A stretch of 40,475 nucleotides of DNA from a virus, in the IMG/VR virus record IMGVR_UViG_3300031972_002460, positions 1 through 40,475 of that record; one strand, given 5' to 3'. The notes beneath the pieces are model-generated. The model ran no database searches. It was not told the origin of the DNA and was given only the letters and a program-made list of their open reading frames with translations. A program made the position numbers and the translations under genes. The number at the start of each line of letters is the position of its first letter. Position 1 is the first letter of the stretch. Shown here piece by piece: positions 1 to 40,475 of this stretch.

Positions 1-84
1 AGCGACAAGGAAGTCCGCTATCACGGCGGCCATGTCGTGGGGCCGGACGAGCTCTGGCTGAGTGTAGGGCGCCATTTGGTTTGA
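1..84 (+). CDS. C-terminal fragment of unrecognised protein
   Basis: An open frame runs from the window edge to a TGA at 82-84 and encodes the last 27 residues of a protein ending GRHLV. I do not recognise the family. It is transcribed opposite to the phage late operon further right and is followed by a 231-base non-coding stretch, so it may be a host gene next to the prophage or a cargo gene. The only support is the open frame and its clean stop. Confidence 0.4.
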   Translation, partial: SDKEVRYHGGHVVGPDELWLSVGRHLV

Positions 85-248
85 GGCGCGCGGTCATTTA
101 GCTTGAGACGTGATTATTCAGGGGTCGGCGCCCATCTCTGCGCGCCATATTAGCCAATTGGGTAATAGGCATCGCCCCCGCGCCGGTCTAGGCTTGGAGC
201 GTGCCTCGTTGGCCCCCTCCCAACGCGCCGCGGGGCATGCCGGCATCC

Positions 249-291
249 CTAGCCGGCTAGCGCCCCGGGCGGATGCATCGCCGCCCGGGGC
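249..291. repeat. Palindrome and strong GC hairpin upstream of the DUF2845-like gene
   Basis: The 12-bp palindrome CTAGCCGGCTAG (249-260) is followed by an 11-bp-arm inverted repeat, GCCCCGGGCGG at 262-272 and CCGCCCGGGGC at 281-291, with an 8-base loop. There is no T tract on the plus strand, so it is not a clear intrinsic terminator. It could end the upstream gene, be a 5' leader structure, or be a host repetitive extragenic element. The rest of 85-315 shows no coding sequence. Confidence 0.45.
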
Positions 292-315
292 TCTCCTACG
301 GATAAGAGGCTCGCC

Positions 316-624
316 ATGCGTCCGTTCGTTGCCCTGCTGCTTGGTTTTCTCCTTGTCGGTGCCGCCGAGGCACAGCCCGGACTGATTTCTGATGCCCCGG
401 TCCGCGTCGGCTCGGGGCAGCTCGTCAAGGTCGGGGACTCGGAGGGTCAGGTGCTGGCGAAGTTCGGCCGAGCACCCGACCGGGAAACCGTGCTGGAGAC
501 CGGCGCAGGCGGCGCTGTCGGCCAGCGCTGGGTCTACATCGAGCCAGGCTACTCCGGTCGCATCGTGACGATCGAGCTGTATCAGGGGCACGTGGCGCGC
601 CTATGGTCGGAGCGGATCAAGTAG
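316..624 (+). CDS. Small exported DUF2845/BamE-like protein
   Basis: A 102-residue protein with a signal peptide: Arg-3, a hydrophobic core and a probable cleavage after AEA near residue 19. The mature part has the GDSEGQVLAKFG segment and a short beta-rich body typical of DUF2845 and the related BamE/SmpA fold, which act in the periplasm. The ATG is preceded by a purine-rich AAGAGG. Its last 24 bases overlap the end of the convergent methylase gene. It is not part of any known Mu-like core and is either a host gene at the boundary or phage cargo. The specific function is unknown. Confidence 0.6.
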   Translation: MRPFVALLLGFLLVGAAEAQPGLISDAPVRVGSGQLVKVGDSEGQVLAKFGRAPDRETVLETGAGGAVGQRWVYIEPGYSGRIVTIELYQGHVARLWSERIK

Positions 625-1455
625 ATCCAGCATCCCGAGCTGCTCAGACAGCGGCCGAGGCGCCGGCCAACCGTTGCGCCAGTTCCCGATGATCAGCTCC
701 CGCGCCTCCTGGGCGCGGTCGGCGCCGCCTACGGTGTAGGTGATACCCACGGACTGCATGGCCAGGCCGGCGAACACACGCCGCATCTCCGGGTGGTCGT
801 TGACGGTGATGATCATGGTCCCGGCCATCGACCGGGCGACGTCGGCCATGCGCTCGTATTCGGCCATCGGAAAATCGACGCCGTAGCCCTCGGTTTCCCA
901 ATACGGCGGGTCGCAGAAAAACAGCGTGTGGGGCCGGTCGTAGCGGTCCACGCACTTGGACCACGGCAGGTGCTCGATCGTCGCCTCGGACAGGCGGAGG
1001 TAGGCTTCCGACAGATCCTCCTCCAGTCGCAGCAGGTTGAGGCGCGGCGGCGACGTCGTGCTGGTGCCGAAGCTCTGGCCGTCGACTTTCCCGCCGAAGG
1101 ACAGCTTCTGCAGGTAGAAAAACCGGGCAGCACGCTGGATGTCGGTCAGGGTCTCGGGCACGGTGAGCTGGTGCCACTTGTAGATCTGGCGGCTCGTAAA
1201 GGCCCATTTGAACTGCCTCACAAACTCTTCAAGGTGGTTTTTCACCACCCGATAGAGATTGATCAGTTCGCCGTTCACGTCGTTGAGGACTTCGGCCTTG
1301 CTGGGCTGCTTGTGAAAGAACACGGCGGCGGCGCCGCAGAAGGGCTCGACATAGCAGACATGGTCCGGAAACAGCGGAATGATCTGCTCTGCGAGGCGTC
1401 GCTTTCCGCCGATCCAGGGAATGATGGGCTGCGGTGTCACTGGTGAGCGCTCCAT
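601..1455 (-). CDS. DNA adenine methyltransferase (Dam/D12 class)
   Basis: Transfers a methyl group from SAM to N6 of adenine in DNA. The 284-residue protein shows the D12-class order: PWIGGKRRL near residue 13, the SAM-binding YVEPFCGAA near 35, and the catalytic DPPY at 182-185. The length suits a phage Dam. It is the last gene of the leftward late operon, where Mu-like phages often carry DNA modification, so it may protect virion DNA from host restriction. The start is uncertain: an in-frame GTG at 1440 has GGAG 9 bases upstream and overlaps (GTGA) the stop of a possible 28-codon reading frame at 1437-1523. The 140 bases upstream hold no other convincing gene, only a CACCTG/CAGGTG inverted repeat. 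Confidence 0.9.
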   Translation of the reverse strand: MERSPVTPQPIIPWIGGKRRLAEQIIPLFPDHVCYVEPFCGAAAVFFHKQPSKAEVLNDVNGELINLYRVVKNHLEEFVRQFKWAFTSRQIYKWHQLTVPETLTDIQRAARFFYLQKLSFGGKVDGQSFGTSTTSPPRLNLLRLEEDLSEAYLRLSEATIEHLPWSKCVDRYDRPHTLFFCDPPYWETEGYGVDFPMAEYERMADVARSMAGTMIITVNDHPEMRRVFAGLAMQSVGITYTVGGADRAQEARELIIGNWRNGWPAPRPLSEQLGMLDLLDPLRP

Positions 1456-1595
1456 GTGCGTCTTGGGATAGGCTCCACCCGCTCGGTACCGGGCGGCGGG
1501 GCCTTGGGCTGACTCACCTGCATGCTCAGGTGGGAAGGCGGTCCTGGTGCTGCGTCAACAGCGCCGGGATCGCCCCGTCTTTGATCTCTGATCTC

Positions 1596-1823
1596 CTAGA
1601 CCGTGATGTTGAAACTCGTCAGGTTCGGCGCCGCACCGACGATCTCACCGCTCTTGATGAACGCCTTGCTGCCGATCGCAACGCTCTGACCGCGCACGCG
1701 CACGGTCTGGTTGCCGGGCAGCTCGATGTCGCTGGTGCCGTCGCTGTTGTGCGCTGTAACTTCGCCGACCTGCAGGTGCTCTCGCGGGATCAGGCGCAGG
1801 AACTGGCGGTAGAGGTTGCTCAT
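1596..1823 (-). CDS. Small tail-region protein
   Basis: A 75-residue protein starting at the ATG at 1823, chosen because it overlaps the upstream stop by 4 bases (ATGA). It contains a short beta-rich segment (TVRVRGQSVAIGSKAFIKSGEI) like those of phage proteins that bind or cap tail components. Its place after the hub-like protein suggests a role in tail tip assembly. No family is recognised. Confidence 0.7.
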   Translation of the reverse strand: MSNLYRQFLRLIPREHLQVGEVTAHNSDGTSDIELPGNQTVRVRGQSVAIGSKAFIKSGEIVGAAPNLTSFNITV

Positions 1824-3652
1824 GTCAGGTCCACCGGGTAATGCCGCGCGAGCTGCACGGTCTGCCGCACGCTGACGGCGCCGTTCTGCAGACCGGCGGT
1901 GATGCTCACGCCGGTCGCCAGCGCCTTGTAGATGCCGTGCACGGGGTCTTCGACCTGGACCAACTCGCAAGGCAGGATCACGCCGGGTTCTGCCGGCGTC
2001 GGTAGCAGCGGCAGCACGACAGGTTCGAGGGTCTGATTCTCGCTGTCGGCGATCTCGCGCAGCCCGCGCCCGCGTGCCGGTTCGGTCGACGTGATCAGCG
2101 GGTCGACGATCATCTGCGCGTAGGGGCTGCCGGCGCTGCCGTCGCGGATCACGTTGACGAGCACGCCCTGCGTCTCGCCGCTCACGTACACGCCCAGGTA
2201 CTGCGGGCCGGGCTTCCACTCGCGGCCCATCTCGAAAAGGCTCTGGCCGTCAAGGATCACGGCCGGCGTCTCCTCGGACCACAACCACGGCGCGGCCGGA
2301 TACGCCGGCTTGACGATGATCGTCTCGTCCTCGGGATCGCTCTGCACGCTCGCGCCGGCCGCGGCGGCGATGCGCAGGATGGCGGACATCGGCGTCTCGT
2401 TCTCGTAACGCCAGGCTCCGGCCGGAATCAGCCAGTCGTCGATCTGCCAGTCGAGCGTGAAGCCCGTGAACTCAAGCTCGCGCGTCACAGCCTGCGCGGC
2501 GGTCATCGCCTCGTCGCTCACGTAGGGGCGCGCCACGGCATAGGGCGCGGCGAGGATCGCTGTGCGGCTTCGGCCGCCGGCCGAGAAGCGTGTCGGCGTC
2601 TTGTTGCCATCCTGCGCGGCGACGCGGCGCTCGGACGCGCGCTCGATCAGCGCCGTCCAGACGTGGCCGCTGATGGCGATCTCGACCAGCTTCGGGCCGC
2701 TGCCGTCCGGCAGCACCAGGTGATAGCTGGCACGGTCGACGATCTGCAGCTCGGCGGTCCAGGCCCATGAATCGCGATCGAGGCTGAGAGTTACGCCAGC
2801 GACGTTGAGCGGCGTGCGGTCTGGGAGCCTGCAGACGGTGAGGGTGTGTTCCATGATCAGCGTCCTCTGGACCCTGTACTCGCGCGTGTCGCCGCACGTG
2901 ATGCGTAGCGGAACCTGGTCACCCGGTGGCGGCAAGTAGGCCGGCCCGCGCAGCGCCAGGCGCACGCGATCGCCCGGCGGCGTCGTGTAGCAGGGCGGCG
3001 TGCCATCGACGATCGGCACCGGCGGCGGGATGAGCACGTACTGCTGATGCAGCGGCGTGCCCCAGCCCCAAGGGATCGTGCTGTGGATGTCGCGCCGTGG
3101 TGGATTGTCGTAGCGCGCGGTCCGGTTGGCGTCTCGCCCTTCGCTCCAGTCCCATGCGACATGGTGGGTCGTGTCGCGTGGCGGCGGGTTGCGGTACGAC
3201 AGGCCACGAGCGGCATCCGCGGTGTCGGCCCACTGCCAGGCGATCGCCCTCGCGTGATCCCTGGGCTCTGATCTCCGCCACGATGGCGCGATGGCTGCGT
3301 CAATGCGTTCGGCCCACTCCCATGACGCGCGTACCGCTGCATCGGCGCGATCGCTGTCGCTCCAGGCGAGCGCCAGATGGTGGTCGGTCGCGACTGCCTG
3401 CTGCCAGCGGATGCGAGGCAAAGCATCGCAAGTCGGCGCATCGCGCCACGGCAGGTGCCGCACTGCATCGCGTCGCTCACCCTGCGTCCACGGCAGGCCA
3501 ACCAGTGCGGCCAGCTCCGGGCCGGTGAACGGCGGCTCCGTGGGGGGCGTTGACGGCGCCAGCTCGAGCACGACGACGTCGCCGGCGGGCGGCGTGTAGT
3601 CGCCCGACAAGGCCAGTGCGACGGCATCCCCTGTTGATGGCGCATAGCTCAC
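1820..3652 (-). CDS. Tail tip / baseplate hub-like protein with 14-residue repeats
   Basis: A 610-residue protein starting at GTG 3652. The N-terminus has two GDxVxLxL motifs joined by YTPPAG; two more follow after residue 215. Between them, at about residues 53-206, lie eleven consecutive 14-residue units with Trp or Tyr at position 3 and usually Asp at position 10. The C-terminal ~350 residues look like the hub protein of siphophage tail tips, with phrases such as LTLSLDRDSWAWTAELQIV and IEISGHVW-like strands. It lies distal to the tape-measure gene, as expected for tail-tip genes. The role is inferred from position and fold resemblance. Similar GDxVxLxL proteins are known in tail regions of transposable siphophages. 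Confidence 0.75.
   Translation of the reverse strand: MSYAPSTGDAVALALSGDYTPPAGDVVVLELAPSTPPTEPPFTGPELAALVGLPWTQGERRDAVRHLPWRDAPTCDALPRIRWQQAVATDHHLALAWSDSDRADAAVRASWEWAERIDAAIAPSWRRSEPRDHARAIAWQWADTADAARGLSYRNPPPRDTTHHVAWDWSEGRDANRTARYDNPPRRDIHSTIPWGWGTPLHQQYVLIPPPVPIVDGTPPCYTTPPGDRVRLALRGPAYLPPPGDQVPLRITCGDTREYRVQRTLIMEHTLTVCRLPDRTPLNVAGVTLSLDRDSWAWTAELQIVDRASYHLVLPDGSGPKLVEIAISGHVWTALIERASERRVAAQDGNKTPTRFSAGGRSRTAILAAPYAVARPYVSDEAMTAAQAVTRELEFTGFTLDWQIDDWLIPAGAWRYENETPMSAILRIAAAAGASVQSDPEDETIIVKPAYPAAPWLWSEETPAVILDGQSLFEMGREWKPGPQYLGVYVSGETQGVLVNVIRDGSAGSPYAQMIVDPLITSTEPARGRGLREIADSENQTLEPVVLPLLPTPAEPGVILPCELVQVEDPVHGIYKALATGVSITAGLQNGAVSVRQTVQLARHYPVDLT
3035..3496 (-). repeat. Array of eleven 14-residue (42-bp) coding repeats
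   Basis: Reading the protein from residue 53, every 14 residues start a new unit: LPWTQGERRDAVRH, LPWRDAPTCDALPR, IRWQQAVATDHHLA, LAWSDSDRADAAVR and so on to IPWGWGTPLHQQYV. Trp/Tyr is at position 3 in all eleven and Asp at position 10 in ten. The phase never slips. The DNA has diverged, so this is an old, structurally constrained repeat and not a recent tandem duplication. Confidence 0.85.
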
Positions 3653-3663
3653 CGCTCACCGCG

Positions 3664-3984
3664 CTATGGCTCGTATTCCGGCATCAATGCCGGCGTGATG
3701 TTGTCGGCGATCGCTGCGTTGTGCTCGTTGTGCCGATCCCATGCAAACACCACGAACGTTTGCGCCTCGTCGAGGTGTCCGAACTCGTAAGAGCCGTCGC
3801 CGGCACTGACCGTTCTTGCGACTACCCGCTGCTCAGATCGCAGGATCAGCGTGACGTCGCGCGCTGCTGGGGTGCCGTCGACAGTCACGAGTCCAGGAGA
3901 AACTCCTGCAATGCGCCCCTTGCCGTGGATGCCGTCGCGGCGGCGCACTTGACTGCCCGGCATGAGATATCGGCTCACCGCCAC
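3664..3984 (-). CDS. Tail-region protein with a small beta-sandwich domain
   Basis: A 106-residue protein. Residues ~28-95 contain a pattern seen in carboxypeptidase-regulatory-like or Ig-like beta sandwiches (RDVTLILRSEQRVVARTVSAGDGSYEF then FVVFAWD). Such domains often decorate phage tails and may bind cell-surface carbohydrate. The start overlaps the upstream gene end by 10 bases, so translation is probably coupled. The function is inferred. Confidence 0.65.
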   Translation of the reverse strand: MAVSRYLMPGSQVRRRDGIHGKGRIAGVSPGLVTVDGTPAARDVTLILRSEQRVVARTVSAGDGSYEFGHLDEAQTFVVFAWDRHNEHNAAIADNITPALMPEYEP

Positions 3985-4919
3985 GGCCCCGAGACGTCAA
4001 TCAGCACCGCCGCGATCGCCGATGCATTCCCGTAGTTGGCAGCCTGCACCCGATAGTTACGCGCGCCTCCGTCGATCAGATCGTCGTACTCCGTCCCGCC
4101 CTGCGTCGCACTCATGCGGTACCAGGGCGCCAGAAGGCCCGGCAGCATGCCCATGATCCAGTTGGTGCTGCCCGAGTTCCCCCCATCGCGCGCTACATGC
4201 ATGGGGCTGCAGCGGAGCGCGGCACCATTGGGCTCGGCGCTACCCGTGACGTTAAGCCGGCCATCCCCCAGCGCCGAGCCTGTCATGTAGTGCCCGACAA
4301 GGCGGGGTTTGACCTCGGTCAGTGTGCCGGCGGCGTCCGGAATCGCATGCACACGATCCAGGGCCGACGTCGTGTTGATGTTGTGCAGGTCGGACTGCTG
4401 CCCTGGAAAGGACTCGCTACCGGACGAAGAGCCGGAGAACATCGAGACCGCGCCCGGCGAGTCGTGGGCCGGCAGCAGATCCCCGAACACGTGATGGATA
4501 TAGCTGTACGTCGCGTTGCTGTGCCACTTCGCGAAGAAGTGCATGAACGCCTCGTCGCCATAGATAGCCCAGGGGCGCGCCGTTGCATCGCTGGTGCTGC
4601 TCTTGCGCCAGTACCGCGCCGTTGCCGTCGCCGGGAAACCTCCCGTTCCTGTATCGACATCGCTCATCACATCGTAGGCATTGACGATCGCGTACTGCGC
4701 GTTGCTGTCATCCACGCGAAGGTAGCGCCCGCTGTTAGTCGCGTGATCGAGCCGATAGGCCGCCTTGTTCGTGCCGCTGAAAGCCTTGGTCCAGCCAAGC
4801 GCCGCCTTGCTGCCGTAGCCGTTCACGAGCACGGCGTCGAGCAGCGCGATCAGTGCGCCCACCTGGCCACTGAGCACCGGCGCGCCGGCGTCTTCGCTGG
4901 TGTAGTAGTTCACGCCCAT
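3975..4919 (-). CDS. Tail-tip-associated protein of unknown function
   Basis: A 314-residue protein starting at the ATG at 4919 (MGVNYYTSEDAG), chosen because the open frame further upstream only reads antisense-like sequence inside the neighbouring gene. It begins with a small domain (residues 1-60) and has a Ser/Gly/Asn-rich, beta-type composition throughout, like receptor-binding or tail-tip proteins. It lies 10 bases after the large 1171-residue protein. No family is recognised. A receptor-binding role is a guess from position and composition. Confidence 0.65.
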   Translation of the reverse strand: MGVNYYTSEDAGAPVLSGQVGALIALLDAVLVNGYGSKAALGWTKAFSGTNKAAYRLDHATNSGRYLRVDDSNAQYAIVNAYDVMSDVDTGTGGFPATATARYWRKSSTSDATARPWAIYGDEAFMHFFAKWHSNATYSYIHHVFGDLLPAHDSPGAVSMFSGSSSGSESFPGQQSDLHNINTTSALDRVHAIPDAAGTLTEVKPRLVGHYMTGSALGDGRLNVTGSAEPNGAALRCSPMHVARDGGNSGSTNWIMGMLPGLLAPWYRMSATQGGTEYDDLIDGGARNYRVQAANYGNASAIAAVLIDVSGPWR

Positions 4920-4929
4920 GTCTTGGTCC

Positions 4930-7900
4930 TCAGTTCGCGTCGCCGCGCAGCTCGATCTGGAAGCGGTCCTCGGGGTCGGTGAGCGGCCCGGCCAAGGTGC
5001 AGCGGTTGAACCAGATCGGCCGCGCTGCGGCTTCGGTGTTGAAGCGCAGTTGGTTGCCGATGTTCCAGCCACCGGACCAGCCTGCGGCCTGCAGCGTGAA
5101 GTACGGCGCGCCGGTGGCAGGGTTGAGCGGGCTGCAGTCGAGCCCGACTTCGCCGACGCCGACCTGGCCGACCGTTTCGCCGATCACGCGGAACGCGTTC
5201 ACGCTGGTGAACTCGACGCGCCAGCGCTCGCGGATTGCCCCTTCGTTGGTGACAAGGATCGGCGAGACCGTGTTGTTGTACTGGCCGACGCTGGGGTCGC
5301 CGATCAGCACGTCGGACCATTCCTCCGTCCACGTCTCCTGGCCGAACACGCCGAAGGCGCTGGCCTGCAGCTCGTTGCCGAGCGGCAGCGCCGTGCTCAG
5401 GAACGAGGTGTCAGCAGGATAGTCGTGCGTGATCTGCGCGTTGAATCCGACGTAGCCGCTGAGCTGGGCGTCGGTGACCAGCAGCATGTCCTCGATCCGG
5501 TGATAGACCGTGAGCGGCTGCGTGAAGTCGTCCAGGTCGAGCGGGTTCGCCATCTCCACATCGCCGCTCTCCTTGTCCCAGGTGTAGCGGTCTGTCGGGA
5601 TCAGCACGTTCTCGGCGTCGCGGATCTCCAGCCAGCTGATGTACGGCCGCGTCTCGTAGGTCTGCCCGGCGACGGCAGGGTTCGGCAGCTCGGTGGTCTG
5701 CGTGTTGTGCAACACCGCCACGTCCGCCGGCTGGATCGTCGGGATGCGGCCGTCGACGGACAAGCGCACGGGATCTAGGCCGATGATCTCGGGGTCGAGC
5801 GGCAGGTAGGTGATGGCGACGGCGTTGTATGTCGCAAGCTCGGGCACGACGTCGTCGGTCCACGTGAGCGCGTAGACGCCTGTGTCGTAGTTCACCGTGC
5901 CGACCAGGCCGCCCGCGCCGGCGATGTCCCCGGCATTGTCTGCCGTTGCCTGGTCCGCCACGGTCTGGTCGAACCGCGTATAGGTGATCTGGAAGCTCGC
6001 GGCCTTGAGCCGGGGCGCATCGACGCGCCAGAACGCGCTCGTCAACGGCCAGCGGCCATACGCGACCAGCAATCCGTTGACGGTACCCGCCGCCGCGCCG
6101 GTCTCCCAATCCGTGAACGAAACGATGCCCTCAACATAGTTGACGGCCCCCGCCTGGATTTCGTTGCCATTGTCGTCGCGGTAGTAGGCGATACCGGCGC
6201 GGTCGTAGTAGCGCACACCCTGGAAGTTCAGCCACAGGCTCTGCGGGACGATGCCGTACTGCAGGTCCGCGCCTTCCAGACGCAGCTCCAGCGTATCGAT
6301 CGGAGCGGAGTCATCTTGCACAACCGGCGTGCCGCCGGTGCTGTAAATGATCTGCGATGCAGACACGAACGTCGCGTTCGCATCTGTCGACTCCCACGTG
6401 TGCAGCCCGATCAGGTAGCTGGCGACCGTCATGGCGTCGACAGCCGTGGCGTCGAGTTCGACGTCGCCGCTGCTGTAGTTGATCGTGCCGACCGCTGCAC
6501 CGCCCTTGAACCACGTGGCCGTTCGCCCTCCCGTGAACTTCACGTCGCGCGCGGAAATCATCGCGCCGACACCGTTGTCGACCAGCTCCACCTGCTTGCT
6601 CGTGCCATTCGCAGAGTACGTCGCGACCAGGCGCACGGAGCCGGGCGTGATGGAGCCGTTGGCCGTTGTATGGGTCAGGGATGCCCCCGGCCAGCTCTCC
6701 GTGTAGCGATCCCCCGGCGTCTCGTAGGCGACACTTAGCGCCGTGCCAGGCGCCGGCACCTGCGTGAGTACGGCCCGCACCTGGCCCGTCGCGTAGTCGA
6801 TGGTCCCGGTGGCGCCGCCGGTCAGGGCGCCGCTGCCGTCGTCGCCGATCGTGTAGGGCACCGCGGCGACGGTGTACCCGAGATCCAGGGAGCCTGGCTC
6901 GACCGGCAGCTCGGTGAGCTGCAGGATCAGCTCCGGCACGCGCGCACTCACGGGGCCGCTCGGCCCTTGGTAGTGCACTGCGCTGCCCCAGCCGTACAGG
7001 ATGTGGCTGCCGATATCGGGCTCGGCGCCCAGCGTCAGGTTCACGGAACCCGTCGCGTAGTTGATCGTGCCCGCACCTTCGCCGCTGCTGCCGGTGACGG
7101 TGCCGTCACCTCGATCGCGCAGGCTGATCCAGCGACCGAGCGCGCGGTACTCGACGCGCAGCGCGCCGGGCTGTGGCGCCGGCTCCAGGGTGCGCGTCCA
7201 GACGAGTCCGCGATTGGCGAGCGTGACCTCCACGCCATCGGTGTGCTGGACGTCCGCGACCGCAGCAGCAGGCTGATACACGACTGTGCTGCTCGCGGGG
7301 TCGAGCGTACCTGACGCGACGCTCATGCCGGTGACGATGATCTGTCCGTTTCGGTAGTCGACAGTGCCGGCGACATCGACCGGCACGCTGCCGCCGCTCG
7401 ACTCCTGGCGCACGAGCAGGCCGCGGCCGTCATCGACCAGAACATGCTGATGCGCGCTGCTCTGGCCGGTCGGCCGCACGCTGATCTCTACGGTCTCCGG
7501 CATCAGCGCGTGCTCGGTGAGGATGACAGCGGCGTTGTTGGCGATGCTGACGCCGCGCACCGTTTCCGTGAGCGTCGCCGCGCTTTCAAGTCCCGCGAGC
7601 GGCACGAGTGTCTGCGTGTCGGCACCGATCTGCTGGTCGACGATGCCGGTCTCCTGCGTCGCGGCAGGCACCACGGGCGTGAGCACGCTCTCGACCGTGC
7701 AGCCGGTGTCTTCGGCGTCGATCGCCTCCGTGATCTTGTGGATGCTGTAGTACCGCTTGCCGCCGGCGAGCGTCGTCCGGCGCACCGCGGTCTTCTGCAG
7801 GTTCGGCTGATTGAACGCGAACTCTTCGCCAGGCACATCGAAGCGCAGCGGCTGATCGATGGTGATGTCGATGAGCTTGAGCGTCTTGGTGCCGTAGTTC

Positions 7901-8445
7901 GGCGGCACCGTGGCGGTGACCTCGCTGACCTCGACCTTCACACAGCGCACGAACTGCTGCATGCCGACGTTGACGGTGCCGCGCTCGACGCTGAGCACCA
8001 GGACCGAGCCTGCGGCCGGCGGATCGTTGGCGAGTTCGGTCAGCAGCGAGACGATCAGCGCACCTTCGGGCTGCGTGTCCCACGGGTAGTACGGCCGCGT
8101 CGCGCCGGCGGCGAGGTACTGCTCAAGGTGTAGCTGCGCGTCGTCGCGGCGGTCCGTGTGATCGTCGCGCCCGAACATCGACACGTGCACCAGCGGATCG
8201 AGCGCCCGCTGCAGCAGGATCGCGTGCGAGCCGAGCAGCTTGTCGCGGTTCTCGGAGACGACGGCCATCCAGCCCTTGCGCAGCGAGACGCGGCCAGTGA
8301 CGCGATCGAAGCGCGACTGATCGTCGAAGAGGTTGTTCAGCTCGCCGTCGACCACCTGGTTCGGCGACATGCGACCGCCGCCGTTATCAGTGTCGTCGAG
8401 CACCTCGGGCTGGTAGAGCTGGATGTCTTGCGTGGTGATGGCCAT
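4930..8445 (-). CDS. Large tail-tip protein with repeated beta domains
   Basis: A 1171-residue protein; apart from the tape measure, the largest structural gene. From about residue 330 it carries at least six copies of a motif of form G-T-hydrophobic-(N/D)-Y-x-x-G-x-hydrophobic, for example GTINYATGSVNLTL, GTIDYATGQVRAVL, GTINYSSGDVELDA and GTVNYDTGVYALTW. They are spaced about 80-130 residues apart, often preceded by a DxGxG loop. This implies tandem beta domains. Being downstream of the tape measure and without sheath genes nearby, it fits a central tail fibre or tail-tip protein of a siphovirus, but I cannot assign a named family. Confidence 0.75.
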   Translation of the reverse strand: MAITTQDIQLYQPEVLDDTDNGGGRMSPNQVVDGELNNLFDDQSRFDRVTGRVSLRKGWMAVVSENRDKLLGSHAILLQRALDPLVHVSMFGRDDHTDRRDDAQLHLEQYLAAGATRPYYPWDTQPEGALIVSLLTELANDPPAAGSVLVLSVERGTVNVGMQQFVRCVKVEVSEVTATVPPNYGTKTLKLIDITIDQPLRFDVPGEEFAFNQPNLQKTAVRRTTLAGGKRYYSIHKITEAIDAEDTGCTVESVLTPVVPAATQETGIVDQQIGADTQTLVPLAGLESAATLTETVRGVSIANNAAVILTEHALMPETVEISVRPTGQSSAHQHVLVDDGRGLLVRQESSGGSVPVDVAGTVDYRNGQIIVTGMSVASGTLDPASSTVVYQPAAAVADVQHTDGVEVTLANRGLVWTRTLEPAPQPGALRVEYRALGRWISLRDRGDGTVTGSSGEGAGTINYATGSVNLTLGAEPDIGSHILYGWGSAVHYQGPSGPVSARVPELILQLTELPVEPGSLDLGYTVAAVPYTIGDDGSGALTGGATGTIDYATGQVRAVLTQVPAPGTALSVAYETPGDRYTESWPGASLTHTTANGSITPGSVRLVATYSANGTSKQVELVDNGVGAMISARDVKFTGGRTATWFKGGAAVGTINYSSGDVELDATAVDAMTVASYLIGLHTWESTDANATFVSASQIIYSTGGTPVVQDDSAPIDTLELRLEGADLQYGIVPQSLWLNFQGVRYYDRAGIAYYRDDNGNEIQAGAVNYVEGIVSFTDWETGAAAGTVNGLLVAYGRWPLTSAFWRVDAPRLKAASFQITYTRFDQTVADQATADNAGDIAGAGGLVGTVNYDTGVYALTWTDDVVPELATYNAVAITYLPLDPEIIGLDPVRLSVDGRIPTIQPADVAVLHNTQTTELPNPAVAGQTYETRPYISWLEIRDAENVLIPTDRYTWDKESGDVEMANPLDLDDFTQPLTVYHRIEDMLLVTDAQLSGYVGFNAQITHDYPADTSFLSTALPLGNELQASAFGVFGQETWTEEWSDVLIGDPSVGQYNNTVSPILVTNEGAIRERWRVEFTSVNAFRVIGETVGQVGVGEVGLDCSPLNPATGAPYFTLQAAGWSGGWNIGNQLRFNTEAAARPIWFNRCTLAGPLTDPEDRFQIELRGDAN

Positions 8446-8446
8446 G

Positions 8447-8815
8447 TCACACCGTCATGAGGTTGATCTGCACGGCGTACTGATCGCCGGCATCGGGATC
8501 TGCGAAGGGGATGATCGGGCGGGCGCGAAACGCCGGACGCCGGAACGCGACCGTGTACTCGGCGCCGCGAAGGTTGAGCGTGTGCGTCTGACCGGCGGCT
8601 GCAGCCAGGGCCTGCAGTTCGAGCAGCGTCGTGCGCGTGATCCACTGCTCGTCCGCACCTAGCGTGATCGGCCGACCTTCAACAAGCTCGGTCTCTTCGA
8701 GCACGTGGATGCCGCCCAGCGTGCGCTGCGCGGCCTGCGCGACCGGGTCGTGATCGAACTCGTCGATCCAGACCAGGTCATCGGGGAGCGTGATGCTGCC
8801 GAGGGTTACGGGCAT
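8447..8815 (-). CDS. Minor tail protein
   Basis: A 122-residue protein directly after the tape-measure gene (1 base between stop and start). The beta-rich sequence ends in YAVQINLMTV. In siphophages this slot normally holds distal tail or tape-measure-associated proteins that start the tail tip. No named family is recognised, so the assignment rests on position and tight coupling. Confidence 0.7.
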   Translation of the reverse strand: MPVTLGSITLPDDLVWIDEFDHDPVAQAAQRTLGGIHVLEETELVEGRPITLGADEQWITRTTLLELQALAAAAGQTHTLNLRGAEYTVAFRRPAFRARPIIPFADPDAGDQYAVQINLMTV

Positions 8816-8816
8816 G

Positions 8817-11800
8817 TCAGCCGGCTCCTGCGACGGAGAGGGCGCGCTCCAGCTCTTCGAGCAGATTTCGTAGCGCGTTGGCCTGGTCTGGCGTGTAACG
8901 GCCAGTGGCGTTTCCGATGCCCGGCAGGTTGATCGTGATCTCCTGCGTGAGCTGCGGGTCGTAGTTGCTGGCGTCCGGCAACACGGTGCGGATGTTGCCG
9001 TGCTCGTCTCGGCGCACCCCGGATGGCTGATAGTCCGGGTGTCCGGCTTCGCGCAGCAGATTGGTAATCAGGCGCGAGACGCCATCACGCAGGTAAATCT
9101 CTGCCGTGGGGCGCGCGGCGCCGCTGGTAGTCAGCCCGCCATCACGCTGACGCAGCGCGCTCAGATAGTTGTCGTAGAGCTGCTCGAACAGGTTGTCGAC
9201 TTGCGCGCGCCCTTCGGCATCGAGCATGCGATACCGACCGTCGATCGCTGAAGCGCGCGCGGTGCCGCCACTGGTCGGCTGGTCACGGATCGCGCGCGGG
9301 TCGTAGCCGCCGTCCTCGCCTGACGCCGCCGCGCCATCGCGGGCAGCAGTGCGGCGCTGGTAGGCGGCCTCGACGGCGTCGATCGCGCTCTGTTCCTGCT
9401 GCAACGCCTGGACGGCGCGCTCGCTGCCGTATGCAGCCTTGCTGCCGGCCGTTTCTGCTGCCTCGCCCTTGGCGACATAGCGATCGATGAGCTGGTCGAC
9501 GGCGGCGCGCTGCTCGTCCGTCGAGGCACGTGCCCGCTGCATCGCAGCGGCGGTGGCTGCCGCCGCGTCGCCGCCGGCGGCAGCAGCGCGGATCTGCGCC
9601 TCGGCGACCTGCGCGAACGCGCGATCAAGTCCTTCCGCCGTCGCTTGACCGCTGCGCTTCACCAGCTCGAACTGTTCCTCGGCGACACGCGCGGCTTCCT
9701 GCAGCTCGGCGCGCGTCTGGATGCCGAACGCCTTGAACGCCTCGGTGAGCTTGCCGCTGGTGTCGCTGCCGGTCGCAGCGAGCACCTTGAGGCGGCGATC
9801 GATCTCGCTGATCGCGGCGGCAGTGTCGAAGCCCTGGATCTGCACACCCTGCAGCGACGCCTTGAGCGCTTCGAGTTCCTGCGGACTGTCCAGCACCTGG
9901 AACAGTTCGCGGAATCCCGCGGTGAGCAGACGTGGATCGGCGGCCGGATCAGCGAGCAGCGCCTTGAAGGTGTCGAGCAGGGTGCGCGCCTTGCCGTCGA
10001 TGCCGGTCAGCGCCGCTTCGGCGTCCACGCCCAGGCGGGCGAACGCCTCGGTGCGGATCTGCTCGACGATGGCGGACATCTGCTCGAACCGGGCCTTGCC
10101 CTCGTCGGTCTCCTGGTTGATGCCGCCGAGCACGTCGCGCGCCGTGGCGAGCAGCTTCGGCAGATCCTCGTCGGAGACCTTGCGGATGCCGGCGGCGAGC
10201 CCCTGCTCGATCGCCAAGGCGGAGGCGTTGCCATCTGCCTCCAGCGTCCGCAGCGCCGTGGCGGCGTCGATCAGCGCCTGCGGGCTGGTGGCGTTGATGC
10301 TGCCGATCAACTTCTCGATCGCACCGGCGGCGTCGAAGCCCTTGGCGGTGACATCGCCCAGGGCGCTCGATGCCGTGGACGCACCGCCGGCCAGTTCCGC
10401 GCCGAGCGCCGTGCCGGCGGCGCCTGCGGCACCGGCGACGCCCTGCGCCGCGCCTGCAGTCCCGTCGAGCGCATCGGTTGCCGCCTGCGCCTTCGGCGGT
10501 ACGTCGCCGAAGACCTGGCCGAGGGCTTCACCGGAGCCGCGCAGCGAGCGCGCCATCATGTCGCCGGCTGCGGCGATATCGTCCAGATCGCCCGCGGCGC
10601 TCTCCCGCAGCTCGCGGGCGCGGATCTCCAGCACGTCCGCCGCTTCCGCAAAGCCTCGGCTGATGTCGCCGAACGTGATCGCCGACATGGCCCGTGCGAT
10701 CAGCGCCTGCGCGTCCGCGATCACTGCGGCGCCGGCCTTCACCGTGCCGGTCATGACGTTCCAGGCCGAGCGCAAGGTCGCAGCAGCGAAGACCAGCGTC
10801 TCGAAGACCAGGCGGATGCTGCCAGCGACGCGGACGGCCGTGTCGCCCGATTCGGCGACCCCGGCCGAGACGTCGGCGATCTCGCGCTTGAACGTGTCGA
10901 GCACGCCCGCGTCGGCGATCTGCGCGAGGAACTGCGTGTAGTTGTCCTTGAGGTTGCTGACCGTGCCGTTGAAGGTCCGCATCTGGTCGATCGCGGCGCC
11001 CTGCGCCGAGCGGCCGATCTCGTCGATCAGCGCCTTGATCGCATCCCGACCCAGCAGCCCCTTCTGCTGCAAGTCCTGGATCTCGGCCGTCGTCTTGCCG
11101 AGCGCCTTCTGCAGCAGGTCGTACACCGGCACGCCGCGCTCGACGAGCTGCAGCACTTCCTCGCCCTGCAGCTTCTGCTTGGCCCACGCCTGGCCGACTG
11201 CGAGTACCAGGCCGTTGAGGCGCTCCTGGCCGCCGCCCAGGCGCTCGTTCTGGTCGACGAGGGCCTGCAGCGTGCCGTCCAGCGGATCGAGGCCGAAGCT
11301 CTTGAGCTTGATGACCGCGTCGAGCGTGTCCTGCAGCTGCAGCGGCGTGTTGCGCGCGAACAGCTTGACCCACTCGAACGCCGCCTCACCCGCCGCAGCG
11401 CTGCCGAAGGCGCCTTCGAGCTGCTTTTGAAAGCGTTCAAAGCTCGCGCCGGTCTGGACCAGGTCGACGACGGTCCGCCAGGCGGTTCGGAGACTGGCAA
11501 AGCCAGCGACCAGGGCGGTGAGCCCCCCCGTCAGCTTTCCAATCGCACCGCCGAGCAGCCCCGTCTGCTGCGTCGTGTCCGAAGCCTCGCGCCGGAATGC
11601 GCCGAGGATGCGGCTCAGCACCCCGACCTTCTTGCCCTTCGTCTCCGCCGCGTTGCCGGCTTCCTGAAGGGCCGCGCGCTGGTTCTTCAGCTCGGTGCTG
11701 AGTTCAGCGACGCCGGCCTTGGCCAGCGCCGTTTCGCGGGCGATGCGCTTCTCTTCGTCGGCCAGCTTGTTGGCGTCGACGCCGGCGTACTGCATCGCCT

Positions 11801-12863
11801 TGCGCGACTGTTCCAGCGCGGCGGTCTTCTCCTCGAACGCCGTCTCTGCCTTGGCGACTTCGGCGCGGAGCTGGTCCACGGTGCGCGACTGCGCCGCCAG
11901 CGCCGCTTCGTCGGACTTCGCAGCGCGTTCGAGATCCCGCTCGGCCTTCTCGGCTTCGCGCAGCGCCTTGGCGGTGTCGGTGACCTTGGCGCGTGCCTGC
12001 TCGAACTCCGCTGTCGAGTCGCGCAGCTGCTGCTGCAGCGCTTCATTGGCCTGGTCTGCCTGGCCGGCGGCTTGCGATACCTCGCCATAGGCGCGGTTGG
12101 CGGTGTCCAGTGACTCGGCAGACCGCGCGTACTCGGACGCCGCCGCAGCGGTGCGGTTGCGCGCGTCCTCGAGTGCGCGCTCCAGACCGCGCACGCGCTC
12201 GGTCGCACGCTCGTGCCGCTCGGTCAGCGAAGCGCTCGGCTGGTCGGCGGCGATGACCTGCGCCGTCAGATCCCGCTGCGCGTCCTTCGCCTTCTGCAGG
12301 CGCTGCTCAAGGCTCTGCGTCGCCGTCTCGGCGCGGCGCAGGCTCGTGGCGCTGGTCGACAGCGCACGCTCACCCTGCGTGACCTCGGCCTTCGCCGCGG
12401 CCTGCTGCGCGGCCAGGCGGCTGCTGGCTTCGGCGGCGGCACCGGCCGCGCGCGTCACATCGTCGAGCCGCGCCTGCTGATCCTTGAGCGTGATGCTGTT
12501 GCGCGAGGCTTCGCTCGACAGCTCGTCGATGCGGTCGCGCGTCTGCTGCAGCGTGGTCGAGACAAGCTGCAGGGACTGCTGCAGCGTGCGCTGCGTGGCC
12601 TCCGCCTCGCCGGACTTGGCACGCATCTGGTCGAGCGTGCCGGCGGCTTCCTGCGCCGCGCTGCTCGCCGCCTTGAACGTCTCCGCAACGACCTTCTGGC
12701 GCGTGAGGCGCTCCAGCTCGCTGGCCAGCGCCTGCGCTTTCCCGCGCACCTCGCTCGCATCACCGCCCAGGCCCTCGATTTCCTTCGAGAGCTTGTCGAT
12801 CTCACCCAGGCCGTCGATCGCGGCCTTGATGCGTAGCGCGAGTTCTAGGTTGCGGTCTGCCAT
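8817..12863 (-). CDS. Tail tape measure protein
   Basis: Sets tail length and is ejected with the DNA. At 1348 residues it would correspond to a tail of roughly 200 nm by the usual 1.5 Å per residue rule. The N-terminal ~410 residues are almost pure charged coiled coil (Ala, Glu, Arg, Gln rich). A tape-measure domain follows at ~430-680 (RFQKQLEGAFGSAAAGEAAFEWVKLFARNTPLQLQ, GVPVYDLLQKALG, GQAWAKQKLQGEEVLQLVERG). Hydrophobic helices lie at ~690-760 and the C-terminal part is Ala-rich helical. It is the longest gene in the window, between tail tube and tail tip genes. Confidence 0.95.
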   Translation of the reverse strand: MADRNLELALRIKAAIDGLGEIDKLSKEIEGLGGDASEVRGKAQALASELERLTRQKVVAETFKAASSAAQEAAGTLDQMRAKSGEAEATQRTLQQSLQLVSTTLQQTRDRIDELSSEASRNSITLKDQQARLDDVTRAAGAAAEASSRLAAQQAAAKAEVTQGERALSTSATSLRRAETATQSLEQRLQKAKDAQRDLTAQVIAADQPSASLTERHERATERVRGLERALEDARNRTAAAASEYARSAESLDTANRAYGEVSQAAGQADQANEALQQQLRDSTAEFEQARAKVTDTAKALREAEKAERDLERAAKSDEAALAAQSRTVDQLRAEVAKAETAFEEKTAALEQSRKAMQYAGVDANKLADEEKRIARETALAKAGVAELSTELKNQRAALQEAGNAAETKGKKVGVLSRILGAFRREASDTTQQTGLLGGAIGKLTGGLTALVAGFASLRTAWRTVVDLVQTGASFERFQKQLEGAFGSAAAGEAAFEWVKLFARNTPLQLQDTLDAVIKLKSFGLDPLDGTLQALVDQNERLGGGQERLNGLVLAVGQAWAKQKLQGEEVLQLVERGVPVYDLLQKALGKTTAEIQDLQQKGLLGRDAIKALIDEIGRSAQGAAIDQMRTFNGTVSNLKDNYTQFLAQIADAGVLDTFKREIADVSAGVAESGDTAVRVAGSIRLVFETLVFAAATLRSAWNVMTGTVKAGAAVIADAQALIARAMSAITFGDISRGFAEAADVLEIRARELRESAAGDLDDIAAAGDMMARSLRGSGEALGQVFGDVPPKAQAATDALDGTAGAAQGVAGAAGAAGTALGAELAGGASTASSALGDVTAKGFDAAGAIEKLIGSINATSPQALIDAATALRTLEADGNASALAIEQGLAAGIRKVSDEDLPKLLATARDVLGGINQETDEGKARFEQMSAIVEQIRTEAFARLGVDAEAALTGIDGKARTLLDTFKALLADPAADPRLLTAGFRELFQVLDSPQELEALKASLQGVQIQGFDTAAAISEIDRRLKVLAATGSDTSGKLTEAFKAFGIQTRAELQEAARVAEEQFELVKRSGQATAEGLDRAFAQVAEAQIRAAAAGGDAAAATAAAMQRARASTDEQRAAVDQLIDRYVAKGEAAETAGSKAAYGSERAVQALQQEQSAIDAVEAAYQRRTAARDGAAASGEDGGYDPRAIRDQPTSGGTARASAIDGRYRMLDAEGRAQVDNLFEQLYDNYLSALRQRDGGLTTSGAARPTAEIYLRDGVSRLITNLLREAGHPDYQPSGVRRDEHGNIRTVLPDASNYDPQLTQEITINLPGIGNATGRYTPDQANALRNLLEELERALSVAGAG

Positions 12864-12875
12864 TGCGGTCCGTTG

Positions 12876-12904
12876 AAAAACGAACGCCCCGACGATGCGG
12901 GGCG
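12876..12904 (-). terminator. Terminator-like hairpin just before the tape-measure gene
   Basis: On the minus strand a CGCCCC...GGGGCG stem (12899-12904 with 12885-12890), extended by one inner G-C pair, is followed by TTCGTTTTT. It ends about 12 bases before the tape-measure start. It may attenuate tail-tip transcription relative to capsid and tube genes. The stem is short and the U tract is interrupted, so termination would be partial. Confidence 0.5.
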
Positions 12905-12931
12905 CTCGCGATGCCTACCGGGGCGCCCCGA

Positions 12932-13108
12932 TCAGGCTTTGGCGACAGCCCCGCCGCTCTGCACCTCGCCGACCTTCTGTTCCTTGAGGAACTGCGCCTG
13001 CGCGGCGCTGACCGTGATCACGGTTCCGGGCTTGAGGTCTTCGCCCTTGTGGGTGTGCGGCTTGAGCAGCTTCACCGACACCGGGCCGCCCGTGGATTTC
13101 TTGCTCAT
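12932..13108 (-). CDS. Small DUF7210-like protein
   Basis: A 58-residue protein starting MSKKSTGG at 13108; an upstream in-frame ATG would add three residues. The pattern VKLLKPHTHKGEDLKPGTVITVSAAQAQFLKEQ resembles the small DUF7210 proteins of phage structural regions. It occupies the position where tail assembly chaperones usually lie, between tube and tape measure, but is too short and unlike them. The function is unknown. Confidence 0.7.
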   Translation of the reverse strand: MSKKSTGGPVSVKLLKPHTHKGEDLKPGTVITVSAAQAQFLKEQKVGEVQSGGAVAKA

Positions 13109-13147
13109 CTGATGCACTCCTGCTGTGTGGTCCAGGCAGCCGCCGGC

Positions 13148-13879
13148 TTACGCCGACGGATGTGCCCAGCGGTAGAACTTGGAGGCGCCCACGCCGACCT
13201 GCAGCGGATCGACGAGCAGCTCGGCGACGAGCTGCAACGTGGCGTAGTCGTCACCGATCATGTCGACGTTCTGCACCGTGCCGAACTTGATGCGGTGCAG
13301 ATCGACGGTCGTGTTCTCGTTGTTCTCGGCCTCGTTCAGGCCGTCGAAGTAGAGCGTCCACTCCGCCTGCGGCTGCGTCAGCGCCTCGACCACCACGCGC
13401 GCGCTGTAGCTGTACGAGATCTTGATCGGATCGTTCTCGCTGATCGCGCCGCCGGCCAGCGGCACGATGCCGGCGCCGGTGACCTTGTAGTCCACGCCCG
13501 CTTCGTACGTGACCAGCTCCGCATCGTCTTCGACGACGACGCTGGAGATGTTCATGTGGGCGGTGCGGATCAGTGCGCCCAGATGCGCGGTGTGCTCTTC
13601 GGCACTGACCGTGCTGGCGCTCACGTTGGTGATGCCGCCGCGCGTTGCCAGCGCAAGGTTCTCGGCGGTCACCGACTGGAAGGTCGCGTTGACCAGCACA
13701 CGGTCGAGGCGATCCGTGCGATTGAGCGTACCGCCATCGCGGCCATAGTTGCGCTGGCGCAGCTCCGTCACCTGGTGCTGGAGCTGGCAGACCGACAGGC
13801 TGCCCAGATGGCGCGCGGCGCCGGCCGCGTTGTACGGCTTGAGATAGCAGTCGGCCAGGCCGATGAAGCTCTTGTTCAT
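13148..13879 (-). CDS. Major tail tube protein
   Basis: A 243-residue protein placed between the gp37-like tail terminator and the tape measure, the standard slot for the tube subunit that stacks as hexameric rings. It has alternating beta strands (VDYKVTGAGIVPL, DPIKISYSYSARVVVEAL, AEWTLYFDGLN) of the tube-protein type and no sheath gene beside it. The ATG start at 13879 overlaps the upstream stop by 4 bases. The function is inferred mainly from position and fold pattern. Confidence 0.8.
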   Translation of the reverse strand: MNKSFIGLADCYLKPYNAAGAARHLGSLSVCQLQHQVTELRQRNYGRDGGTLNRTDRLDRVLVNATFQSVTAENLALATRGGITNVSASTVSAEEHTAHLGALIRTAHMNISSVVVEDDAELVTYEAGVDYKVTGAGIVPLAGGAISENDPIKISYSYSARVVVEALTQPQAEWTLYFDGLNEAENNENTTVDLHRIKFGTVQNVDMIGDDYATLQLVAELLVDPLQVGVGASKFYRWAHPSA

Positions 13880-14349
13880 GAGATACCTCGTGCAGTGATC
13901 GACTCGCCCTTGAGCTTGAGCCGGGTGGTGAACATCAGCGGGTAGTAGGCGTAGCCGCCCTTGCGAAACGTCGGCGAGCCGCCGGTGCCGAGCTGCAGGC
14001 GGCTCAGGTCATTCGACGGCTTCCAGCCGAGCAGTGCGTGCAGCGCGGCGTCCATCAGCGCGTTGGCGTTCTGGCGACCGGCGGCGCCGCTGATCTGGCT
14101 GGCCGCATTGCGCACAGCCGTGACGATGAACCAGCGCTGCTCGATCAACGGCAGCGCGCCCTGCGCGTTGTCGTCGACCACGCGATAGCCGCCGAAGATG
14201 ACCTGGTAGGCCGGCATGTGCTGCGCGTTCTCGGCCGTGCCGGCGAGATCCGGCGCGGTGAGCACCTTCACGCCAGCGGCGGCGATCGACTGGAGCCGCG
14301 CAACCAGCAGCGGCTCCGCCGCGAAGAAATCGGCACCGGCGGCGCCCAT
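13876..14349 (-). CDS. Tail terminator, Mu gp37-like
   Basis: A 157-residue protein following the gp36 homologue, as gp37 does in Mu. It contains VLTAPDLAGTAE, a YQVIFGGYRV strand and QRWFIVTAVRNA, as expected for the small alpha/beta terminator that caps the growing tail and joins it to the head. It overlaps its neighbours by 1 and 4 bases, so it is co-translated. Confidence 0.8.
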   Translation of the reverse strand: MGAAGADFFAAEPLLVARLQSIAAAGVKVLTAPDLAGTAENAQHMPAYQVIFGGYRVVDDNAQGALPLIEQRWFIVTAVRNAASQISGAAGRQNANALMDAALHALLGWKPSNDLSRLQLGTGGSPTFRKGGYAYYPLMFTTRLKLKGESITARGIS

Positions 14350-14759
14350 CAGTGCGCGCTCCAGTCGAAGCCGCTCGCCGCCTGGCCGTGACGCACACCG
14401 CCGACCGTGGCCGGCTGCTGCGACGAATCCGGAAAGCCGAGACCGGCCTTGCCAGCGACCACGTCGCGCAGCCAGGCGATGGCCTCCTCGTAGCGCTTGC
14501 GCACTTCCTCGGTCGGCGCATCGTCGTAGAGTCGAAAGCGCGCGATGTCGCTGGCGCGCGAAGTCAGCACGGCCGGCGTCGACGGCAGCGGCAGCGGATA
14601 GCGCTGCGACAGGTAGCTGTTGATCAGCTCGTCGGCATCCGCGAGCGCGCGATCGACAACGTCCGTGTCGATCGCACCCTCGTTGTCGCGGTCGGTGAGC
14701 TGGATCAGCTCCTGCTCACCGAACCGCGCAACGAGATCGTCCTGGCTCGCGTAGCCCAT
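14349..14759 (-). CDS. Head-tail connector, DUF1320 (Mu gp36-like)
   Basis: A 136-residue protein with the DUF1320 signature: a YASQDDLVARFGEQELIQLTDR start, then a helix with ADADELINSYLSQRYPLPL and the SDIARFRLYDD segment. The family adopts an adaptor-like helical fold at the portal side of the neck. Gene order gp34-gp35-gp36-gp37 is as in Mu. Confidence 0.92.
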   Translation of the reverse strand: MGYASQDDLVARFGEQELIQLTDRDNEGAIDTDVVDRALADADELINSYLSQRYPLPLPSTPAVLTSRASDIARFRLYDDAPTEEVRKRYEEAIAWLRDVVAGKAGLGFPDSSQQPATVGGVRHGQAASGFDWSAH

Positions 14760-14771
14760 GCCGGATGCGCG

Positions 14772-15152
14772 CTACTTGGCGCCCTTGCGGGCACGCGGCT
14801 TGTCAGCCTTGGCCGGCGACACATCGGTCGCCGGCTCCGGGCCTTGCTGCGGCGCGCTTTCGGGTTGTGCGATGCCCAGTACCGGGTCGACGAGGGACGG
14901 ATGGACGGGAGCGGCAGACTCATCGCCTGCCGCCCCCGCGTCCGCGGCACTGCCGTCTTCGGAGGGCATGGTGGGCTGCGGCCCCGGCGGCTGTTCGTCG
15001 CCGGGATCGCGGTCGTGCGGGACGAGTTCGACCGAGCCGCGGTCGTAGTAGACCTTGAGCGCTCGCTCGTTCTCGTCGGTGATCTCCAGCTCGGTGCGCG
15101 GCGGGATCGCCGTCGCGCCGAGCTGGATCGCCATCAGGGTGCGGACTCGCAT
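14772..15152 (-). CDS. Mu gp35-like protein with disordered tail
   Basis: A 126-residue protein between the major capsid gene and the DUF1320 gene, the place of gp35 in Mu. The first ~45 residues form a compact beta segment (ELEITDENERALKVYYDRGSVELV). The remaining 80 are Pro/Ala/Gly/Asp rich, end in a basic ARKGAK, and are probably disordered. The family call rests on position and the N-terminal pattern. Confidence 0.65.
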   Translation of the reverse strand: MRVRTLMAIQLGATAIPPRTELEITDENERALKVYYDRGSVELVPHDRDPGDEQPPGPQPTMPSEDGSAADAGAAGDESAAPVHPSLVDPVLGIAQPESAPQQGPEPATDVSPAKADKPRARKGAK

Positions 15153-15155
15153 GGC

Positions 15156-16097
15156 TTAGCCGCCGAACGCCGCGCCAGCGCCGATCAGCAAGTAGCCGGA
15201 GGTGATGCCCGACAGCACCGGAGCGCGATCGTAGGTCATCGGGTAGATCCAGCTCTTGGCCTTGCGGTCGTTGTAGGGCTCCTCGACGATCGGCGAGCCT
15301 TCCAGGGTGTACGTGTAGCCGTAGCTCGGCTGCTCGTTGTCGATCGAGCTGTCGTTCACGTACGCAAGGATCGCGTCGTTGCCCCAGATGTCGACGTTCT
15401 CGTCGTCATCGTTGATGTAGAAGTCCTCGCCAACCTCCAGGCGGTCGACGTTGAAGTACCCCTTGAGCATCTCGTTGGTGATGCTCGCCGAGCTGGTGTA
15501 CTTGAACTGTTCCTTCACCTTCGGGTTGCGACGCGCGCGCATCGCGGCGTTGGCCGAGAGCACGAGCGTGTTCGGGCGCATGCCGGTGCTGGCGCGAATC
15601 GCCTCCTTGGCAGTCTCCACGGTCTCGCCAGGGTCGACGGCCGGGTTGTGCCAGGACGATGCCGTCAGGTCGATCTTGTGGTCGGCGTCGTACGCCGCGG
15701 CGTCGCGCGCCATCTCGGCCTGCTCGATCTCCAGCGCCTTGCTGACGATCGCCATCACGCCGTTGACCGCACGGGTGCCCAGGTTGATGCCCGGCACGGC
15801 GGCGGCGTCCTGCATCAGCTCCCACGGCACCTTGCCGTCGAGCGCGTCCTGCACCAGGGCAAACGGCTTGCCCAGGTAGCCGAACTGGATGCGCTTGCTG
15901 TCCGCACCCGGCGCGCGGCGCAGGTTGTAGCGGCGGAAGCTCTCGCGGCCGAACTCGATCACCTGGCCGCCGCGCTGGCCCACGCCCACGCGCGGGAACA
16001 GGGCCATGCCGACGTGCCGGTTGTGCTTGTAGCCCTGCGCGACGTTGGTGAGGATCGGGTCGATCACTCGCGCTTGGCCGGGGGTGTGCTGAGGCAT
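15156..16097 (-). CDS. Major capsid protein
   Basis: A 313-residue protein downstream of protease/scaffold and decoration genes, where Mu has gpT. The FRRYNLRRAPGADSKRIQF segment, the long helix with EIEQAEMARDAAAYDADHKIDL and the C-terminal GSPIVEEPYNDRKAKSWIYPM are consistent with an HK97-fold coat protein. The ATG is preceded by AGGAG at good spacing, suiting high expression. The homology group appears distinct from Mu gpT itself. Confidence 0.88.
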   Translation of the reverse strand: MPQHTPGQARVIDPILTNVAQGYKHNRHVGMALFPRVGVGQRGGQVIEFGRESFRRYNLRRAPGADSKRIQFGYLGKPFALVQDALDGKVPWELMQDAAAVPGINLGTRAVNGVMAIVSKALEIEQAEMARDAAAYDADHKIDLTASSWHNPAVDPGETVETAKEAIRASTGMRPNTLVLSANAAMRARRNPKVKEQFKYTSSASITNEMLKGYFNVDRLEVGEDFYINDDDENVDIWGNDAILAYVNDSSIDNEQPSYGYTYTLEGSPIVEEPYNDRKAKSWIYPMTYDRAPVLSGITSGYLLIGAGAAFGG

Positions 16098-16141
16098 GTT
16101 CGTTGCTCCTGAGCGTATGGATCAGCCGGGCGTGCCGCGGC

Positions 16142-16732
16142 TTACTTGAGAAGGATTTCGATGAACTTGCCGGCGCCGCTCGCGGCCTCCAGCGCGCTCG
16201 CGAAGACGTGGCCTGCCGAGCCGTCCGGGCCGACCTTCGAGGCCGTGCCGCCGTTCGTGTACGGCGTGTTGCCGGTGGTGTTGCCGATCGAGAACGTGTC
16301 CGCGTCGATCGCGGTGACCATGAACGCCTGGTTGTTGACCTCGACCATGCCGCCGACGCCGGTGATCACGATCACGTCGCCGGTCTTGAGGCCGTGGTCC
16401 TCGGCCGTCACGACGCCCGGATTGGCCGCCGTGATGCCCGTGATCGCCACGCTGATCGCCGACGCCTGCGCCGGCACCGCGCGACCCTGCGAGTCCGTCA
16501 CCAGATCGTCGCCGAGGCCGATCGCCAGCCCGGTCTCGATGACCTCGGTGCCCTTCGCCTTGATCGGGTAAGCCGCGCCGGTGACCGCCGCGCTGACCGC
16601 CACGCCCTTGACGCGCTGGCCGGCAACCGTCGCCTGCGCGTCGTCGAAGCCGACTGCGCGGTGCGCAGTGACGGTTCCCGGCGCCTTGCCGGTGAGGGTC
16701 AGAAGGTCATGAACAGGCTTGGAAGAGGACAT
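16142..16732 (-). CDS. DUF2190 capsid decoration protein with inserted domain
   Basis: A 196-residue protein. Residues 1-92 match the start of DUF2190 cement proteins (LTLTGKAPGTVTAHRAVGFDDAQA, then VKGVAVSAA). Residues 166-196 match their end. Between them (~93-165) lies an extra module containing GVVTAEDHGLKTGDVIVITG and a DTFSIGNT strand, resembling the FCCH-like beta domain found in several phage virion proteins. The ATG has GGAG at good spacing. It is predicted to sit on the outside of the capsid. Confidence 0.8.
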   Translation of the reverse strand: MSSSKPVHDLLTLTGKAPGTVTAHRAVGFDDAQATVAGQRVKGVAVSAAVTGAAYPIKAKGTEVIETGLAIGLGDDLVTDSQGRAVPAQASAISVAITGITAANPGVVTAEDHGLKTGDVIVITGVGGMVEVNNQAFMVTAIDADTFSIGNTTGNTPYTNGGTASKVGPDGSAGHVFASALEAASGAGKFIEILLK

Positions 16733-16779
16733 TTGAAGCTCCGTTAGATAGGCCGGGAACGAGCGATGTCAGGCGCGTC

Positions 16780-17313
16780 TCAGGCGGCCTGCTCGACGGC
16801 GGCAACGGCCGTCACGTAGTCGACGCCCTGGTGCTCGCGCATGTACTCGCGGGCGCGGCGATCCAGCTCGGCGCGGGCCGGGTCCACCGTGTAGCCGGCC
16901 GGCGCGGTGAAGCTGTGTGCCGTCGCGGCCTTCGGGTCGTGATCCGCCTGGCGGCGGTTGAGTTCGAGCTGCACCGGCAGCGCGGTCAGCAGATCCTTGG
17001 CGAACTGCGCGAAGCCGACCTTCTTCTCGGTCTTGTCTTCGGCGGCGAAGGTGAACTCCGCCTGCGCCTGATCGATGCCCTCCAGCGCGCTGATGAACTC
17101 GGCGACGCCCTGGGCCTGGGCCGGCGTCAGGCGGCACTTGCCGTCCTTGTCCTTGACCAGGCCATTGACGAACGCCTGGTTCGCGGCAACGCGGCGCTGG
17201 AACTCCGCCGCCTTGAGCTGCGGCGCGAACTTGGCCTCGGCCTCCTTGCGCGCCTTCTCGGCGGCGTTGTCGATATCGGCCTGCGTGAAGGTGCTGGCGT
17301 TGTTGCCGGACAT
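16780..17313 (-). CDS. Nested scaffold protein (Mu gpZ-like)
   Basis: An in-frame internal ATG at 17313 (MSGNNASTFTQ) is preceded by GGAG with a 9-base spacer, far better than the ribosome-binding site of the full-length gene. In Mu, scaffold Z is made from an internal start within I. The predicted product is 177 residues and contains the Ala/Glu/Lys-rich helix of a capsid scaffold. The overlap is in the same frame, so both products share their C-terminus. Confidence 0.75.
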   Translation of the reverse strand: MSGNNASTFTQADIDNAAEKARKEAEAKFAPQLKAAEFQRRVAANQAFVNGLVKDKDGKCRLTPAQAQGVAEFISALEGIDQAQAEFTFAAEDKTEKKVGFAQFAKDLLTALPVQLELNRRQADHDPKAATAHSFTAPAGYTVDPARAELDRRAREYMREHQGVDYVTAVAAVEQAA

Positions 17314-17979
17314 GGTCGATTTCTCCGTATGGGCACCCGGAACTTCGGATGCGTTGAAGCGGTGCTGGCCGCGCTCATCGGCGCTCGCCTCGGCGGCGAG
17401 CTGCTCGGCGTGTTCGATGTCCCAGGCGGGCGCGACGCGGTCGGCGGTTTCGGCGCCGAACTTCTCGATCAGGAAGTCGCGCATGCGGCGCATCGAGCGC
17501 GCCAGCAGCGACATCTGGTAGCCGGTGTTCAGCGCGAACTCGAACACCTGGCCGGGCTGGTTGGCGTCGAACTGCACCGGCGCCAGGCCCTCGATCGCCG
17601 GCGGCGCGGCGCCGAGAAAGCCCACGTGCCCGAGCTTGTAGCCCTTGGCCGTGGGCAGAATCTTCACGCTGCGGTTGCGCACGTGGCCGGCCTTTGCCCA
17701 CTCCACGAACTGCGGCGCCAGTTTGTTGAACTTGGCGAACAGACCCGAACCGTCGCGCTTGAGACCTTCGACCCAGCCCCACGCCGGCGAGTCGGTCTTG
17801 GGATGACCGATCACGACCGGCGCGGAGTCATTGGCGTCGAAGTTCGCGACGATCTGGTCTAGATGCGCATCGGTCCACTCCTGGCGGTTGCCGGACGAGT
17901 CCGTGTGGGTACCCGAGCGGAACACCTCGACGTAGTCGTCGAAGCCGGCGAAGGTCTGCGTCTTGGCGTTCGTGCTCAT
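16780..17979 (-). CDS. Prohead protease / scaffold (Mu gpI-like)
   Basis: A 399-residue protein, first gene of the leftward late operon. The N-terminal ~170 residues are the protease part (FDDYVEVFRSGTHTDSSGN, then PVVIGHPKTDSPAWGWVEGL), as in Mu gpI. The C-terminal part is Ala/Glu/Gln-rich scaffold helix. It should cleave the capsid precursor and scaffold during prohead maturation. Start: ATG at 17979, 28 bases from the late promoter element, with no clear ribosome-binding site. A nested scaffold gene begins inside it. Confidence 0.92.
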   Translation of the reverse strand: MSTNAKTQTFAGFDDYVEVFRSGTHTDSSGNRQEWTDAHLDQIVANFDANDSAPVVIGHPKTDSPAWGWVEGLKRDGSGLFAKFNKLAPQFVEWAKAGHVRNRSVKILPTAKGYKLGHVGFLGAAPPAIEGLAPVQFDANQPGQVFEFALNTGYQMSLLARSMRRMRDFLIEKFGAETADRVAPAWDIEHAEQLAAEASADERGQHRFNASEVPGAHTEKSTMSGNNASTFTQADIDNAAEKARKEAEAKFAPQLKAAEFQRRVAANQAFVNGLVKDKDGKCRLTPAQAQGVAEFISALEGIDQAQAEFTFAAEDKTEKKVGFAQFAKDLLTALPVQLELNRRQADHDPKAATAHSFTAPAGYTVDPARAELDRRAREYMREHQGVDYVTAVAAVEQAA

Positions 17980-18007
17980 TGCCCGAGCATCGTCGCCGCG
18001 CGCGCGC

Positions 18008-18035
18008 GTCAGGTCAGGGCGTGAAACGTTTCACC
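18008..18035 (-). promoter_or_regulatory. Late promoter element, PI-like, left copy
   Basis: On the minus strand this is GGTGAAACGTTTCACGCC followed by CTGACCTGAC. It contains the perfect 14-bp palindrome GTGAAACGTTTCAC (18021-18034) and ends 28 bases before the protease ATG. A 28-bp perfect copy in opposite orientation lies before the endolysin gene. CG-repeats adjoin both copies. No sigma-70 -10 box is seen, which suits an activator-dependent Mu late promoter. Position matches Mu PI. The role is inferred. Confidence 0.75.
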
Positions 18036-18042
18036 GGACACG

Positions 18043-18066
18043 AAAAGCCCCGCGCGTGGCGGGGCT
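18043..18066 (-). terminator. Intrinsic terminator for the leftward early operon
   Basis: Minus strand: stem AGCCCCGC / GCGGGGCT (18066-18059 and 18053-18046), loop of 5, then a short T run. It faces transcripts arriving from the early operon and lies 8 bases before the late promoter element, so it can insulate late structural genes from early transcription. Confidence 0.7.
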
Positions 18067-18141
18067 GTGGATACGGTAGCAGCATGATTCTGTCTGTGGC
18101 TATGGTTACGATTCGAAGCTGCTCCACGGGAGGGCCTTTGA

Positions 18142-18570
18142 ATGGCTGCAGATCAAACCAAGTTCGTCGAGAGAGTCGCGAAGGGAGTCGAGCGACTCCT
18201 CGATCAGTTTGGGCCTCATAAGATGACGCTCAACTCGCCCAAGGAACTTGAGGACTCGATCCGCGCGATGGTCGCGGAGGCGGCCAATGCTGCGGTAAAC
18301 CGTCGGATCACTAACGTCAGTTCCTTTGTTGATGGCGTGATATCTGGGCTTTTTCAGGACACGTTGACGCGCTATCGGAACGCGCATGCAGTCATGGGGA
18401 AGGTCAACAACCTACGGCGGCAGGAGGATTGGGCGGATTCGGTCGATCGACTGAAGCTGCTGCTCTACCGGGTAGCGACCACGATGTGCATTGCGGCCGT
18501 CGTGCTTGGCACTTCGTACTTGGCGCATCGCTGGGGCATCCCGCTGCCGCTGCTTCGGCTTGCTCCCTAG
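18142..18570 (+). CDS. Tail-anchored membrane protein of unknown function
   Basis: A 142-residue protein, the only plus-strand gene between the left late operon and the repressor. The first ~100 residues are helical and charged, followed by one hydrophobic segment (~108-130, LYRVATTMCIAAVVLGTSYLA) near the C-terminus. The ATG is preceded by GGGAGGGCC. It converges with the DndC-like gene with a 4-base overlap. Base composition is somewhat lower in GC than its neighbours. Orientation and isolation suggest independently expressed cargo, for example lysogenic conversion or superinfection exclusion, but nothing in the sequence proves this. Confidence 0.65.
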   Translation: MAADQTKFVERVAKGVERLLDQFGPHKMTLNSPKELEDSIRAMVAEAANAAVNRRITNVSSFVDGVISGLFQDTLTRYRNAHAVMGKVNNLRRQEDWADSVDRLKLLLYRVATTMCIAAVVLGTSYLAHRWGIPLPLLRLAP

Positions 18571-19796
18571 CGGAACAGAAGCGGTTGCACGACCCCACCT
18601 TCGTACACCTTATCGAGCGGCACGTCGCCGGTCGGTTCGTCACCTTCCCATCCATCCGGCCAAGTCTCGGCAGCGATCAGTTCACGGATTCGCGCCTCTT
18701 CCTCGCCGTCGAGCATGTCGATGGTATCCAGCCCATGCTGGTCCGCCGACGCGTTTACCTCGCGCTGGACGTCGAGAATCTGTTCGAGCGCGCTCAGTCG
18801 AGCTTCAAACGTGAGCGGGCCAAGGCGTTGGGGGTTCGCCGCGAAACCGCCACCCTTCAGTGGCTCAAGGCCCGCCTTGCGCAATCGGTTCTCCGGCAGC
18901 CGGAGCCAGCGGTAGATCTGGCGCAGGCGCTTTAGCGGTGCCAGATGAGACCAGTCCGGCAACTGAAGGACCGCATCTAGCGCAGTATCTTTCTGTGCAA
19001 GGGGACAGCCATTGCACCCGGTTCGTGCGTTCGTCTCTTCCGCTTCGTCGCCGCCGTAGGCGTCCGCGATCGGCGTGGTGTACCAGCCGCCGTATTCCTG
19101 CATCGGCGCGTAGATGCGCAACCAATCCCAAACTAGGCATACCCGCCAGTGCAGGATCGGTGCCAGCGTTGCGAGGCGGCCGCGCAGGCCCTTGGCGTTT
19201 GGCACGACCTGCTGATACCAGCCCTGACCGCACTCTGCGCCGTCCTTGCTGCAGCTCATCTCGATCCGCCGATCGCGGATCGCGCTCTCACCCTGGCGCA
19301 CGCCGGTGATCATCAGGGCGGTGCCGTCGAGTTCGGCGAGTCGCGCTTCAAGCGCGGCTTGCATCGGCTCGACTTTGATCTGCCGTGTGCACCAGCGCAG
19401 TGTGTTGTTGTTCGGTGGCGGCACGCCACGGCCGAGGATGTAAACGAAGAACCGCTTGTCGAGAGGTGCCCGCACAACCTCGACGCGGATGCCACGCTCG
19501 CGCAGGCGGTTCATGATCGAGACGGCCGCAATGGCCAGCGGGGGAAGCTCCATCCTCGTGTCGGCGTAGAACACCGTCAGCGACTTCGGGCGCGGCACGG
19601 CGCCGGATTCGATCAGGGCAATAACGAGCGTCAGTGTGCAGGTCGAATCCTTGCCGCCGGACCACGCGATAGACCAGTGCTCATGCTCGGCCGCGTGCGC
19701 GAGAAGGGATTGGACGGTCAGTTCCATTGCCTCGCCGACTTCCATACGTGGCGATGCGCTGAATAGATCTGCCTGAGCACGCTGGCTCTGCCTCAT
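18567..19796 (-). CDS. DndC-like PAPS-reductase family sulfurtransferase
   Basis: A 409-residue protein of the adenine nucleotide alpha-hydrolase superfamily. The PP-loop SGGKDST lies at residues 46-52, followed by the FYADTRMELP strand, a WCTRQIKVEP motif with a conserved Cys, and a GCNGCPLAQ cysteine pair near residue 265. This is the plan of DndC, which activates sulfur for phosphorothioate DNA modification, and of related phage PAPS-reductase-like proteins. No dndA, B, D or E gene is present, so it may use host partners or do different chemistry. It is the last gene of the early/middle operon, 34 bases after the helix-turn-helix gene. Confidence 0.8.
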   Translation of the reverse strand: MRQSQRAQADLFSASPRMEVGEAMELTVQSLLAHAAEHEHWSIAWSGGKDSTCTLTLVIALIESGAVPRPKSLTVFYADTRMELPPLAIAAVSIMNRLRERGIRVEVVRAPLDKRFFVYILGRGVPPPNNNTLRWCTRQIKVEPMQAALEARLAELDGTALMITGVRQGESAIRDRRIEMSCSKDGAECGQGWYQQVVPNAKGLRGRLATLAPILHWRVCLVWDWLRIYAPMQEYGGWYTTPIADAYGGDEAEETNARTGCNGCPLAQKDTALDAVLQLPDWSHLAPLKRLRQIYRWLRLPENRLRKAGLEPLKGGGFAANPQRLGPLTFEARLSALEQILDVQREVNASADQHGLDTIDMLDGEEEARIRELIAAETWPDGWEGDEPTGDVPLDKVYEGGVVQPLLFR

Positions 19797-19830
19797 AGCG
19801 AATCGACCCCGAAGAGATTGGGAACCGGCA

Positions 19831-20154
19831 TCAGAGCTGCAGCCGCCGCACCATCGCGAGATCCCGCTTCGCCTGCGCCCGCGATACGTGGAAGCGTTCC
19901 ATGACCTGGCGCGTGTTGAGCCAGATACCCTGGCGCGCGAGCAGCACGAGCCGAAGCTGGCGGTAGCCTCTCGGCCCGCACAGCATGCGCATCAGCCGGA
20001 TCAGTTCGGGCGTGGCTGGAACCCATTCCAGCCCCGGCCGAATCTGCGGGCCTGTGGCGCGCTCTGCCGTTTGGGCGCTCCCGACGCCCATCGGCGCGTC
20101 TGAGGCGTCTCTCAAAGCGGTTTCAAAGCCCTTCCCGGCGGTTTCAATCGCCAT
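19831..20154 (-). CDS. Helix-turn-helix regulator, possible second Mor/C-like protein
   Basis: A 107-residue protein with start ATG 20154 overlapping the upstream stop by 11 bases. The C-terminal half (PATPELIRLMRMLCGPRGYRQLRLVLLARQ, then TRQVMERFHVSRAQAKRDLAMVRRL) ends in a clear helix-turn-helix. It follows the Mor/C-family gene, so it could be a partner activator or late regulator. Its first 50 bases hold three near-copies of a (G)CTTTGAAACCGC-like motif. Confidence 0.65.
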   Translation of the reverse strand: MAIETAGKGFETALRDASDAPMGVGSAQTAERATGPQIRPGLEWVPATPELIRLMRMLCGPRGYRQLRLVLLARQGIWLNTRQVMERFHVSRAQAKRDLAMVRRLQL

Positions 20155-20560
20155 CGAAGAGGTCCGGTTGCGGGCTGGGGCCGGTTTCGGGCTCGGGGGC
20201 GTGCCGGATGTTGATGATCTGGCGGGTGGTGAGGTCGTGTTCGAGGGCCTGTTCGGTGAGGCTCTTGGCCCCGGCCTCGGCGACGATGACTCGGTTGCGG
20301 ATCTGCGCGATGAGCTTGTCGGCCTTCGGCAGCAGGATCTCGCTCTCATCCGGGAAGGCATCGAGCAGCAGCTTGGTCGACGGCTCGCCGAGCAGGCCGT
20401 GCAGCAGCGGGCCATGCATGAGCTTGAGCCGGGTGCCGCCCCGCGCCTTGAGCAGGGCGATGGTCTTGCGCGGCCCGATGGCGCGCAGGATGCGGCGCAG
20501 GCGCGAGAGCGTCGGCGGCAGCAGCCGCTCGTCGATGACCACGTCCGGTTGCGCGTTCAT
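20144..20560 (-). CDS. Mor/C-family transcription activator
   Basis: A 138-residue protein starting at ATG 20560 with ATGA overlap to gemA. Residues ~84-135 fit the Mor/C pattern: an ILLPKADKLIAQIRNRVI beta-helix linker followed by a helix-turn-helix (SLTEQALEHDLTTRQIINIRHA). In Mu, Mor turns on the middle promoter and C the late promoters by binding dyads upstream. The gene order gemA-mor is as in Mu. It is the best candidate to bind the palindromes before the two late operons. Confidence 0.75.
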   Translation of the reverse strand: MNAQPDVVIDERLLPPTLSRLRRILRAIGPRKTIALLKARGGTRLKLMHGPLLHGLLGEPSTKLLLDAFPDESEILLPKADKLIAQIRNRVIVAEAGAKSLTEQALEHDLTTRQIINIRHAPEPETGPSPQPDLFDGD

Positions 20561-21213
20561 GCCAGCCCCGCCCGCTGGGCGCAGCTCAGGCAGCACTGCG
20601 GCTGTTCCCGGTTGATCGGCCGCTCGCAGAACACCGGCGCCAGATCGCCGCGCAGCCAGCGCAGCACGTTGCTCAGCGTCTCCGCGTAGCGCTCCAGCTC
20701 CCGGCGCGTGGTGTCGAAGCCGAACAGCAGCTTCGCGATGGCGAAGGCGTACGGCCAGTCTTGGCCCTGGCGCGTCAGCTCGTCGCTCAGCTCGGACTTG
20801 AGGCGCTTGAGCGCGGCCTTCTCCAGCGCAGCCAGGATGCCGGCCAGCTCGTGCGGGGCGCAGAAGGCGATGCGCTGCTTGCGGTACATGTGCCGGGCCA
20901 TCGCCTCGGCGTAGGCCCAGGGCTTGCCGGCGTCAGTCAGCAGCGCCTCGATCTTCTTCAGCTCGCCGCGGTTCTTGGCACTGACGTTGTGCGGGCGCTT
21001 GGGGAAGGTGCGGCCGGTCTTGGCGACCAGCGCCTCCAGGTGATTGATGACCAGGCGGCGGCCGTGGCCGTCCAGCTCCGTGGACGAGTGCACGGTGGCC
21101 TGCGCCCACAGCACGCCGCGATAGGTCTCGTCGTCGAGACCGAGCTGCGACTTGAGGATGTGGATGCGCTGGATCTCGCGCTTGCGCTGATCCGGCTTGG
21201 CCGACGCCGTCAT
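20557..21213 (-). CDS. gemA: GemA-like regulatory protein (DUF1018)
   Basis: A 218-residue protein with the DUF1018 pattern near its start (IQRIHILKSQLGLDDETYRGVLW) and again LKKIEALLTDAGKPWAYAEAMARHMY. GemA in Mu modulates host gene expression and precedes mor. Cysteines in the last 25 residues (CERP, CCLSCAQRAG) may form a small zinc site. Both ends overlap neighbours by 4 bases. Confidence 0.88.
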   Translation of the reverse strand: MTASAKPDQRKREIQRIHILKSQLGLDDETYRGVLWAQATVHSSTELDGHGRRLVINHLEALVAKTGRTFPKRPHNVSAKNRGELKKIEALLTDAGKPWAYAEAMARHMYRKQRIAFCAPHELAGILAALEKAALKRLKSELSDELTRQGQDWPYAFAIAKLLFGFDTTRRELERYAETLSNVLRWLRGDLAPVFCERPINREQPQCCLSCAQRAGLA

Positions 21214-21443
21214 CGCTGCACCTGCTTGGTCAGGTGCCAGCCGCCGCAGTGCTCGCAGTAGTACGTGCGGATGGAGATATGCCGGCGCCGGCTTGCCCGA
21301 TCAGCGGCCACCTGGGCGCGACGCGGCGTTGAGTAGCGGCACTTGCGCAGGCAGCTGCGCGCCCACTTCCGCAGACGCTCGCGCTCCATCAGATCGCGGA
21401 TCGCGCGCGTCAGCTCGGCGTCGGTGAGCGGCGCGCGCGTCAC
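21210..21443 (-). CDS. Small zinc-ribbon-like protein
   Basis: A 77-residue basic protein ending in YYCEHCGGWHLTKQ, a CxxC followed by a conserved WHLT typical of small phage early proteins. A second Cys pair lies at residues ~31-35 (CLRKC). It overlaps neighbours by 4 bases on each side. Nucleic-acid binding is likely; the role is unknown. Confidence 0.75.
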   Translation of the reverse strand: MTRAPLTDAELTRAIRDLMERERLRKWARSCLRKCRYSTPRRAQVAADRASRRRHISIRTYYCEHCGGWHLTKQVQR

Positions 21444-21772
21444 GACGGCAGCCTCAACTGCCCGGCCAGCTCGGGCACCGACACGCCGAGCATGCGCGCG
21501 GCCTGGGCGAAGCTCTTGGCAGCCCGGTCGCGGAGGAAGTCCGTCGTGCGCCGCAGCTCCTCCTGGTTGGCGGCAATGAAGTAGCCTGTGGACGGATGAC
21601 CACAGATCGGCCGGCCTTCCAGGCGCAGCTCCTCGATCACGGCGCGCAGCTGCCGCTCCAGCGCCGGCGAGGAGTCCCCGCAGATCTCCGCGACGAGATC
21701 CCGCGCACGCACGCCGCTGGCCTGCCCGATTCGGCAGGCCAGGGCGAACATGACGGTGTCGCGCGAGATCAC
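21440..21772 (-). CDS. Early protein with helix-turn-helix-like C-terminus
   Basis: About 110 residues. GTG 21772 is chosen because it lies 10 bases after the upstream stop; an ATG at 21751 is the alternative. Residues ~90-108 (SFAQAARMLGVSVPELAGQL) look like a helix-turn-helix. The first half (DTVMFALACRIGQ, VIEELRLEGRPICG) resembles a winged-helix arrangement. No named family is recognised. Confidence 0.65.
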   Translation of the reverse strand: MISRDTVMFALACRIGQASGVRARDLVAEICGDSSPALERQLRAVIEELRLEGRPICGHPSTGYFIAANQEELRRTTDFLRDRAAKSFAQAARMLGVSVPELAGQLRLPS

Positions 21773-21782
21773 GGCTGCAGGC

Positions 21783-22436
21783 TCAGGCGCCGGCCACGTC
21801 CAGCGGGATCGGCTGGTACTGGCCGTTCTCATCGCGCTCGTACAAACGGATGTAGCTCTTGGAGCCAACCACCTGCAGCGCCTCGCCGATCGCCGTCATC
21901 GCGCGCTGCCAGCGCTCGTCCTTGATGTCGACGCGGCGCAGCTCCAGGAGCTTGTTGACGTTGGCCTTGCCTTCCTTGTCGAGCTTGAAGGCGCGATCGA
22001 TCAGGGCCTTCAGCTCGTAACGCGCGTTCTTGCCCCAATCGGCCATGCACTCGTGAATCAGCGCCTGCGCGGCCTGGATACGCTCGTCGCACTCCATGCG
22101 GTCCTGGATCGCGCGCAGTACCTTGTACTTGCCGTCGAAGGTGTACAGCGTGACGTTGCCTTTGTTGCCGCCGACCTTCACGTCGTAGCTCTGCGCGCTC
22201 AGCTCGACGAACGAGGCGATCGCCTCCATCGCATCGCGCTTGAACTCCGACAGGCGCGCACTCTGCTGCTTGCCCATCGTCACCAGGGACTTCACCAGCT
22301 CGTCGCGCGCGCGGTCCACGTCCTTCACCAGCGACTCGTGCACCAGCGCGCCCTCGGCGTTCTGCCAGTAACCCTTCGGGATCTCGTGCGACACCGGCGG
22401 CGCCGGCTTCTTCTTCAACGTTGTGACCTTGCCCAT
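21783..22436 (-). CDS. DUF3164 family protein
   Basis: A 217-residue protein starting at ATG 22436 with GGAG at good spacing. It carries family features: GYWQNAEGALVHESLVKDVDRARDELV at the start, YDVKVGGNKGNVTLYTFDGKYKV in the middle and ERWQRAMTAIGEALQVVGSKSYIRLYER near the end. DUF3164 proteins are conserved in early regions of Mu-like phages and their role is not established. They lie near where Mu carries gam, which I do not find here. Confidence 0.9.
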   Translation of the reverse strand: MGKVTTLKKKPAPPVSHEIPKGYWQNAEGALVHESLVKDVDRARDELVKSLVTMGKQQSARLSEFKRDAMEAIASFVELSAQSYDVKVGGNKGNVTLYTFDGKYKVLRAIQDRMECDERIQAAQALIHECMADWGKNARYELKALIDRAFKLDKEGKANVNKLLELRRVDIKDERWQRAMTAIGEALQVVGSKSYIRLYERDENGQYQPIPLDVAGA

Positions 22437-22441
22437 CTGAA

Positions 22442-23032
22442 CTACTCCTGCGTTTGAGTGCGGCCCTCGCGGGCCAGGAATGCGGCTTCTTCGTCGGGCG
22501 ACATGGGGGGCTTCCCCATGCGGGCACGCACCCGGTTCTCCGCCGCGATTTGCGTGCGGAGCACCGCGTCGCTGATGGCGGCGCGGGGTGTTTCGGATTC
22601 GGTTGAGGGGCGGACGGCGCGACGCGACTGCTCGCGCGCTTCCTCGGCAGCGGCTTCGACGCGGTTGGCACCGCCGGCCAGGATCTCGAACAGATAGCCG
22701 TTGGACTTGAGCGGCAGCGTCAGCTTGTCGCGCTTGTCGACCATCTCGTCGAACGCCGCGATCCACGCCGCATGCGGCGCCGCCCAGGGGCGGCCGTGAC
22801 GCTCGACGCGCTGCGTCTCGATCGCCGGCACCAGCTCGCCGAGCAGCGTGCGCATCTTCTTCCACGTCTGCGCACGGCCGGCCGGCGCGAACAGCTGCAG
22901 GTACGCGAACAGGCTGCGCTCCACAGCCGGTGGCAGCTTGGCCACGAGCTGCACGCAGTGCCGCGCATCGGCATCGCTGGCGAACAGCGCCAGCGAGCCG
23001 AAGGTGCCGCAGTTCGGGCAGGTGACTTTCAC
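22442..23032 (-). CDS. Early phage protein with N-terminal zinc finger
   Basis: A 196-residue protein. CPNCGTFGSL at residues 5-14 gives half of a zinc-binding site. The middle is helical (PPAVERSLFAYLQLFAPAGRAQTWKKMRTLLGELVPAI). The C-terminus (ENRVRARMGKPPMSPDEEAAFLAR) is a pattern found in Mu-like early proteins. It overlaps its neighbour by 4 bases. Function unknown. Confidence 0.7.
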   Translation of the reverse strand: MKVTCPNCGTFGSLALFASDADARHCVQLVAKLPPAVERSLFAYLQLFAPAGRAQTWKKMRTLLGELVPAIETQRVERHGRPWAAPHAAWIAAFDEMVDKRDKLTLPLKSNGYLFEILAGGANRVEAAAEEAREQSRRAVRPSTESETPRAAISDAVLRTQIAAENRVRARMGKPPMSPDEEAAFLAREGRTQTQE

Positions 23033-23565
23033 GCGGCCACCTTCCAGGGGATCAGCGGCGCATCGGCCGGTGGCCGATGCTTGCCGCGGGCCGACGGGTG
23101 CAACGGCGCGCCGCTGGCCGTGCGTCGAATGCAGTAGAGCGGCCGATCACCGGCAGCAGCCTCGATCTCCTCGACGACTGAAGCCGTCCAGCTCGCCACC
23201 CGATCACCCAGGGCGCCGTAGGCCAGCAGGATCGCCGAGCACTGGCGCAGCTCGCGAATGATCACGGTCCTGTTCTGAACGAGCCGATCGCGCAGATGCT
23301 CGACGCCCATATCAGCCTGCTGCACCATCAGAACCGCGTTGCCGGGCGAGGAGCCGCGCAACGGGATCAGGTTCACGACCACGACTCCCCCGAAGCCCCA
23401 GCGCGACGCGCGCCAGCGCAGCGTGTGGATCGTCGGGTCATCCTTGAGTGCATCCGCTGTCGACGGATTGAACCCCACGACCAGCAGCATCGGGCGCCTG
23501 TCCCAGCGACGCACGAGCGCCCACCGATAAAGGCCGCAATCGGAGATGAGGGCAGCGCGTTGCAT
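23029..23565 (-). CDS. DUF1643 family protein
   Basis: A 178-residue protein starting at ATG 23565, sharing one base with the upstream stop. The hallmark segment (LLVVGFNPSTADALKDDPTIHTL and WGFGGVVVVNLIPLRGSSP) is at residues ~27-72. DUF1643 proteins occur in many phages and mobile elements. The biochemical function is not established. Confidence 0.88.
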   Translation of the reverse strand: MQRAALISDCGLYRWALVRRWDRRPMLLVVGFNPSTADALKDDPTIHTLRWRASRWGFGGVVVVNLIPLRGSSPGNAVLMVQQADMGVEHLRDRLVQNRTVIIRELRQCSAILLAYGALGDRVASWTASVVEEIEAAAGDRPLYCIRRTASGAPLHPSARGKHRPPADAPLIPWKVAA

Positions 23566-24101
23566 CAGTGCGCCGCTCCCAGCGCTTCCTCGACCAGCTC
23601 CGCGCCGAGGTCGCGATCGAACGCCGCGGCGCGCTCGCGCTTCGCACGCAGCTTGCGCAGGTACTTGGCGTTGGTCGTGCCGCTGTCCGGCCAGGGGCGC
23701 GCATCGCCGATCAGGCGCAGTGCGCTGTTGCTGTTGCGCTCGATCTGCCGCGCCTGCACCAGGCCGGCGAGCGCGGCGGTGAACTTGAGCTTGCTGGCGC
23801 AGCACAGCCGCTCGCGCATGTCGTCGGTGAAGGTCGGGCCGCGTTCGGCGAGCACCAGGAGGATGCCGCCCTGCAGCTCGGAGAAGCTCTGCAGTGCGCG
23901 ATCGTCGTGATCGCTCAGCGCGAAGCCGAACATCCCGGACAGCGCCTTGTGCTGCGCGAGCACCAGCTCGCCGCTGTAGAGCAGATCGGCCAGCGCCTGG
24001 CGCAGCTCGGCATGACCGGCACCGCAGACGTTGAACAGGTCGATGAAGGTGGCCGGCCCGTTGATGAGGGCGGCGCGGATGGAGTCGTGGAGTGTGCTCA
24101 T
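23565..24101 (-). CDS. Early protein, probable winged-helix
   Basis: A 178-residue protein with two helical segments that look like winged-helix repeats (residues ~1-55: ALINGPATFIDLFNVCGAGHAELRQALADLLYSGEL; ~70-125: GGILLVLAERGPTFTDDMRERL then ALAGLVQARQIERN). The C-terminus is basic (KYLRKLRAKRERAAAFDRD). DNA binding is inferred only from this pattern. Co-translated with both neighbours. Confidence 0.65.
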   Translation of the reverse strand: MSTLHDSIRAALINGPATFIDLFNVCGAGHAELRQALADLLYSGELVLAQHKALSGMFGFALSDHDDRALQSFSELQGGILLVLAERGPTFTDDMRERLCCASKLKFTAALAGLVQARQIERNSNSALRLIGDARPWPDSGTTNAKYLRKLRAKRERAAAFDRDLGAELVEEALGAAH

Positions 24102-24622
24102 GAAGTCAGATCCTCAAAGGCAGCGAGGAACGCGTCCTCGGCGTGATCGGGGCGCAGCGGTTCGAACATGCGGGCGTGCTCGGCCGGGATCGGCTCGCGC
24201 GTCCACCACGACACCTCGGGCATCAAGTGGTACTGCTCAATGCGCAGCGCGAGGGCGTCGGCCTGCTTGATCGGCGCCGCGTTCTGCCAGAGTTCCGGCA
24301 GACCGAAGCACTGGCCGATCACGCCGAGCAGGCGCTGCTCGGCGCGTTCGTACGCCGGGAACAGGCGCTTGATCGGCGTCGGCAGATCCATCAGGTACGC
24401 CTCGGCCGAGTCGTGCAGCAGGCCGTACAGCGCCCAATGCTTCGGCACCAGGCGACTGACGAGCACGCAGTGCTGCGCCACGCTGTAGAAGCTGCGGGTA
24501 TGTCCGGCGAAGCGCGGCATGCACGACAAGGCGTGTGCGATGTCGGCGATGCGGATGTCCTCGACGCGCGGCATCAGCGGAAAGAACTCCACGCCGGTGA
24601 AGGTGCAGATGCTGGCCCTCAT
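24098..24622 (-). CDS. HD-domain phosphohydrolase
   Basis: A 174-residue protein starting at ATG 24622 with ATGA overlap. The metal-binding HD set is visible: His in YSVAQHCVLVSRL, then LLHDSAEAYLMDLPTPIKRLF with HD and a later Asp. This fits the YfbR-like HD family, which includes 5'-deoxynucleotidases. Phages use such enzymes to adjust nucleotide pools. The substrate here is unknown. Confidence 0.85.
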   Translation of the reverse strand: MRASICTFTGVEFFPLMPRVEDIRIADIAHALSCMPRFAGHTRSFYSVAQHCVLVSRLVPKHWALYGLLHDSAEAYLMDLPTPIKRLFPAYERAEQRLLGVIGQCFGLPELWQNAAPIKQADALALRIEQYHLMPEVSWWTREPIPAEHARMFEPLRPDHAEDAFLAAFEDLTS

Positions 24623-24846
24623 GACGCCGTCTCCGGCACGTACGCATCGACGCGGCCGTCGTCGTGCGCGACCTTGAAGCACATGCTTTCGCAGTGCGGG
24701 CAGATCGTCAGCGAGTCCCACGTCTGCCCCTTCGGCGGGCGCAGGGTCTGCACGGACTCGGCGCAGCACGGGCAGTCGAAGGTCGAGAGCTTCGTCGCGG
24801 GCACGCGTGCGATCCACGCGTTGTAGGTGGCGAGGAGTTCCGTCAT
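24619..24846 (-). CDS. Small zinc-ribbon protein
   Basis: A 75-residue protein starting at ATG 24846 with ATGA overlaps at both ends. Two cysteine clusters, FDCPCCAESV and ICPHCESMC, make a four-cysteine zinc ribbon. Function unknown. Confidence 0.75.
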   Translation of the reverse strand: MTELLATYNAWIARVPATKLSTFDCPCCAESVQTLRPPKGQTWDSLTICPHCESMCFKVAHDDGRVDAYVPETAS

Positions 24847-25127
24847 GACACCGCTCCGGCCTGCACCGTCTGCAGGCGCGCGCGGCGCTTCTGCAGGTCG
24901 ATGACTTCGCAGCGGTGCACTTCGGCCATCGCCGTCATGCGCTCGCGCAGCATCGGCAACGTGGTGGGCACTGGCGCAGCCAGGTCGCACATGGCGGCGA
25001 CGATGGCCTCGGGCTCGCGGATGAACTCGTCGAACTTCATCAGCGGGTACAGGCCCGCCTCCACGAAGAAGTCCGCCCAGCGGTTCAGCTCTTCGTCCGG
25101 GATGAGGATGCAGGCGTGCTTATGCAT
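24843..25127 (-). CDS. Small early protein
   Basis: A 94-residue protein starting MHKHACILIPDEELNRW at ATG 25127, behind a near-consensus GGAGGTGA ribosome-binding site that lies inside the upstream gene; the two overlap by 8 bases. It is helical with no recognised family. Strong translation signals suggest substantial expression. Confidence 0.7.
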   Translation of the reverse strand: MHKHACILIPDEELNRWADFFVEAGLYPLMKFDEFIREPEAIVAAMCDLAAPVPTTLPMLRERMTAMAEVHRCEVIDLQKRRARLQTVQAGAVS

Positions 25128-25389
25128 GGCCGTCACCTCCGATCCGGAGCTTCTTGGCAGCGTCGGACTTGAGGAACTGCAGGATGGTGCGCATCGCCGC
25201 CTCGGCATCGCGCGACGGCGTGCGGGCGAAGTGCTGCAGCAGCGCCTGCTGCAGCTGCGCCTCGTTGAACACCCAGGCGGCACCTGGCGGCGGCAGCGTG
25301 GGGCCGCCTGCAGCGAGCACATTGCGGCTCGGCGGCACCGCACCGCCGGCCTCCGTGATCGGACGAAGCATCGCGACGGCGGCGCTCAC
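25120..25389 (-). CDS. Small early protein after transposition ATPase
   Basis: An 89-residue protein. GTG 25389 is chosen because it overlaps the ATPase stop (GTGA). The N-terminus is Pro/Gly-rich and the C-terminal half helical (FNEAQLQQALLQHFARTPSRDAEAAMRTILQFL). Being coupled to the MuB-like gene it may act in transposition or replication, but no family is recognised. Confidence 0.65.
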   Translation of the reverse strand: MSAAVAMLRPITEAGGAVPPSRNVLAAGGPTLPPPGAAWVFNEAQLQQALLQHFARTPSRDAEAAMRTILQFLKSDAAKKLRIGGDGHA

Positions 25390-26450
25390 TTGGCACCTCC
25401 GGCCTTGATCGGCATGCGGATGGCTTCCTTGGCGATCTGCAGCACCAGGGCGCGATCGAGCTGGCGGCCTCGACGCAGGCCGTAGTCGCGGATGCTGGGG
25501 ATCAGCGCCTCGACGAGGACGCGGGCCGATCCGCCGCAGACTTCCCACATCGCATCGAGCGCCGCTTTGTCGATCTGTTGCTCGTTCGGGAACGCGGCGA
25601 GGATGATCTCCTCGGCGTCGCGCCGATCGATCGACGTGATCGGGTCCGGCCAGAAGCCGATGCGCGAGCGGATGCGGTTGAAGCGCCCGGTGTTGGGCTT
25701 GACCAGGCCCAGCAGCTTCGGCGCGCCCTGCAGCACGACACCGATCTTGGCGACGTCGCGAATGCGCCGCGCGTACTCGAGCGCGGCCGGCTCCAGCTCT
25801 TCGGCTTCGTCGAGGATGATGACGGTGTCTGTGCCCTTGAGCGCACTGACGATGCGCTTGAACTTGGCGTTCGGGTTGGCGCTGCCGCGCATCTCGTGCT
25901 GGAGGCTGAGCTGCTCAAGCAGCTCGTCGAGCAGCGCGCCTTCCGCCATCTTCGGCAGCACTTCGATGAACAGCGTGTTGCTGTAGCGGGCGCGATACTC
26001 CTGCCCCGCGCGCGTCTTGCCGGTGCCGACTTCGGAGATGAAGACACCCATCATCCGGTAGATGCGCACGCGGTGATACACGCTGCAGGCGTATCGGTAG
26101 ACGCTGCAGCTATCGACGAACGGCACAACGCGCGAGGTCTGGCGCTCGTCGGTCGTTGCCATCGTGTCCAGGGCGGCGCGAATCCACTTCGCCGGGGACG
26201 AGGGGTACTTGCCGCGCAGCACCTGGTTGAAGGTGCCGATGTTGATGCGCGAAGCGCGCGCCAGCCAGCTCTGGATGTACGTGCCGGCGTTGAGCCACTT
26301 GATGATCTTGGCGACGTTCTCTTTGTCTTCGTCCGTGAACGATGCGTGCCACACATCGGGCACGACCAGGAGCGAGACAACCTCCTCCATGTCCAGCGGA
26401 GGCGCCTCCTCTGGCAGGTCTTCGACGATGTTGATGCTGGGACTGCTCAT
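25386..26450 (-). CDS. Transposition target-selection ATPase, MuB-like
   Basis: A 354-residue AAA+ protein. An N-terminal helix-turn-helix region (residues ~45-95, WLARASRINIGTFNQVLRGKY) precedes the Walker A SEVGTGKT (139-146) and Walker B TVIILDEAEEL (209-219). In Mu, B polymerises on target DNA with ATP, stimulates the transposase and gives target immunity. It directly follows transposase A, as in Mu. Confidence 0.93.
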   Translation of the reverse strand: MSSPSINIVEDLPEEAPPLDMEEVVSLLVVPDVWHASFTDEDKENVAKIIKWLNAGTYIQSWLARASRINIGTFNQVLRGKYPSSPAKWIRAALDTMATTDERQTSRVVPFVDSCSVYRYACSVYHRVRIYRMMGVFISEVGTGKTRAGQEYRARYSNTLFIEVLPKMAEGALLDELLEQLSLQHEMRGSANPNAKFKRIVSALKGTDTVIILDEAEELEPAALEYARRIRDVAKIGVVLQGAPKLLGLVKPNTGRFNRIRSRIGFWPDPITSIDRRDAEEIILAAFPNEQQIDKAALDAMWEVCGGSARVLVEALIPSIRDYGLRRGRQLDRALVLQIAKEAIRMPIKAGGAK

Positions 26451-26483
26451 GTAGAATCTCCGTGTTGATGCAGTAAGCCGACG

Positions 26484-28094
26484 TCAGTAGTCGGTGTTCA
26501 GAAGGTCGAGGGGCGGCAACCCCTCGGCCTTTTCTTCTTCAGGCGGCAGCTCTGCCGCCCCGAAGCTCTCCAGCTGCTTGATCGCGGACTCGCCGGTGAT
26601 GGCCGGGCGCGCCATCGCTTCGAGCAGCTCCTGTCTCTGCTGTAGACGGCGCACCTGACCGTCGAGCCGGCGACGCTCCAGATCCGCGATGCGTCCACCG
26701 TCGATCCACGGCTTGGCGTCGACCTTCTCGGCGGTGCCGATGAGTCGGCCCTTGAGGTCGTAGAGCAGCACCGCGGTGTCGTTGTGCAGGTCGTACTCGA
26801 CCTGGACGTCGCGCCCCTCGAACGCCGCCAGGGCGGCGGCCTCGTACACGCGGTTGAACATCTGCACGCGGTAGCTGCGCGCTTTGCGGATCTCGCGCGG
26901 GCGCATGAGCGCGGACGCGGGGATGTGCACCGGGTGACGTTCCAGCGTCTCCCACAGCGCGGCCGGGCTGCGGTTGCTGCGGCCATTGGCGTCGGTGAGC
27001 GCGCGCTGGTTTCGCTCGTTGTAGGCGCGCACGTACTTGGCGATCCCTGCGAGCGCTTCGTCCCAGGCAGGCACGTACATCTCGCCCTGTTCGATGCGCT
27101 TGGTCAGTCGGCGCAGGAACTCCTGCGGGACTTCCGGCCCGTGGTAGCTCGGCTGGAACTTGCCGTGCTTCTCCTCGAACCAGCGGAACCAGCCTTCGAT
27201 GTCGCCTTTGCCCCGCGCGTTGCCGGGCAGCGCAGTCATGACGTCTTCGGGCCTCAGCCCGATCCGCGGCGCGAAGCCGGCCACGGCGTCGATGATCATC
27301 TTGTTCTTGAAGCCGCTACCCGGATCGACATGCAGCATCGCCATGACATGGTCGTGCGACAGCAGCGCGTGACTCAGCGAGTACAGCGTCTGCACTGCAC
27401 TCTCCGCGTAGCCAAGCCACCAGCCGGTGATGTAGCGACTGCCGATGTCCATCCACGGCGTCAGCTCGGCGGTGATGTGGTGGCCGGCTTCGGGATGGCG
27501 CACGTAGTAGTGCAGCGCGTGGCCGTCGCCCTGGTAGATGAGGCCCACCGGCACGACGCTGCGGTCGCGGATCACATGCGGCGTCAGGTTCTGGCGGCGG
27601 TAGTGCGGGCCGACGCGCCTGGGGTGGAACTCGCCCTCGTTCGTGGGGATGCTGTCGAGGTAGCGCCGCACGCGACCGTCTGTGGCATCGGCGAAGCCAT
27701 GCTCGTCGCGCAGCTTCTCGGCGATGGTCGACGCGGCGAGCTTGCTCGGCAGGCGGAAGTACTCCAGCGCCAGCGCCTCCCAGCCGCCGTTGCGGCGCCG
27801 ACGGCCGGTGTTGCCGCTGACCAGCGCCGGCACGCCGTGATCGAGATAGCGCTGCAGGTGCCGCTCGATGCTGCTGGCGGACAGGCCAATCTCGCCGCCG
27901 CGCGTCTTGGCCAGCCACTTGCTCGCGCACTTCACGCTCAGGCCGTGGCCGCGCACCTTGAGCACGGCCGGCATCAGGTGCGCCTCCAGGCGCAGCGCGT
28001 CAGTGCGCTGCTTGTCCGTGCACGCGCCGAGCGGATCGTCGGCGACGGGGACGAGCGGCTGCACGACTTGGCGGAGGAGCGCGGCGGCCGACAT
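26484..28094 (-). CDS. DDE transposase, MuA-like
   Basis: A 536-residue transposase. After an N-terminal DNA-binding part with helix-turn-helix segments (~50-150), the RNase H-like core shows the catalytic triad: Asp-190 in IYQGDGHALH, Asp-257 in LHVDPGSGFKNK, and Glu-300 in GKGDIEGWFRWFEEK. A beta-barrel C-terminal domain follows (~400-470). It is somewhat shorter than Mu A (663), probably lacking part of the N-terminal enhancer-binding region. It cuts and joins the phage ends for integration and replicative transposition. Its ATG shares one base with the upstream stop. Confidence 0.95.
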   Translation of the reverse strand: MSAAALLRQVVQPLVPVADDPLGACTDKQRTDALRLEAHLMPAVLKVRGHGLSVKCASKWLAKTRGGEIGLSASSIERHLQRYLDHGVPALVSGNTGRRRRNGGWEALALEYFRLPSKLAASTIAEKLRDEHGFADATDGRVRRYLDSIPTNEGEFHPRRVGPHYRRQNLTPHVIRDRSVVPVGLIYQGDGHALHYYVRHPEAGHHITAELTPWMDIGSRYITGWWLGYAESAVQTLYSLSHALLSHDHVMAMLHVDPGSGFKNKMIIDAVAGFAPRIGLRPEDVMTALPGNARGKGDIEGWFRWFEEKHGKFQPSYHGPEVPQEFLRRLTKRIEQGEMYVPAWDEALAGIAKYVRAYNERNQRALTDANGRSNRSPAALWETLERHPVHIPASALMRPREIRKARSYRVQMFNRVYEAAALAAFEGRDVQVEYDLHNDTAVLLYDLKGRLIGTAEKVDAKPWIDGGRIADLERRRLDGQVRRLQQRQELLEAMARPAITGESAIKQLESFGAAELPPEEEKAEGLPPLDLLNTDY

Positions 28095-29113
28095 CAGGCC
28101 ACCTTCTTGACCGTGCGCGGACGGCCACGGCCACCCTTGGCATTGGCGCGCTCGGCGTCGCGGTTCTCGGCCAGCGTCTTGTGACGCTTGAGGACGATGC
28201 CCAGGGCATCCTTCGCCATCTGCAGCTCGCCGTCCGTCAGCGAGTGCTCGAAGTCCAGCTTGCCGGTGACCGGCTTACCCCACTGCGCGTGGATCTTCGC
28301 CAGCAGCTCCTCGGTCCGTGCATGCACCGAGCGCAGGCTGTGATACAGCGTGCCGGCCGCGCGCTCCGCCCACTCCGGATAGGTCTTGGCTTCCTTGTCG
28401 CCGATCAGGCGATCCGTCACCACGTCTTCGAGCGCGGTGATGGACAGCGTCATCTGCTCGGCCAGCGCCACCGCCTCCTGCCGCGCGTGGGCGGCGAAGT
28501 CCGGCATCTTCAGGGCTTCATAGCGGTGTTTGAGGGCGCCTTTCAGCTCCTTTACTTCGGCTTCGAGCCCTTCGTTATCGGCTTCCAGGGCGGCGATCTT
28601 CTTGCCGGCCTTGATCAGCTCCGGATCGCGCGCCGCTTCGGCAAACTCGCGGGCAGACATCTCGACGGCCTGGTCGACGGTCAATCCGCGAACCTTCTGC
28701 CCCTTGGCGAAGGCAAGCCGCTCCTCCGGCGTCCAGGTCAGCAGCGTGATGGCCTTGGTCTGACCGAGCTGTCCAAACGTTTGGACAGACTGTTCATCGG
28801 GTAGCTCTGCGAACGCCTGATAGACCGCGACGGCGTTGTAGTAGGCCGAGCGCGAGACGTGCCGGCGGGTCAGCTCCTCCGCGAACTCCGCCTTGTCCAA
28901 GCGCTTGGACAGCTCCAGCAGCGCCCGGCCTGCCACCACCCTGCCGGCCATCTCCATCTCGAAGGCACGCTGCGCAACGGCCCACAAGGTTGTGACGTCG
29001 TCGCCTGCCTCGGCGATCTGCGCCAGGGTGCGCTGCAGATAGCTCTGCAGCGGACTCGGCATCTCGGCGAGCAGGCCCGCGCCTGTCTTCGTCACGGCTT
29101 TCGTTTTGTTCAT
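28094..29113 (-). CDS. ParB/KorB-type HTH DNA-binding protein
   Basis: A 339-residue protein between ner and the transposase. Residues ~84-152 (VSRSAYYNAVAVYQAF, LGQTKAITLLTWTPEERLAFAKGQKVRGLTVDQAVEM) follow the helix-turn-helix plan of ParB/KorB-family proteins: recognition helix, linker, then the ee-x-la-x-gltv helix. A coiled coil follows at ~165-200, helices to ~310, and a basic tail with an AT-hook-like GGRGRPR. The N-terminal ParB CTPase motif is not evident. Two perfect palindromes lie within the gene and one in its leader. The start has GAGGAAAGC upstream. It may bind these sites to regulate the early operon or organise phage DNA. Confidence 0.65.
   Translation of the reverse strand: MNKTKAVTKTGAGLLAEMPSPLQSYLQRTLAQIAEAGDDVTTLWAVAQRAFEMEMAGRVVAGRALLELSKRLDKAEFAEELTRRHVSRSAYYNAVAVYQAFAELPDEQSVQTFGQLGQTKAITLLTWTPEERLAFAKGQKVRGLTVDQAVEMSAREFAEAARDPELIKAGKKIAALEADNEGLEAEVKELKGALKHRYEALKMPDFAAHARQEAVALAEQMTLSITALEDVVTDRLIGDKEAKTYPEWAERAAGTLYHSLRSVHARTEELLAKIHAQWGKPVTGKLDFEHSLTDGELQMAKDALGIVLKRHKTLAENRDAERANAKGGRGRPRTVKKVA
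28769..28788. promoter_or_regulatory. 20-bp palindrome, candidate binding site 1
   Basis: CTGTCCAAACGTTTGGACAG is a perfect palindrome inside the ParB-type gene, where it encodes SVQTFGQ. The core GTCCAA-CG-TTGGAC class is shared with sites 2 and 3. Confidence 0.7.
28894..28911. promoter_or_regulatory. 18-bp palindrome, candidate binding site 2
   Basis: TGTCCAAGCGCTTGGACA, perfect, in the ParB-type gene. It is read in a different codon frame from site 1 (here LSKRLDK), so the DNA and not the peptide is what the two sites share. Confidence 0.7.
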
Positions 29114-29139
29114 GCTTTCCTCACAACGGCGTTAAGAAG

Positions 29140-29187
29140 CCCCGGCGCCGTCGCGCCGGGGAGTGATCGCCTGCCGTGGGGCAGGCG
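29140..29187 (-). repeat. Two hairpins in the leader of the ParB-type gene
   Basis: CCCCGGCGC/GCGCCGGGG (29140-29161, 4-base loop) and CGCCTGCC/GGCAGGCG (29168-29187, 4-base loop) lie in the 163-base gap upstream of the gene. The leftward side ends CTTCTTAAC, a poor U tract, so partial termination or processing is possible. With palindrome 3, they make this leader look regulatory. Confidence 0.6.
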
Positions 29188-29252
29188 GGAGGAGATCGAC
29201 CCCTCATGACTGGATAGACGGCGGGATTGCCCACCGGCCGCGGACTGGCGTC

Positions 29253-29270
29253 CGTCCAAGCGCTTGGACG
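29253..29270. promoter_or_regulatory. 18-bp palindrome, candidate binding site 3
   Basis: CGTCCAAGCGCTTGGACG, perfect, in the gap between the ParB-type gene and the next gene upstream. It shares GTCCAAGCGCTTGGAC with site 2. Distances between site centres are 124 and 359 bp. Confidence 0.7.
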
Positions 29271-29276
29271 AGGCGT

Positions 29277-29753
29277 TCACGTGCTGAGCCGCCGGGTGAG
29301 TTCGCCGACCTTGCGGCGCAGCGAGGCGATCTCGACGTGTGCATCGCCCAGGGCCTTGGCAGCCACCTCGCGGGCGTCGACCATCTCGTTGCCGAGCGCA
29401 CGCACGACCACCTCGGCGGCGGACTCGTCCTCGACGGCCCAGCAGAAGGCGGGCAGCCATTCGGCAGGCAGCCGATGGAACTCCTTGCTGTCCGCCATCC
29501 ACGAGTCGACCTGGCGCTTCGTGATCGGGCGGTCGATGCCCGGCAGCGCTAGGTTCATGCGGTCAGCGATGCGCTCGCGGCTGATGCCGCGCGACCGGGC
29601 ACGGCGCATCGCGGCATCGATCGAGCCCCGCAGCTCGGCGGCGATGGTCAGGTCGGGCGCGTTCGCCCGGTGAACCACTGGCGGCTCCTCCATCCGGGCG
29701 AACAGATCGCCTTGGTTGGTGGAGAAATTCCGTTGTGCCTTTACCCGCGACAT
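29277..29753 (-). CDS. Early protein of unknown function
   Basis: A 158-residue protein between ner and the ParB-type gene. A segment with helix-turn-helix character is at ~55-85 (RARSRGISRERIADRMNLALPG then TKRQVDSWM), with a coiled coil at the C-terminus (VAAKALGDAHVEIASLRRKVGELTRRL). DNA binding is likely. Proteins of this kind recur in early operons of Mu-like phages, but I cannot name the family. Confidence 0.7.
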   Translation of the reverse strand: MSRVKAQRNFSTNQGDLFARMEEPPVVHRANAPDLTIAAELRGSIDAAMRRARSRGISRERIADRMNLALPGIDRPITKRQVDSWMADSKEFHRLPAEWLPAFCWAVEDESAAEVVVRALGNEMVDAREVAAKALGDAHVEIASLRRKVGELTRRLST

Positions 29754-29799
29754 GGCTGGCCGTATCCGGATACAGTTGGTCTGCTGTAGCGAGCTACAG

Positions 29800-30033
29800 T
29801 CAGGCGGCCCGCCGCAGGCGGCGGCGGCCGGTCTTGCGGGGCCACAGCTCCGCGACCGAGCGCTTCGTCGCTTTGGCTACGGCGGCCTGGATGCGCCGGC
29901 TGGTGTCGTTGCCGGCGATGACTGAACTGACGGTGCCGGGGTGCACCCCGAGCGCTTCCGCGATCCGGCAGACGCCGGATTCGTTCTTGTGGAGCAAAGC
30001 GATGATGTCGGCCCGGTGCATATTCTGTTTCAC
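29800..30033 (-). CDS. ner: Ner-like transcription regulator
   Basis: A 77-residue first gene of the early operon. It matches the Ner/Nlp plan: HRADIIALLHKNESGVCRIAEALGVHPGTVSS is the helix-turn-helix and AELWPRK is the conserved end (Mu has VIWPSRY). In Mu, Ner turns down early and repressor transcription. The start may be GTG 30033 or ATG 30021; neither has a strong ribosome-binding site. Confidence 0.85.
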   Translation of the reverse strand: MKQNMHRADIIALLHKNESGVCRIAEALGVHPGTVSSVIAGNDTSRRIQAAVAKATKRSVAELWPRKTGRRRLRRAA

Positions 30034-30057
30034 GTCCGCCCAATCTGTTGGGCGGAC
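30034..30057. promoter_or_regulatory. Palindromic operator at the early promoter
   Basis: Perfect 10-bp arms GTCCGCCCAA and TTGGGCGGAC separated by TCTG. It spans the end of the early -10 box and the predicted transcription start, so a bound repressor or Ner would block early transcription. Confidence 0.75.
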
Positions 30058-30084
30058 TATCGCTCAAAGGATTGGACGTGTCAA
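30056..30084 (-). promoter_or_regulatory. Early promoter for the leftward transposition operon
   Basis: Minus strand: TTGACA (30084-30079), 17-base spacer, GATAGT (30061-30056). The -35 is perfect and the -10 matches four of six. It overlaps the start of the repressor gene and the operator, giving a compact lysis-lysogeny switch. Confidence 0.8.
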
Positions 30085-30842
30085 CGATTGACGCGCAACA
30101 GGCTGGACAACGCTTTGATGAAGAGGTCAAGAGGCTGGGCGGACCGACCTTTGTGGCGTCGATCGTCGGCAAATCGCGCAACACGATTTACAACTGGGTG
30201 TCCACGGCGGACATGACCGTTGCGGACCTTGGCAAGCTCGCCGAGGCCGGCATGGATGTGCAGTACGTCCTCTACGGAGAGCGCAGCAGCGTCGTGCGGG
30301 ACGAGAGCGGTGAGTACGCCGTGCGCGCCTACGATCGCCTGGCTGGCTTTGTGCAGAGCGACGAGGCGCGGCAGATCCGCGTGCTGGTGGGCGGGCAAGA
30401 GCATTTCGTTGACCCGGACCACTACCGCTGGGTGCCAGTCCTCAACGTGCGCGTCTCAGGTGGGCCGGGTGGCACGGCCTTCGGCGAGAACATCGTCGCG
30501 TTCAACGCCTACCGCCGTGAGTGGCTCGACAAGAAGGGTCTGCACGACGCGATGCTCAGCGAGGTGACGGTGACCGGCGAGTCCATGTCACCCGAGCTGC
30601 GTGAAGGCGACACCGTGCTCGTCAACCACTCCGCGAACGAGCTGCAGGGCGGCGCGATCTACGTGATCCGCCAGGGCGAGGAACTGCTGGTGAAGTACCT
30701 GCAGCCGCTGCCCGGCGGGAAGATCCAGGTGAACAGCGAGAACAGCGCTGCGTATCCGAGCTACAACATCGAACCGGCTGACTTCGACAGCGGCGAGTGC
30801 GAGATCGTGGGCCGCGTCGTGCGCCAGGGGCGCGATCGGTGA
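30078..30842 (+). CDS. CI-like repressor, S24 family
   Basis: A 254-residue repressor diverging from ner. GTG 30078 is chosen for its AAAGGA ribosome-binding site and because the frame upstream reads through the operator. Residues 24-45 hold the helix-turn-helix (TFVASIVGKSRNTIYNWVS). The C-terminal half is a LexA-like S24 domain with Ser-169 in GESMSPELREGD and Lys-206 in LLVKYLQPL. The cleavage loop reads RVSGGPGG, where Ala-Gly is usual. Autocleavage would allow DNA-damage induction. Confidence 0.9.
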   Translation: MSTIDAQQAGQRFDEEVKRLGGPTFVASIVGKSRNTIYNWVSTADMTVADLGKLAEAGMDVQYVLYGERSSVVRDESGEYAVRAYDRLAGFVQSDEARQIRVLVGGQEHFVDPDHYRWVPVLNVRVSGGPGGTAFGENIVAFNAYRREWLDKKGLHDAMLSEVTVTGESMSPELREGDTVLVNHSANELQGGAIYVIRQGEELLVKYLQPLPGGKIQVNSENSAAYPSYNIEPADFDSGECEIVGRVVRQGRDR

Positions 30843-31240
30843 GCAACGACGAGAAGACGCCCAGGTCGATTAAGGGGAAGCTGATCCTCGCGCTAATCGG
30901 GGTCTTCGTCTTCGCGGCCGTGATTCTGCCGGCCAGAAATGGGACACAGACGACGAAGGATTGCGGGCCTGACGAGGCGGAGTGCTACGCCCAGCGGCAC
31001 GTCTTCGCCGCGCAGCGCGCCTGCGAAAAGGCAGTGACCGAGCAGGCCAAGTACCGCGCGCGCTTCGACTACAGTCTCGACGGCATGTTTGATCGTTACA
31101 CGGTGCGCGGTTCTTCGATCGTCTACTCCGGCGAGCGTGCGGAGTTCGAGAACGGATTCGGGGCCTGGGCGCGTATGCGATACACGTGCGAGTTCGATCC
31201 CAGCAGCGCTTCAATCCGTGTGTCGGTCGTAGACGCCTAA
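30839..31240 (+). CDS. Membrane-anchored protein in the repressor operon
   Basis: A 133-residue protein whose GTG overlaps the repressor stop (GTGA). One N-terminal transmembrane segment at ~12-31 (KLILALIGVFVFAAVILPA) is followed by a ~100-residue domain with four cysteines, probably outside the membrane. Co-expression with the repressor in a lysogen suggests lysogenic conversion or superinfection exclusion. This is inference. No family is recognised. Confidence 0.7.
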   Translation: MSNDEKTPRSIKGKLILALIGVFVFAAVILPARNGTQTTKDCGPDEAECYAQRHVFAAQRACEKAVTEQAKYRARFDYSLDGMFDRYTVRGSSIVYSGERAEFENGFGAWARMRYTCEFDPSSASIRVSVVDA

Positions 31241-31243
31241 GGC

Positions 31244-31918
31244 GTGCGGTCGAAGAAGGCCAAGCAGCTTTGCGTGATCTGCGGCTCACGTCCAGCAACG
31301 ACCAGGGACCACATCCCACCGAAAGCACTGTTCGGCGCGCCGAGGCCTAACAATCTAATCACTGTTCCCGCGTGCTTCGGCTGCAACCACCGTGGCGGAC
31401 GGGAGGACGAGCGCTTCGTCGCATTCATCGGCCTGCACGCAGCTCAAAGAGCAACTAGGCCGCTTAATGATCCTGCTTTTCAGGCAGCGGTAAAAATCAT
31501 TCAGCGCAACAACAAGCTGTACCGGCACGTCATCGACAACTCGCAGACGATCGACATCGTAACGCCCTCAGGAATCTTCCTCGAGAAGCGACGTGCCGTG
31601 ATGTGGGATTCAAGCGCTCATTCGACAGTGCTCACCCGCATGGTTCGCGGCCTGTACTACCACCACACGAAAAGCATCCTGCCGCAGGATGCTCGCATCC
31701 AGATCAATTGGCACTATCGGCTCGACGACGAGTTAGTAGAGATGCTGCGCCGGATGCGCATGGTCCGCATCGGTGGCGATGCCTTCGTCTACTTCTTCGG
31801 AATCGCCGACACCGCCCCCACAAGCTCGGTGTGGGTCTTTCGGTTCCATGCCTCGCACATAGCCAGCGCCACGACGGACGCGCCATTGCATGGTGAAACG
31901 TTTCACGCCCTGACCTGA
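31244..31918 (+). CDS. HNH-type protein in the repressor operon
   Basis: A 224-residue protein from GTG 31244, 3 bases after the previous gene. A treble-clef HNH-like module is at residues 10-55: CVICG, then RDHIPPKALF, then PNNLITVPACFGCNHRGGRED, giving paired zinc cysteines and DH/N/H candidates. The remaining ~165 residues are unrecognised. Its last codons run through the late promoter element, and the stop lies inside it. Base use is less GC-rich than its neighbours. Being expressed with the repressor, it could be a prophage-encoded defence nuclease. Confidence 0.7.
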   Translation: MRSKKAKQLCVICGSRPATTRDHIPPKALFGAPRPNNLITVPACFGCNHRGGREDERFVAFIGLHAAQRATRPLNDPAFQAAVKIIQRNNKLYRHVIDNSQTIDIVTPSGIFLEKRRAVMWDSSAHSTVLTRMVRGLYYHHTKSILPQDARIQINWHYRLDDELVEMLRRMRMVRIGGDAFVYFFGIADTAPTSSVWVFRFHASHIASATTDAPLHGETFHALT

Positions 31919-31919
31919 C
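31892..31919 (+). promoter_or_regulatory. Late promoter element, Plys-like, right copy
   Basis: A perfect 28-bp inverted copy of 18008-18035, with palindrome GTGAAACGTTTCAC at 31893-31906, ending 26 bases before the endolysin ATG. It overlaps the end of the HNH gene. Position matches Mu Plys. Activator dependence is inferred from the dyad, the absence of a -10 box and the Mor/C gene. Confidence 0.75.
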
Positions 31920-31936
31920 TTCGCGCGCGCGCGAAG
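31919..31936 (+). promoter_or_regulatory. GC hairpin before the endolysin start
   Basis: CTTCGCGCGCGCGCGAAG is a perfect 18-bp palindrome able to form a 7-bp stem with a 4-base loop, ending 9 bases before the endolysin ATG. It would cover the ribosome landing region on long transcripts. The left late promoter has a CG tract but lacks the CTT/AAG clamp. Confidence 0.6.
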
Positions 31937-31945
31937 CTGCGCGGC

Positions 31946-32590
31946 ATGGATGCCGCCCAGCTCAAAGCGTACTGCCCAGCCGCCGAGTCGTGGGTCGGCC
32001 CCATGCTCGTCGCCATGCAGCGGGGCCGGCTCAGCACAGGCACTCGGCTGTGCATGTTCCTTGCGCAGGTGGCTCACGAGAGCGCGGGCTTCACGCGCCT
32101 GGTCGAGAACCTGAACTACTCCGCCCAGGGCCTCGCGAACACCTGGCCGCGCCGATACGCCGAAGCGCCGAGCGCCGCGGTCAAGGTTCCGAACTCGCTG
32201 GCGCGGCGCCTGGCGCACAACCCCGAGGCAATCGCCAACAACGTCTACGGCGGACGTTTGGGCAACGGCAGTGAGCACACCGGCGACGGCTGGAAGTATC
32301 GAGGCCGTGGGCTGATTCAGATCACTGGCCGCGCGAACTACCTGCGATACGGCTGCGCCGCGTTTCCTCGTGGCGAACATCTGCTCGAACACCCGCAGCT
32401 GCTGGAGACCCCGCTGCAGGCGGCGCTGTCCGCCGCATGGTACTGGCAGGTGAACGGCCTGAATCGCTACGCCGACGCCGGCGACTTCGAGGGCGTGACG
32501 CGTGCCATCAACGGGGGCCTCAACGGACTGCAGGACCGACGCGAGTGGCTTGCGAAGGCGGAGCGCATCTTCGGGGGCGCCGGCCGATGA
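31946..32590 (+). CDS. Endolysin, GH19 chitinase-like
   Basis: A 214-residue glycoside hydrolase of the GH19 endolysin type, which cleaves peptidoglycan glycan strands. Catalytic Glu candidates are Glu-45 in LAQVAHESAGF and Glu-54 in VENLNYSAQGL. GWKYRGRGLIQITGRANY at ~113-130 is the family signature. There is no signal peptide, so it depends on the holin. First gene of the rightward late operon. Confidence 0.93.
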   Translation: MDAAQLKAYCPAAESWVGPMLVAMQRGRLSTGTRLCMFLAQVAHESAGFTRLVENLNYSAQGLANTWPRRYAEAPSAAVKVPNSLARRLAHNPEAIANNVYGGRLGNGSEHTGDGWKYRGRGLIQITGRANYLRYGCAAFPRGEHLLEHPQLLETPLQAALSAAWYWQVNGLNRYADAGDFEGVTRAINGGLNGLQDRREWLAKAERIFGGAGR

Positions 32591-32802
32591 CCGCGAAGGC
32601 GTGGTGGAAAAGCTGGACGATCTGGTTCAACGCGCTGTCGCTCGTGCTGATCGCGGTCGAGCAGAACTGGCAGTTCCTGCGTGATGTGCTGCCGCCGACC
32701 GTCTACAGCATCGGCGCCTTCGCGCTGCCGATCGTCAACGTGCTGCTGCGCGTGAAGACGAACACGGGCGTCGCGCGGCGCGATTCGGAGTGCTGGCCAT
32801 GA
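32587..32802 (+). CDS. Holin-like membrane protein
   Basis: A 71-residue protein with ATGA overlap to the endolysin. Two hydrophobic segments (~11-25 and ~40-55) are separated by NWQFLRDVLPPTVY, followed by a charged tail. This small two-span form next to the endolysin fits a holin that permeabilises the inner membrane. Confidence 0.8.
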   Translation: MTAKAWWKSWTIWFNALSLVLIAVEQNWQFLRDVLPPTVYSIGAFALPIVNVLLRVKTNTGVARRDSECWP

Positions 32803-33158
32803 CCGCTTTCCGGACTTGGCTCGCCCGCGCCTGGGCCTTCATCAAGGCCGCGCCCTGGGTGCTGCTGGCCATCACGATCGCGATGGCGCTGCTTCGCGCG
32901 GCCCGATCCAGGGAACGCGAAGCGGAGTCGCAGCTACGGCGCGCCCGCAACGACTTGGACCAGCTCGGCACGCCCGACGAACAGCGGCGCTACGTTGCCG
33001 ACCAGAACAGCGCGATCAACCGCGCGCACCAGCACATCGAGGCGGCGGAGGAAGCGCGCAAAGACGCGCGCGACCTGGCCGACGCCCTCGAAACGGATGG
33101 CCACCCGTCTGTGGCTGAACTTGTACGGAGTTGGAACCGTGATCAATCGACGAAATAG
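32799..33158 (+). CDS. i-spanin (Rz-like)
   Basis: A 119-residue protein starting at ATG 32799, overlapping the holin stop. An N-terminal transmembrane helix (~18-38) is followed by a charged coiled coil (REREAESQLRRARNDLDQL, EEARKDARDLADALE), the plan of Rz. It would span the periplasm to disrupt the outer membrane with the lipoprotein that follows. Confidence 0.78.
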   Translation: MTAFRTWLARAWAFIKAAPWVLLAITIAMALLRAARSREREAESQLRRARNDLDQLGTPDEQRRYVADQNSAINRAHQHIEAAEEARKDARDLADALETDGHPSVAELVRSWNRDQSTK

Positions 33159-33630
33159 CGGGCTGCTCGCAGCCATCATGATTGCCGCCTCGGCGTTTCT
33201 CTCTGCCTGCGCGTTGTCGCCGGTGGACCCGCCCAGCTCGGAGCTGTTCTCGCAGATGCAGCCGGTCGGCGATGTGGCGATGCCCGCACCGCAGCCGCTG
33301 CCGGATCGCCCGCGTGCGGCGCTGCTGACGCTCGAAGACGTTCAGTTCATGGCCTTTGACGCCAGCGGTGCGCAGCGCCTGGGCGTGCGCGATGCGATCG
33401 GCGAGGCCAACACGCGTCTCGCCGAGCACTGTAGTGCCGGCTTCAACGATCTGGCGACGTCCTACGACACCTTGCTCGGCCACGCGCAAGCGCAGGAGCT
33501 GCACTTCAACCGCCTGGGCGAACGATGGTCCGAGGCGGAGGGCGATCTCCAACGACAGCGGTTCGAGCACGGCGCGGAGACGTGGGCGAACCGCGCGCTG
33601 CTAGTGCTCGCGATCGGCCTCGCGCTGTAA
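33139..33630 (+). CDS. o-spanin-like lipoprotein (Rz1-like, extended)
   Basis: A 163-residue protein from GTG 33139, with GGAG at 8-base spacing inside the Rz-like gene, as Rz1 genes overlap Rz. A lipoprotein signal with LSAC puts the lipidated Cys at residue 24. It is followed by a Pro-rich stretch (PVDPPSS, PAPQPLPDRP). It is longer than usual Rz1 and ends in a hydrophobic LLVLAIGLAL, recalling one-piece spanins. Confidence 0.7.
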   Translation: MINRRNSGLLAAIMIAASAFLSACALSPVDPPSSELFSQMQPVGDVAMPAPQPLPDRPRAALLTLEDVQFMAFDASGAQRLGVRDAIGEANTRLAEHCSAGFNDLATSYDTLLGHAQAQELHFNRLGERWSEAEGDLQRQRFEHGAETWANRALLVLAIGLAL

Positions 33631-33657
33631 GCCGGTTCGTTGACCAGGGAGAGCGCA

Positions 33658-33981
33658 ATGTCGCTGGAGAAGGATGTCGGCGAGATCAAGGGCATGCTGG
33701 ACGGCGTGCACCGGATGATCATGCAACACCACGAGTCGGTGAATCGCCGGATTGACGATCTGCACCGCGTGGTGACGCAGCGCCTGGACGAGCACCGCGC
33801 CGAGATCCAGGCAGCGACCGACAAGGCCGACCGCGCGCTCACGCAGGCGGCTGCTACAACCGAGGCGGTCGCGACGCTGAAGAAGCAGGTCGGCCGACGC
33901 AGCGCTCTCACCGGCGGCGGCACCGGCGCCATCGTCGCGGCCGGCATCGAACTGGCCAAGGCCGCGCTGAAGGGCGGGTGA
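33658..33981 (+). CDS. Coiled-coil protein, unknown function
   Basis: A 107-residue protein from ATG 33658 with GGGAGAG upstream. Residues ~1-75 form a coiled coil (MLDGVHRMIMQHHESVNRRIDDLHRVV). A Gly-rich weakly hydrophobic end follows (TGGGTGAIVAAGIELAKAAL). Its place between spanins and terminase is typical of small Mu-region genes. The role is unknown. Confidence 0.65.
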   Translation: MSLEKDVGEIKGMLDGVHRMIMQHHESVNRRIDDLHRVVTQRLDEHRAEIQAATDKADRALTQAAATTEAVATLKKQVGRRSALTGGGTGAIVAAGIELAKAALKGG

Positions 33982-33984
33982 TGG

Positions 33985-34482
33985 ATGGCGCACGACAACG
34001 CCACCAAGCAGGCTCTGCGCCGCGCGTATGTCGTTGACCGGCAGCCGCTCGAAGCGGCAGCGGCCAAGCTCAAGCTCGCCTACTCGACGGCGCGCAGCTG
34101 GAAGAAGGCCGCCAAGGACCGCGGCGACGATTGGGACCGCGCGCGCATCGCCGAGGACGTAGGCGACGGCGGTGTGAAGGCGCTCACGCGCCTGGTGCTC
34201 GAAGAGTTCATCCCGCTGTTCAAGAGCACGATCCAGTCGATCCAGTCGGACAAGCTGACCGGACACGAAAAGGCCGAGGCGATCTCACGCCTGTCCGATG
34301 CCTACGTGAAGACGGTCAAGGCGAGCGGCGCGGTCGATCCGTCGATCGCGAAGCTGAGCTGGGCGATGGACGTCATGCGCCTGCTCGCACGTTTCACCGC
34401 CGAGCAGTTCCCGCAGCACCAGCCAGCGCTGCTGGAAGTGCTGGAACCGTTCGGCGAGCGGCTGGCGCAGGAGTACGGCTGA
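33985..34482 (+). CDS. DUF1804 protein (Mu gp27-like), probable small terminase
   Basis: A 165-residue protein with DUF1804 features: a helix-turn-helix near the start (LRRAYVVDRQPLEAAAAKLKLAYSTARSWKKAAKDRGDDWDRAR) and a helical oligomerisation region. It lies upstream of the large terminase. In Mu-like phages gp27 is thought to act as DNA-recognising small terminase at the pac end. Confidence 0.88.
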   Translation: MAHDNATKQALRRAYVVDRQPLEAAAAKLKLAYSTARSWKKAAKDRGDDWDRARIAEDVGDGGVKALTRLVLEEFIPLFKSTIQSIQSDKLTGHEKAEAISRLSDAYVKTVKASGAVDPSIAKLSWAMDVMRLLARFTAEQFPQHQPALLEVLEPFGERLAQEYG

Positions 34483-34501
34483 TCCACCAGGAGTGCGAAC
34501 G

Positions 34502-34738
34502 ATGAACGTGAGGCTTTGGCACGCGCCGTACAACGGCGGATGGATCTGGTTCGACCGCACGCAGCTGAGGCGCTTTGCATGCGGCTGGGGAGTTGCCCGC
34601 ACCGACTGGAAGGGAGGCGGCCGCGATCCGGTGCTGTGGTGGTGCTTCGGCGGATTCTGCGGTCGCATTGTGCTGCAGAGCTGGCCGTGGCAGACGAACC
34701 CTGGAAAGGCGCTAGAGCGCCGACTCAAGGCAGCCTGA
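34502..34738 (+). CDS. Small Trp-rich protein
   Basis: A 78-residue protein from ATG 34502 with AGGAG upstream. Ten or so Trp residues and two Cys are scattered through it (NGGWIWFDRTQL, LWWCFGGFCG). No family is recognised. Ribosome-binding site, spacing and operon position support a real gene. Confidence 0.6.
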   Translation: MNVRLWHAPYNGGWIWFDRTQLRRFACGWGVARTDWKGGGRDPVLWWCFGGFCGRIVLQSWPWQTNPGKALERRLKAA

Positions 34739-34740
34739 CC

Positions 34741-34851
34741 GTGCGCGAGGGCAACGCGCTGCTGCGGGGCTGGCTGGCCTGGTTCTGCGTGCGCGTTGCT
34801 CTCGCCGTTGCCATCGCCGGCGCCATCGCCGCCTGGACGCTGCTGCCGTGA
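34741..34851 (+). CDS. 36-residue membrane peptide
   Basis: GTG 34741 to TGA 34851, 2 bases after the previous stop. Most of it is one transmembrane helix (VRVALAVAIAGAIAAWTLL). The stop overlaps the terminase GTG (GTGA), so it may couple translation. It is probably real but unproven. Confidence 0.45.
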   Translation: MREGNALLRGWLAWFCVRVALAVAIAGAIAAWTLLP

Positions 34852-36503
34852 AGCTCACACCCGAACTCAAGCGCATCTCGCGCAAGGCGTTCCTCGCCGA
34901 GCTGTCCGCGCTCGGCGAGGAGCAGCGCGCGCTGATCTCGGCGCGGGTGACGGGCTTCGAGGTGAACCCGGCGGCATCGGCCGCTCGCAAACGACGTTGC
35001 AAGTCGGATTTCAGGTTCTTCTGCGAGACCTATTTCCCGCACTTCGTCGACGCGCGCGTGGCGCCGTCCGACTTCCAGGCGCACTGCTATCGCCTGGTGC
35101 CGGCGCTCATGCTCCGGCCCGGCGTGCGCACGGCCAACGTCGGCCCGCGCGGCGAAGGCAAGTCCACGCTGCTCGTGCAGCTGCACGCGTTGTGGCGCCT
35201 GGTCAACGGCTACAGCCGCTACATCGGCCTGTTCATGGATGCCAAGGAACAGGGCGAGATGATGCTCGACGCCGTGAAGGCGGAGCTGGAGGCCAACCCG
35301 CGCCTGCGCCAGGACTTCCCACAGGTCTGCGGCAAAGGCTCGATGTGGCGCACGACGAAGATCATCACCGCGGACGGCCGCGTGATGATCGAGGTGTTCG
35401 GTGCCGGCAAGCGCGTCCGCGGTCGCCGCTTCGGGGCCTTCCGCCTGGATCTCGCCCTGGTCGACGATCTGGAGAACGACGAGCTGGTCCGCAGCAAGGA
35501 ACAGCGCGACAAGCGCGAGGATTGGCTGCGCAAGGTCGTGGGCAATCTCGGCCCGCCGGACGGCTCGATGACGCAGTGCTACGTCGGCACGCTGCTGCAT
35601 GTCGACGCAGTGCTCGCGCGCACACTCAAGAACCCGATGTGGAAGGCGAACGCCTACGTGTATCCGTCCATCGTCCGTTGGCCGGACCACATGGATCTGT
35701 GGGACCAGTGGGAGGCCGTGCTGCTCAACGAGGACGAGGACGCGGCCGACGCGTTCTACCGGCAGCACCGCGCGCAGATGGACGCCGGCGCCAAGGTGAG
35801 CTGGCCGGGCACGCGCCCGCTGATCGTGCTCATGAAGTTGCGCGCCGAGGATCACAAGGCGTTCGAGACCGAGCATCAGCACAACCCGCTCGCGGCGGAG
35901 GGCTGCCCGTTCTCGGGCGCGCTGCAGTTCTACGTGCATATCGTGCGCGGCTGGAAGCACTTCGGCGCGCATGACCCGAGCATGGGCCGGAAGGGAAAGC
36001 GCGGCGATCCGGCGGCGACGCTGGTCGGCGGCTACAGCGCCGAGCTGGGCAAGCTGCACCTGCTCGAAGCCATCGTCGCGCGGCGCACGCCGAACAAGCA
36101 GATCGCCGACATCATCCGGCTGCAGGCGGACTGGCGCTGCCTGCTGTGGCACATCGAGTCGGTCGCCTTCCAGGAGTTCTTCCGCCAGCAGCTCGTCGCG
36201 CAGTCCGCCGCGCAGCACGTTCACGTGCCGGCGCGGCCGTTCCCGCCAGAGGGCACCACGCGGGACAAAGAACTGGCGATCGAGAGCCTGCAGCCGCACG
36301 TGGCGAACGGCCTGATCCTGTTCAACCGCAACCACCGCACCCTGAATCAACAGCTCGAATACTGGCCGCAAGCCGACCACGACGACGGCCCGGACGCGCT
36401 GGAGATGCTGTGGCAGGCCGCGACGCGCGGGCTGATGGTGCTGCGCTCACCACGGCAAGGGCGGCGGCGTAGCGAGAGCAGCCGGCTGCTTCAGGGGCAC
36501 TGA
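34848..36503 (+). CDS. Terminase large subunit
   Basis: A 551-residue DNA-packaging motor. Walker A GPRGEGKST is at 99-107, Walker B LALVDDLEND at ~201-210, and the C-terminal RNase H-like nuclease includes HDPSMGRKGKRGDP at ~374-387 and DHDDGPDALEMLW at ~505-517. The GTG start overlaps the upstream stop. In Mu-like phages packaging begins near the left phage end and takes some flanking host DNA by headful. Confidence 0.95.
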   Translation: MKLTPELKRISRKAFLAELSALGEEQRALISARVTGFEVNPAASAARKRRCKSDFRFFCETYFPHFVDARVAPSDFQAHCYRLVPALMLRPGVRTANVGPRGEGKSTLLVQLHALWRLVNGYSRYIGLFMDAKEQGEMMLDAVKAELEANPRLRQDFPQVCGKGSMWRTTKIITADGRVMIEVFGAGKRVRGRRFGAFRLDLALVDDLENDELVRSKEQRDKREDWLRKVVGNLGPPDGSMTQCYVGTLLHVDAVLARTLKNPMWKANAYVYPSIVRWPDHMDLWDQWEAVLLNEDEDAADAFYRQHRAQMDAGAKVSWPGTRPLIVLMKLRAEDHKAFETEHQHNPLAAEGCPFSGALQFYVHIVRGWKHFGAHDPSMGRKGKRGDPAATLVGGYSAELGKLHLLEAIVARRTPNKQIADIIRLQADWRCLLWHIESVAFQEFFRQQLVAQSAAQHVHVPARPFPPEGTTRDKELAIESLQPHVANGLILFNRNHRTLNQQLEYWPQADHDDGPDALEMLWQAATRGLMVLRSPRQGRRRSESSRLLQGH

Positions 36504-36505
36504 CG

Positions 36506-36718
36506 ATGGATCAGATCGCCTACTGGACGGGATATGCGGTGCTGTCGGCAATCGGGCTGGCCGTCGCTGCCGTGCTGATCTACTTCGCACTGGACTGCTG
36601 GGTGTCTGGCGTCTGGCAGAAGCTGCTGAGCGCCTATGACCTGGCAACACTCCGCCGCCTGGTGCGGCAGCTCGCCGCAGAAGGAAAGCTCCACTCTGTA
36701 AAGAGCGAAGACTCATGA
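36506..36718 (+). CDS. Small membrane protein
   Basis: A 70-residue protein with one or two adjacent hydrophobic helices (~8-38, YAVLSAIGLAVAAVLIYFAL) and a charged C-terminus. It lies between terminase and portal and overlaps the portal start by 4 bases. The role is unknown. Confidence 0.65.
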   Translation: MDQIAYWTGYAVLSAIGLAVAAVLIYFALDCWVSGVWQKLLSAYDLATLRRLVRQLAAEGKLHSVKSEDS

Positions 36719-38256
36719 CCGATCTACTGCGCAACCGCGCTCTTCCGCGTCCCGGCGAGATCGCCGGCCGCAACACCGACCCGCGGTTCTATGCCGCGCT
36801 GTCGATCCTGCCGAACCCGGACCCGATCCTGCGCAAGGCGGGCAAGTCCGAGGAGGTGTTCGACGCGATCCAGGCCGATGCGCACGTCATTGGCGAGCTG
36901 CGGCTGGTCCGCGCGGATCTGCTGCGCTACAAGCACCGGCTGAACCCGGGCGGCAACTCTCGCAAGGAGAAGCGCGCGCTGGAGCTGTGCCAGGCGTTCC
37001 TCGATCGCGCGCCGGCGCCAGGCATGTCCTGGCCGCAGACGATCTGGAACATCGGCGCGGCGCCATTCCGCGGGCAGTCGCTTCACGAGATCGTGTGGGA
37101 GCGCAGCGGCAATGAGCTGATGCCGTCGATGCTGCTCGATCGGCCGACACGCAGGTTCCGCTACGACGCGGACGGCGCACTGCGCGTGCTCACGCGCGAC
37201 CAGCCGATGCTCGGTGTGGAGGCTGAGGACGCCTACTTCCTGCTGAACCGGCACATGCCGAGCTACGACAACCCCTACGGCATCGCGCTGTTCTCATCGT
37301 GCTTCTGGCCGTACACCTTCAAGCATGCCGGCTGGCGCTGGTTCGTGAAGTTCTGCGAGCGCGTGGGTATCCCTTTCCCTATCGGCAAGTACCCGGGGGG
37401 AACGCCGGAGCCGGAGATCGACAAGCTCGAAGACGCGCTGGAAGAACTGATCGAGGCCGGCTACGCGGCGCTGCAGGAAGGCGGCTCGATCGAGCTGCTC
37501 GAATCGAAGAACGCGGGCGGTGCCGGCAAGTTGGCGCAGCACCAGCTGATCGAAGCCGCGAACGCCGAGATGAGCAAGGCGCTTAGTGCGCAGACGCTGT
37601 CGACCGAGCAGACCGGCAGTACCGGCTCGCGCGCGGCGGCCGAAGTCCATCGCGGTCGTAGTGAAGCCGTGTCGGCCGGCGACCGCGACGCCATCGCGTT
37701 CACGCTGGATCATCTGTGGCGGCTGATCACGCTGTTCAACGTCGGCCCGGACGTGAAGCCGCCGACCAGCGAGTTCGTTGATGAGGCGACGGCATCGAAG
37801 GAACGTGCAGAGACGTTCGAGATCTTCGAGCGCATGGGCGGCAAGCCGAGCCGCAAGAAGATGGCTGCCGAGCTGGACATCGCGCTCGCCGATCCGAATG
37901 ACGCCGAGGATCAGCTCGAAGCGCGCGCGCCGGCACAGCCGTTCGGCGCCGATCCGATCAAGGCCGCAGCGGCGCAGTTCGCGCGCGGCGACGTGGCGCT
38001 GTTTCCCGACCAGGGCGCGATCGACGCGGTGAGTCTGGACGCGGCGCTGCAGCCGGCGATCGAGCAGATGCTGGCGCCGGTGATGACCGAGCTGAAGGAC
38101 GGCGTCGAGCCTGAGCGCCTGCGCACGATGCTGGCCGAGCTGTATCCCAAGCTCGACAACCGCGCGCTGGAGGCGCTGCTGGAGCGCGCCATCTTCGTCA
38201 GCATGGTGTGGGGGCGTCTGAGCGCGGAAGCCGAGGACGATGGCGAGCCCGCCTGA
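36715..38256 (+). CDS. Portal protein, DUF935 (Mu gp29-like)
   Basis: A 513-residue protein of the DUF935 portal family. The segments NPDPILRKAGKSEEVFDAIQAD, FDAIQADAHVIGELRLVRADLLRYKH and YPGGTPEPEIDKLEDALEELIEAG are typical. It forms the dodecameric ring through which DNA enters and leaves. It follows terminase and precedes MuF as in Mu. Confidence 0.94.
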   Translation: MTDLLRNRALPRPGEIAGRNTDPRFYAALSILPNPDPILRKAGKSEEVFDAIQADAHVIGELRLVRADLLRYKHRLNPGGNSRKEKRALELCQAFLDRAPAPGMSWPQTIWNIGAAPFRGQSLHEIVWERSGNELMPSMLLDRPTRRFRYDADGALRVLTRDQPMLGVEAEDAYFLLNRHMPSYDNPYGIALFSSCFWPYTFKHAGWRWFVKFCERVGIPFPIGKYPGGTPEPEIDKLEDALEELIEAGYAALQEGGSIELLESKNAGGAGKLAQHQLIEAANAEMSKALSAQTLSTEQTGSTGSRAAAEVHRGRSEAVSAGDRDAIAFTLDHLWRLITLFNVGPDVKPPTSEFVDEATASKERAETFEIFERMGGKPSRKKMAAELDIALADPNDAEDQLEARAPAQPFGADPIKAAAAQFARGDVALFPDQGAIDAVSLDAALQPAIEQMLAPVMTELKDGVEPERLRTMLAELYPKLDNRALEALLERAIFVSMVWGRLSAEAEDDGEPA

Positions 38257-39559
38257 GCTGCCGGATCTCGGCTATGCGGTGACGTTGCCGCCCGAGAAGG
38301 CGATCGCCTACTTCCAGCAGAAGGGCTGGCGGATCTCCTGGGACTGGCACGACACGCTGCAGGAGGCGCACGCGCGGGCGTTCACGATCGCGCGCATGGC
38401 CGACCTGGACCTGCTGCGCGATGTGCGCGCGGCGCTCGATATCGCGCTCAGCCAGGGTCGCACCGACCGCTGGTTCCAGAAGGAAATCACGTCGGTTCTG
38501 CAGGAGCGCGGGTGGTGGGGTAAGCAGGAGGTCGAGGTCCAGCCAGGCGAGACGCGCGAAGTGCAGCTCGGCAGCCCGCGGCGCCTGCAGCTGATCTACC
38601 GCCAGAACATGCAGGGCGCGTACATGGCCGGTCGCTTCGCCGAGCTGAAGCGCATCGCGAGGTCGCGTCCGTATTGGCAGTACATCGCGGTGATGGACGC
38701 CAAGACGCGGCCGACGCACGCGGCGCTGCACGGCAAGGTGTTCCGCCACGACGATCCGATCTGGCAGTACATCTGGCCGCCGAACGATTGGGCGTGCAGA
38801 TGTCGGGTGCGCGCGCTGTCGAAGCGGCAGGTTGAGCGGCTCGGACTGGTGGTGGAAACCAGCGACGGCAAGCTGCGCCGAAAAATGGCGGACCTGGGCG
38901 TCGACTGGACGTCCGGCGAGATCCGGCGCATCGAAGTTCACGGCCTGCGCATCACCGGCCGCGACGGCAAGCCGACCACGTTCTGGCCGGGCGCGGGCTT
39001 CAGCTACAACCCCGGCATGGCGGCCTGGGCGCCTGATCTCGATCGATATCCGGCGGACATTGCACGGCAGTATGTCGAGGGCTCGCTCACCGGGCCGGAA
39101 TTCGCGCGCTGGTTCTCGATCTGGCAGCGCGCGACGCGCGATGCGATCGCCGCCGATCCAGACCGCACGCCTCGGCAGATCGGCGCCGAGCTGGCGCGCT
39201 CGAATCAGCGCAGCGGCATGGAGTATCCGGTCGCGGTGCTGAGGGAGGCTGATCGGACCGTTCTGAAGACGCCTTCACAGAGCGTTTTAATGTCGACCGG
39301 AACGCTGATTGAGCACCTGGCGGCACACCCGGAAATTGGCCTTGCCGAGTACCAGCTGCTGCCGCGCCTGGTCGACCGGGGCGAGGTGTATCAGCAAGGC
39401 GCGGAGCGGATCATTCTGCTCGCCGATGGCGAGCGCCTGTTCCGGGCGTCGATCAAGGTCGACGAGCGGCGGCAGCGGCTGTATCTGCTGTCGCTGTTCG
39501 AGACCAATCCGAAGGATGCGGACCGTCAGGTCCGGGAGCGCTATGCGCGCATCAGGTGA
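38240..39559 (+). CDS. MuF head morphogenesis protein with extra C-terminal domain
   Basis: A 439-residue protein. The MuF domain is at ~110-200 (LIYRQNMQGAYMAGRFAE, then MDAKTRPTHAALHGKVFRHDD and NDWACRCRVRAL). In Mu, gpF is a minor head protein needed for assembly and is injected in some relatives. Residues ~325-439 form a separate domain (RTVLKTPSQSVLMSTGTLIEHLAAHPEI, then DRGEVYQ and LYLLSLFETN) resembling the PBECR nuclease-like modules known at MuF C-termini. It overlaps the portal gene end by 17 bases. Confidence 0.9.
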   Translation: MASPPELPDLGYAVTLPPEKAIAYFQQKGWRISWDWHDTLQEAHARAFTIARMADLDLLRDVRAALDIALSQGRTDRWFQKEITSVLQERGWWGKQEVEVQPGETREVQLGSPRRLQLIYRQNMQGAYMAGRFAELKRIARSRPYWQYIAVMDAKTRPTHAALHGKVFRHDDPIWQYIWPPNDWACRCRVRALSKRQVERLGLVVETSDGKLRRKMADLGVDWTSGEIRRIEVHGLRITGRDGKPTTFWPGAGFSYNPGMAAWAPDLDRYPADIARQYVEGSLTGPEFARWFSIWQRATRDAIAADPDRTPRQIGAELARSNQRSGMEYPVAVLREADRTVLKTPSQSVLMSTGTLIEHLAAHPEIGLAEYQLLPRLVDRGEVYQQGAERIILLADGERLFRASIKVDERRQRLYLLSLFETNPKDADRQVRERYARIR

Positions 39560-39570
39560 TTTTGCCCGGC

Positions 39571-39648
39571 GCGAGGTAGGCAACCTCGCTAGCCCTCATC
39601 AAGCGATCCGGCGGTGCCGGTTCGCGTCGGGGTCGGAAGCCTTCCGAC
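39571..39648 (+). repeat. Two hairpins between MuF and gpG genes
   Basis: GCGAGGT/ACCTCGC (39571-39589, 5-base loop) and GTCGGAAG/CTTCCGAC (39632-39648) lie in the 122-base gap. Neither has a T tract, so RNA processing or modulation of gpG expression is more likely than termination. The gap shows no gene. Confidence 0.55.
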
Positions 39649-39681
39649 GCCGGGCACGGCCATCATAACGCCGGAGGCCGC

Positions 39682-40143
39682 ATGGCGACAGAGTTCGCGG
39701 TACGGGTCGAGAATCAGGGTGTACTGCAGGTGCTGCAGCGGCTGTCCAGCCGCCTGGACGATCTCACGCCGTTCATGGAGGAGGTCTCCGGCGTCCTGGC
39801 GTTCGGCGTTGAGGAGGCGTTCCGGCTGGAGCAAGACCCGGTCTCCGGCGCCGCCTGGGAGGAGCTGGCCGACGCCACCGTCGCCCAGCGATCGGCAGAC
39901 GGCCACTGGCCGGGAAAGATGCTCCAGGTGACGGGCCAGCTCGCGGCGAGTTTCTCGACCGATTTCGGCCCCGACTTCGCGATGGTCGGCACCAACCTGG
40001 AGTACGCGGCCATCCATCAGTTCGGCGGCAAGGCCGGCCGCAACCGGTCCGTCGACATCCCGGCCCGACCGTATCTCGGACTGTCCGACGACTCGGCCGC
40101 GGAGATTCTGGTGATCGCCGAGCGCTACCTCGCCGAGGATTAA
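39682..40143 (+). CDS. Virion morphogenesis protein (Mu gpG-like)
   Basis: A 153-residue protein with the gpG plan: a long helical start (VLQVLQRLSSRLDDLTPFMEEV), then GKMLQVTGQLAASF, then YAAIHQFGGKAGRNRSVDIPARPYLGLS. In Mu, G acts in late head and tail assembly and is followed by gene I. Here it is the last gene of the rightward operon and I lies in the other operon. Confidence 0.93.
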   Translation: MATEFAVRVENQGVLQVLQRLSSRLDDLTPFMEEVSGVLAFGVEEAFRLEQDPVSGAAWEELADATVAQRSADGHWPGKMLQVTGQLAASFSTDFGPDFAMVGTNLEYAAIHQFGGKAGRNRSVDIPARPYLGLSDDSAAEILVIAERYLAED

Positions 40144-40290
40144 CGCATCACCAAGCGCCGACTTTTCCGGCGATCACTGGAGAATTCCTCGGCGATTTTT
40201 TCCCTGAAAAGTAGCTTTGAACCCGGTTCCCAGCCGTTTCAAAGCCGATTTGCGCACTCGATTTTTGTAGCCTGTAAGCTATTGAGCACT

Positions 40291-40320
40291 GGCGGCTTTC
40301 ATCTCGTCGCCGCTTTTTTT
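40291..40320 (+). terminator. Intrinsic terminator of the rightward late operon
   Basis: Stem GCGGC (40292-40296) with GCCGC (40309-40313), 12-base loop, then seven T. It lies about 150 bases after the gpG stop. The preceding stretch 40144-40290 is non-coding and contains GCTTTGAA...TTCAAAGC arms and two GGCGAT repeats, which could be transposase sites near the phage right end. Confidence 0.65.
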
Positions 40321-40387
40321 CTCCGCCTCATTCCTAACACCTCCCCGCACTGAGGACTTCGCGGGTGACGGTCTCGGGCAGCCCCTC

Positions 40388-40475
40388 GAGCAGGTCGGCG
40401 AGATCGAGTATCCGCCAGAGGCCGGCGACGAGATGACCGTGATGGAAGCCGCTATCGAAGCGGGTGCCACCGACG
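40388..40475 (+). pseudogene. yebC: Interior fragment of yebC/pmpR
   Basis: A plus-strand frame reads EQVGEIEYPPEAGDEMTVMEA and continues AIEAGATD, closely matching the middle of YebC/TACO1-family proteins (E. coli: DEDTIMEAALEAGAEDV). The homology stops at 40388; upstream bases encode nothing like YebC. The 5' half, about 130 codons, is not in the window. The simplest reading is that the phage right end lies between 40321 and 40388 and the phage interrupts yebC. Confidence 0.75.

Follow-up and report, generated by a model that had tools for sequence, protein, structure and literature searches.

The gene lying directly upstream of transposase A in the window (the whole 40,475-base viral record analysed here) appears, on balance, to encode a sequence-specific DNA-binding autoregulator with its operator embedded in its own coding sequence. 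Covariation among related genes makes it highly probable that the protein binds the palindrome within its own gene. The comparison of alleles strongly supports a helix-turn-helix (HTH) that would recognise this palindrome, with HTH codons and site forming a compact specificity cassette. Recognition of the own-gene site by its own product is indicated by three comparative lines, namely the covariation of HTH and site, a sister HTH type and the third codon positions. In each phage, a single gene seems to hold both a private lock and its key, which probably serve to control the gene's own expression.

Table 1. Palindromes, their carrier gene and neighboring features in the window
Feature	Position	Strand	Remarks
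In-gene palindrome 1, CTGTCCAAACGTTTGGACAG, 20 bp	28769-28788		Perfect; directly after the HTH codons
In-gene palindrome 2, TGTCCAAGCGCTTGGACA, 18 bp	28894-28911		Perfect; before the HTH codons
Leader palindrome, CGTCCAAGCGCTTGGACG, 18 bp	29253-29270		Perfect
DUF3102/phrog_1748 HTH protein, 339 aa	28094..29113	-	ORF; phrog_1748, E 2e-8
Predicted recognition-helix segment of the HTH, codons 85-102, HVSRSAYYNAVAVYQAFA	28808..28861	-	Alignment with B3-type HTH; model helix 88-102
Transposase A	26484..28094	-	PF09299, phrog_310; start overlaps the stop of the window gene, directly downstream
Transposition protein B (AAA ATPase)	25386..26450	-	PF13401, phrog_296
CII-like regulator, upstream	29277..29753	-	phrog_2345, phrog_101
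Ner-like protein	29800..30033	-	PF13693, phrog_769
CI-like repressor with S24 peptidase domain	30048..30842	+	PF00717, phrog_4
Terminator-like GC-rich hairpin in the leader	29140..29161	-	Followed by T residues; missed by one scan

By profile, the window gene belongs to the DUF3102/phrog_1748 family. PHROGs place its product in phrog_1748, a group annotated as of unknown function, and the sole Pfam match is a sub-threshold one to DUF3102 (PF11300; E 4e-4, 21.1 bits against a cut-off of 24.4), a profile matched by 34 of 40 aligned family members. As in Mu-like phages, the gene is positioned between the early regulators and transposase A, with the ner/CII-like genes on one side, in agreement with the original prediction (table 1). 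ORF13 of phage B3, DUF3102 (PF11300), phrog_1748 and phrog_4623 represent the same gene family at the same place of the operon; their records are annotated as of unknown function, and the embedded site is unannotated in those examined.

The three perfect palindromes that had been predicted are all present, and an exact search of the 40,475-base record with GTCCAARCGYTTGGAC returned three matches, all at the window gene or its leader, without the fourth copy whose absence had also been anticipated. The leader copy is found 140 bp 5' of the start codon, right behind the stop of the upstream ORF. With up to three mismatches, five matches occur in the whole record against 0.45 expected, a number reached by 0 of 100 shuffles. 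Palindrome 1 is read as SVQTFGQ (TCT GTC CAA ACG TTT GGA CAG), and palindrome 2, in a different frame as foreseen, as LSKRLD (CTG TCC AAG CGC TTG GAC). The position of palindrome 1, just after the HTH codons, is that of the embedded site in B3-type genes. In a synonymous-shuffle test the window gene alone gave a modest p of 0.016, and the window case draws its strength from the threefold occurrence of a single sequence and from the family pattern rather than from this single-gene test.

The only close relative of the window gene is that of L004 (58% identity), which is devoid of the window palindrome and carries inside its first codons two copies of another one, TGTGCGGGCGCCCGCACA, with none elsewhere in the 40.0 kb of contig read. 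In L004, an odd palindrome resembling a Fur box (GAGAATGATTCTC / TGAGAATCATTCTCA; 4915-5000) follows each in-gene palindrome, and the pair of palindrome and Fur-box-like element is duplicated within the N-terminal codons. Just before the DUF3102 gene of L004 (about 4825-4855) there is also a strong GC-rich hairpin with T residues, similar to that of the window leader, which suggests a terminator or attenuator in both. A tblastn search of phages and plasmids with the window protein gave no match, and a second viral scan, with the window/L004 alignment, returned the contig of L004 only.

The exact window palindrome was searched for in 2.9 million viral contigs and in bacterial genomes. It was found in 32 viral and 12 genome stretches, which we estimate to be near chance for collections of these sizes; apart from those inside or right beside DUF3102-like genes, the matches look unrelated, and the exact sequence was rejected as a general marker. 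Inside a DUF3102-like gene it occurs in L005/L021 (three copies in the contig of L005), L024 and L036 from the viral scan and in L046 from the genome scan, while in L032 it is located directly beside such a gene. It precedes the HTH in L036 and follows it in L005, L024 and L046. The L024 gene has a further palindrome, AGTCCAGCCGGCTGGACT, near codon 114, and the outer half-site of this palindrome is the same as that of the GTCCAAACGTTTGGAC site in the gene. In L045, two copies of the window palindrome stand beside a run of N and are probably an assembly artefact.

L036 led to ORF13 of phage B3 and its relatives. Each of the first eight B3-type records contains one perfect palindrome of 26-28 bp at the same place in the gene, with a phage-specific sequence; such fixed-position, allele-specific palindromes are found in B3, Ps59, KP12, PhiKM and prophages of E. 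coli. For instance, the proteins of B3 and Ps59 are ~91% identical overall, with most of the differences concentrated in the HTH segment, and their palindromes differ too. With 110 IMG/VR genes and those of further phages and of E. coli prophages added, the set comprised 93 distinct genes. In 86 of them, a 24-bp core is symmetric at 10 or more of 12 positions and so forms a near-perfect palindrome, which in 85 stands at a fixed position right after the HTH codons; at this threshold no clear site was found in the other seven. In nearly all cases the palindrome is centered 119 or 122 nt downstream of the motif HGxF. The DNA of the half-site begins ~35 residues past HGxF, and therefore the recognition helix is not encoded by the site. 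The gene of L157 has an intact recognition helix, but the loss of one base, which also shifts the frame, disrupts its embedded site.

In the Mu-like phages examined, the DUF3102-type gene is located upstream of transposase A. Some relatives have other replication or packaging genes in their neighborhood, and relatives are also present in prophages without the look of transposable elements. As a query, the gene together with part of transposase A found matches in 638 out of 5426 complete genomes of E. coli. No second good site was found in the B3 genome, nor any beyond the in-gene one in ten prophage regions. The exception is the relative G001, with two further sites, each just before the start codon of another gene; this is the placement expected of operators and supports the operator reading.

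In a sample drawn from about 460 genomes by protein profile alone, 14 of 31 genes reached a palindrome score of 9, as did 2 of 31 control ORFs taken from these loci. Against synonymous shuffles, 12 of the profile-drawn genes and 1 control ORF had p ≤0.05. At the thresholds used, a clear site is absent in about half of the genes of this sample. The original prediction was to be given up if the genes of homologues lacked such sites; the outcome was the opposite, sites being present in most homologues, though generally with a different sequence.

The variation of the site follows that of the HTH. Among 68 unique B3-type genes, site distance correlates with HTH distance (r=0.54) and not with the distance of the rest of the protein (0.008). 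The partial Mantel correlation of site and HTH given the rest of the protein is 0.54, a value reached by 0 of 2000 permutations, none of which exceeded 0.12. In pairs less than 12% different outside the HTH, the site differs by 2% if the HTHs are alike and by 33% if they differ by more than 30%. Mutual information peaks between helix residues 16, 17, 19 and 20 (numbered from the H of HGxF as 0) and half-site columns 7, 8, 6 and 9, respectively. Arg16 is combined with G7 in 56 of 56 cases and Arg20 with C9 likewise in 56 of 56, with zero exceptions also after collapse to 29 distinct helix/site pairs. Identical helices in different HTH backgrounds have identical sites. Among genes with the same helix, the identity at third codon positions is 0.98 inside the site and 0.42-0.43 in the flanks; genes were grouped here by helix alone, grouping by site being partly circular. 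Exchanges involve HTH and site jointly, the two lying within some 120 bp, and part of their correlation could come from linkage. Hitch-hiking within the cassette is nevertheless unlikely because the base-residue rules are exact.

A sister type is formed by JBD18, JBD25, CF53b and their relatives, which have the C-terminal region in common with the B3-type proteins and a different N-terminal part and HTH. In about a dozen alleles, these genes have, ahead of the HTH codons, a pair of odd palindromes at a distance of 76 bp, whose half-sites are 0.90 identical within a gene and 0.59 between genes (0 of 5000 permutations). It is difficult to account for two separate coding positions that change together with the HTH other than by a single DNA-binding protein. 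Proteins of this type are annotated as 'ATPase involved in DNA repair' in L067 and similar records, and as of unknown function in PHROGs.

Under the autoregulator reading, the bound protein would block transcription within the gene, a roadblock suggested by the position of the site only. In this way it would hold down its own production as well as the expression of the early genes downstream, in Mu-like phages those of transposases A and B. The two intragenic sites and the leader site of the window may act together. Recombination would exchange the HTH codons and the site in one piece, so that protein and site remain matched. More speculatively, many specificities may be kept since related phages and prophages cohabit cells and would otherwise cross-repress.

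The main rival, which we regard as rather unlikely, takes the palindrome as a cis mark at which the protein nucleates in order to organise, synapse, protect or count phage DNA. It would be similar to partition, enhancer or target-immunity systems, the in-gene place serving only to keep protein and mark linked. The usual single site per phage, in the gene and away from the promoter, is in its favor, as are the place of the gene upstream of transposase A in the Mu-like phages examined, the long predicted helices behind the HTH and the weak fold similarity to the DNA-binding domain of Spo0J/ParB. Against it are the G001 sites just before start codons, the relatives in prophages not looking transposable, and the absence of a CTPase domain and of ParA. 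The comparison with the central gyrase site of Mu made in the original prediction is unsupported and appears unlikely, since the site is in an early gene, is allele-specific and has related sites in the non-transposable-looking prophages.

The original prediction had also described the product as a ParB/KorB-like HTH protein. The HTH is supported and the ParB type is not. The AF2 model of the window protein is mostly helical, with an HTH core at pLDDT about 90 and long helices behind it. Foldseek retrieved Thermus Spo0J (1vz0; probability 0.84, E 0.6), a weak fold similarity of the HTH core, and a ParB-like HTH fold is possible from the model. The B3-type model is closer to Raf1 than to Spo0J, and the search for sequence relatives in the PDB gave chance-level matches only. 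Neither the ParB_N CTPase domain (PF02195) nor ParA (PF13614), the latter already noted as not visible in the original prediction, was found in the window and five related phages, while control genomes were positive; with both absent from these six phage records, membership of the ParB/partition proteins was rejected. Of the proposed KorB-like regulator of the early operon, the early-operon regulator survives as the best reading and the KorB/ParB affiliation does not. The likeness to ParB/Spo0J and KorB is that of an HTH protein, a palindromic site and the weak similarity of the HTH core, and the differences are the lack of the CTPase domain, of ParA and of a Pfam ParB match, as well as the hypervariable specificity and the site number of usually one. 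In Bacillus subtilis, a parS site is located inside spo0J.

An RNA element, that is, an intragenic mRNA hairpin or terminator, is very improbable. Many B3-type genes do have AAAA and TTTT on either side of the palindrome, which would give a GC-rich hairpin followed by U residues. However, the sites of the window, of G001 and most of the JBD type are without a T tract, and the symmetric changes follow the residues of the recognition helix; as a general explanation the terminator was rejected, many alleles having no T tract. Also very improbable is a palindrome that is the target of an unrelated factor and correlates with the HTH by linkage in a recombining cassette. The proximity and joint exchange of HTH and site would fit, but the base-residue rules at the recognition-helix positions are exceptionless across HTH backgrounds, and a second HTH type on the same C-terminal region behaves alike with two sites. 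A coincidence, in which conserved peptides happen to be palindrome-encoded, has a negligible probability: VQTFG does recur behind the HTH in the window, L005, L024 and L046, but it stands before the HTH in L036, the peptide varies by allele, the window sites are read in different frames and third codon positions are frozen within the site, so that protein constraint does not explain the palindromes, as had been argued originally.

Roadblock repression at sites in transcribed DNA is known (review PMC10310618), and a passage of PMC4132739 cites an intragenic operator at which PurR forms a transcription roadblock on purB. As in the autoregulator proposed here, a DNA-binding repressor acts at a transcribed site downstream of the promoter. 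In purB the site is reportedly in a gene other than that of the regulator and shows no variation among alleles, whereas the phage site is allele-specific and lies next to the recognition-helix codons of the very gene that encodes the regulator. In cluster A mycobacteriophages, repressor specificity and sites (stoperators) diversify among relatives, and the sites can sit in transcribed genes (PMC6550527). Diversifying repressor-site pairs and sites that may be within transcribed genes are common to both systems. On the contrary, cluster A has many dispersed sites and a repressor of lysogeny, and here one or two gene-confined palindromes are usual, in an early lytic operon; the many dispersed sites of stoperators were not seen in B3 and the ten prophage regions, with their single in-gene site. 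In the literature searched, with most subscription journals outside its scope, a hypervariable target beside the recognition-helix codons of the same gene in a large phage family is not described, and the novelty of an embedded, allele-specific own-gene site is provisional.

For the DUF3102 gene of many Mu-like phages, a specific activity is proposed, with a target predictable from the sequence. With its site inside the segment that is exchanged, a regulator can switch specificity and yet keep that site, and the family offers a natural set of matched HTH-operator pairs, useful for learning protein-DNA recognition. Tentatively, these genes could form a self-identity system of mobile elements, in which a DNA-binding protein and its private target share one ORF, the target being next to the recognition-helix codons, with a readable base-residue code. 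Specificity would evolve and be exchanged as a cassette, and the allele would assign each co-resident transposable phage to a compatibility or exclusion group. In a small sample from a few genomes, with six same-type groups of co-resident prophages, alleles differ in three of the six.

Two further pairs of sites were noticed in the window. Degenerate copies of the GTCCAA palindrome, with 2 and 3 mismatches, are located near both ends of the record (946-961 and 39744-39759), at about chance level. Two identical 14-bp palindromes, GTGAAACGTTTCAC (0.04 matches expected), are found at 18021-18034, 42 bp before a protease-like gene (minus strand), and at 31893-31906, 40 bp before a lysozyme-like gene (plus strand), and are possibly operators of another regulator.
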